Shown here in pieces: positions 1-64,000 of a stretch of 64,000 nucleotides of DNA. The translations under genes were made by a program, and so were the position numbers. Numbering within the stretch: the stretch's first letter is position 1; the number at the start of each line of letters is the position of its first letter. The stretch lies in contig JABAKD010000016.1 in NCBI GenBank assembly GCA_012845835.1, forward strand, positions 23,482,573 to 23,546,572, written 5' to 3'. A model generated the notes under the pieces. It was not told the DNA's origin, searched no databases, and saw nothing but the letters and a program-made list of their open reading frames with translations. The stretch comes from Undaria pinnatifida. Taxonomy: Eukaryota; Sar; Phaeophyceae; Laminariales; Alariaceae.

Positions 1-117
1 CGGCTGAGCAGCACGGCATTGCCCTGACGGTTGTGCTTCAGCTCTATGTTGGCTGCTTGGAGGCTAAGGAGATACGTGCTGCGACACCGCGGAGGACGAA
101 ATCGCGCGCGGGAAAGG

Positions 118-480
118 CCCATGGAGACTGTCCAGATCGATTTGCCTGGCCCTTACGAGGCGTCCTTGGGCGGGTCGGTGTATCTGATCGCGTTCGTGGA
201 CAGTGCTTCGATGTGGATGCGGCCATACCGTATGAGGTGAAAGTCTTAGACAACCGCGTACATCCAGAAGTTTCTCGCCGACATGGACGGAATGGGGAGG
301 CAAAACTGTTTTCGCACTGATAACGGCGCGGAGTTCATCAGCCGCGACTATGTGGACTATTGCGACTCTACCGGGATTCGCCGCGAGTACACGGCTCCGG
401 GGAAGCCGCAGCAGAACGCGGTTGTCGAGAGTGCTATTTAGCGTGCTATGAAGGTCGGCCATGCGGCGCGTCTTGAGAAT
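118..480 (+). pseudogene. Copia integrase core fragment
   Basis: Two overlapping frames together give a retroviral-type integrase core (DDE/rve family), the enzyme that inserts the cDNA into host DNA. The first frame (about 121-237) has the IDLPGPYEAS and YLIAFVDSAS blocks that hold the first catalytic Asp. A frameshift near 240 moves the reading to another frame, which carries FRTDNGAEF with the second Asp and the block KPQQNAVVESAI with the catalytic Glu. An in-frame TAG follows directly at 438-440, where this family normally has Trp. All three acidic positions can be recognised, but the frame is broken, so this is a relic. Confidence 0.9.
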
Positions 481-954
481 TGGACGACTGATCCCGGACG
501 TTGACCTCGGCTAAATCCCGTTCGTCGGCAAATGGAACCGTTTGTGGCTCGAGGCTGCCCTGTGGGCTTCCGACTGTTTCAACCGCTCCGCGACCAAGGC
601 GAACACTGAATGGCGGAAACCGCACGTGGTTTTTTTCGGGCGACTGCCGGATCTGCCGGTGATTCCTTTTTTCCATCCAGGCATGATGCGGGTGGACCGG
701 AGCACAAGGTCCGATGCCCAAGCGGTCATGTGTTTTCACATCAACAACGGTCAAAACCACTCCTCGTCTACCGTGAAGGTTCTCAACAGCTCCACCGGAG
801 GCATGTGTTATTCTAGCGACATCGTATGGACGGTCCCCCGCACGCCTGTCCTGCCGTTGCCGCCGCCGGTGGGCGCGGGGCGTTCAGTGGGCTCAGCGGA
901 CGCCGCCGCGCCGACAACGACGCCGGGATTCAACATAAGATACATGCCACCGTT

Positions 955-1330
955 ACTGCCGCCACCGTCACAGCCGGTAATGTCACAGCCGTCACTTCCG
1001 CAGCCGACACAGCCGTCACTTCCGCCGCCGTCAGAACCGGTAACGTCACAGCCGTCACTGCCGCTGCCGTCACAGCCAGCAACGGTACAGCCGTTACTGT
1101 CACAGCAGTCACTTCCGGCGCCGTTACCGCCGTCAATGCCGCCGCCGTCACAGCCGGTATCGCCACAGCCGTCTCTGCCGGTGCCATTATATTACTGTCA
1201 CAGCCGTCACTTCCGCCGCCGTCACAGCCGTCACGGCCGCCATCGTCGCAGCCGTGAACGCCAAAGTCGTCACAGCCGCCGCCATCACAGCCGTCACGAC
1301 CGCCACCGCCACAGTTGTCGGCGTCGCCGT
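955..1330 (+). repeat. GC-rich minisatellite in the copia spacer
   Basis: Short degenerate units built on CAGCCGTCAC and GCCGCCGTCA follow one another with small changes for about 375 bp. They lie between the integrase and reverse transcriptase blocks, where copia polyproteins carry a low-complexity linker. In one frame the stretch reads as Pro/Ser/Gln-rich peptide (SQPSLPPPSQP-like); the alternative frames give Ala/Val/Thr-rich or Arg/His/Ser-rich peptide. The open frames here are long because the repeat lacks stops, not because of proven coding. Confidence 0.8.
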
Positions 1331-1550
1331 ACTTGGAGACGCAGCGGGTGTCTGGCCGTACCCGCTCGAAGACGATCCAGTTTTCAGACACGCCGAAGAT
1401 GCGCTTCTCAACAACGCTGGAGGAGCCGCCTCTCCCGTCGCCAGTGAAAAACGGCAAGGCTTTTAGTCACAACGCTGGGCTTCTGTCAATCGCGAGCAAG
1501 AAGGAGTCTCTGTCGATGCTGAATACGTGTGCAGCGATTGATGATGGCCG

Positions 1551-1763
1551 TCGCGAGCAGCTGACGCCCGCCGTGGAGGATCGCGGTGGGAGCTCATGTA
1601 GTAGGGGCTGCGAACAGCTGGCGCCCGCCGTGGAGGATCGCGGTGGGAGCTCATATAGTTGGGGCCCCGAGAAGCTGACGCCCGCCGTGGAGGATCGCGA
1701 TGGGAGTTCATATGGTGAGGGCCGCGAGCAAGTTGCGCCCGCCGTGGAGGACCGCGTAGAGTA
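1551..1763 (+). repeat. 57-bp in-frame tandem repeat, about four units
   Basis: Four units of 57 bp encode a 19-residue repeat with core PAVEDRGGSS. The units read EQLTPAVEDRGGSSCS, EQLAPAVEDRGGSSYS, EKLTPAVEDRDGSSYG and EQVAPAVEDR. The unit length is a multiple of three and most changes keep the frame open, so this repeat was probably kept in frame while the copia polyprotein was still expressed. It lies in the linker between integrase and reverse transcriptase. A stop follows at 1762-1764. Confidence 0.85.
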
Positions 1764-1794
1764 GCTATCCGCAGGGAAGTCCAGGGGGACACCT

Positions 1795-2690
1795 TGGGTT
1801 ATGGTGGCGTTGCTTGCCACACGCGAGGGCATCGAAGATACGCTGAACGACCAGTGACTGCCTTTCAAGCCTCAAGACCTGCCGCACTGTTACGCGAGGG
1901 ACGTCAACGTCCCCAGGAATCATATGGAGGCCATGCGGTCCGAACACGCGTATCTTTGGAAGGACTCTTCAGGTCGGGAATTTTACGGATTACTGGAGGC
2001 GGGGACATTTGAGCCCGTGTAGCAACGAGTCGACCATTACATCAACGCAATGTGAGTGTTCAATTGGAAAGCAGATGAATACGGATGGCCAACTGAAACC
2101 AAGGCAAGAATGGTAGCACGGGGGGATGAGCACAGAGCTAACGTTGATTTTGGAGAATTATTTGCGCCCACTGTTGCTGTTTCGAGTGTTTTTTTATTGA
2201 CTGCCATGGCCTGTGAACTAGGCCTCGACCTGCGCCATTTTGACATTGAGCAAGCTTTCGTGCAATCTGATCTATAGGAAAACGTGTTCATGCGTTTGCC
2301 TCAGGGTTGCGGGAGGTTGTAGGGGAAGATAGTGAGGCTAAACAAGAGTCTCTTGCTTGAAGCAGTCATTGAGGCAATGGCATGTCCATCTTAGTAGATG
2401 TTTGTTGACTTCGGGATTTTCGCAGTGCCTGGCGGACGCATGCGTTTTCCGTTTGATGGAAGACGAGAGAGTAGTGATGATCATAGTGGTGCATGTGGAT
2501 GGCATATTCGCAGTTGGAGAGAGGACAAGGTGTGATCAACTTGGGAGAGATTTGAACCAGATGGTTCCGGTCCTCGGAGAGCTACGTTGGTATTCCGGGT
2601 GTTTCTACGGGAGAGATTGGGAGAAGGGGGTGTTGACAATTTTCCAGCAGACATTTGCTGAACAGTTGGCAAGCGAATACGGGTAGAATT
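1795..2690 (+). pseudogene. Copia reverse transcriptase fragment
   Basis: The stretch begins with the pre-RT block typical of copia elements (HMEAMRSEHAYLW then EFYGLLEAGTFEPV, about 1920-2020). It continues with the fingers and palm: FNWKADEYGWPTETKARMVA, FGELFAPTVAVSS, and HFDIEQAFVQSDL, which holds the first catalytic Asp. It then runs to the block around HVDGIF, where functional enzymes have Y/F-V-D-D; the second Asp of that pair is Gly here. TAG or TGA codons at about 2026, 2275, 2320 and 2350 interrupt the frame. The altered active site and the stops both mark it as inactive. The function, cDNA synthesis from element RNA, is known from the family. Confidence 0.93.
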
Positions 2691-3449
2691 TGGAAAGAGT
2701 GTCCCGCTCCCGGTTGGCACGAAACTTGGCAAAGTTTGACAAGAATAAAGCACCAGGGGGCTGGCCATTTTCCCAGTTGGTAGGCTCACTGATGTGGCTG
2801 TCACCTGAGGCTCGACCAGGCATCTCCAATACAGTGAGAGCAGCGGTAGCTAGGTACTGTTCGGCTCCCAAGTATGTGCACTGGAGGGCAGCAATGAATT
2901 GGTATCTCAGGATATGTGAGACGGACGAGCGGATTTGGTTTTACTTCTCAGAGAGGTACAGTAGGAGGTCCGAGCTTGCAGGCGTTTGCAGACGCGAACT
3001 ACACGAGTGTGGCGGCTGATAGGAGGTCAGTTTCGGGGGGACTAGTGATGTGCGGGGGTGCTTGCGTGTCATGGTTTTCTAGGTCACACAAGTACGTCAC
3101 GGTGTGTACAACAAAGGCAGAGCACGTGGCGCTTGCAGATGTCATGAATGAAGTCCTATTTCTGCGGCAGGTTTGGCGTTTCGTGTTGTCTCCTGTCGGC
3201 ATGCCATTCATACCGGTATTCGAGGACAATGAGGGTGCTGCCCAACCAGCGCAGAACCCCATTACTAACTCTAACTCCTAGCACATCGACGTACGGCACC
3301 ACTTCCTCAGGGAGCTGGTAGGAAGGAAAGAGGTATCGATCATCCACGTGCTGTCCAAGTTTCAGCATGCCAATTTTCTGACCAAAGCAATAGCCCGGGA
3401 CTCTTTTGAGTTCCACCGTAACCTTGCGATGAATTCGGGGGAAGTTTGA
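2691..3449 (+). pseudogene. Copia RNase H and polyprotein C-terminus, broken
   Basis: After the RT thumb region (GGWPFSQLVGSLMWLSPEARPG, here quoted in part) the frame shifts near 2916-3000. It then shows the copia RNase H blocks: ADANYTSVAADRRSVSGG, VSWFSRSHKYVTVCTTKAEH, and EDNEGAAQPAQNP followed by HIDVRHHFLRELV and HANFLTKAIA. A TAG at 3278-3280 sits where the family has Lys before HIDV. The C-terminal frame ends at 3447-3449. The domain degrades the RNA of RNA-DNA hybrids during element replication. The blocks match the family closely, but at least one stop and one frameshift make it a pseudogene. Confidence 0.92.
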
Positions 3450-4500
3450 TTATTTTCGGTTACTCTTGGGGATTTTAGATTTTGAAATTTGGAACTTTTT
3501 GTTTCCGTCGTGACTATGTATTAAATTAGGATTGAAGACGGACCTGTAGAGTAAAAAATAAACTATTGTTTTTCTTTTTGGGAGCATTTGATGTTAAGAC
3601 TTCGCGATTTTTCGCTTTGATTTTACCATTGACTTTTTTTACGGATTTGAAGTATAGACTATTGCCTGGGAACATGATATAGGTTGATTTTCGAGCTTAT
3701 GCTAACGATGCTTTAAGTTTCTCATCTTAATTTCGGTGTAATCGCTAATGATGAACGATATGGCGCGGATTATGAGCAGGAAGACATTTCGATTTTTTTT
3801 GCGGGTTTTTGACGGTTGAATCTGCAGGAGGTTAACGACGCATTTAAGCATTTGACGCATTTATTTGCGAGCTAGTTCGAAAATTCAATTTGAGAAAGGA
3901 TATCTTTGCTTTTAACTGGTAGAGTAGGTAGATATGATGGATGCTGGCTTCCATGGTTAGTCGAAAAAGCGTTATAATCAAAGTGTCTTGTAATACCAAC
4001 GCGTGCTGAGAGCTTGGTATGGACTACACCAGAGAAAAACTGGTTGGACAAAATGTGGCTTGACTCCGGAGTGGGGGAGTTATATAATCGCTTATTTTAT
4101 TTTTTGAGTTGAAGGCGAACCTCTTATACTTGGTTTGAAGTTGAGAATAGTGCTTTTAAATTTGCAGGAATGTAGGATGGATGGCGTGAGCATTATCGTG
4201 ACAGTTGTCACACGGGCAGGAGGAATGTTGGATTGACTATTTGCTCGTACCAATGTCTGATATATGTTTCTGTAAATATCAACGAAGGTCATGGTATGAA
4301 ATTCGTATTAAGGGTGTTGTAAAATTTGTATTTGGCATGTCGGATGAACTGTGAATTGGTAGCCGTATATGTGCCCTTCTTTCTTTGGCGGAGACAATGA
4401 TAATATACATACTTGTGCCTTTTTTACGACTGCTTCCGCGGGCCCATCGACGGCTCCCACCTTCGACATGATCCACCACATGATGACCTAGGCAACCTCG
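3431..4500 (+). other. AT-rich flank, possible 3' LTR of the copia element
   Basis: A purine tract (GAATTCGGGGGAAG) at about 3431-3444 precedes TTGATTATTTTCGG, the layout expected for a polypurine primer followed by a TG-starting LTR. The following kilobase is T-rich and has no supportable gene. A TATATAA-like stretch lies near 4082. With the 5' LTR outside the window, neither the length nor the end of an LTR can be fixed. Confidence 0.3.
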
Positions 4501-4536
4501 TGTACGAGGTACTCCAATACCAGGTACCTTGAAAAC

Positions 4537-4998
4537 TCAAGACCTGATCGTGGTACTGATGTTCTGGTAGGTACGACCTAGATACTTGTCTTTGGGAGGC
4601 TGCTGCTCAACAGACAGGCAGTCACCCACCAGCAGACAGCGGTAGGATCCCACTGCAGAGGCAAGCCTTACGGCATCAACTTCGACAACAACCGCAGCAC
4701 CGGTCGATCCACCTGCACCATGGCCTCCCCCATCGCCGGATGTCCCACCAGCCTTATCATGACCTCCTCTACCTGCGGAAGTTCCACCACGTGATGACCC
4801 CCCCCTCCCTGCTGAAGAGCTTTTCTGTGCAGATCCTCCGATATCCCCACGCCCTCTCAACGAGCTCGGGTGCTGCTTGCGTCGGCCACCTGGCGTATCT
4901 TCTCTAGACAACTTTTTTCGGGGCCAGGTCGCTGCGACCCAAATTAGTTTTTCTCGATTCCACCAGGAATATAGCAACAACGGCGAGTCGGGCGCCAC
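4537..4998 (-). CDS. Gly/Ser/Arg-rich open frame of unknown function
   Basis: This 153-codon minus-strand frame encodes a central low-complexity segment (roughly residues 45-100) rich in Gly, Ser and Arg, with runs such as AGRGGSSRGGTSAGRGG, then an Ala/Val-rich stretch. No domain is recognised, and no signal peptide or membrane helix is evident. Glycine-rich RGG-like segments occur in RNA-binding proteins and in some retroelement Gag proteins, but nothing here decides between these. The frame may be open only because the sequence is repetitive. It lies alone, with no clear promoter or neighbour. Confidence 0.2.
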   Translation of the reverse strand: MAPDSPLLLYSWWNREKLIWVAATWPRKKLSREDTPGGRRKQHPSSLRGRGDIGGSAQKSSSAGRGGSSRGGTSAGRGGHDKAGGTSGDGGGHGAGGSTGAAVVVEVDAVRLASAVGSYRCLLVGDCLSVEQQPPKDKYLGRTYQNISTTIRS

Positions 4999-4999
4999 G

Positions 5000-6400
5000 G
5001 GAGACGAGTAGCAGCACCGCGACAGCCACCGGCTTAGCCCGCATAGCAGCGTCAGTCTGTCGCAAAACGCAACACAGGCAGCGAGCCCACAGCAGAATCG
5101 CGCTGCGCCTGTCCCACGCCCCGCTCCGTTGGTCGGTCGAGGATATACAGATAGGCTTGTGGGGGCCCTTATTGGAGGTACTTAATAATAGAGGTGTAGA
5201 TGATTGGCCATAAAGTAACAAAAAAAAACAAGTTATGGGAGACTAGGTAAGATCATGGGAGAGCAGCCCACCATTTCATGTTTTCACTTTTTTTCATTTT
5301 TCGAAACTCACCACGTACTGGGTGATGACAGGTGATGCTGGTAATCTGCCGAACTTTGCAGACGTGCCTGTACGCGTAGCGGCTACCGGGTTGGCTGTAA
5401 CTCTTGGATTTTATTTTTTGATTCTTCGCAAACCCACTTCATTCAAAGTATGCCGGCACGCACACCCACGACGTAGGCACCTGTCAATCCTTGACAAACA
5501 CGCCTAAGCCACGTCCGCCATTTGCCCACGATATTCTTCCACCCCCACCCCCTCACATTATTGCAGCACGCTCTCTCCAGATCTCCTTCAATCTACTAGA
5601 GCGATCCTGGTCGCAGTGTCAAGGAATACCGAGGGAGCAGCAGCAACAGAGGCGTAAGTCATCGAGACCATAGGTAGGCGAACCTATCTATGTGGCAATT
5701 GAGGGGTGAGATGTCGATTTCGTTAACCTATCCTGACGGGGGGGGGTAATGTTGATGTATTTTTCCAAAATGGTCCTTGTCACCCCATCACACTACTAGA
5801 CTACATTATCAGTGGTAGCTGGGCGTTTTCGCTGCCGCCAGGTTCGGGTAGGTAACTCATGGTGAGCCAAACTGGCGACGCATTGCGCGCTATGCAAAGC
5901 GCAAGCGAAAAGCGTCATACACACTGCCCGAAACGACGTGCTTCATACCGTCCATTCTTCTTCGTCCAACCCTGAAGACGGCAAGTGTGCCCGCAGCGCA
6001 TGTTACTAACGCCATGCTTACCACATTCCTGTGCTGTTTCGATTTTGAAGCACGTTGTTTTGCCTAGTTCTGACCTAACGGTGTTTCTCAACGGAGTAAA
6101 TGCTATTTGTAGACTGGTCTATGTACTACACGTGTATTTTGTAAATATCATGCATAATCTTCGTCTTGCTTTCGCCCTCCTTCCCAATAGTAACTTAGAA
6201 ACTGCGCAACATAGGCGACCCCCTCACCCCCTCCCCACTACGATACGTGCCTTCGTTTTTATCGCGGTAGAGATTTTGCATTTATTTTCTTCCCTCCTCG
6301 ACTCGCGTCAAGAATTGTGTACCTATTCACGCTGCTAGGCGCTTTTTGCACTTACTTACTTGATCCGTTCAGAGTCAGAATAAAATATCACCAGAACAAG
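5000..6400. other. No supported gene
   Basis: Only short open frames occur, none with a recognisable domain or convincing exon structure. Short homopolymers are present (a C-rich stretch near 5531-5555 and a G run near 5740). No inverted terminal repeats or tandem arrays were seen. Confidence 0.5.
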
Positions 6401-6660
6401 AGTCATCCCACGGTAGGGGTTACACTTTCTGCGCCCAAACGTCCCTGGGCGATTGAATTCCTCACGATTGAGTTCCTCGTGTGAGGAACTGCCGGCCAAT
6501 GAAGTATTTTCACGAGTGCTTTTTTTTTTGGACTAAGGCATAGAACTTTGGTCGGGTTTTGCGAACGAACGCCCTCGAAGTCATTTTTCGGGTGAGATAT
6601 TGAGTTCCTCATGTGAGGAGCTCAGGGAGGTTTGGGTGCAACCTCTACCGTGGGATGACT
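6401..6660. mobile_element. 260-bp MITE with 24-bp inverted termini
   Basis: The left end AGTCATCCCACGGTAGGGGT matches, inverted, the right end ACCTCTACCGTGGGATGACT with one mismatch over these 20 bases, and the match continues a few bases inward. The inside has further foldback motifs: the block GTTCCTC then GTGAGGAAC occurs near 6471-6488 and a similar one near 6604-6620. No coding capacity is present. A target duplication was not identified, since the flanks AGAACAAG and CACAAACC differ. Size, termini and lack of genes fit a miniature inverted-repeat transposable element of an unassigned superfamily. Confidence 0.85.
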
Positions 6661-7037
6661 CACAAACCACAATGAAAGGTATCCGAACTCAACGACTAAC
6701 GGTGGTAGTATTCGAAGTCAACAACTAATAGAGTACCAACGGGGCGACCAACTTCTATATAAATGTTTTCCCCTATTGCCTCATCCCTTTTTTTTATGTT
6801 GCTCTAGACTATACTCTCATTAGTAGTAACTCCCTCCCAGTGGTAGTAACTCAGATCTGGGTTTACATTGGCCCTCTTTCCCCTTCCCCTCTACGGCATA
6901 TGCCTTCATCATTGTCGCGAGAAAAATCCAGGTTTTAGTTCTTCCCTCGTCGACTCGCGTTGAATGGTACCTCCCCACGCTGATAGGCGCTCTAAAAGTT
7001 GACCCTTTCTGTAGGCGTTTTGGCAAACAAAGTCGAA

Positions 7038-7128
7038 TCTCATCATGGTGGGAATCGAATTAAGGGATCAACACCATTTTATTAGTACTAAATGCATCCG
7101 AGGATGACCACTAGACCATCGGGGCCAC
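7038..7128 (-). pseudogene. Degenerate tRNA or tRNA-derived SINE head
   Basis: On the minus strand the order is GGCCCCGATGGTCTAGTGGT, which matches a tRNA acceptor start and the internal A-box promoter, then about 50 bases later AATTCGATTCCC, which matches the B-box/T-loop. The T-stem and the 3' acceptor half do not pair with the 5' side, so a working cloverleaf is unlikely. It could be a decayed tRNA gene or the tRNA-like head of a SINE. It lies 84 bp from the MITE at 7212. Confidence 0.45.
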
Positions 7129-7211
7129 CGTGCGCATTATGCTTAAACTTCGCATACACTGTGTCTTCAAGTCGTGTCCGTTCCCTGACGTTTGCCTAGG
7201 CAAAACAATGG

Positions 7212-7478
7212 ACCAAGGCTACGGTAGGGGGGGTACCCCCATTTTCACTGGTGTGTTTGAGCCACTCGCACGAGTAGCTCTGTACCCTACGGATGAAGAT
7301 GGTTTAGGAACTTGGTTTGCCGCAGATTATATCACCTTTGCATTGCGGATTGATTTCGTCAATGTAAAACATCAAGAAAACGTAAGATTGCATAGGAACA
7401 AAGGGGTTACTCGCGCGAGTGACCCCTAGCCACTGAAATAAAAGGCCCAAAAGAGGACCCCCCTACCGTAGCCTGGGT
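7212..7478. mobile_element. 267-bp MITE, family M1, with CAATGG target duplication
   Basis: The left terminus ACCAAGGCTACGGTAGGGGG is repeated inverted at the right end (CCCCCTACCGTAGCCTGGGT) with one mismatch. The hexamer CAATGG is present directly on both sides (7206-7211 and 7479-7484), a likely target-site duplication. Each end carries an internal near-palindrome (CACTCGCACGAGT near 7263 and ACTCGCGCGAGT near 7408). It has no coding capacity. The same termini plus palindromes recur at 8024, 28367, 45037 and 48615, so this is a dispersed family in this genome. Confidence 0.88.
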
Positions 7479-8023
7479 CAATGGTTGCTTATTTCCCCTG
7501 TTAATAGTTCCCTCCGGCTGACGTGTGATATTCATGTCGTATCAGCAGATTCTGACAATTTGTGTTTTCCTGCTGCCTTCAGATTGATCTAGTAGAGCCA
7601 TGTTACTCTGTAGTGATATGCACTTTGAATCCGAACCTGAATACTCCAATGACCCACGGTCCTCTAGAGATATCACGTTGCCGGTATTGTTTTTTCGCGT
7701 GCTTCAATAACAGTAGGTGCGCATCAATTTTGCCTGAGTTTGATCGCTGGAAAACGTCTTTATCTGACCGACACCAGGTCCTGGGAGGACGTTAAGCAAG
7801 ACGCAAGGTTGGAACAGACAACAAATTGATTCCCTGTCGAACGCAACAAAACTCCTTCTTCGTGGCTATCGGTCCGGACAGCGTTGATTTCTCTTTCTTT
7901 CGAGTGTCCTGGTAGACAATGCAATTTGTCACGAGGTTGCGCGTGGAACGAACGTGTGTGAGCGCATTTGGGTCGATTTCATATACCGCACCTCTTTTTT
8001 GGAATCAGAGTGAAACAATAATA

Positions 8024-8110
8024 ACCAAAGCTACACAGTAGCGGGAGCCCCCCGCCTTATCCCTCCTCTTGGATTAGAGTCACTCGCACGGGCGACTCTG
8101 TATCTCATTG
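8024..8110. repeat. M1-family MITE end, right end not found
   Basis: The start ACCAAAGCTACACAGTAGCG resembles the M1 left terminus, and about 65 bp inward lies the family near-palindrome, here GAGTCACTCGCACGGGCGACTC (quoted as two adjoining halves GAGTCACTCGC and ACGGGCGACTC). No matching right end could be placed downstream, so this is either a truncated or a strongly diverged copy. Confidence 0.5.
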
Positions 8111-8811
8111 GAGAAAATAGTTTATTCAGGCGATTTCTTGGGCCCCGGTAGCTTGGTTAGGCCGTAGAAACCTATCAGCCACGCCGAAGGTGCTTTCAAA
8201 CACGTGGTTATAGGCACGCCGCAGGCGACAATAACTGAGGAAGGCATATGGTAAGGCATATGCCTGAGGTGTCTGAATCGTGCCTATCGACTTAATGAGG
8301 TATTTTCCTGAATAATGGGCCTGATACGTGCTTGAAGCCTTCTTAGAGGAAAAAGGCAAATCCTTCACTAACTATCTTTTTTAATGTATTTTTGCCCCAA
8401 GGGGGAAAACGGCCCCCCAAACGCCGGAAACCTGCCGAGCGCCCCCAGTGCAATACCGGTACGACGCTGAGTTGACCAATCAGCGCCGTCGCGGATCGGG
8501 GTCTGAAACCTCGGTGTGTTCCGCTGTACCGCACGGTGGCGCGGAATGGTGGCGGTATACCGCTTTCTTTCGTCTGCTTATAAATTATTTCAAATTGAAA
8601 ACTACTGCGGCGTTGGTTGCGATCATCACCAAGGCCAAGGGAATCGACTACAATATACTGTGTTGAGAACCTGAATCACATTTCTTTGAAAAATAAAATC
8701 CTATATGGGCGGTCAACACAATAGCAGCCCAACGTCACTGGTTTTAATGGACTAGAAGAATGACACAAAAAATAGGCAATAATAGGACAGTTATCTAAGA
8801 AATAGGATAGT

Positions 8812-9275
8812 GATACGTAGAGCGCACCGCGGGCGGGCACCGCAATATCGGTGTGGGCTGTGGCTAGCCCCACGTTGCCAGCGAAAAAATGGACTAAATC
8901 GGCCGCTGTCCGCCAAAATACAAGCCTGTTAAAGAACTCTAGACGTCTCCAGAGTCGTGAAAAGGAAAAACAGGTGCATTTCTCGTGGGACCTCTAATGA
9001 TGTGGGATGAATCCCGAACTCGGCGGACAAACAGTGTGTTGTAAAATACCATTAAGGATAGAAACACTTGTCACCCCTCCCTCCGCGATCGCGAGAGCGC
9101 GCGCCGCGGATGGGCGCCGCACCACCAGCGTGGGCTGGGCCCACCTCATGGTGCTAGCGAAAAAATCTGCTGAATCGGTGGCTGTATGCCCATTATCGAG
9201 GCTGTTAAAGACTCGAGACATTTTGCGAGCCGTACAAACAGCTGTGCTTTTGTTGTCGTGCGTCTAATATTAAGT
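8812..9275 (-). repeat. Two reverse copies of a ~0.26-kb repeat (R260)
   Basis: Two consecutive copies (about 8812-9002 and 9003-9275) share the blocks CCACCAGCGTGGGCTG, GCTAGCGAAAAAAT, GAGGCTGTTAAAGACTCGAG and the GATCGCGAG core, read here as the complement of the forward copies at 12.3-13.9 kb. The first copy is diverged and shorter. No gene is encoded. The copies define a dispersed or tandem repeat family with at least eight members between 8.8 and 13.9 kb. Confidence 0.8.
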
Positions 9276-9360
9276 ATATGCAAGGGATGCCGGCGCCCAT
9301 GCAATGATATACAAATATGAATTAGAGCGATCTACTACTACTGGTATTATAACACGCGCT

Positions 9361-9995
9361 CAAGCCCTGCAGACGTCAAGCGAAACAAACGCTCGAGAGT
9401 ATACCACCGTAAATTCAAAACTTTGGCAACCACCTACCGTTTGGAAAAAATGCCAATTTTGGTAATTATCCATATCAGACGCTGCAGACGTATTTATAAG
9501 ATACAACCGAAGTCGCAAGCTTACCTCAATATTTTTGCAAATTCTCCCTTGTTTCGCTCGACGTCCATCCGCGTTCACGTCGTGGCGCCCAACGGATAAC
9601 GGATACCGAGGGGCGTTGGAGCCGCTCCCCGAACACTTTAACGCGTTGGAGCCGCCCCCCGAAGACTTTTACGTGTTCTATTCGGTCAAACCCTGCAGAC
9701 GTCAAGCAAAACAAACAAAGGCTCAAGCCCTGCAGACGCCAAGCAAAACAAACGCTCGAGAGTATGCCACCGCAAAATTCAAACATTACAATAGCAACTT
9801 ACTTCTGCTTGGAAATGATGCCAATTTTGTCAATCATAAGCGCTGCAGGCGTGAAGATACAATTAAATTTTCTGGAATTCCTCCTCGACATGCGATACTA
9901 CTGCAACTTCTCGCTTGTTTCGCTCGGCATCCGTCCGCGTTCACGTCGAAGCGCGAAACGGATACGGCAGGGCGAAGAACGTTTGAGCCCCCCCC
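9361..9995 (+). repeat. Direct duplication, unit about 360 bp
   Basis: Blocks near 9361 recur in order from about 9723: CAAGCCCTGCAGACG, AACAAACGCTCGAGAGTAT, ATGCCAATTTTG, CGCTGCAGACG or CGCTGCAGGCG, and TTGTTTCGCTCG with the following CCGCGTTCACGTCG. A shorter partial copy of the first block lies at about 9690. The long open frame across it (9535-10116) begins inside the repeat and has no recognisable domain, so it is not called as a gene. Confidence 0.75.
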
Positions 9996-10132
9996 AAAGC
10001 CGGCGCTCGAACGAAGCTATTTGGCCGAGACTTCCAGTTCCGCGAATCGCATACTGAGGCCGAGACGAAAAAAATACCTCCTGACCGAATCCTCGAAAAA
10101 CAGAATGGTCGTATAAATATTTATGTGTTACG

Positions 10133-10475
10133 GATTCCGAATTCCTCCGTACAAACAGCTAGTAGTTGCAGATTCGTCACTTAGATAAAAATACTCCACA
10201 CTCCCCCGTGATCGCGACATACATATCGGGTCGTGGACGGGGCCCGCGCTACCAGCGTGGACTGCACCTACCCCACGCTGCTAGAGAAAAATGGGCTGAA
10301 ACAGGGTCTGTATGCCGGAATACGAATCTGTTAAAGAACTCTAGACATTTTTCAGAGCCGTAAAAACAGGTGTTTTTCTTGTGGGCCCTCTTATTACGTG
10401 GAAATAATGCCAGATTCCGCGGACAAATCCAGGAGCAGCGTAAAATGACAGCTGGGGAATTCAAGTAGTACGCTT
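10133..10475 (-). repeat. R260 reverse copy, left boundary of a 1.8-kb core
   Basis: This copy has the R260 blocks ACCAGCGTGGACTG, CTGCTAGAGAAAAATGGGCTG and TCTGTTAAAGAACTCTAG in reverse orientation. Its outer end carries ATTCCTCCGTACAAACAGCT. The copy at 12250-12520 has the same outer block inverted (GTTTGTACGGAGGAAATCAG). The two therefore face each other as inverted copies around 10.48-12.25 kb. Confidence 0.78.
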
Positions 10476-12249
10476 CACATCACAAGGGCCTGTAATGCGA
10501 GGGGCCGGGCGACGAAAGATCGAAAGCGGGGGGGGGGGGAGTTGGCAAGGCTGCAAGTGGCGCGGCAATCGGGGCGTTGAGATGCAACAATTCCCTTGCC
10601 TTATTATGCTGTACAAGTACGAATCCCGTCGTCATCTTTTCCATTTGAATGTTTGTAAATGTGTGGGTCACAATGCTCCGAACCCAACCTGCCTACTTGC
10701 GTCTGAACACAATTTTTAGAACCTTCGGGAACGTTCCGCACGTTCTCCTAGAAAGATCGTCTCTCGGAGCGATGTCGTTATCGCCAACGCTCCGAGCCAC
10801 AAGGAAGGGTACAACATCCCGAGGAACCTCAAGACGTCTTCCCAGACGCTTCCTCAGCTCGTTGCCCGTTGCTTTCGTCCGAGAGGAGTACCAGGGCGCG
10901 ACCTCGCACACCTCTCACACTTCCTTCTGTCCCCATCTCAACCTGAGATTCTGTCTCTTTACCGAGCACGTCTATTCGTCCGGTGATCGTCAACACCGCC
11001 CACATTCTGCGACCGTTGCCTGGGAGGGACGCTTGTACACAAAGCGTTGAAGATTCGCACCTCCCTGCGGTGTTCTCGAGAACCAACCCTTATAAAAATG
11101 TAAAAGAACGATCTACGAACGAGGTAACGCTCGTCTCTTGCTCGTCGTGTGACGGGTGGTGGTACCCGCGTGTGGCAGGTTGCCTCTCGTACTCAGGTAT
11201 ACAGGACATGGTAAATTGATAAAAAAGCATTTCCTGTCCTTGCCGACATCCGTACACATTCCTTCGACAGACGGAAACAAGGGGCATACAGAACGATATG
11301 GTCTTCCGTGATCCTCGAACCAGTCCACGTCGATACATTTGTTTCCCGGACAGCAGCACCACACCTACGTGTATTCCTTTCTGCTCGGAAGAACGTCAAT
11401 ATTTCATCACGCACCAATACAGTTTACGCCTCTTCGGGGCGGCAGCCAAGCGGGACTCATTCACGGCCGAAGGTTGGGCTTCTGCGGTATGGATGGGGTT
11501 CCCTGCGACGACCAAAAAGATACACGCAAACGTTTCAGTTCAAATAACGAGGCTGCAACAACAGCGATTGTTTTTCAAATAATATAGACAGCAGTCAGGC
11601 CTACTGCTGCTGTAGTTACAGAGTAGAACGAACTCTTTATCTACTATACCACCAACCTTAAACTCGTCACATTTGCGCAACCTGAGTGGGAGGTGGGCGT
11701 GCAAACCTGCTCTTCTTTTCGCTGGCTTCGATTGCACCATTGACTCTGTTGACAAATGCGTACCAGGTGGTACTCGTACTTGTCTGTGAACGTACCATTA
11801 TTTATCATTCAGAAAAATAAAGCGCACACAACAAAGATCGGCACACATGGTCACATGCGTACATGGCCAGGCCTCGACCATTTCGCACCGCCAAGAAGAC
11901 AAGAAAGTTCTTCGTACGCTGATGTAGAAACACAGTCAGTCACACGTCCGTCAACATTTAATGGCGGTGCTTGTATCACAAGAGCATACAGATTCGCGGG
12001 TCTTACCTTCACCTGTCTAAAACGGTGTGAGGAACAACAATCGGGGGGCCACCATGTAGCTGGTACATGCAGTCCGCCGCGCTTCTTCTTTGATGGGAGG
12101 GGACCGTGTATGAACGCCAAATAGCTCGCCAATGAAAACACAGTGCCAAGTCTGCCTCTTTTGCCGTTGGCTTCGAGGCGGCCACGCCCTTTTTACTCCC
12201 GTCCCGCCAGAGACAACCTCTTTTCACGGCGATTATTCATCCCACAATC
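10476..12249. other. Core between inverted R260 copies, no gene recognised
   Basis: About 1.8 kb between facing R260 copies. Several open frames of 70-133 codons exist on both strands, but none shows a transposase, helicase or other family motif that could be recognised, and none dominates. If the flanking copies are the ends of a transposon, this would be its interior, now either non-coding or decayed beyond recognition. Confidence 0.4.
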
Positions 12250-12520
12250 AATGCCATTGGAGCCCCGACGACAAAGCGCTCGTTTTTACGGCTCGCTACC
12301 ATGTCTCCATTAATAGTTGTTGTAACAGCCTCGTTGCTGGGGCAGACAAGCACCGAATCATTCTCGCCAGGAGCGTGGGGTGGACACAGCCCACGCTGGT
12401 GGTGCGGTGCCCGCCCGCTGCGCGCTATCTGGCGATCACAGGGGAGTGTGTAGTGTTTCGATCATGAGTGATTAATCTTTAACTGGCGGTTTGTACGGAG
12501 GAAATCAGAATCATCATACA
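12250..12520 (+). repeat. R260 forward copy, right boundary of the core
   Basis: The forward copy shows GTAACAGCCTCGTTGCTGGG, GAGCGTGGGGTGGACACAGC, CCACGCTGGTGGTGCGGTGC and a GGCGATCAC core. It ends with GTTTGTACGGAGGAAATCAG, the inverted counterpart of the outer block at about 10145-10165. It is the facing partner of the reverse copy at 10133-10475. Confidence 0.78.
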
Positions 12521-12540
12521 TAATATTATAACAATTAAAA

Positions 12541-12675
12541 TACACTCCAGCTGTGAGATCGAATATTTTGTCGAAACTCATATAGACTATACCCGTAATA
12601 CGCGCGATCGGAGTATCACACACAGCTTGCAAAGATGAGTTTCGACAGAATATTCGATCTCACAGCTGGAGTGCA
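12541..12675. mobile_element. 135-bp palindromic mini-element, Tc1/mariner-like termini
   Basis: A 41-bp left arm beginning CACTCCAGCTGTGAGATCGA is repeated inverted at 12635-12675, separated by a 53-nt spacer. TA lies directly outside both arms (12541-12542 and 12676-12677), the target duplication typical of Tc1/mariner elements. It has no coding capacity. The right arm plus adjoining ACGCGCGATCGGAGTATC recurs at 13193-13271, 14815-14905 and 61370-61457, so these termini belong to a dispersed family. The superfamily call is inference from the TA flank only. Confidence 0.75.
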
Positions 12676-13192
12676 TAGAGGTACGACAACATAAGCACTA
12701 TTATTGCTGTTTGTACGGCTCGAAAAATGTCTCGAGTCTTTCACAGCCTCGTTACTGGGTAGACAGCCACCGATTCAGCTCATTTCTTCGCTAGCTTCGT
12801 GGAGTGGGCGCAGCCCACACTGGGTCGCGCTTTCCCGTGATCGCGGGTTGGTGGCAAGTGTTTCTTCTATCTCGAGTGGATCTTTACAACAAACTGTCCG
12901 CGGAATTCAGTATTCATCCCACATAAATTTGAGGCCCCTCGAGGAAGCACTCGGTTTTACCACACTGTTGATGTCTCGAGTTCTTTAACACACTCGTATT
13001 CCGGCATACAGTCGCCGATTCGGCACATTGTGCTAGCAGCGTGGGGTGGGCACATCCCACGCTGGTGGTGCAGCACCGACCCGCGGCGCGCTCCCTCGCG
13101 ATCGCGGGGGGGGGGGCGATTGTTTCGATCTCGAGTGGTTTTTACAATAACAAACTGTTTGTCTGCGAAATTGGGAATGTATACCGCATAAT

Positions 13193-13271
13193 TAAAACCC
13201 GTAATACGCGCGATCGGAGTATCACACACAGCTTGCAAAAATGTATTCGATCTCACAGCTGGAGTGTATTA
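13193..13271 (+). repeat. Right-end fragment of the palindromic element family
   Basis: This matches the right part of the element at 12541-12675: CCGTAATACGCGCGATCGGA, GTATCACACACAGCTTGCAA and TTCGATCTCACAGCTGGAGT. About 14 bases of the arm (GAGTTTCGACAAAA region) are missing. It lies between two R260 copies. Taken with the left arm at 12541 it could close a 730-bp element that includes R260 copies. Confidence 0.7.
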
Positions 13272-13770
13272 TTTTTTTTTTATAATTAGTCTAGTCTAGA
13301 GGCCTCACAAAAAAAATACTCGTTTTTAGGACACTGTAGATGCCTGGAGCACGCTCGTACTCCGGCAGAGAGCGGCCGATTCAGCCCGTTGTTTCGCTAG
13401 CAGCGTGGGGCAACCATAACCCACGCTGGTGATGTGGTGCCAGCCCGGGGCGCGCTCTATCGCGATCGCGAGGGGGTGGCAAGGATTAACGACCTCGAGT
13501 GGTAATTTTTACAACAAAGGGTTTGTTCGCGTAATTCCTAATGTATACCAGGTAGACTAGTCTCAAGCATTTACTTGCCTTTTAATAGAGGCACGACCAC
13601 AAAAAAGCACTACTACTGCTTGTACGACTCGCGACAATGTCTCGAGTCTGTAACAGCCTCGTTACTGGGCAGGCAGCCACCGATCCAGCCAGTTTTTTGG
13701 CAGCCGCTTGGGGGGGGGCACAACCCACGCTGGCGATGCGTTGCCGGCCCGCTGCGCGCCCTCTAGGGCG

Positions 13771-13850
13771 CGGGGGGAGGGGGGGGGGGGGGGGGGGGTG
13801 GAGGGGGGGGGGGGGGGGGAGAGGGGGGGGGGGGGAGGGGCGGGGGGGGG
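13771..13850 (+). repeat. Expanded poly-G tract inside an R260 copy
   Basis: About 80 bases are almost pure G, broken by single A, T or C. The position is the GATCGCGGGGG core that is only 5-9 G long in the other R260 copies, so the run looks like a local slippage expansion. It could also include assembly error, since such tracts are hard to sequence. Confidence 0.85.
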
Positions 13851-14288
13851 CAAGCTTTTCGTTCTGGAGTGTTAATTTGCGAAAGTTCTTTTAGGGAGAA
13901 ACTCGGAATTCATTCGTAAACCCAAATGGTTCACAAAACTGACGGGGCCAATAGCTCGCCGACTGGAAAGCGACCTTATGGCAAGTTGTCTTTGCCGCAA
14001 AGGTATCAAGGTGACGTTGAAAATGCGAGGTTGTGCTCATATCTCCTTCAAATCATGTACCAGGTATATGCATATTCTGAGACAAAAAAAGCAATCGATG
14101 GAATCTCCCAAATCTCCTCGAATTCGTGGTTGGTTGATCGCACATTGCTCTCGGAGTATTTTATAACTAATTTTCAAAGACGATTATTCTTTGTTTTTCT
14201 TTGCTGGATTATGATTCTTTCTTTTTCCTCCTTTTATTCTGATGTTCTCCCTAGTTGCAAAGCGTTGATAGCGCGTTTTGACCGTACT

Positions 14289-14702
14289 CTTAGTGTTGTC
14301 GTTATTTTCTCACATTAACTCTTGTCAAAAATCTAGAGTCCGTGGTCACACAAAGGTGCTGGAGCCCTAGGAGGATCGGAAAAACCAAGTGAAATCATAA
14401 TTCGTCAGGGAAATACTACGCTTTCCCGCCTAAAAACGCACGATACGGAAAAAGGCGCACAAGTGAAAAGGTCAAATGTGCAAACTGAACTCACATGGCC
14501 GCGGGTATCCACTCAACTACAGAATAGAGTTCACCCGTCCCCACAACTAACCAACTCGCGGCTACAAACTACAGCGGTCGGGCTGCCTGCACCGTACGAA
14601 CCGCACGGTAATCGTGAGTATAGACGAACGCGCCTGCTGTCTGGAGTGCTGTCAGAGTGACGACCCGCGGGCATGCAGTGAAACAAGAGCAATGGAACCA
14701 AC
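14289..14702 (+). repeat. Repeat E1, uninterrupted copy
   Basis: About 410 bp match 24083-24365 plus 25265-25392 almost base for base. Shared blocks include CCGTGGTCACACAAAGGTGC, GCCGCGGGTATCCACTCAAC, CTGCCTGCACCGTACGAACC and GAGTGACGACCCGCGGGCAT. This copy is continuous across CAAACTAC (14565-14572), the exact point where the second copy is split by an 891-bp insertion. No domain is recognised in its short open frames. The nature of E1 itself is unknown. Confidence 0.88.
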
Positions 14703-14814
14703 AAAAATAGTATGTACGGTCAGTGTACATCTATACTGCAGTATCCGGTACACTCCATTGCATAACCACTCATTGCTGTATACTCTTCAAATATATTACA
14801 AAAAATGAAAATCC

Positions 14815-14905
14815 ACTCCACCAGCTGTGAGATCGAACATTTTGTCGAAACTCATCTTTGCAAGCTGTGAGTGCTACTCCGATCGCGTGTATTACGGGTT
14901 GTGTG
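14815..14905 (-). repeat. Left-end fragment of the palindromic element family
   Basis: CACTCCACCAGCTGTGAGAT, TTTGTCGAAACTCATCTTTG and CTCCGATCGCGTGTATTACG repeat the family end in reverse orientation relative to 13193. The stretch includes a 3-bp insertion (ACC) in the arm. No matching opposite end was found nearby. Confidence 0.7.
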
Positions 14906-15053
14906 TCCTCATTAAGGATGTAGGTCGGCAACTATATCATATACTATATCTTAAATTTCACCAGAATATGGTATAATGTTACCTGTATAATGCAGGTATA
15001 CGACGGACAGCTAGAACAGGGGGTCCCACATACATTTTGTTTTTTCAGAATGG

Positions 15054-15350
15054 ATGAAACTCAAACTAAAAGACCTACTATCATGGGAACATTTTGAGCG
15101 ATTTTTTTCTGGTGATTATGTTTGTAACTTTGAGGCTCCAGAAATAACTGCATCGGAAATAGGGGTTGTCCATTTATTAGTCTATGCCTTCTGCTTTTTT
15201 GGAAAGTGGTTTGCTCACCATACTTCCAACAACTTCACATACCAGTTACAAGTACTGCATTCTGGCATACATGAAAATTCAGTTTTTCTGGAAGGACAGA
15301 AAAACGACTTCTACCGTCGTCTCGCCAATCCCATCATACGTAGGTCGTAA
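15054..15350 (+). CDS. Open frame of unknown function, 98 codons
   Basis: The frame starts MKLKLKDLLSWEHFERFF, is rich in aromatic residues, and includes a moderately hydrophobic segment (VVHLLVYAFCFFGKWF, about residues 38-53). No family is recognised. A TTTTTTCAG tract lies just upstream (about 15041-15049) and could be a 3' splice site, in which case this would be an internal exon instead of a complete gene. It lies between repeats with no supporting neighbour, and may be a chance open frame. Confidence 0.2.
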   Translation: MKLKLKDLLSWEHFERFFSGDYVCNFEAPEITASEIGVVHLLVYAFCFFGKWFAHHTSNNFTYQLQVLHSGIHENSVFLEGQKNDFYRRLANPIIRRS

Positions 15351-16668
15351 TTGAATACCAAAATACCATTTGTCAGGTGTAATATACAGTTGTAGTCTCG
15401 TATATCAACGTGCAAACAAGAATAATTCGCGTGTACCTGTGACCTGGTGGCAGATGTTATCACTAGCTACCATAGTACGCATAATTCTAACGCTTCGTAC
15501 GTTCAAAATTCGTACTTCCATCCCAACTTTGAATATACGTCCAAACGACATCATATGCATATGTACCATTTTGATTTTTTTGCCTAGTCCGTCCCTTTTT
15601 CTCCGCCGGCGCAGAGTTTTTTTGTGTGCTTTCTTCTGCAATGCGATCAGACTACCCGTCGGTATATTATCAGCCGTGTGCCGGGCTCATGGGACGTCCG
15701 TGGCGCGAGCTATGGCCGCGGAAAGCCGCCGAGACTGGCTCTATTTTGCGGGGTATGAGACACTTCTGTCCCCGGGCAACCACACACTAGACGTATTTAA
15801 GCCTCGAGGTTAGGTCATAAGTACTTCCAACTGGAAGAGCTAGGCCATTCAATATTTCGACCTTAAACGCATAAAAAAAACACCATATGTCTAAAACTCG
15901 AAATAGTGGTCTCTTTCAGTACGCATAAAAAGGAAAGCCGAGGGAAGATCAAACTACTTGAAAATAGACTATGATATTTCTGCACTACTCCAGACGCAGA
16001 TGGCAAGACGAGGATTTATGTCATGAGTCAGCACATGAGTGGGTGGAAACTTCGAGAAAGACCCTCCCCTGCCCATGCTGTGCGAGCTTGAACAAACGGC
16101 CAAAACAAATAACTGGTGCCTGGCAAAAACATTGAGTGCTTCGTACTCCATACTCGCTTCATATGTAGGATACCTCGCAGGCGTCTGCCGCCTTCGGTGT
16201 GCCTCAGTGTGGCAGTCAGTACAGCAGCACAGCAGGACTGGCCCTCAACCCGGTTCAATTTCCACCCTCGAAATGTAGGCATCCGTCTGATGTTTCCTCG
16301 AGCTTTTGTCGTCTGAAATGCTGTTGTTTGCTGGAAAATACTCGGAAAATTGCTTCAAATATGCACTTGGGCCAAAATGTGCCCAAGTGCATATTTTGGG
16401 AAAATCCACATCTCACCGTGGTCTGCCGTGGTCGATAAAATAGACCTATTTTGTAGACATTTAAAAGACGATAGGGCTTAATTTGGTTTAGAGCCTAAAA
16501 TATAGGCATATCGTCAGGCTTAAATACGTCTACTACACACACGGTGGAACTTTAGTCCTCGCACGTACATCGGGGTGGCATCAAAATGTATTTGCGAGAG
16601 AATTTTCCGGCGCTGCTAGACGCGGGCGCGGTGTATATATACCCGCTGCAACGACGTGAACTATGTCA

Positions 16669-17163
16669 TTACTGTGAGTTCTCCCTCACAATTGACACGG
16701 TGGTTACCATACAGCAGTAGCGAAACCTGTATAAAGAGATATAAAGTAGTAACACAACCCAAGCAAAAGTAACGATGTGCACACAACAGACCATATCGGC
16801 AACAAACATCGGTATAAGCACGCGGGGAAAAATACTGGACACAGAAAACAAACAACAAATTGACACCAATGATTCCTCTAACAAACAGCAGCGACAGCAG
16901 TACAAACCCATCAGACAGCGAAAATGATCAAGACAACAACAGCGGCAACAATAACAATTCTGGTCAATGGTCCATTATTCCCGAGATTGGTGATGGTGCA
17001 TGTTTATTAAGATGTATCTCGCGTCGTGTGCACAACAACCCAGCTTTACATCACATCGTCCGTGCACATATTATTGCCCACATCACAACCAATTTGTACA
17101 CCGTTATCCCAGGATCAGGTTTCAACACTTTCCACGACAGCATCTTAGCTGGAGCAAATCAAG
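16669..17163 (+). repeat. Upstream copy of the OTU gene duplication
   Basis: This 495-bp block is repeated at 17320-17810 with only scattered changes and a 4-bp insertion. It contains the promoter region, start codon and first ~130 codons of the OTU protease gene. It ends at GGAGCAAATCAAG, after which the two copies have unrelated sequence. The tandem arrangement (offset 651 bp) points to a local duplication. Confidence 0.92.
16730..16735 (+). promoter_or_regulatory. TATA-like box, truncated OTU copy
   Basis: TATAAA lies 45 bp before the original ATG (16775) of the truncated OTU copy, inside the duplicated block. The same spacing is found in the intact copy. It is a sequence match only, without proof of use. 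Confidence 0.4.
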
Positions 17164-17216
17164 GTCATGTAGATAATAAAGAATCATTTGTCGGTGTAGA
17201 CAATATATTTTTCTGA
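16775..17216 (+). pseudogene. Truncated OTU cysteine protease copy
   Basis: This copy has the same start and N-terminus as the intact gene, but a 4-bp insertion (AAAC, about 16881-16886) shifts the frame within the Ser/Asn-rich linker. A second ATG at 16869 opens the OTU frame again and reaches a stop at 17214-17216. That frame keeps the Asp and Cys of the catalytic triad (GDGACLLRCIS) but ends after AGANQ with an unrelated tail of about 17 residues, so it lacks the catalytic His. It cannot be an active protease. It could still make a short protein with part of the fold, but decay is the simpler reading. Confidence 0.85.
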
Positions 17217-17319
17217 ACGGAACAAACAACGCCAACGTGCCCGAAAAAGTTCAGTTTGTCTTGCAAAGTTCCGTCAGCAGCACCACCAGCAAGCAGCACG
17301 TAGTCCATAGACTCTAAGT

Positions 17320-17810
17320 TTACTGTGAGTTCTCCCTCACAATTGACACGGTGGTTACCATACAGCAGTCGCGAAACCTGTATAAAGAGATATAAAGTAG
17401 CAACACAACTCAAGCAAAAGTAACGATGTGCACACAACAGACCATATCGGCAACAAACATCGGTATAAGCGCGCGGGGAAAAATACTGGACACAGAAAAC
17501 ACACAACAAATTGACACCAATGATTTCTCTAACAGCAGCGACAGCAGTACAAACCCATCAGACAGCGAAAATGATCAAGACAACAACAGCGGCAACAATA
17601 ACAATTCTGGTCAATGGTCCATTATTCCCGAGATTGGTGATGGTGCATGTTTATTAAGATGTATCTCGCGTCGTGTGCACAACAACCCAGCTTTACATCA
17701 CATCGTCCGTGCACATATTATTGCCCACATCACAACCAATTTGTACACCGTTATCCAAGGATCAGGTTTCAACACTTTCCACGACAGCATCTTAGCTGGA
17801 GCAAATCAAG
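17320..17810 (+). repeat. Downstream copy of the OTU gene duplication
   Basis: Second member of the tandem duplication with 16669-17163. It is the copy in which the open frame continues past the duplicated block into a full OTU domain, so it is probably the source copy. The 156 bp between the two copies have no recognisable gene. Confidence 0.92.
17381..17386 (+). promoter_or_regulatory. TATA-like box upstream of the OTU gene
   Basis: TATAAA starts 45 bp before the ATG at 17426, with a second TATAAA ten bases on. The surrounding AT-rich leader is shared with the truncated copy, so both would have inherited the same promoter. Confidence 0.4.
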
Positions 17811-18073
17811 AACTTGTGGAAGTCGCTGGATCTCAACCTACTACATATTCGAGTGTTGAAGAGTATCTCCACTTCATGTCACAGCCTTACGCATATGCTA
17901 CAAACGTAGAATTAGTTGCTGCCACGCAGTTATACGGAGTGGACTTTCGAATAACTTATCACACCGAGCCTCAGCAATATCCCAACCCTCCTCCTCGAAA
18001 AGTCTGTGATATCATATTATATTATCCACATCCTTTCCACTACCCATCCCTCCGATATACACCTTCTGCATAA
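17426..18073 (+). CDS. OTU-family cysteine protease (putative deubiquitinase)
   Basis: The protein has 215 residues in a single exon. Residues 1-64 are a polar linker rich in Ser, Asn and Asp. The OTU domain then runs from about residue 65 to 210. Its catalytic triad is visible: Asp72 and Cys75 in GDGACLLRCIS, and His205 in HPFHYPSL. The helical region NPALHHIVRAHIIAHI and the block NVELVAATQLYGVDF fit the core of the fold. OTU proteases remove ubiquitin or related tags; which linkage is cut cannot be told. The ATG was chosen because it follows a TATA-like box by 45 bp and opens the duplicated block's coding part. OTU domains are found both in host genes and in transposons and retroelements, and the setting here is rich in mobile DNA, so a mobile-element origin is possible. 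No signal peptide or membrane segment is seen. Confidence 0.82.
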   Translation: MCTQQTISATNIGISARGKILDTENTQQIDTNDFSNSSDSSTNPSDSENDQDNNSGNNNNSGQWSIIPEIGDGACLLRCISRRVHNNPALHHIVRAHIIAHITTNLYTVIQGSGFNTFHDSILAGANQELVEVAGSQPTTYSSVEEYLHFMSQPYAYATNVELVAATQLYGVDFRITYHTEPQQYPNPPPRKVCDIILYYPHPFHYPSLRYTPSA

Positions 18074-18277
18074 ATACTTCATCATCAGTTAGTTGTAGTC
18101 ATTCGACTTGCGTCGCCCCCGGGAGGCACGTGTCCACCTCCCGAAGGGGAACCTTGTAGACAAGTACGCGATTGAAGAGGACACCAATATTTACTTTGTT
18201 TTTTTTTGTTCTTCGGCGGATGGGGAACAATACATGTTTAGCCAAGTGCATTTTGGTGTTAAGGGCAGGAGTGTTTT

Positions 18278-18693
18278 GTCACACTTGACTGGTGGCTCGC
18301 TGCGCGAGAAGGCACTTGACGATCGTCGGGAGTGGCGGAATGTTTTACAATATTTGACTGCGCGAGAAGTAACTTGGCGATCGTCGGGAGTGGCGGAATG
18401 TTTTACAACATTTGACTGCGCGAGAAGGCACTTGGCGATCGTCGGGAGTGGCTGAAAGATTTTTCACACTGGAATGCGCGAGAAGGCACTTGGCGATCGT
18501 CGGGAGTGGCTGAATGATTGTTCACACTAGACTGCGCTAGAAGGCACTTGGCGATCGTCGGGAGTGGCTGAATGTTTTTTCACACTGGACTGCGCGAGAA
18601 GGCACTTGGCGATCGTCGGGAGTGGCGGAATGTTTTGTCGTACTTGACTGCGCGAGAAGGCACTTGGCGATGGTCGGGAGTGGCGGAGTGTTT
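18278..18693 (+). repeat. 58-bp minisatellite, seven units
   Basis: Units repeat with a strict 58-bp period: GCGCGAGAAGGCACTTGGCG, then ATCGTCGGGAGTGGC and a T-rich tail ending in CACTGGACT or TACTTGACT. The block CGCGAGAAG starts at 18303, 18361 and 18419 and continues at the same step to about 18651. The period is not a multiple of three, so it is unlikely to encode a repeated peptide. It begins about 200 bp after the OTU stop codon. Confidence 0.9.
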
Positions 18694-18939
18694 GGTCGGC
18701 GACTTTCGCTTTGAGGCGGAGAATGTCACCGATAGGTTGCTCGTACTTAGTCCCCTGTAAAGGGAACAGCAGAATTTGGCTAGGAAGGCCGCATGGTGTG
18801 ATGGCAAAGTGCGCATGGGTTACGTTGTACGCAGGTAACCTGGTGTAGGATGTAACGTGCTGAAAGACACGAACACTTTTTACAGGACGCACAGCCGTAG
18901 CTGGAGACGCAGTCTAGACTACATGCATAAGAGATGATG

Positions 18940-19260
18940 CATACACAGGTGATGGAAGGGATTCGAACTGCAGAAACGCTGGAGGAAGGTGAGGTAGTAT
19001 GGCAGATTCGAACACGTGCGCGTATCCTACACACGCAAACACACAGGAGTACTACTGCTGCGCTACACATGTCATAGTCTAAACATGTATGTAGTGTACT
19101 ACACACACAGACATCGAGAGCTGTGTGCAAACCGCTGTACACACCTGCATCCACAGGTGGTGATGGAAGGGATTTGTACCGCAGGAACGCTGGAGGAAGG
19201 TGAGGTAGTATGGCAGGGGTTCGAACACGTACGCGCATCGTACACACACAAACACACAGG
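18940..19260 (+). repeat. Copies of a ~75-bp repeat (R75), first cluster
   Basis: The block GTGATGGAAGGGATT, then GCAG, AACGCTGGAGGAAGGTGAGG, TAGTATGGCAG and TTCGAACACGT occurs near 18950 and again near 19161. It is followed each time by ACACACAAACACACAGGAGT or close variants. The same unit recurs in tandem at 21516-21780. The complement contains GTTCGAATCCC, which matches a tRNA B-box, but no A-box is found at the right distance. Confidence 0.75.
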
Positions 19261-19269
19261 AGTACTACT

Positions 19270-19975
19270 ATTACGGATGAGGAGGCTAGGGATAGAGGTG
19301 GATCCGATGCCTATGTGGGTCTGAGTGGTCTCTAGCCATTCATGCGGCAGGACCCTAAGTTTTGTGTGCATTGTACAGAGAGGAAGGTGCCAGGGACCCA
19401 GCCTACAATGCACTGCTACCGACGACTGATTCTACGAAAGCCCCCCCCCAAAACCAGCGATTTTCTTTAACGAACTTTTCATTACTGCTCGACACAAGGA
19501 AGGATGCTATCGAAAAAAAGTATCCATATATTTCCTTGTGAGCGAAGGTCTAATGATCGACGACGTCGGGGTGTCGAGGGACACCGTATTTAAGGAGATA
19601 CGAACGGGAGCTGGTTTTTAAACCGGCGATTTCGTTAAAGAAAAGTTGGGGGGGCTACCGTAGAACGACTCCGACCTGATGATAGCAGCCTCCCGATCGG
19701 TACCGAGTTCGGTGGTTGAGCCTGAACAGCGGTAGTGTAAGCCTTGAAGGTGGCTTGTGAGAAGGAGTAGAAGGTCACCGGTCGTGGATGCGGTATTCGC
19801 TTTGTGGATTATTGCTAACTCAGGGCAAGCAACGGAGTACAGAGCAGAGGGAGGTGAGGAACCAGTCGCTCCCAGACGGGGACCCCGCAAGACGGACCAT
19901 ACTGCTAGTACCTATTGGGACTAGCGCATTCCCAAAAGTGCAACTCCTATCAACCGTAACAATGTAACCGTAACA
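19270..19975 (+). repeat. Repeat E2, copy carrying an insertion
   Basis: Excluding a 252-bp interruption, this copy is the same length (454 bp) as the one at 20925-21378 and nearly identical to it. The ends are TTACGG at left and CCGTAA at right, a short inverted pair that could be transposon termini. The copy is split by the MITE at 19424-19670. No coding function is recognised. Confidence 0.88.
19424..19670. mobile_element. 247-bp MITE inserted in repeat E2
   Basis: The left end GACTGATTCTACGAAAGCCC and the inverted right end (GAGTCGTTCTACGGTAGCCC) match at most positions and both run into a C-tract. The 5-bp sequence CCGAC stands on both sides (19419-19423 and 19671-19675). The second E2 copy has a single CCGAC at 21074-21078 and no insertion, so the boundaries and the target duplication are confirmed by an empty site within the window. 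Internal AACGAA and TTCGTTAAAG blocks form a second inverted pair. It has no coding capacity. Confidence 0.92.
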
Positions 19976-19999
19976 TCCCCCCATAAGTATGAACAGCTG

Positions 20000-20820
20000 T
20001 TTGTCAGCTGCAACATACTAATTAACGGTAGCAGGGATAGTGACAACCGCGAGGTGACACACTCCCTTTATCGAAAACTACCGGTGATGTCTTTGAGTAG
20101 GTCGAACGGCCAACCGAAAATTACAAGAGGCAAATAGTGGCAAAACTCAAATAAAATCCACTGCTCTTCATAATTCTCACTGCGCGTTGGCTCGCGGCCC
20201 GACATAGACTTGCGCGAAGGTAAAACCGGCTTCCGGGAAAAACCCTTCGCTCCTCATCCCGAGAGCCCTAGAACTTAGACAACAACCGAAAACACCAAGT
20301 GACACTCGGACGTAAAATACTCTAAAAAAAAACCGTCCCTCGCTTGGTGTTCCCACTGTAGTTGCTGCCCGGCTCTCAACACCTACAGCGCGGGAAAAAC
20401 CTGGCCATCCAGGAAAAAACCCATAGCGCAAAACCCTACAACACCAAACTCACACAAACGCCACGGCACACCGCACGAACCCACTTGGGTGCTACCAAGC
20501 GCAGAGCCACCCTTCGACTACCAATCAGAACAGAACATCTAATCAGCCCGTCTCCAAACATTCAAATTTTAACTGGCTGTCAACTGGGGGCACGCTCGAG
20601 AATCGACAACACCATAACTTCCTCCCTCGCATAATGCGATGACAAGAGCCATATGCTATAGCAATACTGTGACTGTATAGCCAAGGGTACAGAGCCGCAA
20701 AACTTTTTACCGAAATAATGACCTCGAGGATAGGCTAACAAACCGAGAACACAGGGGCCATAAGAGGGAAATCCTCGATAAAAACCCTCCCCCCTGCCTT
20801 TTCACTGCGTATTTGATCGC
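20000..20820. other. No supported gene
   Basis: Unique sequence between the two E2 copies. It is A/C-rich on the plus strand in places (20430-20600), and an 84-codon minus frame (20177-20431) shows no recognisable domain. Confidence 0.4.
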
Positions 20821-20828
20821 CTGACCAC

Positions 20829-20923
20829 CATTCAATGGCTCAAAGTCGGTATGTGAACGAATTTGACGTGCATGAAAGCAGCACGCTGTGGAAACCCGAG
20901 TTCGATTCTCGGATTGGACACCA
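20829..20923 (+). pseudogene. tRNA-like sequence next to repeat E2
   Basis: TGGCTCAAAGTCGGTA (20836-20851) matches a tRNA D-arm/A-box. A perfect five-pair T-stem with classic loop follows at 20896-20912 (CCGAG, TTCGATT, CTCGG), and then ATTGGACACCA. An acceptor stem formed with CATTCAA at 20829 has five of seven pairs. A loop CGTGCAT would place TGC (Ala) as anticodon, but its stem is weak, the D-stem does not pair and the region between is about 18 nt too long. The encoded CCA is unusual for a nuclear tRNA. A decayed tRNA or a tRNA-derived SINE head are both possible. Confidence 0.35.
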
Positions 20924-20924
20924 T

Positions 20925-21378
20925 ATTACGGATGGGGAGGCTAGGGATAGAGGCGGATCCGATGTCTATGTGGGTCTGAGTGGTCTCTAGCCATTCATGC
21001 GGCAGGACCCTAAGTTTTGTGTGCATTGTACAGAGAGGAAGGTGCCAGGGACCCAGCCTACGAAGCACTGCTACCGACCTGATGATAGCAGCCTCCCGAT
21101 CGGTACCGAGTTCGGTGGTTGAGCCTGAACAGCGGTAGTGTAAGCCTTGAAGGTGGCTTGTGAGAAGGAGTAGAAGGTCACCGGTCGTGGATACGGTATT
21201 CGCTTTGTGGATTATTGCTAACTCAGGGCAAGCAAAGGAGTACAGAGCAGAGGGAGGCGAGGAACCAGTCGCTCCCAGACGGGGACCCCGCAAGACGGAC
21301 CATACTGCTAGTACCTATTGGGACTAACGCATTCCCAAAAGTGCAACTCCTATCAACCGTAACAATGTAACCGTAACA
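20925..21378 (+). repeat. Repeat E2, uninterrupted copy
   Basis: A 454-bp copy of E2 bounded by TTACGG and CCGTAA. It is continuous across CCGAC (21074-21078), where the first copy carries the 247-bp MITE. It abuts the tRNA-like sequence, whose final CCA ends two bases before it. The near identity of the two copies points to a recent duplication or transposition. Confidence 0.9.
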
Positions 21379-21515
21379 CTACGGCTGCGCTACTACACAT
21401 GAAGCCTATGTGCTACACACAGCGAGAGCTGTGTGCACACCGCTGTACATACACACACACTGCTGTGACCATGCTGAGTGCGCAGCGTATAAGCAGTGCC
21501 GTGTACACACCTGCA

Positions 21516-21780
21516 TTCACATGTGATAGAAGGGATTTGAACCGCAGGAGCGCTGGAGGGTGAGGTAGTATGTATGGCAGGTTCGAACACGTCTGCATTT
21601 ACATGTGATGGAAGGGATTTGTAACGCCGGAGCGCTGGAGGAAGGTGAGGTAGTATGGCAGGTTCGAACACGTACGCATTCACATGTGATGGAAGGGATT
21701 TGTACGGCAGGAGCGCTGGAGGAAGGTGAGGTAGTATGGCAGGTTCGAACACGTACGCGTGTCCTACACACACGCAAACA
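21516..21780 (+). repeat. R75 repeat, tandem cluster of about four units
   Basis: Units near 21525, 21603 and 21684 carry ACATGTGATGGAAGGGATTT, then a GCAGG or CGCCGG variant, AGCGCTGGAGGAAGGTGAGG and TAGTATGGCAGGTTCGAACA. The first unit lacks GAA in GGAGGAAGG and has an extra TATG. The cluster ends in ACACACACGCAAACACATAGG, as in the first cluster at 18.9-19.3 kb. Confidence 0.82.
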
Positions 21781-22129
21781 CATAGGAGTATTGCTGCGCT
21801 ACACACGTATGTACCACACAGAGAGAGCCATGTGAATGTGTATCTGGAGAGTTGGTCTCCCCAGTCAAGATACCGCTCTGCTGTAGGGACATTCCGCTGC
21901 ATGGTGTGTGCGGAGATTCCGCCGCAGCACGAGGAGGTGGTACGCCGTAAGGTTTGAAGAGGGCGAAGAACACGCAGCCGCAGAGAAGGAGGAGCCTAGA
22001 ACGAGCGAAGAGGCTCATAGCAGACACCCACAGCACGCGGCGGAGGTGAGCTGCGACAGGAACCAGCGAGAGAAAGTATGCAGCAGCCGAACTGAATGAC
22101 GCAGTCGCCGCCGTACGCAGACACGGCAG

Positions 22130-23560
22130 ACCGCAAGGGCAGGATCGAACAGCAGAGGCGCAAACGTTCCAGCGTAACGCCGAAGAGCGCGGTGTATCCG
22201 ACGAGGGATAGCAAAAGAGGGTGTGCGGTGTGCGCTGCGAGGGTGTTTGCGTGCCAGGTTGTAGTTCGTAGCGCCGTTTGATTTGAATCGCAGCCGTTTG
22301 AATTTTATGGTTTTGTAAGAACGAGGAGGGTTTCTTGGGAAGGCATTATTTTTTCCGCAGCCCAGGGCACAACGAAGTGAAATGTTTTTGGTGTGTGTTG
22401 TGTTCGTTGTCCTAAATGCCCCGCACGAGCAGGATCGAACAGCAGAGGCGCAAACCTTCGAGCGCATTCACCACCAGCGCTGGGTTTGCAGGGCAGCCGA
22501 ACGGTGCTTGGATGCTACTACTAGCAGTGTAGTGTGTGTTGGTGTTGGTGTGTGTGTCCCAGAATGAAGCACCAGCTGGTTGTTTGCGTGCCAGGGTGTA
22601 GTTCGTCGCGCCGTTTCATTGGAATCGCAGCCGTTTGAATTTCATGGTTTTGTAATGACGAGGAGGGTTTTTTGGGAAGGGGCTTTTTTTCCGCAGCCCA
22701 GGGCACAACGAAGTGAAATGTTTTTGCTGTGTGTTGTGCTGGTTGTCCCGCACGAGCAGGATCGCACAGCAGAGGCGCAAACGTTCCAGCGCATGCACCA
22801 CCAGCGCTGGGTTTGCAGGGCAGCCGAACGGTGCTTGGATGCTACTACTAGCAGTGTAGTGTGTGTTGGTGTTGGTGTGTGTGTCCCAAAATGCACCCAC
22901 GAGCTGATTGTTTGCGTGCCAGGGTGTAGTTCGTCGCGCCGTTTGATTGGAATCGCAGCCGTTTGAATTCATGGTTTTGTAAGGACGAGGAGGGTTTTTT
23001 GTGAAGGGGCTTTTTTTCCGCAGTCCAGGGCACAACGAAGTGAAATGTTTTTGCTGTGTGTTGTGTTGGTTGTCCCGCTCGAGCAGGATCGATCAGCAGA
23101 GGCGCAAACGTTCCAGCGCACGCACCACCAGCGCTGGGTTGGCAGGGCAGCCGAAGGGTGCTTGTATGCTACTACTAGCAGTGTAGTGTGTGTTGGTGTT
23201 GGTGTGTGTGTCCCAAAATGCACCACCAGCACTGGGTTGGCAGGGCAGCCGAACTGTACTTGGATGGCAGCCGCACGGTGCTTGGATGGTACTAGCAGTG
23301 TAGTGTGTGTTGGTGTTGGTGTGTGTGTGCTGGGTTGGCAGGAGAGCCGAACGGTGCTTGGATGCTAGTAGCAGTGTCGGGTTCCCCAGGCCTGACACAG
23401 TGTGCGTTGGAAGGACCCGCAACAGTGTCCGTATGAAATATATTAAGTAGTGTGTGTTGGTGTTGGTGTATGTGCTGGGTTGGCAGGGCAGCCGAACGGT
23501 GCTTGGATGCTAGTAGCGGTGTCGGGGGGGGGGCGCCCGACACAGTGTGCGTTAGAAGGA
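22130..23560 (+). repeat. ~330-bp satellite-like tandem array
   Basis: About three full units and several shortened ones. Landmarks recur in order: GTGTAGTTCGTCGCGCCGTT, GGAATCGCAGCCGTTTGAAT, CATGGTTTTGTAA, AGGAGGGTTTTTT, CCGCAGCCCAGGGCACAACG, GAAGTGAAATGTTTTTG, GCACGAGCAGGATCG, CAGCGCTGGGTTTGCAGGGC and GTGTAGTGTGTGTTGGTGTT. The block GTAGTTCGT occurs near 22260, 22597 and 22925. After 23215 only the last third of the unit repeats, at steps of about 100-150 bp. Open frames over it are by-products of the array. Confidence 0.9.
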
Positions 23561-24441
23561 CCCTCACCAGTGTGCGTTCGAAAAAGTACATGGAAAAAGT
23601 ATGTAATAGATTTTTTAAAAAAAAGCTTTAGCTCACCACACTTCCACGTATTTTCATGCGCGTCGTGTGTAGATTTAACTCAGTTGCTTTCGCAGCCCAA
23701 CGCTAGCTGGCGCACCCTTCGGGTCCCATTGTAGGTATAGCGTAAGCTGTCCCTAGCAGTGGTCTTCGTTACAACCCCGGCAGCGCAAGCTGCCGTTGTA
23801 TACGGATGCGTGTGTATGTCGACCCGGCCTGTCCCCTGAGGGTCAGTTTCGGTGGAGATAGCCACCCGGAATGTCATCTTTCCGGGTAGTGTGGGACTTG
23901 CGCAAGCTCACCCACTAACAAACCCCTGGCCATGGGAAATGGCCTTCCGCCGGACTTGGTCCAGTTTCGGTCCACCCTACCCATTCGGGCGTTGGTCCTC
24001 GGTAATTACTGTTTTTTTCCGGTTGCAAAGCAAAGCCAACCATCATACCCCCCCCGTGTTTTGTAATCCAAACAGGAGTATTATGCTTGTTGTTGTTTTC
24101 TCACAATAACTCTTGTCAAAAAATCTAGATTCCGTGGTCACACAAAGGTGCTGGAGCCCTAGGAAGATCCGAAAAACCAAGTGAAATCAAAATTCGTCCG
24201 GGAATTACTACGCTTTCCCGCCTAAAAACGCACGATACGGAAAAAGGAGCACAAGTAAAAAGGTCAAATGTTGCAAACTGAACTCACATGGCCGCGGGTA
24301 TCCACTCAACTACAGCATAGAGTTCACCCGTCCCAACAACTAACCAACTCGCGGCTACAAACTACCACAGGCGCGTTCTGTAGGGTACTCACAGACCGGT
24401 ACCGGGGGTAATTTCCTCTGTAAGTACCGACAGATCACCAC

Positions 24442-24835
24442 AATTCAGTTCTGTATCACCCCAGGAACCTACAGAGATTTCACAGAAATTTCTGTATTAC
24501 CCCAGGAACCTACAGAGATTTCACAGAAAGTTCTGTATCATCCCAGTAACCTACGGAGATTTCACAGAAAGTTCTGTATCATCCCATTACCCTACAGAGA
24601 TTTCACAAACAGTTCTGTGAGACCCCCGTACCGTACAGAAACGTTCTGTGCGACCCCAGTAGCCTACAGAGATTTCCCAAAAAGTTCTGTGGGACCCCAG
24701 TACCCTACAAAGATCTCACAGAAAGTTCTGTATCACGCCAGTAGTACCCTACAGAGATTTCACAGAAAGTTCTGTAAGACCCGAGTACCCTACAGAGAAG
24801 TACCCTACAGAGATTTCACAAACAGTTCTGTACCC
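24442..24835 (+). repeat. 41-bp minisatellite inside the hAT-like element
   Basis: About nine units of roughly 41 bp read AGTTCTGTATCACCCCAGTA then ACCTACAGAGATTTCACAGAA, with changes and one shortened unit. About three more units occur at 25116-25215. The core AGTACCCTACAGAAC is the complement of the element's terminal GTTCTGTAGGGTACT. The array therefore consists of repeats related to the transposon end, possibly multiplied binding sites for its transposase. Confidence 0.88.
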
Positions 24836-24968
24836 TCGGCACATCGGAGGTATGACGTCAGGATCGCGCCGAAGGCCGAAGAAGAGAAGACCCCACAGCC
24901 ACAGTTTACAGGCAATCACACAACAATACCCTACAGAACGCCTTTCTGTACAGAGCTTGAGAGGGAAC

Positions 24969-25115
24969 ATGAGCGACGGTCCAGACCTCAGTAGCGTCTC
25001 CCCGGCGCAAAGTACAGAAGTTGGGGGTAGAGGAGGCCAGGGTGAAACATCCGAGGGCGCGCCCGCGGCGGGGGATCAAGTTGGAGACAGCGGCGTGCAG
25101 AAAGGCTCGAATGAC
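24969..25115 (+). pseudogene. Possible remnant of the hAT transposase N-terminus
   Basis: An ATG in the only long non-repetitive part of the element opens a frame beginning MSDGPDLSSVSPAQSTEVGG and continuing with Gly, Glu, Asp and Gln until it runs into the minisatellite. Acidic, disordered N-termini are common in transposases. The position, after one inverted copy of the terminal motif (about 24929), would fit the start of the original coding region with the rest lost. There is no domain to prove this; it may be chance. Confidence 0.3.
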
Positions 25116-26376
25116 AACTCTGTGAGACCCCAGAACCTACAGAGATTTCACAGAAAGTTCTGTATCACCCCAGTAACCTACAGAGATTTCACAAAGAGTT
25201 CTGTAACTCTCCCAGTACCCTACAGAAGTACCAGTACCCTAAAGAACCTGCCTTTGCAAACTACAGCGGTTGGGCTGCCTGCACCGTACGAACCGCACGG
25301 TAATCGTGAGTATAGACGAACGCGCCTGCTGTCTGGAGTGCTGTCAGAGTGACGACCCGCGGGCATGCAGTGAAACAAGAGCAATGGAACCAAAAACCAC
25401 AGTACAGATATCAATGATTGCCCCTCCTTCCTGCGAGTTATTTGACAGGTTGCAGCGCAGCTACGACGCCCGTGCTTGAAGATTGAAAATTGCGGCGGGT
25501 CGTTCCCCGTGCAGGGTATACAACTCTTCTACAAACTCTACAAAAATCAATGACGTAAGTAACATGTTGTACTACTGCCTCGTAAAAATAACCCGTGAAA
25601 AAAAAGACGATCGCTGCTCTCATGATGATGATGTGCGTGCCAGTCGTGGGTCTCCGCGTGCCATCCTCCTGCTGTGGTTCTCCGTGGCCGCCTCATCGCC
25701 TTAGCTCACTCAGCCAGCTCCTTCGCACTTGCTCTCGTCTCCACTCAATTCCAGTCGGTTCCCCTTCTCCCCCGTCCAAAAGAAACAAAATGCTCCACGC
25801 AGTTTGCGGTGCTGATCTGAAGAACAAAAATTCCCGTTCAGGGAGAGTTCAATCCGTCTCTTCGCCGCCCGTCGACGGCCAGTCGCCCTCCTCCTTCGTC
25901 ATCGAATCCAGCCTCCTGCCGGCGCAGTTCCCTCCACGCAAACCGAGACTGCGCCGTAGCGTGGCTCGTGGTGGCGCCTGCCTCCGCGCACGAGCATCTC
26001 GATTAAGCATTGCTGCTCCGCCGCTGCTGCCTCAAAAGACGCGCGAATCGTAGGTGACCGTGCCTAACGCACCACGTACGACCCGACTCTACCGCCACGC
26101 CAAAGCCTCGCGGCCACACGCAGCAGCAAGAAGGTATCACTCCTCGAGGGTGAGTCCGGCCTTACACCCGCCAGATAGACCCCCCCACTCTCGCTACCAG
26201 CCTGCTAGGGCATGCTTGGCGGCATGCCTTACCGAGGCGGCAAGGGGGAACGAAGAACTTGCTTACTAGCTACTGGGGGTGAACACATGCAGCAAGGAGC
26301 GGCCCATTACATGAGAATATGATGGGCCGGGCCCAACCCCGGGCCGCCGCACCAGCGCCGGCCCATGACAAGCCCA

Positions 26377-26452
26377 GGTTATTTCTGGGTTCAGAATATA
26401 ATCGAGGCCAGAAATCAGCGGGTTTGGTGATTTCTGACCCCAGAGATAACAT
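26377..26452. repeat. Imperfect hairpin
   Basis: GTTATTTCTGGGTTCAGAA (about 26377-26395) is repeated inverted as TTCTGACCCCAGAGATAAC (about 26431-26449) with three mismatches. A perfect inner pair CAGAAATCA and TGATTTCTG lies between them. It could form a strong stem in DNA or RNA. No element boundaries were found around it. Confidence 0.6.
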
Positions 26453-26499
26453 CTCTTCCAACCTCTCAGAACTGGGATTATTTGACTTTTGGATATCAC

Positions 26500-28360
26500 C
26501 TTCTACCAGGTATCACATATCACCACTACCTAACTCTGGTATGATACCTGTCTGCTGTACACGTCACCCATCGCCCACAACAAAGAATCACGAACACACT
26601 TACGACAGCATACCGCGCTTGTTGTGTGCGAAACAGAGCTTCGCCCTCACACAAACGCGACAGCAGCAGCACCACCACCAGCATCGAAACCGCCACAGAC
26701 ACACCACACCAGCACCGTGGTGTCTGCAAAAGATGATTTTGGCGTTGTTGCGGAAACCCAATCCAAGCCTCCGCACTTGGGGGTGGGGGCGGCTACTCCT
26801 CTTTGGCTTGTCGTTGACATGTGACCATTGGCCGCCGACAATTTGGAAGATTGAGAAGTGCAACGAGGGCATGGGGAGGAAAAGGTCGTGAACCTCGTGA
26901 TTTTGTTTCGGGGAGTCGTCGGGAGAGAAGAGCACAACCTGATCCCGGGCGCGAGTGATTAACTCGAACAGTGTATGCTTTAGGTTAACGTGGCCGGGAT
27001 GTCCAGGCTTTGCAGACCTGCTGACACGCTACGGTGGTGGCGTTGAGATGGCAGAAAACCCTGGCGGTGTTATGCTGCGGAGAGGGGTGTTTTCGTGTAC
27101 ACAATGGGGTGTGCTTCGCATCGAGTGCCACCTACCTGTCACGAGTGCACCCAACATATAGGAGCTACATCAAGTCACTACTTTTGCGCGAGCCTGGAGA
27201 AGATCGAAACACCCGTTGTGTATTTCAAACTGAGCTATTAGACGCGACCGGAACAACATCGATGAATCAGATATTGTATTCAGCAGGAAACCCGTGGTTC
27301 CGGGGTGAGATACATAGTCTAGTCTAGGAGCGTAATAAAGTTGTCTTCCGAAATGTGTACTTCGCGATACATGTAACGCTCAGAGAGCAAGGAATAGAAA
27401 GTGGGCGGGATCCGGTCATGCGTGGTACTTTACCGACATAACCCGTGGCTCAAAAGCCGAGAACGCACGCTCGGTCGCCGTGGAAGGGAACCCAAACGAA
27501 CAAAAAGATGGGAACTTCATACACACCCATAGATAGGAGTCTCACCCGTGATGCGGCATGAACTTTGAACCTTCAATAGAAGTAGTCACACAGACCCTTG
27601 GGGAGTACAACCATGCATTCTCCGTAACGTAGTGCATAAGTCGTCCGGCGTGGTATGGCAGGAAGAAGCGCGTATGCCTGGGAGAGCTCTACCCCGCCGG
27701 CAAGTTTGTTCTACTACAGGAGGTTCCCAACGTGCAGTTGCAACGATATTTTTTTTCCATCCTACCTCGAAGAATGCGGCCATGGATAACAGTCCGCTCG
27801 CCCTCGCTTTCTGCATCTTCCTGACGTTTTTTGTGAAACCCAACCACAAATTTTCCATGAAGCTCGTCGAATACAACCCCGCCACGAGAGGTGGTGGAGT
27901 TGGGTGTGTACAGATGTAAAAACGGGGCTGTGCGGCCGCCAGCTCCAGGGCTTCCTGTGACCCCTCCCCCCCCCCCCCGCCCCCCGCTTTGAGCGAGGGA
28001 CAAACATGATCAGTCGGCCCAACAGTTGCAGCTACATAATCCTCTGTGTAAGGGTCCACACAAACGGAACGTATAGGGCCTAGAAGCAAAATCCAGTAAC
28101 AGAAACGAAACCGACTTGGAAATATTCACCGGTTCTGATCGGCCACATACATCTAACACCGAGCCCCCAGGAATTTGTCTCAGCCTATGTTAGAATGGGC
28201 AACCACGACTATTTCGGGCATTGCATCGATCGAAAATAGTCCAACGCTCCGCACAGAGCAGACGCAACACAGACATGTTACTGTAAAGGTGCACCTCTGC
28301 TTTACCGGGAGATCCTTACCTGCCGAACTATATTTTTACTTTGCCCAAAATGTATGTTGA
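26500..28360. other. No supported gene
   Basis: Several open frames of 90-190 codons lie on both strands (for example 26319-26891 plus and 27586-28089 minus). None has a recognised domain, and none stands out by composition. The minus frame at 27586-28089 includes a Gly run from a C-tract at about 27967-27980. Confidence 0.4.
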
Positions 28361-28366
28361 GTGCAG

Positions 28367-28650
28367 ACCATGGCGGCGGTAGGAGCGATACCCCGTGTTT
28401 CGACAGTGGGTTTGAGCAACTCGCCTGAGTGACTCTGAACATCGACGTTTGTTTTTGTTCATTGGATTTTGTTGTGCGCTGCATAGACAACCATTCCATG
28501 CGGGTTTCATTCGGCCAACAGAAACAGCACGAAAAAAACGTCAGACAGCAATGAGACCGCAAAGAGGAATAGGAAAATCAATTGCGCGAGTGACCCCAAG
28601 GCACTGCATTACTAGGCCCCACGAAGCAACCCCCTACGGCAGCCGCGGCC
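28367..28650. mobile_element. Diverged M1-family MITE
   Basis: The left end ACCATGGCGGCGGTAGGAGC and right end CCCCCTACGGCAGCCGCGGCC (inverted GGCCGCGGCTGCCGTAGG) resemble the M1 termini. The family palindromes are present on both sides: CAACTCGCCTGAGTGACTC near 28414 and GCGCGAGTGACCCC near 28583. Target duplications are no longer recognisable. It is an older, more mutated copy than the one at 7212. Confidence 0.65.
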
Positions 28651-28659
28651 TAAACTCGG

Positions 28660-31600
28660 AGTAATCAGACGGCCATATACATGGTCCACATTTACAGCGT
28701 TTTCGTTCATGCAAAGCAAGAACGACATCTCGACGATTTTGAAGGTATGGAGCCCCGTCATCGAGGACACTTTTTTGTACTAAAAGTACTTACTCTATTG
28801 TACACACGACTCGCATAGAGGCACAGCGTGGAAAATACACGGACAAGATACGGCTGGTGCCAGCGGAATGCAGCTCCGATCACCGCAGTCAAACCTGCCG
28901 CTTAAGGTGCCGCTCATGATTGAATTGAGTGCTGCTGTACAGCCAGAAATCGCCGGCTGTTGAAAGCATTTATTATGCCGTGTGGCCAGCATCTGCACTT
29001 TACCTAACTTATATCTGGTCGCTCAGAATACCGGTTCCCTTGTAGAAGCAGGGTATGGTCGCGTAGTTTTGAGGTCACCCACGCAGCCATTTTTTACAGC
29101 TGAGGCGCCGTCTCCACCTTAGCTTCGGGGGTGCATCGACAATGTGCGTCCTGCCGACCGTTTACTCGTTTTGGAGTCAGGGATGTTTCCTTGTGTATTT
29201 GCCCCGTTTGCACGGCCTACTTGTGCCCCCCCCCTCCCCACCTCACATCACTGTGGTCTATTCGTGGTCGAATCACTTTCAAGTTTTATTCTAAGGTTCA
29301 GGTTTTCTTCGTTTACATGGGCCCTAACCGGCGCGTTTCGTGCACGGTGGGTGCGGGTGTCGGGTGTGCTTTCGTTATGGCAGAATCAGCGCCCTCCAGG
29401 ACATCACCAATAAGCATCGAATACTCGACTCAGGATGGTCCGGTTGACTAAAATGCTTACGGCGTCGTTGGCGGTATCCTTCAGGATCTCCGTGAATGGT
29501 GAGCAGAAATGTCCAAGTCGTCTTTTGTTTGCTGTATCATCTTAGAAATAGATGTATAGTAAGTATGAATGCTACGTGAGAAGGTTCGCAATACCGCGTG
29601 GATAGAACAAAAAGTCGCGTTCTGCCACTCCTCCGTGCCGAGGACGTCAAACATACGCATTGAAACAAACACACCGATACCACAAAAAGGAGATCGCCAT
29701 GCTGGCGGACGTAGTCTTTTCGCGGTGTTTCGAGGTGTGTACTGACCAACCGATCCCCCGAACGAAGAAGCGACGATAAAATGTTTTATCCAGATGCGCA
29801 CAAGATATCATTCTTTGGTTGACTCAATTTCCCCCACACGTCCACGTGGGCACCTGTCTTCCTGTCCCTGATCCAGGTCTCAACGAGTGTCTTACATCAT
29901 GCACCCCTGCAACAGAAGAAGCGTGAGTGAGATCGTTCCGTGCGTCTTCCCCGGGAAGTGATGCACAAATCAGATGGAATTCAACTAGCGCCATTATTAA
30001 CATTTCCCCAAGTAACCTACCCGCATTGTCTTTGAGGGGAGACCCTTGGCAGAACGGTAGGCACCTTACCAGATTATAATGTACACTGTAGGTTCAACTT
30101 TTCTGTTGGTGAATTTTTTCAACACACACTGTGCTGTAGTTTCAGGTATGTAAATCTTACCGGAGCTGTGCTCACAAGGCAAACGTACTGGGACTCCCAC
30201 GGGTGCAGCGTCGACGCGTACCGAGGATTACTCGAGGGGGGTGTTCTTCTTGTTTGAATATCTAGTAGCATTTGAATGCTCTCCCGTGCGAAAGCTACAG
30301 CACGAAGGCTACGGTATTCCCAGCTCCGCAAAAGGCCACGTAGAGGTATATTCCAGCCTCGTCGACATTCATTACGTCCCTCCTTGTTGCGTCACAATTC
30401 AGGGTTTTCGGCAACTGCGGGCTTACAGACGATGACTTCCCCGACCTCAGCACGTGCTTGGACGATATGGGACGAGACGGCCTCACTATCATGTATGTTT
30501 CCCTGTTGTTCGAGGACGGGCAAGAAAAATATGTCGTTATCACTGTGACGTGACGCGTTCGCGTCGAAGGCAACGCCAACCACCACTCTTAGCTATGCGA
30601 TGCCAGTAAGCCTGTCCAAAAACGTGTAACTGAAGAGAGTGCTAAAAATTGGAGGCGGCGGGGTGCACGATAGGGGCCGATGACCATTTTCTGAAGATGC
30701 CCCCCTGAAGACCTCCATACCGATCTGTCGAGGTCCATTTTGAAACCCAAACCAAACAGTAGAAAAAATTGGAACCTTTCCCCCCAATGAACAATCCCAG
30801 CTGCAGGTCTTCAACATCAAATGGCAACGTAAACCCTCTTGCTACATTCGCCTGAGATCGTTGCGTTTCAACATTCAAACTGCTCGCTAAATGTCTCCTA
30901 GCTGTTTCTCCGTTTGACGACAATTGGTGTGGCCCCAAACGTGACTTAGATTCATGTTGTTGAGGTTGGTAATAAGACAGGGGTTTGTCACGTCTTGCGT
31001 CTGGCCAATTGACGCCGCCGTCATGGGTACAGAACATCGTCAGTAGCGGCGGGCGCGGCAGTATGTCCATACCTCGTGTTCGGAATACCATTATTCTTTT
31101 TTCAGCGCGGGAACAATAGTTGGGTCTCAAGTCTGGGTGTAAGGCAATTTTAGCGTAGCTGTGGGATCTCTTACTTTTTTTCATTGTGAAGCATGGTTAA
31201 CGGAATCAGACAGCAACAACAACGGTCCGTGGTGGCATTCGATGGCGAATTAGGCATGTATTTTGACGGTTAAAAGCCTCCAAAGTGTTGGCGACATAAA
31301 TACGATGAAAGTGCGGCCTGCAGTCACCCAATGGTGTCGGTCGCGCAAGTGTGTTCGTGATCGCAAATACGCCTAACCCCATTTAAAGCCGACAGCGTTG
31401 ACGAACTACCTCTCGTGTTTACGTGTCACTGGGGCGATTCTTCTTCCCCCTCTTTGACGCCACCCCTCGCGCTGGATCTGACATGATTCTTGCCATCCTG
31501 CAGACGACTGAATAGAAACGAGTTTACAACGATACCCGCCGATCTTTTCGGGCCTATGGACGCCCTGACGAGTTTGCGGGTGTCGCTTCTGGTCCCCCGC
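28660..31600. other. No supported gene
   Basis: No tandem array, inverted ends or recognisable domain was found. The longest frame is 180 codons on the minus strand (30642-31184), with a Lys/Arg-rich start and no known motif. It was not called. Confidence 0.4.
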
Positions 31601-31675
31601 TTCTCGTCTCACTTCAAAGTTGCCGGTAAAAACTCGGTTTGAAACCCATGCGGGACGAGACCGATTTTCGGGCAA

Positions 31676-31984
31676 ATGGTTGCATTGCCCCCGACGTCAT
31701 GGTTTTATCATTGCACTGTTTCTTTACGGGCAATACTGTTGCTGCTTTCGTTGAATCTGCTGTTGTCATCACAACAGTCAATAGCGTTTGGCGTCTACGA
31801 AGGACCTCTGATTTTGTACTTATCGCGCAAAACAAGATACAGCGTATTTTCGTGGTCACAAAAAATTATGGGGCGTTTCGCTGTACTAGATGTTGAGTCC
31901 ACGACCAAATCAAATGTCAAGTTAACAGTTTCAATCGGTGTTTTGGTGTCTGGAAGACGCTCGGTGAGAGATGCGGCTGAATAA
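31676..31984 (+). CDS. Candidate first exon with signal peptide-like start
   Basis: The frame starts MVALPPTSWFYHCTVSLR and continues into a hydrophobic core (AILLLLSLNLLLSS, about residues 19-32), then a polar stretch. This could be a secretion signal or membrane anchor. It lies on the same strand 1.2 kb before the first LRR cassette, so it is a possible first exon of the LRR-EGF-vWD gene, which needs a signal to reach the cell surface. No donor site with the needed phase 2 was confidently placed, and the start could be chance. Confidence 0.22.
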   Translation: MVALPPTSWFYHCTVSLRAILLLLSLNLLLSSQQSIAFGVYEGPLILYLSRKTRYSVFSWSQKIMGRFAVLDVESTTKSNVKLTVSIGVLVSGRRSVRDAAE

Positions 31985-32488
31985 AGGGTTTCGGCGCTGT
32001 TTAAACACGCCCCAACACACGTTTCAAATCAAGACCTATGTTACACTCACCCTCGCCACACTCAAAAGATGAGTGTACAGCACTACAGCGGCTCTGGTGG
32101 GGGCGTGTTTACTCAGTTTGTGCATGGACGTAGTCAAATCACTGTGAACGCTCGAATCCCTACTGTGCCGGGACGGAGCACGTCGGGTGTTCACCAACCG
32201 GGAAGCCATTGTTTGCCACAAGCGCAAAGCTCCGTGAGATGTTCGTTGAGTCGCATAAAGAGTGGACTGCATCCTTCCACTAACTGCTCGCAGGACGGAC
32301 TTCGGGACCTCGTGCCTACTTTCTTTGTGGTGGGTGACGGCGCTAATGACATATTTGGTTTCCTGTTGTGGCCGTACCAGAGACAGCTATGGGTTCAGCA
32401 TCACTACCACGCCAACGGGGACGCCTAGAACCCGGATATCACCAACGGTATAGGCCCGTCAGCGTCAAGGAATGGACGGCATCGAGAG

Positions 32489-33483
32489 AGGTCGACGGCG
32501 GCAGCCTATAGTGCACCGCCAACGCTATACCCCCCGGGCTTTTGCTTCCGATACCAGTGTAAACCCCCCGCGTTCCGCCCCACTAAGAATATCTCTCTGA
32601 CAGGTAGATGTCACACGAAGGGAATATCCCCCCACTCGCTTCGAAGACAGATGTTAAAAGCTAACCCGAATACGGAAGGTTCCGTCCCTATTGGCGTTAC
32701 TGTCCAACACCGCTGTCAACAGGCAGTCCGGTCAAACACGCGACAGTCTGCACCGAATCAAACACAACGCACAAGGTTGGGTTGTGTGCAGCATGGATTA
32801 TAATTTAAGCCCACTTTTGTTGGTCCATCAACCGTGTAACAAAGAAAAAACGCCCTTCAAAGTCAATGTCAATACATAATGCTCGGTGGCCGGTCTGTCC
32901 TATGGTAGTGACCGCTCCTGCCTAAGCCCTAAATTTTGAACGATTTGTATTCCATCATGACATACCCAAATGGAGAAACTAGTTCTCGCACAAACGCGGG
33001 ACATGGATCTTCGGCGTACCACTGACCCACGCTAATGAACTGTCACCGACGACACCATAATGCTTGCTTACGTTTACCAATGTTGACCCGCCTACATTTT
33101 TACCCTCCCGCCGCCACGGCTTCCGCCACGCATATAAGGTACCTTAATAACAACGTCATGACAACCCTTCCATCGAACGTCTTCGCCGGCCTGGGGGCTC
33201 TGACCCATCTGTGAGTATATTTGGAATAGCTACCCATGAAAGTTGGTACACGCTCTCTTCACTTCTACTCTACCGTTTGCACGGCGCGAAATGACAGGCA
33301 ACATTACACAGACAGACCGTGGTTGAACCACACGTTGGCCTCTGGAGTAGTTCAGGGTGAACGGTCGATGATTCTACACGGAGAGCAAAGACGGAGAAAC
33401 CCCGCGCCTTGTCGACTACTCCAGGAGGTTAAAGCATGGTTTAAGGAACTATATACCAGCAGGATTTAATAGGTTGAGGTGGC
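32489..33483 (+). repeat. LRR cassette A1 (exon plus introns)
   Basis: About 1 kb holding one LRR exon. Shared landmarks with A2 and A4 are GACGGCGGCAGCC near the start, GCTTCCGATACCA, CTGACAGGTAG, GAAGGGAATATCC, TTGGGTTGTGTG, GCACAAACGCGGGACATGGA, CTGTCACCGACGACACCATA, the LRR exon, GTTGGTACACGCTCTCTTCA and the closing GAGGTGGCAC. Introns are as conserved as the exon, which indicates recent duplication of the whole unit. Confidence 0.88.
33139..33210 (+). CDS. LRR exon A1, 24 residues
   Basis: A 72-nt exon between an AAG acceptor and a GTGAGT donor, phase 2 on both sides. It reads YLNNNVMTTLPSNVFAGLGA then LTHL, one complete LRR of the YLxxNxLxxLPxxVFxxLxxLxxL type. The reading frame stays open when joined to the other LRR exons. 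It differs from the other A exons mainly in codons 3 to 9. Confidence 0.85.
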
Positions 33484-36400
33484 ACTTGATTACTACGACG
33501 GCGGCAGCCTATATTGTACCGCCAACGCTGAAGCCGCCGGGCTTTCGCTTCCGATACCAATGTGAACCCCCCGCGATCCCCCTCACTTAGAAATTTTCTT
33601 TGACAGGTAGCTGCTACACGAAGGGAACACTCCCCCACCCGCCTCGATGACAGATCCCAAGGGCTAACCCGAATACGGAAAGTTCCGTGTCCAAGCGTGG
33701 TGCTGTCCAAAACAGCTGTCAACTGGCAGCACGTTCAAACACGCGACAGTCCGCACCGAATCAAAACCAACGCACAAGGTTGGGTTGTGTGTAGCATGGA
33801 TACTAATTTAAGCTCGCTTGTGTTAGTCCATCAATAGTGTAACACAGCGACAACGCCCTGCAGGAACAATGTCACGAAATAATGCTCTGTCGCCGATCTG
33901 TCCTATATAGTGACCGCTCCTTCTTTAGCCCTGTATTTTATATGTTCAGCTTTCGATCATCGCTTACCCAAATGTGAAAATTACTGCTCGCACAAACACG
34001 GGACTTGGATCTTCGGCGTACCACTGACCCGCGTTAATAAACTGTCACCGACGACACCATAATAATTGTTTACAAATGTTGACCCGGTTACATTGTTACA
34101 CTCCCGCCGCCACGGCTTCCGCCGCCTACATAAGGTACCTTGGTGGCAACAACCTGGCATCCCTTCCATCGAACGTCTTCGCCGATCTAGGAGCTCTGAG
34201 CTCTGACCCATCTGTGAGTGTATTTGGAAGCTACCCTTGAAAGTTGGTACACGCTCTCTTCACTTCTACTCTACCGTTTCCAAGGCGCGAAATGACCGGC
34301 AACATTACACAGACAGACCGTGGTTGAACCACGCGCTGGCCTCTGGTGTAGTTCAGGCTGAACGGTCGATGATTCTAACCGGAGAAAAAAGACGGAGAAA
34401 CCCGGCGCCTTGTCGAATACTCCGAGTTGTTAGAGCAGGGCTCACGAAGTTTTGTTCCAGTAGGTCTTGAAAGGTTGAGGTGGCACTGGAGCACCAACAG
34501 ACACTTGTTGACATACAGGAGGTAACAGAATCTACCATACAAATATATCCCTGCGTGGGAGGCGTGTCATTTGACGGCGGGTGACCGTGTCATGTCACCC
34601 AGAATACTTTGCTTTAGTTTCTGCGATGCCCACGGTTGGGCCGATTCTGGCCTGCGTAAAGCTGCGGGATAGCATCGTTGCTGCTGCCACACTGTCGAAC
34701 GCCCTGAAACAGTTTCAGCCGAGGGTACCGAGTCCTACCATCAACGAGACCACCAGGTTGAAACCAAAATCGTCTCCGGTTTGGTGGAGTGGTACGACTG
34801 ACTCCGTCGTGCGGTAGGGAATGCCTTCTTCTTGTTCATTGTGCTAGGAATGGGAATCCATAAAAGGCACAAGTCTAAGCATGAAACACTTACCGAACAC
34901 GAATGCAACATTTTGCATTGTAATTTTAGTACCTAGAGAATCCCGCACAGATATATGTACCCCTGCTGTGTATGAAATCTACTCTTTTCCGATGCCGCCG
35001 TAAAACTGTGTCAGGTACCTGCAAGCTAACAATATTCCCAGCCTGCCCGTGGACGCCTTCACTGGCTTATCGTCTGTGGAACTATTGTGAGTGCCGTAGA
35101 TACCACCCCGACCCTGTATACCGGTCTAAACCAAAAGAATGATCATGTCCAAATTGTTAATGCAGCCTTTGTTAGATGCTTTGCCGTTCGAGAGCAAACG
35201 GCTTTCACATCGGGATTTGATACATATACGGATTTGACGCGTGCTACGACAGAAAGGTAGGGCTTTTCGTCTGAAATGGTTTCTGGATGGTGGTGCTCAA
35301 AATCGTCGGAAACAGGTCGCGTTCTTGCCTGACGGTTGTGGTGCACCTAGGCAATGGGATTTTGCATCAGGTAGCAGTTGTAATTTTCCCCAAATATGTC
35401 TTTGGGAGGGGTCTTCTTCGCCCAATTTCGTTGGACCTCAGAAAGCAAGCGGTGCCCCTCTGTCGTAGTACGCGTCATTTGCACTACAACTACTCACAGG
35501 TGACAGTTAGATGTGTCCATAGTCCATGGGCCCATATACCCTGGGGTGCATGGCCGGGTGCGTCGTGCCTGTAAGGGCACAGGGAGTACATGATGTTCAT
35601 TGATTGCAAGCACACGATGCAGGTGTAGGCAGTCCAAAACGATTGAGGTTCGACATACCACACCCATATGCAGTACGAAAATACTCCCTTTGAAACACCA
35701 ACGACGAAAGAAACGCCTACACTACGGTTAAACGTGTGGATTGTCGGCCGCCTGCCAAGGTAAGCCAATAGAACGAGGTGGTCACCCGTAGAGAGTTAGA
35801 TTCGAATATTTGTTGGTAATATTTGCGGGGAAGATGTTGTGCTGAGTGCCAACAAAAGCATTTGATGGTTCCCCCTATGACACAAATCAACGTCATTTCA
35901 AATATCATTGTGGAGGAAAGTGTACGGTACGAGGGGCGTAGGAAAACTACTGCTCGCACAAACACGGGGCATGGATCTTCGGCGCACCACTGACCCGCGT
36001 TAATATACTGTCACCGACGACACCATGATACCTGCTTACTGTTGTTGACCCGTTTACGTTTTCACCCTCCCTTCGACGCCACATCCGTAAGAAACATTGG
36101 TGGGAACAACCTGGTAACCCTTCCTTCGAACGTCTTCGCCGATCTGGGAACTCTGACCCATCTGTGAGTACATCGGGAAGATACCCTTGAAACGTTGGTA
36201 CACCCTCTCTTCACTTCCACTCTACCGTTTCCAAGGCGCAAAATAACGGGTAAGTTACACAGACAGGCCGTGGTTGGACCACACGTCGGCCTCTGGAGTA
36301 GTTTGGGCTAAACAGTCGATGATTCTAAACGGTGAAAAATGACGGAGAAACCCCGCGCCCTGCCGATTACTCCAATCGGTTAGAGCAGGGTCAACCAAAT

Positions 36401-39400
36401 TACATGCCAGCAGGTTTTGAAAGGTTGAGGTGGCACTTCAGGACCACGATGGCGGCAGCTTACAGTGCATCGCCAACGCTAAAACCGCCGGTTTTTCGAA
36501 TCCGATACCACTCTGAACCCACCGTCTTCCCCCCCACTTGGAAATTCTCTCTGACAGGTAGCTGCTACATGAAGGGAATATCCCCCCACCCGCCTCGATG
36601 ACAGATGCCAAATCTAACCCGAACACGGAAGGTTTCGTGCCCATGGGCGTTGCCGTCCAACACAGCTGCCAAATGGCGGTCCGATCAAACACGAACCAGT
36701 CCGCACCGAATCAAACGAAACTCAAAAGGCTCGGTTGTGTGCAGCATGGATTCTAATTTAAGCCCACTTTTGTTGGTCCACCTCCCGTGTAACACAGCGA
36801 AAACGCCCTGCAAAGGCAATGTCACTACATATTTCTCGGTAGCCGATCTGTCCTATGGTAGTGACGGCTCCTGCTTCGGCCCTTTACTTTAGTCTATATG
36901 TTTAGCATTCGATCACCAACTACCCACATGTGGAAACTACTGCTCGCACAAACGCGGGACATGGATGTTGAGCGTACCACTAACCCATCATAATAAACTG
37001 TCACCGACGACACCATAACAATTGTTCAACGATTGTTGATCTGCCACATTTTTACCCTCCCGCCGCCACGGCTTCCGCCACGTCCATAAGGTACATTCAT
37101 TATGACAACCTGGTAACCCTTCCATCGAACGTCTTCGCCGATCTGGGAGCTCTGACACATCTGTGAGTACATCGGGAAGCTACCCTAGAGAGTTGGTACA
37201 CGCTCTCTTCACTTCCAATCTACCGTTTCCAAGGCGCGAAATGACCGGCACACTACACAGGCAGACCGTGGTTGATCCACAAGTTGGCCTCTGGAGAGAA
37301 TATATGAAGAAATCCGACGCCTTGTATATTACTCCAAGAGGTTAGAGCAGGGTTCACGATTTTTTGAACCGGGTAGGTTTTGAAAGGCTGAGGTGACACC
37401 GGAGTACCAACTAACACTTGTTGACATGGAGGAGCTAACAAAATCTACCACACAAATAAATCCATGCGGGGGAGGTGTGCAGTATGACGGCGGTGACCGT
37501 ATCATATCCCCCAAATTGATTTGTTTTGGTTTCTGCGATACCCACCGTTCGACGATGCTGGCCTGAATACAGCTGCGGGATAGCATCGTTGCTGTTGCGC
37601 CGCTGTCGAACGTCCCGAGACAGTTTCGGCCGGGGGTACCAAGTGCTAGCATCAACGAGACGGCTAGTTGGAGGCAAAATCGTGTCCGGTTTGGCGGAGT
37701 GGTACGACTGCACTCCGTCGTGCAGCAGGGTATGCCTTCTTCTTGTCCATTTTGCTAGTAATGGGCATCGGTACAGGGCACCCTTCGAAGACTAAGCACG
37801 GGACACCCACCGAACGCGAATCCAATATTTTGCATTGAAATTGTCATCGTAGTACCTAGAGACTACCGCACAGATACCCCTGCTGCTGTATGAAATATTC
37901 TGGTTTCTGATGCCGCCGTGAAACTATGTCAGGTACCTGCAATTTAACCAAATTTCCAGCCTGCCCGTGGACGCCTTCACCGGCTTATTGTCTGTGGAAG
38001 AAGTGTGAGTGCCGAAGATACCACCCCGACCCTATATACCAATCTAAACCAAAAAAATGATCATCTCCTAGTTTTTGATGCAACATTTCTTGGATGCTCC
38101 GCCGTTCGAGAGCAAACGGCCCTCACATTGGTATTTGATACATATTTCATGTACCGATTTGACGCGTGCTACGACAGAGGTAGCACGTTTCGTCTGAAAC
38201 GTTTTCTGTATGGTGGTGTTCCTTGTCGCAAAATCGTCGGAAACAGGTCGCCTTTTTGCCTGATTGTTGTGGTGCACCTAGGCGATGGGGTTTTTCGTCC
38301 GATAGCAGTTGTAGTTTTCTCCAAAACCGTTTTTGGGAGAGGTCTTATGCTCCCAATTTTGTTGGACCTCAGAAAGCAAGCGGTGCCCCTCTGTCGTAGC
38401 ACGCGTCGTTTGCACTACAACTACTCACAGCAACGGTTAGATGTATCCATACTCAATAGGCCAGTATACCCTAGTGTGCATGGCCAGTTGCGTCGTGCCT
38501 GTAAAGGGCACCGGGAGTACATGATGTTCATCGCTTACAAGCACACAATGCATGTGTAGGCACTCCAACACGATTGGCACTTTTACATGCCGTACCAACA
38601 TACTCCCCTTGAAATGCCAACGATGAAAGAAACGCCTTCACTACGGTGAACCGTTTGGATTGGCGGCCCCTTGCCAAAGTAGGCCAATGGAACGCGGTGG
38701 CCGCTTGTAGAGTTAGATACGAGTATTTGCTGCTGTAATAGCGGGCCAGATATATATGTCGCTGCGTGCCGTATACGCCTTCGATGGCTCCCCCTATGGG
38801 ATAAATCGGCTTCATTTCAAATCACATTGTGGGGGGGAGTCTACGGTATGATGGGCGTAGGAATATCGAGCTATTTTGAGTATTCCGATAGTTCAATTCG
38901 GGTAAAAAAAAATATTGAGAATGTCCCCTGTATCAGAGGCCACGCGTAGACGGTATATTTCTGCGCTGAAAATTTCACTTGTGTTCCCTTTTTTTTCACT
39001 CCGAGTCGACAGGAATCTGAATTCCAACTCTCTGACGACGCTTCCTGAAGGTGTATTCGAGAACTTGGGGTCTGACGGAAGCTTGAGGCAGCTGTGAGTG
39101 CCTCTTAGTCGTGTCACAAATTGATCTTACTGACTCAAGTGTAGGAAGCGAAACCACGCAAAACGTGGCTACGTATCATTACGCCCTCTCACGTGGTCGC
39201 TGTTCACCTGACATTTTGCGGACGATCCAGACGCCAAAGGTTTGGCAGCACGACGTAGTCCAACGGCTGCACATGGCATGCCGATCAGGAACACCGCCAC
39301 TGTTGCTGCCTCAGGCGAGCACGGTCGGGCCAACCGTTTGTCTTCGCTGGTCAATCACATCGCGTTAGCGTGTTTATATCCACCCGTTTCGTCAACCCAT

Positions 39401-42393
39401 GTCTACCTTTCTTTGCTGTTGCACAAACCTTCTGTGTCTTCATTCAGGTTCTTGACTGAAAACTCGGGCCTGCAATGCGTCCCCTCCGCGTAAGTGATGT
39501 GGGTAGGGGATGGAAAATCATTGGTTGGTATTCATATGCGTGTATGGGTTGTATTCGCCTGCGGCCCCTGGCTTGGCCTCGTTGGCAAGCAATTGTACAT
39601 TGCTGTAAATGAATCGGAGAGATGGATGCGTGACGGGGTTGTTCATCACTCGCTCTGATAATGCGCTAGACTATATATGGTATTATTTTCTTCTTTATAC
39701 AATATGGTGTCAACTCCGATTATGACGGGAATGGCCAATCGTGCATGCACAGCGCTGGCTCGTGTAAAGACTAGTTTTCCCTTCCGACGATCTGCCCTGA
39801 ACCCAAACCTGTACTCGCATCGTCGACCCCTGTTTTGAGCCGGTTTGGCAAACGCAGAACCTTCTCCGACGCCTCCACCTCAGCTGACGCTCCACAGGTG
39901 GACGCCTCTGACGTGTGCGGTAAGAATCGGCGGAGTCCAAGTTGAATTGTGGACCTCTTTCCGCAAACGTCGGGGGCGAAGAACTCCTACCACTGTTGTC
40001 AACGGCATGTCGTTATCAACGGAAACTATTATGGGCGTTGCGATAGAATGATCAAGGGCCGCAGTGGTTCCCTCTTTCGGAGCATTTACGAACCCCACAT
40101 TGTACTCAGATAATCCATTGTTAGGGTAATTTCGCGACGTAGGCTGATGTTCTTAGTTTTGCATACGGTTTGATCTATGTCAACGACGTACCTGAAAATT
40201 GAGCCTAATCTTGCCCAATAAATGTCTGCCCTTTCGTTACCTCTGTTCTCTGCCGCCCACGCCTCTGTTCTCTGCCGCACACGCGAATCGGCAAACAGAA
40301 TGTACCCCACTCACCGCGGTTACGTGTGCAGATGGTCAAACTTGTGTGCCTGGAGCCGACGGTTACACTTGCAGTGGTAAGTTTCTTATGGAACTATATA
40401 ATCTATTTTACACCTCACTAATGCCGTGAGCGTGTAGCAACTGGTGTTCTCTTCTCTACGGTACTCCAGTAGGCGAAACCATGGGCAATACGTCCGGCAA
40501 ACATGACGAAGGGTAGGGAAGGCAGGAAGAAAGGGAGGCCAGAAGAAGGAAAAATGCACCTCCACCGAACGCCCAACCGTGTAATGATCGGCGTCAACCT
40601 AGACACAACGTGCCATGCGCCTTCTATGATTGTTCACGTCTCGCGACCGATACTCGTGTATGGGACATGTCGGGAATGTTACAACTACAAGCACCAGGGC
40701 ATTTGAGTAGTCTACCGTTGTCCTGAACTGTTTAAGTGCTTTTGCACATGAGCCTGCCGTATGGCGTCTGGGCTTCGTTCGAGGCAGAAGCCGCTTGCGG
40801 AATGCCCCTAGAAGAAGCCAGTCGCAACGTCCTCGGTTTTTCGTCAGCAAGAAATATGCTAGAAATATTTCAAGCCCGCCTTTATATAGCCCAGAATCAA
40901 CAGCATCAACGATCGACTCTCTCCGTTGAAATCATTACCTTGTTCCCTGGATGGACAGAGATGTGGCTTCACGCCTACAATGGCGAAAACGCAAATGTTG
41001 CCATTAGCAATACTAAGTTGATCCTACGGGACGTTCGGCAAGCATCAAATATTTTTCAGGACCCATGATACGAGAGGGGTGGCGGCTGCATTTTGTGAGG
41101 GCCCTAACTGAGGGACCTCTATACTCCACCCTGAGGAAGATACAGAGAAAGTAATGAAATTAAGCCGGAGGAAAATTCTTAAAGCAGCTGACGAAAGCAA
41201 CTTTGAAACGCGAATCGTGTTGAGACGGTATTAGGCACTTCCCAACGGTCAAGTAGCACGGAAACCCTTAATATGTTGGCCCAAACAGCGGTAATCCGAT
41301 CGTACTGCATGCCACGCTGTCCCTACGACGACGCAACTGTGTCCGCAAAGAGTGCCAGTGAAAGTTTTCCTGCAGTTCAACCCTTCGTAGATGAGTCAAA
41401 CCATGGTTTTATGTACATCACCCGCATCATCCGCCGTGACATCCCGCCGCTTATTCAAACTATGCAGTTTGCGACCCAGGGACAAGCATGTGTGGTGACC
41501 CACACATGCAAGGCTTCCGCGGCCAGCAGATTGACTGGTCCGGTGTCGACAACAACTGGTACTGCATCGTCTCCGATGACACCGACAGCATCAGCGTCAA
41601 CGTCCGGCTCAACGCTCCTCTACCCGCGGAGTTTCCAGACCGCCAGCTCATTACCGGCCTTAGCGTCATGTCACAGGGTCATTCGCTCGTTATCGAGGTG
41701 ATAAACCCGTACGATGTCAACACTGCCGGCTGCCCCCCCAGCATGTCCACCTGCCTTTCCAACGGTGGACTCCGCGCTGTTGTCGACGGCGAGGAGGTAG
41801 ACAGCCTTCTTCGTTTCTCCAAAGACGAGTATGTGACGGACGGCATTGCTATGTCCGCGTCCAATCTACCTGTGGAGTGTCGGCAGTTCGGAGGGGACAA
41901 AATATGGGCTCGCATGTACGACGAGATGCTGCACGGCAACCGCGAATTGGCCGTGGAGGAAACGTTCGAGGACTGGATTCTACGTTTCGACCACATGGCC
42001 GCCCCCGACTGGTGCACGCAATACATCGCACAGAAAGACCTCGCCGATGTGCAGTCCATCTACTCGGTCTTCAAGATAATGACTTCCTCTGTCACGGTGC
42101 GCCTCCACGTCGGCACAAACTTCCAAGGCAATGGGGACGTTAACTGGGATGGTCGTGTCCTCCCCGACTTGGAGTTCTGGCAGATGGACGTAGGTTTTGA
42201 AGGTCTGTCTGTGGACAACGAGTCGCTCACCGGCATTCTGGGTGAGACGGCCCGCCCGGTTCAGGACAAGGATGGACATAAAATAATGCAGGGGCATAGG
42301 GCGATCCGTGGAACTGTCGAGGACTACCGCGTGTCAAGCCCCCTCGGCACCGACTTTGCGCTCAAAACCAAGAAAATGGACAACTCCCCCTGA
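33139..42393 (+). CDS. Split gene: LRR - EGF-like - vWD protein (putative surface receptor)
   Basis: Exons at 33139, 34135, 35015, 36092, 37091, 37933, 39013, 39448, 39858, 40299 and about 41468 share strand, and their splice phases fit: phase 2 between all LRR exons and the cap, then phase 1 into the EGF-like and vWD exons. The product would have seven LRRs, an LRR C-terminal cap, a short Ser/Ala/Asp linker, a Cys-rich EGF-like module and a vWD domain ending at a TGA. Such modules act outside the cell in ligand binding and adhesion, so a secreted or cell-wall role is inferred. The first exon is not secured. One LRR exon (34135) carries a 7-bp duplication that breaks the frame if it is spliced in, so the gene is either a pseudogene, skips that exon, or this allele is damaged. 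In brown algae, single-LRR exons are known from candidate immune receptors; this one has different partner domains. Confidence 0.7.
33484..34487 (+). repeat. LRR cassette A2 (exon plus introns)
   Basis: It follows A1 directly and repeats all its landmarks in the same order, with the LRR exon about 1 kb after the exon of A1. The closing GAGGTGGCAC is followed here by the start of cassette B1 instead of another A. Differences from A1 include small indels in the introns and the 7-bp duplication in the exon. Confidence 0.88.
34135..34213 (+). pseudogene. LRR exon A2 with 7-bp frame-breaking duplication
   Basis: The exon starts YLGGNNLASLPSNVFADLGA like the other A exons, but GAGCTCT is present twice (about 34191-34204), giving 79 nt instead of 72. 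Splicing at the normal GTGAGT donor would shift the frame of all following exons. The duplication may be a recent slippage event, a sequencing error, or a sign that this exon is skipped. Confidence 0.8.
34488..35942 (+). repeat. LRR cassette B1 (exon plus introns)
   Basis: Matches B2 (about 37401-38862) through its length: CACTTGTTGACAT, GGGATAGCATCGTTGCTG, GGTACCGAGTCCTACCATCA or a variant, the LRR exon, AAAATCGTCGGAAACAGGTC, GGACCTCAGAAAGCAAGCGG, GCCCCTCTGTCGTAG, GGGAGTACATGATGTTCAT and CATTGTGG near the end. It is unrelated to A outside the exon. Confidence 0.85.
35015..35086 (+). CDS. LRR exon B1, 24 residues
   Basis: A CAG acceptor, 72 nt and a GTGAGT donor, phase 2 on both sides. It reads YLQANNIPSLPVDAFTGLSS then VELL. 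The second half (PVDAFTGL) differs clearly from A exons (PSNVFADL), so B is a distinct LRR type. Confidence 0.85.
35945..36436 (+). repeat. LRR cassette A3, 5'-truncated
   Basis: It begins mid-cassette at ACTACTGCTCGCACAAACAC, directly after the end of B1, then follows A to GAGGTGGCAC. The first ~480 bp of a normal A unit are missing. The junction marks the start of the second A-B block, so the truncation shows where the duplication was joined. Confidence 0.82.
36092..36163 (+). CDS. LRR exon A3, 24 residues
   Basis: 72 nt, reading NIGGNNLVTLPSNVFADLGT then LTHL, with a GTGAGT donor. The acceptor is GTAAG followed by A instead of G, and the first full codon is Asn instead of Tyr, both differing from the other A exons. 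Confidence 0.8.
36437..37400 (+). repeat. LRR cassette A4 (exon plus introns)
   Basis: A complete A unit starting CAGGACCACGATGGCGGCAG and containing the LRR exon at 37091. About 70 bp are missing after the exon compared with A1 and A2 (in the segment following GTTGATCCACAAGTTGGCCT). It is followed by B2. Confidence 0.85.
37091..37162 (+). CDS. LRR exon A4, 24 residues
   Basis: 72 nt, AAG acceptor and GTGAGT donor. It reads YIHYDNLVTLPSNVFADLGA then LTHL. Residues 2-5 (IHYD) differ from A2 and A3 (LGGN, IGGN), while the last two-thirds are unchanged. Confidence 0.85.
37401..38862 (+). repeat. LRR cassette B2 (exon plus introns)
   Basis: The second copy of B, nearly co-linear with B1. It includes the exon at 37933 and ends near GGGCGTAGGAATATCGAGC. 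It differs by scattered substitutions and small indels. After it comes unique sequence leading to the last LRR exon. Confidence 0.85.
37933..38004 (+). CDS. LRR exon B2, 24 residues
   Basis: CAG acceptor, 72 nt, GTGAGT donor. It reads YLQFNQISSLPVDAFTGLLS then VEEV. Residues 4-8 (FNQIS) differ from B1 (ANNIP) while PVDAFTGL is unchanged. Confidence 0.85.
39013..39093 (+). CDS. Last LRR exon, 27 residues
   Basis: ACAG acceptor, 81 nt, GTGAGT donor, phase 2. It reads NLNSNSLTTLPEGVFENLGS then DGSLRQL. It is three residues longer than the other LRR exons and lies outside the A and B cassettes, so it is the non-duplicated terminal LRR. Confidence 0.85.
39448..39489 (+). CDS. LRR C-terminal cap exon, 14 residues
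   Basis: A 42-nt exon between CATTCAG and GTAAGT, reading FLTENSGLQCVPSA across the split codon. The N-x-G-L-x-C form closes LRR arrays in many extracellular LRR proteins. Phase 2 on both sides fits the LRR exons before it. Confidence 0.75.
39858..39919 (+). CDS. Linker exon, Ser/Ala/Asp-rich
   Basis: A 62-nt exon between ACGCAG and GTAAGA. It reads TFSDASTSADAPQVDASDVC and changes the splice phase from 2 to 1, which is what the following exon needs. The phase fit is the main evidence for it. The closing Cys is the first of the Cys-rich module. Confidence 0.65.
40299..40376 (+). CDS. EGF-like Cys-rich exon
   Basis: A 78-nt exon between AAACAG and GTAAGT, phase 1 on both sides. With the preceding exon it reads DVCECTPLTAVTCADGQTC then VPGADGYTCS. 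The spacing of the Cys residues and the GQTC and GYTC blocks fit an EGF-like module, which would be stabilised by disulfides outside the cell. Confidence 0.75.
41468..42393 (+). CDS. von Willebrand factor D-like domain, terminal exon
   Basis: The exon opens at about 41468 (acceptor ATGCAG, phase 1; 41480 is an alternative in the same phase) and ends at the TGA 42391-42393. It gives about 308 residues beginning near TSMCGDPHMQGFRGQQIDWS. GDPHM is the signature start of vWD domains. The later block LTGILGETARP near the end resembles the G-L-C-G type closing region of the family. Between them the protein has scattered Cys residues and acidic stretches. vWD domains occur in secreted, adhesive or matrix proteins. 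This is the longest clear coding stretch in the window, and it is open without interruption. Confidence 0.85.
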
Positions 42394-43640
42394 CGCAATC
42401 ATCCACGTGCATCCGTACCCGCGCATCTGCCCAATGCGGCCATGAATGAGACGTGCAACGCTCTGCCGTCTGATGTTCGCCGCATTTTACGTAGAACAAT
42501 TTGCCATTAGACGTCGAGGGTGGTTGCGGTGATGGTACATGTAAGGAAAGGTCGTGTGGGTGGGCATTCTGGAGGGCTGAGTGGCAAGAGGTAGAGCTTG
42601 CTTTGGCACATTACGTCCGATGGCTGGTGACTCACCCCCGCCCCCCACCGCCTCATGCAGTATCACGCGGTGGGGTTTCTGGCGACACGCTGTGGGATTC
42701 CCGGCGCCGGGCCGTTTGAAAATATATGTTTGTGCCCACGTCACCGATGATATACTCCGGAGTATATAGTAACACCATTAACTATGAAGGGTTAGCGTGG
42801 CTGAGAGGTAAATTTTAAGACGTGGCATTGATTGAAAGCCAAACGTTACAATGCGTAGTAGGCACACACACAGTGACGCCGCCGTCACGTCCTCTCTTTG
42901 TCAGAACAGGCTCTTTCAGGTCGTAAGCGATGCTCTCCAAGTTCTGGGGGGAAGGATAAATACGGACATCGCAGGAAATGGCTGCGGGGCCGATTTATAT
43001 TTTATTTGTATTACGCGATAAAATACCTAACGAATACATGATGGTTGGTGAGGTTTATGCGGACTGCACGGCGCAGGCATATTAACACTGTATTCCGCAC
43101 GTTGGAATCTCGGTGTTGTTGTGCTCAGTAGTTAGGCTGACGTTGTGCCTTCGCTTGAATGGCTTATCCGGGTGTCCGCATAGGTCTGTATGTGTGCCAT
43201 CACCGGTATCCACGTCAACACCACATCCTTGAGTATACGATGGCATTTACATTTAGGCGGGGAGGTAGTTCAACCAATGTTCGAACGTTGGCAAGAGACA
43301 CGAGCCTTGCGCATTTTACATAGTACGTCTAGCTGTGACGAAAAGAACATGCCACTCTCTACGCCTGGTGATCCTTCACCAGTGTTAGCATACCTGCAGG
43401 CAGGTTTTCAACTCGAAGAAGGGTTCGAAAAGCGTGTGGTGCACGCGTAGCCTCAGGCAGGTCGGAGGCTTGCTACACAGCCCCGAAAAACACGATCGTG
43501 AGGCATGGACGTACGGCTCGTCTTTAAGACATATCATGCGTCAAACGTCAGAGAGCCCACGCGGCAGTTATGCTGGGTATTTGTTGGCCTTGGCTGGGTC
43601 CTACTCGTTCGTTTACGACTATGAAAGATAAGGTTGAAGT
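42394..43640. other. 3' flank of the LRR gene, no gene seen
   Basis: No recognisable domain, tandem repeat or terminal inverted repeats. A short pair CTCCGGAGTATA occurs near 42755-42766. A polyadenylation signal for the LRR gene was not confidently placed. Confidence 0.4.
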
Positions 43641-43850
43641 CCCGTCCTACGAGTTTGAACACCGGGGCTCCTAAACCAAAATCGTCGAAAACTTGTCTTT
43701 TTTTTGCGATAAGAACGGTTTGTACACCCAAGGCACGGGTTTGTCTATCGAGTATTTATTTTTAGTATGTAGCTCCTCAGGCGGTTACGGGCCTCTCAGG
43801 GAATGAAAACGGTGCGCCTCTATCGTGGCATGAGTCGAACTAAGAAACTT
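43640..43850 (+). repeat. Decayed fragment of LRR cassette B intron
   Basis: The blocks CAAAATCGTCGAAAACTTGT, TTGCGATAAGAACGGTTTGT, ACACCCAAGGCACGGG and GGTGCGCCTCTATCGTGGCA match, with many changes, the B-cassette intron near 35300-35470 and 38225-38405. No LRR exon was found next to it. It shows that cassette sequence also exists downstream of the vWD exon. Confidence 0.6.
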
Positions 43851-45036
43851 AAGACGTAGAAGTACACCTTGAGCAATTTGTCGATATGTAGCCGGAGTTC
43901 ATATAGGGGCATTTGGCGTCTGTGTATGAGGTGAATATTGACTCAGTCCCAGTACGGTCTAAACGTGCGTTATCATGGCTTCCCGGCGGAGCCACGTCAT
44001 ATGCCCAACGTGTCGCTGACATCCACAAAGGCTGTTTGTTTTGTACCCTTGTAACATATGCATTGGAATTGATTCGGTCGGAGGAGAACCAACGGGTGTG
44101 GAAATGGGCGTTTCTGAGCGGCGAAGAGTAAAGGGGCCCAAGTAGACTCGGAGTTCGTTTGTGTATGCCGAAATACACCCCCTGTCCCGCGCGTTGATAT
44201 ATTTTGGTGATGGCGCACACTCATGCCACATGTTAGTGAAACATGCGATTGTTTCCAGATATCGGAGAATAATATACATGGCACATCCATAATGTTTACA
44301 CAAGTGATCGTTGAGGCCCGATCGTTCTTGATCAATGGGTTGTCGTTCTCACGCGAGCATGTTGGCTTGTTTAGGACATGTCTTAGTACACAAACGCAAA
44401 AAAATGATATTCTCGCTCGTGTCATTATCCACGATTCATGTTGAGACTAACACGACGAATGTCTGATTAGAGATTGACCAGACAAATCCACTGTGTGTAT
44501 CCGCTACATGTCACACTACCAGTAACTAGTTTTTCTGCACATCATTCCGGGCAGACAGGAGCTCTCATATCGAATGTAAAATATCAACTATTACGCGAAG
44601 TCAGCGAGATGAGCGTTCGGCATTTTCTCGATCGCGTCACGAATCCATGGCCCGCAAAAACGTTCATCTCGTACCGCTATTCACTGACCACAAGGCAGGC
44701 GTGTGCTAGAAAATACAGCCATCGAATCCACCTCAATTGGACGAAATACGAGCCGAACGGGCGGGTCGCCGAAGGTGGGCCATAAGGGAATCAACCAGGA
44801 AACCCGCGCATACCGACCCAGTCACTTATAATAAATAGGCAACGGTGTGTCATGGAGAGGACTCCACTTCAACACCACCCCGCCCCACACTCAATGGGTG
44901 GTGGGCCCTGGGCACGAGCTACTGCTGCTAGGAGACATCGAGCTTCACTCTCTTCTCGTGTTGTGCTCCTACCGAAAAAAACTTATCTCCTAGATTGGGA
45001 ACAGCACACACTTCCAGTAGATCGTTACCATGTAAC
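43851..45036. other. No supported gene
   Basis: Overlapping frames on both strands up to 142 codons, none with a recognisable domain. No repeats were identified. Confidence 0.4.
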
Positions 45037-45339
45037 ACCAAAGCTACAGTATGGGGGAGCACTCCTGGGCCCTCGCTTTTCAGTGGTTCTGGCTCACTCA
45101 CCCGAGTGACCCTCCTGCTCCTTTTCCGCCTTACGTTTGTCCTGTATAGTGTTTTTGGGACATGTCACACCACAACGGAATTGTCACTTAGAGGCCGCGT
45201 TAATACAATCGCCCCTAAGAACTGTTTTACTGTGACGTCTTCATATTCACTCGGTCGAGTGGCCCAAAGCCGGCAGCGGAAAAGAGGACATGCAACCTTG
45301 GTTCTAACTCTAAGATAATCCCCTACCCGTAATGCGACC
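45037..45339. mobile_element. Diverged M1-family MITE
   Basis: The left end ACCAAAGCTACAGTATGGGG is close to the M1 terminus. At the right, CCCCTACCCGTAATGCGACC is its inverted counterpart with several changes. Family palindromes are present: CTCACTCACCCGAGTGACCC near 45091 and TCACTCGGTCGAGTGGCCC near 45248. It has no coding capacity. Confidence 0.6.
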
Positions 45340-46144
45340 ACCGTTAGTGTCCTTGGGCTAGAGACTACTGCACTATCCAATAATACACACGACGTTGCAG
45401 CCGATCTAGTAGGCCACAAGTTGGAAAAACTGACATTTTGGCAGGTACCATATCGTGCGACGCCACCGTATCAATCATCTTGACACTTCCGATATCCGCC
45501 ATTGTACCTGGGAAAGTTGGAACGGTCTCATAAGGGTCGGGCGTCTCTGGTCCGGATACGGCAGTTGCGAGTTTATCGTTCTCGCTGTATCTAGTGCTTT
45601 CTGCAAGGCCACCTGGACGAAATCACCTCGGTCACGCTTCCCGTCGGTAGCAGTATCCGCAAAGTTCTCCGCACTAGCTCTTGGATTTACGGACTGAACT
45701 CGGGGTGCATCAAGCACCCTATCTACGTTCGTCGCCGGCACCGACCTAAGCAGCAATGGGCAGTCCTGGGTGCCGATGCATTTCTGGTGGAGCATGAGAA
45801 CGAACATATCATGCCAGCCGTGCTATAGGGTGTCGCGGAGGTAACTGAATGACAATGGAGGTTCGTACAGTCTGGTTGACCCTGCTCTTGATGTCGCCGA
45901 CCAAATATTCCGTATGCGTGGTCTTATTTGCGTGCTATTTGTTGTGTGCCTCCCTGAGCTGGTCCCGTTAGACAAAGGTATATTCAAGGGTTGTTCCGCC
46001 CGTGTTCGTGGTGCGGCCATCGTCTACATTTCCACGTTGGGCGCCTTGTGCGTTGATTCCGTCTTCTATCCCAAGTGCTATTTCTGTGGTAGGCAGGCAT
46101 ACCGCGAGACCTCTTGCACTGCCGTGTCCAGCACTTGCCCGTGA

Positions 46145-46545
46145 ATCATTCCTTCTTCGTCATGGACCTCCTTGTTGAGGTGGACGCCTTCAACGAAATA
46201 CTACGGCATGACAGGATGTTCCATGAGACGCGATATCATGGAATATCAGGGTGAATTCTTGAGGTGTATGCCACGATGCAATACATTCTTCGGCGCGATG
46301 TACTCCACGTCAAGGAGAGCATTTCAGCACTCGCCCGTGACTTATTTCATCATTCCTTCTTCGTCATGGACCTCCTTGTTGTGGTGGACGCCTTCAACGA
46401 AATACTACGGCATGACAGGATGTTTCATGAGACGCGATATCATGGAATATCAGGGTGAACTCTTTAGGTGTATGCCACGATGCAATACATTTTTCGGCGC
46501 GATGTACTCCACGTCAAGGAGAGCATTTCAAACCGCATGTGTTCC
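46145..46545 (+). repeat. 204-bp tandem duplication, two units
   Basis: ATCATTCCTTCTTCGTCATG starts at 46145 and again at 46349. The two units then agree almost base for base through GGTGGACGCCTTCAACGAAA, ATGAGACGCGATATCATGGA, ATGCCACGATGCAATACATT and GTACTCCACGTCAAGGAGAG. The period is 68 codons, so any frame is kept. One frame reads HHSFFVMDLLVVVDAFNEIL and another reads MRRDIMEYQGELFRCMPRC. Neither matches a family that could be recognised, and the true coding frame, if any, is uncertain. Confidence 0.85.
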
Positions 46546-46739
46546 GTGCGGGGTCTTCTACATCGCCCATTGCTCCAACCTCACTTCAAACCCGGCGCGA
46601 TTGTTAGGTTGCTCTTGCAGTAATTTGTTGGTCCCAACCACACGATATCTAACGCCGCGGTTTCTGACGAGGGTGCGCGGGCATTTCTTGAGGGACCATA
46701 TTACTTCAACATCTATTTTCCCGCAACAACGTTGAGCTA

Positions 46740-48600
46740 AAGTCTCTCGGTTAACCGCGTTGGTGTGTCTCTGAGGCGGTACCTACCTTGTTTTCACCGC
46801 GTCTTCTGCGTAGATGGGCAGCATATCCTTCCATCGACGGTGTTGCTGTTGCGGTCTCTACATTTGGTATCACCAAGATTGCCGATATGGTCTTCTTGCA
46901 CTATACAATACTGAACACATACCGGACCATGGTATCGGTCAGGCTATTTGAAGGTGGTTGCCTTTGTGACTCAATCCACCATCCCGTCCCGTAACTGGAC
47001 AGCGGGGTGGTGCATACCCACGCCGTAGGTGGCGCCAAGAGGACAGCGTAGATCGAAACACACGAGGTGGACCGCCCGCACCACCGATGTCCAGGCAGCC
47101 GCTTCGTTGACTCCCTCAAACTATGCAGCACATCACCAAAATTCGAGATTGTGATAGGACCAACTCGCACCACTAGCCAAAGCAATCTCTGCGGAATAAA
47201 TTCAACAGACAGGGTAAAATAGGTTTCGCCCAATCTCACAGCACATGGCGCAAGATGTCCCCTTCGCCTAAGGTTGAACCTGTTCGACTCCACAAATGAA
47301 CCGGTAGGCAGAGTACGGGTGATCCTGAGGTTGGTTGATGACCCACACGAATGACGCTGCCGAACAACAATGTGGGTATCCCAGAAACAGACCGCTGTGG
47401 CACATAAACTCTACTCAGTTTATGTTACTTGAGAGATCTCCGTGTGTTCCCCGAGGTTATCGGCGTGCACCAGACATAATATCCTGCGAAGACGACCATT
47501 GTTCGTAGCGAGCAAAACCGACGCATATGCCCGGGCAGACAGAAGAGCACACCACCCCATTTTGATAGACCTCAGACGGGGTCGTCTCAGCTGGGTAACA
47601 GAGAGGCTTGGCGAGCTTTCCGGGAAACGATGATTTCGCACGTTGGGGGGTGTCAACGTGTAGATATCTTCATTCGTTCCAGGTTAACTGGATGTATATA
47701 CGACATTTGCCGTAGGGCACTGGGCTGTCGGTAGCTTGAAAAGTTTGGCCTTGTCTAGTTACTAATATTGTGGCACGCCAAGCCAACGTGCTCCGTACAT
47801 GTAGGCAGCAAAACAAATATAATTGGATTAGGATTTAAATGCCATCGCACGGCCACCAAACCGACAAAAAACCTCGACGACCGCGATCAATTTGCCACGG
47901 AGTTCGGCGGAGAAAGCCTGACGAGTTTATGCACAATTGTGCGCGCGGCTTCGGTTGGTCCGGAATTGTCGAAACGGTCAACAGAGGGACTCTTGCCATC
48001 AAAAGTAAGCAGTTTCATTCACCTATCCCTCCCCGGTAGTCGCTGGCTTACCGCGATTGATGGCCACTATCCACAAGGTTTTCGGCAATGCAGTCGAGAA
48101 CACGCGGGAGTTAGAAAGCACGAGGCGAGGCCCTCTCTACGCCGAACTAGTTAAGAGACCGCTGCGTGCGCTGTGTAGGTTTGGGCATGGCTTCTCTCCC
48201 GCGGGTTTTCCCTATTGGGGGAGGAACTGACCGAGTCGTCCCTGATGTCTACCGCCCGTCTCCGCATTCGGACGCTGGTGCCTTGACTTTGTTGCTTTTA
48301 CTGTAAGCTTCCCGAGGTCGAGCGGAGACTTAGCTTCGCCACGTGTACGGTCTTAGTGGATTTGTTTAACCTCGTCGACACTCACTCATAATGGGGTTAT
48401 CCATGCTCGGCGCCTGAAAGCGTCTGAATTAAAATCGGCGCACGAATACGCAAAAACGGCGAAACCGCTGGAAATTAACAGCCTAGAGCCTCAAACGGTG
48501 AATGGGCTGGACGAATGTGGGGTATCTCGTGGGCTGAGGCGCTTCTGTCGCTCGAATCGTCACTGATACGTAGTTTATACTCCGCCCGCGGCACGGCGAT
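46740..48600. other. No supported gene
   Basis: Frames up to 130 codons on both strands without recognisable domains. No repeats or terminal structures were seen. Confidence 0.4.
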
Positions 48601-48614
48601 AAAATGTACATGCA

Positions 48615-48944
48615 GGCCAGTGCTACAGTTCGACTTGTAGGTGGGGTGTTTGTGTCGTGCCCTTACCGCGATCGAGAATGGCCTCCTGGACGATACTCAG
48701 GCTACAGTGAGGGTGTGCTTTTCTTGCAGTGGCTCGTGGTCACTCGCGCGATTAACCCCCCACTCCGTGATGTTTTATGTTTGTGATAGATATCAATCCA
48801 CAGTGGAATGTTAAGCTTTGCTACGCCAAAAAACCTCCCCGGAGATTTTTCCCTGTGAGATGTGGATTCGCTCGTGCGAGTGGCTCAAACCCGATAGTTG
48901 AAGTTGGAGTATATCATAACATCCTCCCTACAGTACCCTTGGCC
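48615..48944. mobile_element. Strongly diverged M1-family MITE
   Basis: Near the right end, GGCTCAAACCCGATAG is preceded by the palindrome CGCTCGTGCGAGTGGCTC, and the terminus reads ATCCTCCCTACAGTACCCTT, similar to the inverted M1 end. On the left, GTGCTACAGTTCGACTTGTA then GGTGGGG is a possible terminus with a short insertion, and GTCACTCGCGCGATTAACCC near 48738 is the second palindrome. Boundaries are approximate. Confidence 0.45.
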
Positions 48945-48949
48945 ACAAA

Positions 48950-50860
48950 CCGCAGTCTTTGCGCCTACTCTTATGCTTGTTCTGGAAGGTTTTAGGTTTG
49001 CTTGGTGAAGAAATTGCGAAAACAAATCACGCGTCAAGACAGTTCACGCCCTTCATACGGCCGAAACACTAGGTGAACATTCAAGCGATAACTCTTCTGG
49101 CTGGTCAACCAGCACGCGTCGTACAGCTGACGCCATGTAGGTTGAACAAAGTGTTTGTTTGCACACCTCTTGCCGACGACAATCGTTGAGTTTAGTTTCG
49201 AGGGCGTTGGTTCAAACTTCATGTATCATACAGGGCGACATGTATTAACATGGACAGGTGGGCCGGCACCCTCCGTTGCCGAGGACTATATACAGCACAT
49301 GATCAAGAAAGAGTGTATCGAGCAACTCTTGTGCTGCTGTGAATATGAATCCCCCACCCCCTGTGCGCAGTAAGTGCCTCTATCGCGAAGAATGAACTCA
49401 GATGGCGTGTGTAGTACAACGACTTCGCTCGAAACTGTCATGATGACGTTTTTCATCGAGATATTCAGCCGAGTGACGGAAATGCCGAGTGGTTCCCGCT
49501 CTTTCTCTACGGCGGTGCGGCTGCTGCCCTCTTATTTTGGTTCACTGTGGGCAACCGGATAATCTCGAAGTTCACCCTCCTGCGACTTATTACTGTGTGT
49601 AGAGGGAGAACTATGCTACCGTGGGGCGTTGTTAAGGGAAGTACCCCCAGTGTTGCACTCATCACTTCGCCTGTCAACCTGAACGCACCGTAGGTCGGTC
49701 AAAACCATTGAGAGCGAATCATAAGAAAGTTGACCCTTTACGTGGTTGGAACGGCTTCAAGTCAACCGCCGACGTAGCTAAACGTTCACTCAAATTTCCA
49801 ACTGCTGGAAATCATCAAAAACTTTGTAGAGCTCTATACGGACTTTATGCCATAATATACTGCCTTGTGTACTGTTGTGCGTATACACCGTCCCCTGTTT
49901 CTTGGCCTAACCACGCTATTGATTCGACGTTGCCCCGCTCACACACTGGTGCCCATTTAGTTTAGCACCAAAACAATGGTTGGTGTTTTCAAAGCTGCCG
50001 CGACGGCGACGGCGGCGGCAGAGCAGCAGCAGCATCAACAGGTCTACGTGATAAGTTAAAGCGCAATCCCGCTAAGTTCTTCCCCTTAATAATTCCCACA
50101 CACAGTAAGCGTCCAATATCTACGGCAACATCGAGGGTGGCAAAACCTAGGGGTCAACCCCACAAACGGCCTCTATATAGTCTACATACATGGCACATAC
50201 GAGCAAGGTCTTGCCAAGGCTCCAGCCAGGTTCACCATGTATCTGAGAAGATTAACCTACCATGTGCGCCGTTGGAGCTGTTCTCGCACAATGGTATCAG
50301 ATTATATACTTGGTCACGGAGGGTGTCCTCGGTTGTCGCGTGGAAGGCGTGCTACGATAAAGGTGGAATAGTTTTTTTCGGCTAACACATTTCTGAAAGG
50401 CTGTGGTGCTTGACTCGCAATAATCGGAATGAAAGAATTGCTTCGCAACGATATTTCTTATTGGTACGCCTCGGTCATGGCCATGTTCGTCAAGATGCAC
50501 CTTCAGTTGCTTATAAATAAGGTGTTGGGAGGGGTAGATACCTCCTCTAGCGAAAACGCCCAAAACAAAAATGGTGCACCCTCTTGGTCGTAGTACCATA
50601 GCATGCGTCGTAGTCTGATGGCGGCCAGTTTCTTCATCGCCGATAGCTGGTCATACATGGTCATACACAGCTTTATACGAAGTATGTCCCGGCCGACTCC
50701 ATTACAAAACATATATAAATAGCCAGAGCAACTGTAAGCCTTCACACCTGCAGCTACTACGGCAATCGTGCTCCGTCACGCCTGTCACGTGAATCCCGTC
50801 GTCCGCATTTTTTTCGAGGTGCCTACTTGCATATTCGAGGTTTTCTTATCGTATGTACCA
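48950..50860. other. No supported gene
   Basis: Only short frames (under about 100 codons), no recognised domain, no repeats. A CAG/GGC trinucleotide-like stretch (CGACGGCGACGGCGGCGGCA) lies near 49997. Confidence 0.4.
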
Positions 50861-50867
50861 ATACACG

Positions 50868-51404
50868 CTATGCACTTACGAAAATACCGCAAGCAGGGAA
50901 GTACTTCGGGTCTGTCTCCAGTCCGCCCCCGCGTATAACAGGAAACGCGCACCCGGTATCAGGTACCACAGCAATATCGTCCACAGCAGCAGTATTTGAC
51001 TGACGTAGCAATGGCATGTTGTTCTTTGGGGCTGAGACGATCATTTTCGCATTTTTTGCGGTTAAGACTTCGTTTTCCCGTGAAATCATAGCAAAGGACA
51101 GGGTAGCTTGAGCAGAGGGATGGGCAGGATAAATGCTCGTGCCTGTGCCCCAGTCCCTACGTATGATGGCTCTGCCGACCAAGCGGTTACCAGCATAGGA
51201 TGCAGGATGCTTGACGGGTTGAAAATCAATTATGTCAGCAGTAGCTAGCCCTTGCTTACGACAGACGTATGTTCTGTCTGTCGTATGTACAACAGTTTTG
51301 GTAGTTTGGTTCATATCAATCAACCATTTTTCCTCACGCCCCAAAGAGGGAAGGAATCGAGCACGATTTCGCCATCTCCGAAACATCGAGCACGAATTCG
51401 CCAT
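50868..51404 (-). CDS. Open frame of unknown function, 178 codons
   Basis: The frame begins MANSCSMFRRWRNRARFLPS and has balanced, protein-like composition without low complexity. A block DIAVVPDTGCAFPVIRGG near the C-terminus contains DTG, the active-site triplet of retroviral-type aspartic proteases, preceded by hydrophobic residues as in that family. This is suggestive only, since the second glycine-containing block of the fold is not seen. A decayed retroelement Gag-protease is one possibility, an unrelated host exon another. No neighbours support either. Confidence 0.3.
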   Translation of the reverse strand: MANSCSMFRRWRNRARFLPSLGREEKWLIDMNQTTKTVVHTTDRTYVCRKQGLATADIIDFQPVKHPASYAGNRLVGRAIIRRDWGTGTSIYPAHPSAQATLSFAMISRENEVLTAKNAKMIVSAPKNNMPLLRQSNTAAVDDIAVVPDTGCAFPVIRGGGLETDPKYFPACGIFVSA

Positions 51405-51415
51405 CTCCGAAACAT
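51356..51415 (+). repeat. Direct repeat, 28-29 bp, two copies
   Basis: CGAGCACGATTTCGCCATCT then CCGAAACAT is followed immediately by CGAGCACGAATTCGCCATCT then CCGAAACAT. The two copies differ by one base. The second copy lies in the part of the minus-strand open frame that encodes its start. Confidence 0.85.
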
Positions 51416-51539
51416 AATGTTTGATTTCGGTTGTGTGCCGTGTGGTTTTCTAATAAAATGCCTGGTACGATATACGTCATCCGGTTTTACGGATAAATTA
51501 GTGACGGTTGACGGCTCTAAGGGTATGGGTTAGTACCAG

Positions 51540-54500
51540 TAGTATGGTATTCAGCGCACGCACGAGAGAAGATGCCACATACTACGTGGTATTGTGTATT
51601 TTGCTGTTTGGTTGTCTCATTGTAATTGAGTGCCCTCCGTAGAAGGATAGTTTAAGGATTCGACGTGGAACCATGTCATGGTTGAGGTGAAATGTGCGTG
51701 ACATCAGATGTCACATTCACGTCACTGCCATCATAGATGGGCGGTAATGCAGGTGACGATGATCGGATAAGCAGGACGCCCCACATCTCACTACCTGCTC
51801 TACCTGCTCTACCTACTCTACCCTGCCCTACCGTGCCTAGGCCTGTTTTGTCTGTCTTTCAGTATCCTCTGTAAGGAAATAATGCAAATAAACATTCGAG
51901 TCTATCCAGCGAGCCATGAGGAGAGACCAAACAAGGGCACCGAAACCCATGAGGAGCACGCTTCCCAACACCGACCAACCACGCATCACCCACGCGGAGT
52001 AACACTACATCATACAATGCAGGCTACTTCCAGAACAACTGGGTGTGCTTGATGATGATTGAAGATGGAATTTTGATGATGTTCACGCCCACATTATTCA
52101 GATCGCCCCCCTCAAGTACCCCCGCCCTCATCATTCGCGTGTGCAGAGTGTTATGATATAAGCGGTATCTGTATGCCGGACCGAAAATAATGAGCAGGGG
52201 GAATGGGGTAGATTATAACGTTTTTACAGTCCCCAGGTGCTAAGTCATTTTAAGTACGAAGTATACGAGCATTTTCAGTACTACAGCAGAAAATGGCCAA
52301 TATTCCTGCGTTTTTTATGGAGTTCACCTGATGCCGTATTCAATATACGCATTTTAGTCAAGGTTCCCAAACAGTTTGAAGGATCGTTATTTTTTTATCG
52401 CGGTAGCTTGTCAAGTAGCAGCATGGGCTAACACTCATGAAAAACGTTAACCTTTATATAACGGTATCAAACAATTGTTGAAACATCTCTGAATTGTAGT
52501 GATATACTGCGAGATTTGACATATTTCGATGGGGTTTGCGGTGAATGGTGATGTATGCGTTACATCGCAGTTCGGGTAGAAGAAACCTGCTCGGGGAAGG
52601 TCTCGAACAGACTGGCCTTTTTGGCGAGCTGGTCGGGTGCTTGATTTATCTGTTTACCAGTCACGTCCGGACATTGCGGCGCAGTGAGAGCGGTGGCTAG
52701 GAGCACTAGTTAACCAAGGAAGGTACACGGAAAGACTGCAGTCTGTATTTTCGATTTCGCCGGGATTTTTAGTATGTAACACTTCATTTTGAAAAATGTC
52801 GAAATATCTTATGATTTTGTACTCTACGTTCGTTATTTCTACAATTGGGCAATGATATTCGAGATTTTCCGTTCTCACTCCAGTGTTGGGTTGCGATTGA
52901 TGGACGATACGGAGTATATTATTTTTGGAAGTGTGATAGTTTTGGGACTTGGCACGGCAACGGACCTGGCAAACTACCCGGGGTCATCCCTGCGTGATCA
53001 GTCTATGGTTTTCTCAATTAGCTCCGTAATGAGACGCAGCTGAGTCAAATCGTTTAGTTTTTATCCTGCAAATAGGGGTCACGCCCACCTGTTACAGCTT
53101 GTGCGGGGTAGGATTCGCTTGACCCCTTAAGAAGATCAGGGCTCGTAAATTTGAAAGAAAAGGTCTCGAATTCGATGAGTTCGATACGTCTGAACCCGAT
53201 GGCGACTAACACTTTCGCGGGCTGATTTAAATTGTTTCTTGACGGATTATTCTGCGCAAACTTTCTGGGTTTTGGTCTTCTGAAGAGCGCATATGGTATT
53301 TGAGGCAAGTAACTGTTTCGTGCCTTTTGAAATAATACTTTTTCGCGATTGCGTTGTTTATTATGGCAATATTTTGTTTTGGATTTGAGCATTTGAAATA
53401 CGAATGGATTGTTAGTATGTACCCAGCCAGGAGGCATTTGTTTGATTCGAAAGGGAGTTTTGGGGACTGCTGTCCGATCGCACTTGTAGGCAGCCCTATT
53501 CTATAGAGCGGACAACCGTTTTGTAAGGAAGGCTGAGTGGTGCGATGTTTGAGTTTTCGGGGTTTGGAATTTGGATTTCATATTCGACTTTTCGGTCTAC
53601 AGATTTCGGATTTGAGCTTTTTGTTGTTAGACTTGAGATATTTTGACTTTGATATGAGGTTCGCGAAGATTAATGTTGGATACTGTTCTTGTGTCTCTAG
53701 GTTTATGGAGTGATTTTCAACGACTATGGTGCTACAATCTTTCATTCTTATGACAGTAGTACTGGGAGGATATTGATTGGCTGTATTTCTTATTGAATCA
53801 TTTTACCCTGATGATATGATAATATAGCATCATGCCGTATCATTTACGAAGCAGGGGGGCTGCTGATTGCATGCTTGGATATGATGACGGTGAAGTATAG
53901 TACGGGTTTGCAGTGATAGGTTGGCGACATGGTAGCGGGAGTTCGGCATGGTGGAAATATTTTGGCTATTTCTCCGTCACTCCTCGTTGTTCTTCTACCG
54001 AATGAGGCTTCTTCTCTCTACGATGTGCCTTGGCTAGGAGCAACGTAATATTAATACGCATTTCAGCTGTTTTCATACCGGTGAGTTCACTACCCCACAA
54101 CTGTTCGCTTAACGGGTAAGCCCTCTACGCCTCGTAAGGATAAACAAACAATATGTTTATCTATTTCACATGATAGGTAACCTATTGCAATGTTACCTTA
54201 TACTAGGGTTTGATTTATGAAACTTACTAAAGACGGGCGATCGGAATTATTGCACGCAGCTTGCAAAAATTAGTAGCGACCCTAAAATCGCCGAACTAAC
54301 AGCTGACGTCGATAAACTGATTTTATAAAATATCCGAGCCCTTGGAGTGGGCCCCACACAATAGCGCGAAAAACCCAGAAATTTTAATGGAGAGCAATGG
54401 TCACGTATGTGCATTCTGTTACCGCTATTCGACTCATATGAGTCTCGATACGTTTGGGTATTTTGTAAGAATACCCTAAGAAATTTTGAAGATACAGAAG

Positions 54501-54990
54501 CTTGCAAGTGTTGGAATGACCCCAGGACTGTCATGTTGCTAACATTTGTTACGAGGTAGATTTTTACCTTGTTTAACCGACTAGTGATGTTCTTCACATA
54601 TGTTATATGAAATGAATCTATGATCCACTGATGAATGTATGATACACTATCAAACCCCTACTAAATATCTCCTATTTGTAGCGCTTAAGTTAGGCGAACA
54701 TTCCATCATGACATAGTACAATCAAGGACCTTATTATCTACATATTCCCCGGAATATTGGTGCATTATGCCTGAATTGATCGTGAGGGGGAACAACGAAA
54801 ACGCAAGTGTCCCTCACCATTTTGCTTCAAGATTACAAAACTATGCATCACCAATATCTAAGGTGAAAACTCTAGACTATTTTTACTTGTCAACAGAACG
54901 GACCTCAAGCTTGTGATATCTACTCATCAATAGTACCTACCTTCTCCCTTGATTTTTCCATCAGTAACAACATGATACCTGCTGGTGTCA
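51540..54990. other. Largely featureless, T-rich stretch
   Basis: There is a perfect palindrome GTGACATCAGATGTCAC near 51698, CTACCTGCTCTACCTGCTCT iterations near 51790-51830, and an AGGTAACC to GTTACCT foldback near 54175. No gene is supported. The sequence around 53550-53650 is T-rich, like the flank after the copia element, but a repeat relation was not established. Confidence 0.4.
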
Positions 54991-55082
54991 CAAACTATCT
55001 GCCTCTTACTATCTAGTACGTACATTTTAAATAGCCACGAACCAGATGAACTACAAGTAATATTTTTGTGCTTCCGTTTCGT

Positions 55083-55575
55083 GTACAGGTACTTCAATCA
55101 AGATCATCGGAGAACAACAAAACAAAACACAGTCGATGCATTTGTACATTTAGTACTGGTTCCCTTCTTCAACCTTCGTTGTGCACGGAATCAAAGTATT
55201 TGAGCTCAGACTTTTATGCTAAAGTACGGTCCGGTAGTGACTGAGGGGGAACCAAGGAACCGTAAGGACATGTTTGGAAGCATTGCCAAGCTGTTCACTT
55301 GCTGAAGAACTGAAAGCCTTCCTACATCTGCGGCGACTAAACAGGTACTTCAACCAAGATCATGGAAAAATAGCAAGAAAAAAAAACAGGCGATGCTCCA
55401 ATCTTCGTTGTATACGGAATCAAGGCTTGTGTGCTAAGCCTTTTGTGCTACAGTACCATCCCGTAGAGACGGAGGGAGAACCAGGGAGCCGTAGTGACAT
55501 CTTGAAGTGCATTGCCAAGCTGTTCACGTGCTAAAAACCTGAAAGACTTCCTTCACCTGCGGCGACCATACAGGT
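55083..55575 (+). repeat. Tandem duplication, units ~265 and ~225 bp
   Basis: ACAGGTACTTCAATCAAGAT (near 55086) recurs as ACAGGTACTTCAACCAAGAT (near 55341), and a third start ACAGGTGAATC is at about 55570. Shared blocks inside are CTTCGTTGTGCACGGAATCA or a variant, GAGGGGGAACCAAGGAACCG or a variant, GCATTGCCAAGCTGTTCAC and ATCTGCGGCGAC. The frame of the second unit includes ELKAFLHLRRLNRYFNQDHG and ILKCIAKLFTC. No family is recognised. Both units start at a CAG-GTAC boundary like a 3' splice site, so exon duplication is possible. Confidence 0.75.
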
Positions 55576-55893
55576 GAATCTTGATAAAATCGTTTTTTGT
55601 ACACGTACAACGAGAGTGAATAGAAGAAGAGCTTAACTGAGGCTGAACGCAAGTGCAGCTGCTCAAGAAAATTGAGGTGTCATGGGAAACAAACAGCATT
55701 TCACACCTAAATGACGATTACAGGCGAGCAAGGATGGAGCAGGCTGGATATCTACTACTACTGCTACTGCACGCTACGCATACAAGAGAGGTACCACCAG
55801 CAAAATATGCCTGCAAGTTAGTTATTCCTCTCATAATACGAGTTCTGAATATCGTGCACCAATACAACCAACAACAAACAACAGATAAACGAC

Positions 55894-56508
55894 ATGATGC
55901 ATATTCTTAACGAGACAAATAATCTTATAGTTTTTCTGAAAGATACTCTCCAACCTCGAAGCTATCCTCTACAGAAATACCACGTACCATACGTACCCTG
56001 CAGTTACCATCAGAAATACGTCGTATCTCTGAGCTATCCTCTACCTTTTTGCTCAACATCAAGCAGCAGAAGGAACAGATACATACGTACCAGGTACCAC
56101 CACTGCTGCTGTATTTCTACCACACACGTGTGTGACATTATCCCTAGTTTCATACAGCAGCGCATGGTAAGAATCTTCGTATGGCATGATGTGAAGGTGT
56201 CGTGGTGCCGGGTGTTGGGAGGGAAGGGACGCCGGGGTATCAGCTTCGCTTGGCGACAGCACCGGTTCTTCTTTATAGATTTCTCATTATTGGCGTTGAG
56301 CTATGACAAGCTCGAGGAGACAGGAAGAGGAGGAGTAGGAGAAGGAGGAGAAGGAGAAGGAGGAGGAGGAGTGAGAGCACGGGTGTGGCGTGAAGCTCAC
56401 AGAGTTCGCTTCACCCCAGCATTGCTGCTGTGCTCTCTTCCGGACCTTCACCTATGGAACGTACAAGGAACGTTCTCCCAGATGCTCTATATTCCCATGA
56501 GCGCCTAA
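55894..56508 (+). CDS. Open frame of unknown function, 204 codons
   Basis: It starts MMHILNETNNLIVFLKDTLQ and includes a Gly/Glu-rich run (about residues 145-165, from a GGA-rich DNA stretch at 56315-56372) and a hydrophobic stretch FFFIDFSLLALSY before it. It lies just after the tandem units at 55.1-55.6 kb on the same strand. No domain is recognised. Length and position make it the best coding candidate in 43-57 kb, but the evidence is weak. Confidence 0.25.
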   Translation: MMHILNETNNLIVFLKDTLQPRSYPLQKYHVPYVPCSYHQKYVVSLSYPLPFCSTSSSRRNRYIRTRYHHCCCISTTHVCDIIPSFIQQRMVRIFVWHDVKVSWCRVLGGKGRRGISFAWRQHRFFFIDFSLLALSYDKLEETGRGGVGEGGEGEGGGGVRARVWREAHRVRFTPALLLCSLPDLHLWNVQGTFSQMLYIPMSA

Positions 56509-56899
56509 CGCGCTTGCTTCTATCTATCTTGTCCAGAGGAAGAACGTTTCATTACCGAGAATGCTCTTGTAGTATATGATAGCTAGATTCTACGGGTTAT
56601 CCGCTTCACTCAGAATATTTCGGTTGAGAGAACCTTCTGGTGGTCCAATAGACCATGACTCTGCGGGATATCTTCCCGAATCTATTGTCAGCTATACTGA
56701 CACTCTATTACATTAGCCCACCCTGAATAGTCGTAGATGCAGATCACCTGCCCATCAAAGGATGTCACAAAACATCCAAAATTGGAAAGGGGATCGAAGA
56801 TGCGGCTATTCGAAACAAACGAAAATAAGGCTATAGATTCCCCCACACCTCGTAATAATGAGGCTTAGACGCCTCATTGCAAGATATATAACCCTATGA

Positions 56900-59800
56900 T
56901 GGAGCTCACAACCGTGAGAGCTCGAGAAAGGGTATGTACCTACGGTATACCAGTGGCAATCGGCCTACGATAACACGAAGGGCGCGGCCACTGAGCGCAA
57001 GGATGCGAAGGGGGCCAAAGAAGGAGGTATAGACGCGGTAACCATTTCAGAAGAGAAGAAGGGAACACGTGTCGCGCTGTGAAGGCCAGACGAGTTTACG
57101 GCTTGAAGCGTAGTGCCGAAGGAACGGGCGGTCGGTCCATTTGCCGGAGGGCAATAGAGAAATCAAGAAACACTGCCTACACAAACGTCAGAGTCCGCTA
57201 CGTTGGCCACTGACAGCTGACGTGGGGCCATCGGTTAGACGGTGGAAGAGCAACAACTAAGATGGGAAAGGTACGCAAGCGTCGGGTCATTGGTCCAAAG
57301 GCAGAAGAGAAAGAGCCTGAAACGAGAGAAACAAAGAACAGTGCCTAAACGAATGTCAGGGTCCGCAATGGTGGACCTGAAAGGCTGATGTGGGACCATT
57401 TGTCGAAAGGCAAAACTATAAATAAACAGTGCGCTGAGGTGTAACGGAAGAACAGGGGCCGTTATGTGGGACTTAGGAGGCTAACATAGGCCCTTGGTCG
57501 CACTATAGAACGAGAAATCGAGGCTATCAAAACAAATCGCGAAAACGCGGTGGAAGACAACACCTTAACAGTGGCACAGACAACACCAAAATGGTGGTAC
57601 TGGAGGCGTGTGTGATACGCCGGAAAACTTAACCGGGGGGCAACAGTGGAGTACTCTTGAAAGCTATCTGGGTACAGTACCATGAAAACGGGAAGAAATA
57701 TGTGGTGAGGTCACCTAGACAAAGCTATACGCAAACAAGGACGAAGCTGAAACGTAGACACCAAAAAGACGGAAAGCACTATCGGAAGCCGGAAAGAGAG
57801 TCGACATATGACACCTTGAGAGGCTAACTAATAACGGGAACAATGCCAGCAAACGTAGCGAGGCTATTCAACCATAACGAAGCAAGCCAAAAATGGGGTC
57901 AAGAAGAAGATACTCGTTCAGCTTAAAGCAGCGCTGGAAATGTCTAGCTCCAGAAAGAATGCGGGGAACAAAGACAAATATGAAGAAAGCCGCAGCTAGG
58001 TACAATACCACGGGAACACGAGGACGCTAACGCGGAGCAACCCTAGAAAGGTAACCTCAAAAAATGCACGGAAAAACGGGAAGTACATGAAGAAAGCCGC
58101 AGCTAGGTGCTATACCTCGGGAACACGAGGTCGCTAACGCGGAGCAACCCTAGAGAGGTAACCTCAAAAAATGCACGGAAAAACGGGAAGTAGGCAAGTC
58201 GTGTCATAGCAACATATTGCACCCTGAAAAAAAAAGAGGGGTCCATAGCAAAGGACCTTGAAAGGCTACTTTCAGAAAACGAGCAACGCTAGGTACGTAG
58301 CGAAGGCATACCTCCGAAAGCGATTTCGCCGAAAACACAACACGAAAGGGAGTCAACTTGAAAGGCCTAAATGGCCTGCGAAGCAAAACAGGGGTCATAA
58401 CATGGGACCGATGCGACAAGTACGCCAACACGCCAAGGGCAAAACGGGGACGGCCGGTGGACTGCACAGTCAGGACCGGCTATAAACTTATGATTAAGGC
58501 CGGTGTAGATAAACCCTATGGGCAGGTATGCCGAAAAGGAACAAGAAAAAGTGGTCGAGAGAAACAAGCTGCAAAGCCAGGACGGGGGTCAGTGTTGTTG
58601 GACCATAGGGGCAGCGGTGCCGAGAAAAAAAGGTAAGGAATAGTGGTCCAGGGGAATAGATGCGCTGGCTACAAAGCAAGAACGGAGCCCGACAGCAAGG
58701 GGCTCTTGGGGGCAGGTACAACCAAACAAGGTAGAGGCCAAAGAGAACCGACAGATGGGCTGGAGAGTCAGCACGGGACCGCTAACTAACGTGGAACCTA
58801 AGGGGGGCTCTCAATGTGAAGCCAGTGGTCGACAACATGAGACCATAGACAGTAGCAATAGCTGAAATGCCGTAATACCAAGTGGCTGGGGCTAAAGTGC
58901 AGCGACGTCAGTGGTCGGAAGAAGTACGCCAAGAAGCAAGAAAGGTCCAACAACAAAAGGGAATTATGCCAAGGGGCAAGGAGAAGTCCAACAGCAACAA
59001 CAAATAAAGGAGGTAATGCCTCGCGAAAACCGAAGAGAAATAACGCGGGAAGCATCTATGTTGCCGCCAATCGCATAAGGCGAGATGAAGTCGAGACGAT
59101 GGAAAACCTCGACATGGTTTGGAAACGCCATGTTTCGTCGGTATTCACGAAAATTTGGCAGACTACATCGGCGGTAGAAGGCGGGAGCAAAATCACAAAG
59201 GTGAACACTCGTCGTACTGTAGAAAAGTAGAACGACGTGGGCACAAGTTAAAGATCGAGGCGCCCATGAAGATCACTGAAAAAAAACGAACAAATGCCAT
59301 ACTTTGAACGCGGCAGACAAGACAGAAGGCATACTACTACGGTATGACGTTTTTAGAGCCTCAACGATAGTCAGACTTTAAGGGGGTACTTCGGGGATCC
59401 GCGAGGCGATATCACTGACTGGAGCCTACCAGGTAGAGTTGTACTGAGACAGTAGGGTCCAAAGCTAATACGCGCACTAAGCGTTCACGAACAAATTCTC
59501 CCAGAAGAAATGAGAGAAGGCTACTACGATCGGTCGTTCGCTGCGCACAGCGATAACCACTAAGGAGCAAGCGTGCCCAATAATAACAAGAAAAAAAAAA
59601 CAATTAATGCCCGCGTTGCGTGGACGCGAAAGCGGAAGGTATCGGTTCCAAAAATTCACGAACGGCAGAGTCGGGAGGAAATACGTTCCGAAAGCGCACA
59701 CACTGCAGAGAGGAGGGGGTGTAAGTTCCCATCCGGCACATAGTGCAGAGGGAAGGGAAACCAAGGTAGAAAAACGAAGCTAACACGATATTATTTTCAA

Positions 59801-60450
59801 CTCATACCGTGAGAGCGGTAAAAACGGGGTCTTAACACAACGGGGGGCTCGGAAAATTTGTGAAAGAGCTCGCACGTGGTGTAGACGATATCTCGGCTGA
59901 GAAATAATCAGACAAAACTGTTACGATGTCGCGGGCTGACACCGCAAGCCGGACAGAGGGAGGGGGCAAGTCACGTACACCTCTAATAGTGCTAGCGGCG
60001 CGCATGCACAGCGTGCAAGCGAAGTTCAGGCTAATAAGGACAAAGCGAAACTACCATGGTTTCGTGGGTTGATACTATAAAGAAGCCTAGAGAGGGGGGG
60101 TCGTGCACAAAGGACGGACCCGAAAATACTAGCAAAACGTTGATGTCGTGAAACTCTGAAAATGTGGCCTACTATAGAGCCATTCCTACCGGAAGCTAAG
60201 TGACAAAAAAGAAACGGGGGAAACATACGCGAAAGCACTTGGATGTCCAACCGAGAAGATGGAACTTGTGCAGGGCAACATGACGCACACAAGGGGGGCA
60301 ACACGCCTCAATAAGCACCTACGGCGTGCGTAGTACAGAAAATAGAGGAAGGGCCAGAGCACATACCACGTATACCACAGTAGTAACAGAACAAATACGA
60401 CGCCTCAATAAGCACCTATGACGTACGGAGTGCAAATATTTGGGGAAGGG
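56900..60450 (+). repeat. Purine-rich degenerate satellite region
   Basis: For about 3.5 kb the plus strand is markedly rich in A and G. A loose motif recurs every ~100-200 bp: a block like CTTGAAAGGCTAACGTGGGACC, seen near 57235, 57385, 57470, 57815, 58257, 58350 and 58800, with variants such as GGGACCATTTG and GGCCCTTGGTCG. No open frame has a recognisable domain. The pattern fits an old, decayed tandem repeat. Confidence 0.55.
57981..58195 (+). repeat. 107-bp tandem repeat, two units
   Basis: TGAAGAAAGCCGCAGCTAGG starts at 57981 and at 58088. Both units continue with CGGGAACACGAGG, CGCTAACGCGGAGCAACCCT, AGGTAACCTCAAAAAATGCA and CGGAAAAACGGGAAGTA. The two are nearly identical, so this is a recent duplication inside the older degenerate region. 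Confidence 0.88.
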
Positions 60451-60480
60451 CTAAGACATATGTTGTGACCTAAACCTGCT

Positions 60481-61110
60481 AACCCCCCCCCCCCCGCCCC
60501 CCTCTCGCTCTCCGTTGCTCAAACGCCCCACCAAATATCGAAATCCGCCAGATTGATAAACACTTTACGCACAGGAAATCACCTCATTATCTTTCGGGAG
60601 CCATTCATGCCGCTCCTTTCCCCCCCCCCCGCCCCGAACGCCCCCTTCTTCCCCATCACCCACACCATCGCCTAGACCTAGCACCACACGTATAACAAAC
60701 CCCTTCCATTCTTCCCCCCCCCCCCCCCCCCAGCCGCCCCCCCCCGCCCCCTCCCCCGCCCCACCCCCCCGCCCCCAACCCCCACCTTTTCCCCCCTCAA
60801 CCCATCCCAACCCCACGCCCTCGCACACTCCACCCTCTCTCTACTCACTGATCGTACGACTTACCCCAGGATATACATGATAAACTGATACATTATTTCC
60901 AAAACCGTTACATTTATCCCCTCAAAATAATGTATAGATTCCACGCACATATTGAGCTGCCCCACACGCCCCCCCCCCGCCCCAACCCCCCCCCCCCCCC
61001 AATAATAAACTGGTGCCAAAACCGTCAGATTTATCTCCTTGAAAGAATTATCACTTACATGCACAAATTGCCACTCCCTTCCCCCCCCCCCCCCCCCACC
61101 TCCCCCCCCT
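60481..61110 (+). repeat. Poly-C and C-rich simple sequence
   Basis: Several C runs of 9-17 bases (near 60484-60502, 60621-60631, 60714-60731, 60969, 60987 and 61081) lie among CCT and CCA-rich sequence. Between them, a block CTGATACATTATTTCCAAAA near 60885 and a related one near 61008 (CTGGTGCCAAAACCGT) suggest a decayed repeat. Gly-rich open frames on the minus strand are produced by the runs. Confidence 0.8.
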
Positions 61111-61369
61111 CCAAACCCGCTCGCGTTTGATCAAAACCAGGCCCCCACGTCCTTCAAAACTCCGCCCCCCACCCTCACCGGTTATTCGACTTACAAGATT
61201 CACTTGATAAAAGGATACATTTCTCTCCACAGCTGTCAGATTTTGTCCCCCTCAGAAACGGGCTTTTATAGTTTCCGCGCACAGACTGACTAAAATCACC
61301 CTGTTGACCCTGATAGCTACACTGTAGTTGTAACGGGAGTCGCCGACCTATATCCTTCATGAGGACACA

Positions 61370-61457
61370 CAACTCGTAATGCGCGCGATCGGAGTATCAC
61401 ACACAGCTTGCGAAGATGAGTTTCGACGAAATCTTCGATCTCACAGCTGGAGTGCAT
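61370..61457 (+). repeat. Right-end fragment of the palindromic element family
   Basis: CGTAATGCGCGCGATCGGAG, TATCACACACAGCTTGCGAA, GATGAGTTTCGACGAAATCT and TCGATCTCACAGCTGGAGTG match the element end at 12593-12675. This is the most distant copy in the window. The left arm is not found upstream. Confidence 0.78.
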
Positions 61458-61479
61458 TTTCATTTTTTATACTATATAC

Positions 61480-62620
61480 CAAAGCGGTAAGAAGCCAAAT
61501 ATGACGCCTCATTAAGTACCAATGACATACGTAGTGCAAAAAGCGGAAGAGCCAAGATGGGCATGCCACAGCGGTTTTGGAGACATGTACGATGCCCAAT
61601 ATGCACCTATTTCGTACGTATTGCAGAAATCAAGGGAAGGGCCAACGAAAAAAAAAAAAAAAAAAACACGGCGGATTCGCGGACTGCGAAACAAGGGTAC
61701 ACTAAACCGACGAGAGGAAACGAAGACACGGCAGGTTTGGGCCGAGTTACATAAACGGGGCAGGCTGAACCGGCACATCAGAAAAACGGAACCATCATAA
61801 CGTTTCGGCCTGGATACGAAAGTGGAGCCAGCTAAATCGGTGGCTGGAAGGTCAGGGTAGCACACCGACGCAAGTACGCAAACATATGTGCTGGTCAAAA
61901 GTGGGACAACCCGAAAAGCCAGGGTAGCACACCGACTCAAACACGCGAACATACGTGTTTTTCAAAAGTGTGACAACCTAAAACGTCAAGGCAAAGAAGA
62001 GGCACCTTGAAACTAACTGAACAAGAAAATCAAACCCAAAAGAGAAAATCAAGAAGCCAATGCGCACAAAACAAATCCCATCGAAAAAAAACGCAAGAAT
62101 CAACTCAAGCACATGGTAAGGGGGAGGGACAACAAGACAAAAGGGCAAGTGCGACTCGACGCGATAATACCCTGGCTGCAGATATCCCTGTCGCGTGGCG
62201 TTGTAGGCACGCCGGTCCGTAGATGGTGCTCTGCGAAAATATGCAGTAGAGACGCCGTAGGTTGATCCTGGAACCGGGTGGTGTAGAGTTTGAAGAAAGA
62301 TTCGATGAAACGCGGATGGTGGTCGTACTAGGGTGTGCTGCAGCGCTCCGATCGCGAGACAGTTACGTCTTGGTGTTCGCTGAAGATGTGGTAGGAGCGC
62401 TGGAGACGGATGATGGTCTAGTGAAACGCGTTGAAGAGCTCCGAGCACGAACCATTGAGGGTGGGGTGTTCGCGGAAGATACGGTAGAGGCTCTTGTGAC
62501 GGAAGAAGACGAGGCTGTAGTAGCTCAATTTGGTAGGTGGAAGAAGGTGGCGGATAGCGTACGCGGAGGTGGAATGTGCGTGTTCTGCAGCGTACATGTA
62601 GGCGCAAGCGTTGACGCTGT
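61480..62620. other. No supported gene; opposite long frames
   Basis: A 209-codon minus frame (61978-62607) and a 120-codon plus frame (62262-62624) overlap each other. The minus frame is rich in Pro, Leu, Arg and Phe because the plus strand is purine-rich; neither has a recognised domain. The pair FGDMYDAQY-type words near 61577 repeat loosely the block ATGACGCCTCATTAAGTACC seen also near 60307 and 60401. Confidence 0.35.
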
Positions 62621-63089
62621 GTAGTCCTTTAAAGTGGGCCTGTGGAGATGCCTGCGGTTCTCGCGGTGGTGGAGTTCGCTTTGTACGCGGCGAGGATAAC
62701 GGCGTGGTTGCTGGAATAGGCGGTAGAGAAGACCCGAAGTAGCCGGCGATGGCTGTGACGTCGGGACGGTTAGTAGCGGACTGAAGGAGCAAACCTACCG
62801 GCGCGGTGGCTGCAGGAGTCGGCGAAATATGTTCTAGCTGGTCGGCGCTGACTGTGCGATGACGCCGGAATGGTGGTAGGGGCCAGGAAGCGGGCGCCTA
62901 GCCGCTGGTAGCGGTTTGAAGCGGCAGGCCCATCGGTGCATGGCTGCAGAAGTCGGTGAAATAATTCCCAGATTGTCGGAGTAGATGGTGGCGACGACGC
63001 CGGGGCCGGCGGTAGTGGCCAAAAAAAAAAGGTTGCCTTGACGTTGGTAGTGGCTTGAAGGTGAAAAACATCGAATGATGAAGTCGCGG

Positions 63090-63475
63090 AAGACGAAGGT
63101 GGAGCTCAAGTGAAAGATGGAGCTCTGACGAAGGTGGAGCTCTAGTCGCGAAGCTCAGATGACGACAGGTGACGACGAATCTTCGTGCAGGAGGAGCTGT
63201 GGTCGCAAAGCGCAGGTGACGACGACCCTCTGTTGAAGATGGAGCTCTGAAAAAGGTGGATCTCTGGTCTTGAAGCTCGGGTGACGACGAAGCTCTGGTG
63301 AAACGTGGAATTCCGGTGAACGTGGAGCTCTGGCCGTGAAGCTCAGGTGGCGATGGAGCTCTGGTGGCAAAGCTCAGGTAACGACGAAGCTCACGTGACA
63401 ATGGAGCTCTGGTGGCAAAGCTCAGGTGACGACGAAGCTCAGGTGACGATGGGGCTCTGGTCGCGGTGTTTACGC
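63090..63475 (-). repeat. 48-bp minisatellite encoding a 16-residue motif
   Basis: Units of about 48 bp built from GGAGCTCTGGT, GGCAAAGCTCAGGTGACGAC and GAAGCTCAGGTGACGATGGAG repeat with changes; ATGGAGCTCTGGTGGCAAAG occurs at a 48-bp step near 63353 and 63401. On the minus strand the open frame 62898-63515 reads SSPELRRHLSFATRAP and variants such as PPELHGQSS. The period is a multiple of three and the minus frame stays open for 206 codons, so a repeat-containing protein is possible but not shown. Confidence 0.75.
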
Positions 63476-63479
63476 GGCG

Positions 63480-64000
63480 ATGGGGGGGTGTTGATGATTT
63501 TGTAAGTGTAGCCACAAGTACTGGCGAAAAAAACCGTAGTCAAAAGGGCAGTCCACAGTTTCCAGCGGCGGCTGTGGAGCGATGAGTGCTCCGGGAAAAT
63601 AATGGTCCGACGAAGGACGAGGAGGGCCAAAAAGGGATGCGCCAATGGTGGGCGCTGGGGAGAACAAAGGACGGCCTGAAAGCCGATCCAGGAGGAGCGC
63701 CAGCGTCCTCGGCGCCTTTCTCGTAGCTGGCTAGCGAACCGGAGGCGATGTCATGGGCCGAAATAGACCCGACGGAGGTTTTGGGGCGGAGAAAGGGTCG
63801 GATTTTGGTATGGTCCGCAACGGTGAGTTGCCGAAGTATTTCCAGCGAAGCATGGTGGTGCATGGGGCAGGAGGGAGGGGGTTTGAGCCCACCCAAGTCA
63901 ATGCATAACAGGAGAAGTGCACGGTTTGTGCTGTGGATGAGGGCGGATGGTGATGGTGGGTCGAAAGGAAGGGGGAACTAGCCCACCCAAAACGACACCC
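63480..64000. other. No supported gene
   Basis: Purine-rich sequence continues to the end of the window. The phrase AGCCCACCC occurs at 63888 and 63979. No recognisable coding or repeat structure beyond this. Confidence 0.4.

What the first reader, a model, noticed from the sequence alone, without database searches (positions are those of the whole stretch)
32489..38862. LRR exon cassettes duplicated with their introns in an A-A-B-a-A-B order
Six LRR exons sit in two cassette types of about 1 and 1.45 kb. Not only exons but entire introns are nearly identical between copies, and the last A before the second block is cut at its 5' end exactly after B1. This records how the array grew: tandem A duplication, then duplication of an A-B block. 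A genomic architecture that adds, removes and swaps single LRRs without breaking the frame (all phase 2, 72 nt) could rapidly change what the protein binds.
Basis: partly seen in the sequence, partly recalled or inferred. Interest (0 to 1): 0.9.

Follow-up and report, generated by a model that had tools for sequence, protein, structure and literature searches.

The report
Duplicated LRR exon cassettes, brown alga
A brown-alga gene for a probably secreted leucine-rich-repeat protein grew by copying whole exon-plus-intron cassettes twice in a row, a way of lengthening such proteins that is already known in brown algae, seen here in a gene family for which we found no report of it.

Summary
The A-A-B-a-A-B order is real. 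A ~1.0 kb segment holding one LRR exon (A) was duplicated in tandem; then a 2.97 kb block (3' part of A1, all of A2 and B1; 32976-35943) was duplicated directly downstream (35944-38863). The A|A junction lies inside both blocks, so the A duplication came first. Two details of the finding are wrong. The copies are well diverged, not nearly identical (82.7% at aligned positions), with introns about as diverged as exons. Only five of the six exons are 72 nt; A2 is 79 nt, and including it puts a stop in B1. Leaving A2 out gives one open frame. No ROCO domain was found. The gene seems to encode a secreted LRR-EGF-like protein ending in the brown-algal 'Imm upregulated 3' domain, whose low-confidence model resembles von Willebrand type D domains. 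Two proteins of this architecture labelled Undpi1 have 2 and 3 internal LRRs where this gene has 6 exons. Arrays of 72-bp, phase-2 LRR exons are published for brown-algal ROCO genes, with other carriers mentioned, so this is a new member of a known kind. Rapid change of binding is plausible but not shown.

The parts
29435..29498 (+). probable first coding exon (MVRLTKMLTASLAVSFRISVN..), signal-peptide-like; tentative, because its phase does not join 30403 directly and no linking exon was found
   Evidence: resembles the N-terminus of P0134, 15 of 21 residues by eye; boundaries placed by eye
30403..30492 (+). LRR N-terminal-cap-like exon (..CGLTDDDFPDLSTCLDDMGRDGLTI)
   Evidence: similar stretch in P0134 and P0121; 'cap' label is mine from the Cys pattern
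31504..31575 (+). LRR exon E0, 72 nt phase 2 if a GC donor (TT|GCGGGT) is used; a 78-nt version with a GT donor also keeps the frame
   Evidence: matches the first LRR of P0004
32493..33495 (+). cassette A1 (intron + exon 33139-33210 + intron)
33139..33210 (+). LRR exon A1, 72 nt, phase 2
33496..34490 (+). cassette A2
34135..34213 (+). LRR exon A2, 79 nt: 7-nt tandem duplication, frame-breaking if included
34491..35943 (+). cassette B1 (exon 35015-35086)
35015..35086 (+). LRR exon B1, 72 nt, phase 2
32976..35943 (+). first copy of the duplicated a-A-B block
35944..38863 (+). second copy of the a-A-B block
36092..36163 (+). LRR exon A3 ('a'), 72 nt, phase 2; whole exon, shortened 5' intron part
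37091..37162 (+). LRR exon A4, 72 nt, phase 2
37933..38004 (+). LRR exon B2, 72 nt, phase 2
39013..39093 (+). last LRR exon, 81 nt, phase 2
39448..39919 (+). LRR C-terminal-cap-like exons 39448-39489 (..GLQCVPSA) and 39858-39919, with the intron between them
   Evidence: compare P0004
40299..40376 (+). small Cys-rich, EGF-like exon
   Evidence: EGF label is mine from the Cys pattern, not a Pfam hit
41468..42393 (+). last exon: Imm upregulated 3 (IMU3) domain, vWD-like model, ends in TGA at 42391-42393

Best explanation
This is the repeat region of a brown-algal gene, probably from a kelp, for a probably secreted protein: LRR N-cap, LRR solenoid, LRR C-cap, a small EGF-like module and an IMU3 (vWD-like) domain. 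Each duplicated LRR is one exon, 72 nt and phase 2 in five of six, inside its own long introns. Shown by sequence: a ~1.0 kb A cassette was tandemly duplicated; then a 2.97 kb block whose left end lay inside A1's 5' intron, holding the end of A1, all of A2 and B1, was tandemly duplicated. By the gene model all breakpoints lie in introns, so each step adds whole LRRs in frame. Inferred: unequal exchange or replication slippage made the duplications; the copies then drifted apart at about the intron rate, except that the structural half of the A exon stayed constrained while the beta-strand/surface half changed freely or under diversifying selection. A2 gained a 7-nt duplication; because the neighbouring cassettes are symmetric, skipping it keeps the protein in frame. 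The likely product is a longer LRR horseshoe presenting an altered surface outside the cell, anchored or oligomerised through the vWD-like domain. The ligand (microbial, cell-wall or developmental) is unknown.
Confidence: 0.8

Rival explanations
1. The array belongs to a decaying gene or pseudogene: duplicated, then neutral, with exons open by chance.
For: A2 frameshift; non-canonical E0 donor; exon divergence about equal to intron divergence; rough neutral simulation P(at least 5 of 6 intact)=0.05-0.23; an exon linking the signal peptide not found.
Against: The last exon keeps 307 codons open at 92-93% protein identity to P0001; the cap and EGF-like exons splice in frame; the donors of all six duplicated exons read GTGAGT (simulated chance 0.03-0.07); conservation is concentrated in the structural half of the A exon.
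Confidence: 0.2
2. The cassettes are a splicing repertoire: A and B exons are alternatively included, as reported for ROCO genes, so one gene makes several LRR surfaces.
For: Symmetric 72-nt phase-2 exons; A2 fits the frame only if skipped; alternative splicing of LRR exons is reported for Ectocarpus ROCO genes (PMC11378527, section 11 read).
Against: No RNA data here; no signal for mutually exclusive splicing was looked for; skipping a frameshifted exon is equally expected of plain damage.
Confidence: 0.25
3. The exons were shuffled in from brown-algal ROCO genes or from the LRR-only reservoir that Teng et al. propose.
For: Same exon length (72) and phase (2) as ROCO LRR exons.
Against: By the paper's text the ROCO exon holds the whole segment LxxLxxLxxLxLxxNxL, whereas here the exon junction falls inside that segment (between LxxLxxL and xLxxNxL), so the register seems to differ; A exons do resemble LRRs of the family's own relatives P0134 and P0004. 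No ROCO sequence was compared.
Confidence: 0.1
4. Assembly artefact: one A and one B repeated by misassembly.
For: Only that the duplicates are tandem.
Against: 17-20% divergence with 132 gap columns across 2.9 kb, and precise unit ends.
Confidence: 0.01

Closest known systems
Brown-algal LRR-ROCO genes with shuffled LRR exons (Teng et al. 2024, PMC11378527, following Zambounis et al. 2012)
   Same: One LRR per exon, 72 bp, phase 2; tandem arrays; extra repeats in frame; positively selected residues reported on the concave face.
   Different: Host gene here is a probably secreted LRR-EGF-IMU3 gene with no ROC or COR domain seen; exon register in the LRR seems to differ by the paper's description; duplicated introns and breakpoints are readable here.
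Non-ROCO shuffling-LRR-exon sequences of Saccharina japonica (15 mentioned in PMC11378527, passage)
   Same: 72-bp LRR exons outside ROCO genes in a kelp; a relative of this gene could be in that set.
   Different: The paper says most contain only LRR motifs; here the LRRs are joined to caps, an EGF-like module and IMU3.
Imm upregulated 3 family (brown-algal)
   Same: The last exon is a clear member: 46-93% identity to the 25 others aligned.
   Different: LRR Pfam labels are on 2 of the 120 listed (of 259) hits; many hits are short ORFs of DNA contigs that cannot show upstream exons, so the true share is unknown.
Tetrahymena 90-bp phase-2 LRR exon arrays (PMC6564038, passages)
   Same: Symmetric phase-2 LRR exons duplicated with their introns; unequal crossing-over proposed.
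   Different: 90 bp, over a thousand genes in most species, retroelement association; a ciliate.
Jawless-vertebrate variable lymphocyte receptors
   Same: LRR proteins; a VLR-A chain is the second PDB sequence match (2o6q, E=2.7e-42).
   Different: General LRR resemblance only (306 PDB sequences match at E<=1e-3); no sign of somatic assembly here.

Membership tests
72-bp phase-2 LRR exon arrays of brown algae | LRR exons of exactly 72 bp | tested here: met
   5 of the 6 duplicated exons are 72 nt, A2 is 79 nt; E0 is 72 nt with a GC donor; the last LRR exon is 81 nt
72-bp phase-2 LRR exon arrays of brown algae | flanking introns phase 2 | tested here: met
   the joined exons stay open with phase 2 across the LRR exons, A2 excepted
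72-bp phase-2 LRR exon arrays of brown algae | alternative splicing of the LRR exons | not testable with these tools
   no RNA available
LRR-ROCO proteins | ROC-COR GTPase domains C-terminal of the LRRs | tested here: not met
   no ROC or COR match at E<=0.05 in + strand genomic frames 30-49 kb (introns weaken such a scan) nor at E<=0.1 in the joined protein; cap, EGF-like and IMU3 exons and a stop follow instead
Imm upregulated 3 family | conserved ~300-aa domain | tested here: met
   includes P0094 named imm upregulated 3
vWD domain proteins | vWD fold | tested here: inconclusive
vWD domain proteins | Pfam vWD sequence profile match | tested here: inconclusive
   none listed for 26 members at E<=1; HMMER filters drop weak matches
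Secreted protein | signal peptide | tested here: inconclusive
   candidate exon 29435-29498 resembles the N-terminus of P0134, but no exon joining it to 30403 was found; no signal-peptide predictor was run

The most novel reading that the evidence does not exclude
Secreted kelp LRR-vWD proteins carry a modular, splice- and duplication-tunable ligand-binding array: germline cassette gain and loss plus exon skipping give each strain a different set of extracellular recognition surfaces, separate from the ROCO repertoire.
Probability: 0.12. Interest if true: 0.7.

Novelty: new member of a known kind. Interest (0 to 1): 0.4.

Why it matters
It extends the one-LRR-per-72-nt-exon architecture, published mainly for brown-algal ROCO genes, to a probably extracellular LRR-IMU3 gene, and it keeps the two duplication steps readable in the introns. 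If strains differ in cassette number, it would be a handle on how seaweeds vary extracellular recognition. It also suggests what the poorly understood IMU3 domain may be: a vWD-like module.

Tried and rejected
Rfam (gathering thresholds) and tRNA scans of the window: nothing. Scans of genome contigs and viral contigs for the IMU3 exon, and tblastn against phages: no relative. These collections hold bacterial, archaeal and viral records, so this says little; its effect is that no DNA of a relative could be compared and no orthologous introns were seen. Four-taxon site counts to order the A copies: unresolved, 8:6:6; the order rests on the shared A|A junction instead. Neutral simulation of exon survival: only weakly against neutrality. 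Single-window tests of exon conservation: unconvincing. Considered and rejected: a ROCO gene; assembly artefact. A structure model of P0134 is confident only in the LRR part (pLDDT about 87-96 by tens over residues 41-150; whole model 58.7). A loose regular-expression count of LRRs in relatives gave 5 for P0134 and 4 for P0004, overlapping or missing units, so the internal counts of 2 and 3 are by eye. Papers: PMC11378527 seen as section 11 plus passages; PMC6564038 and PMC4421812 as passages; other papers as search listings only; Zambounis et al. 2012 not seen (known through PMC11378527). No paper in the library holds both 'imm upregulated' and 'leucine-rich repeat' or 'von Willebrand'.

Full report
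What is there. The window carries a + strand gene model with long introns. Self-comparison shows two nested tandem duplications at 32.5-38.9 kb: A1/A2 (offset 1003 nt, 82.2%) and a block 32976-35943 repeated at once as 35944-38863. Aligned globally, the two block copies agree at 2379 of 2878 positions (82.7%) with 132 gap columns. This gives exons A1, A2, B1 | A3, A4, B2.

Order of events. The A1|A2 junction (33495/33496) and the A3|A4 junction (36446/36447) lie in one ungapped stretch of the block alignment, so the junction existed before the block was copied. The A tandem came first, the a-A-B block second. Distances do not separate the two events in time: K2P is 0.143-0.214 for A1-A2, 0.154-0.190 for B1-B2 and 0.137-0.321 for the other A pairs, across introns and exons, and the four A copies give 8, 6 and 6 informative sites for the three possible splits. 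At this divergence neither duplication is recent (inference; no clock was applied).

Introns are 74-87% identical, not nearly identical. Exon A2 is 79 nt, by a 7-nt tandem duplication; when it is included, translation stops four codons into B1, and when it is left out the frame runs open from the N-cap exon to the stop at 42391-42393. The upstream exon E0 is also 72 nt if its intron starts with GC. The last LRR exon is 81 nt.

Is the array kept by selection? Mixed. On average exons diverge as fast as introns. A rough neutral simulation leaves at least 5 of 6 exons intact in 5-23% of runs, depending on the rates I chose; all six donors staying GTGAGT has probability 0.03-0.07. Within the A exon, the first 28 nt vary at 15 of 28 columns, the last 44 at 7 of 44, and introns at 125 of 385; Fisher P is 0.037 and 0.025 against introns and 0.0013 between the halves, but the split was chosen after looking. 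No intron window of 72 columns (0 of 243) shows such a contrast, though single windows as variable or as conserved as either half do occur (49 of 331; 34 of 299). In the model of P0134 each LRR has a short strand where, by comparison with this window, an exon would start, so the variable codons are the strand and the turn after it, the usual ligand side of LRRs (general knowledge).

Compared with what is known. Teng et al. 2024 (PMC11378527; section 11 and passages seen) report 72-bp phase-2 exons, one per LRR, in brown-algal ROCO genes, alternative splicing of them in Ectocarpus, and 15 further S. japonica sequences with such exons. Tetrahymena has 90-bp phase-2 LRR exon arrays (PMC6564038, passages). 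The Saccharina genome paper describes Imm upregulated genes as brown-algae-specific and counts them among expanded families (PMC4421812, passages). The architecture and its proposed use are thus published; no paper in the library holds both 'imm upregulated' and 'leucine-rich repeat'.

Verdict. The structure is real and its history readable; it is a new member of a known kind. The host gene and the tentative vWD-like reading of IMU3 are the fresh parts. Rapid change of binding is possible but unproven, and decay of the gene remains a live rival.

Noticed in passing
41468-42393: The IMU3 domain, without a Pfam match, is modelled (low confidence) like von Willebrand type D domains of mucins, VWF and FCGBP; no paper in the library joins the two terms.
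   Followed up: partly
P0240, P0246 (relatives): IMU3-domain proteins carry other partners by their Pfam labels: WSC in P0240, ankyrin repeats in P0246.
   Followed up: no
P0121, P0249, P0252 (relatives): Pylaiella, Scytosiphon and Hapterophycus proteins seem to repeat a whole N-cap-LRR-C-cap-EGF-like module two or three times, without the IMU3 motif, a larger-scale duplication in the same protein type.
   Followed up: no
P0055 (relative): An IMU3 protein is labelled as a Hyphomicrobiales bacterium MAG; most likely algal DNA in a bacterial bin (inference).
   Followed up: no
18300-18698; 16669-17810; 22241-23224; 46129-46530: Other direct repeats in the window: a 58-nt array, a 98% identical ~490-nt pair, an overlapping 93% pair and a 93% tandem pair.
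   Followed up: no
31504-31575: LRR exon E0 has GC in place of GT at the 72-nt donor; a 78-nt alternative with GT also keeps the frame.
   Followed up: partly
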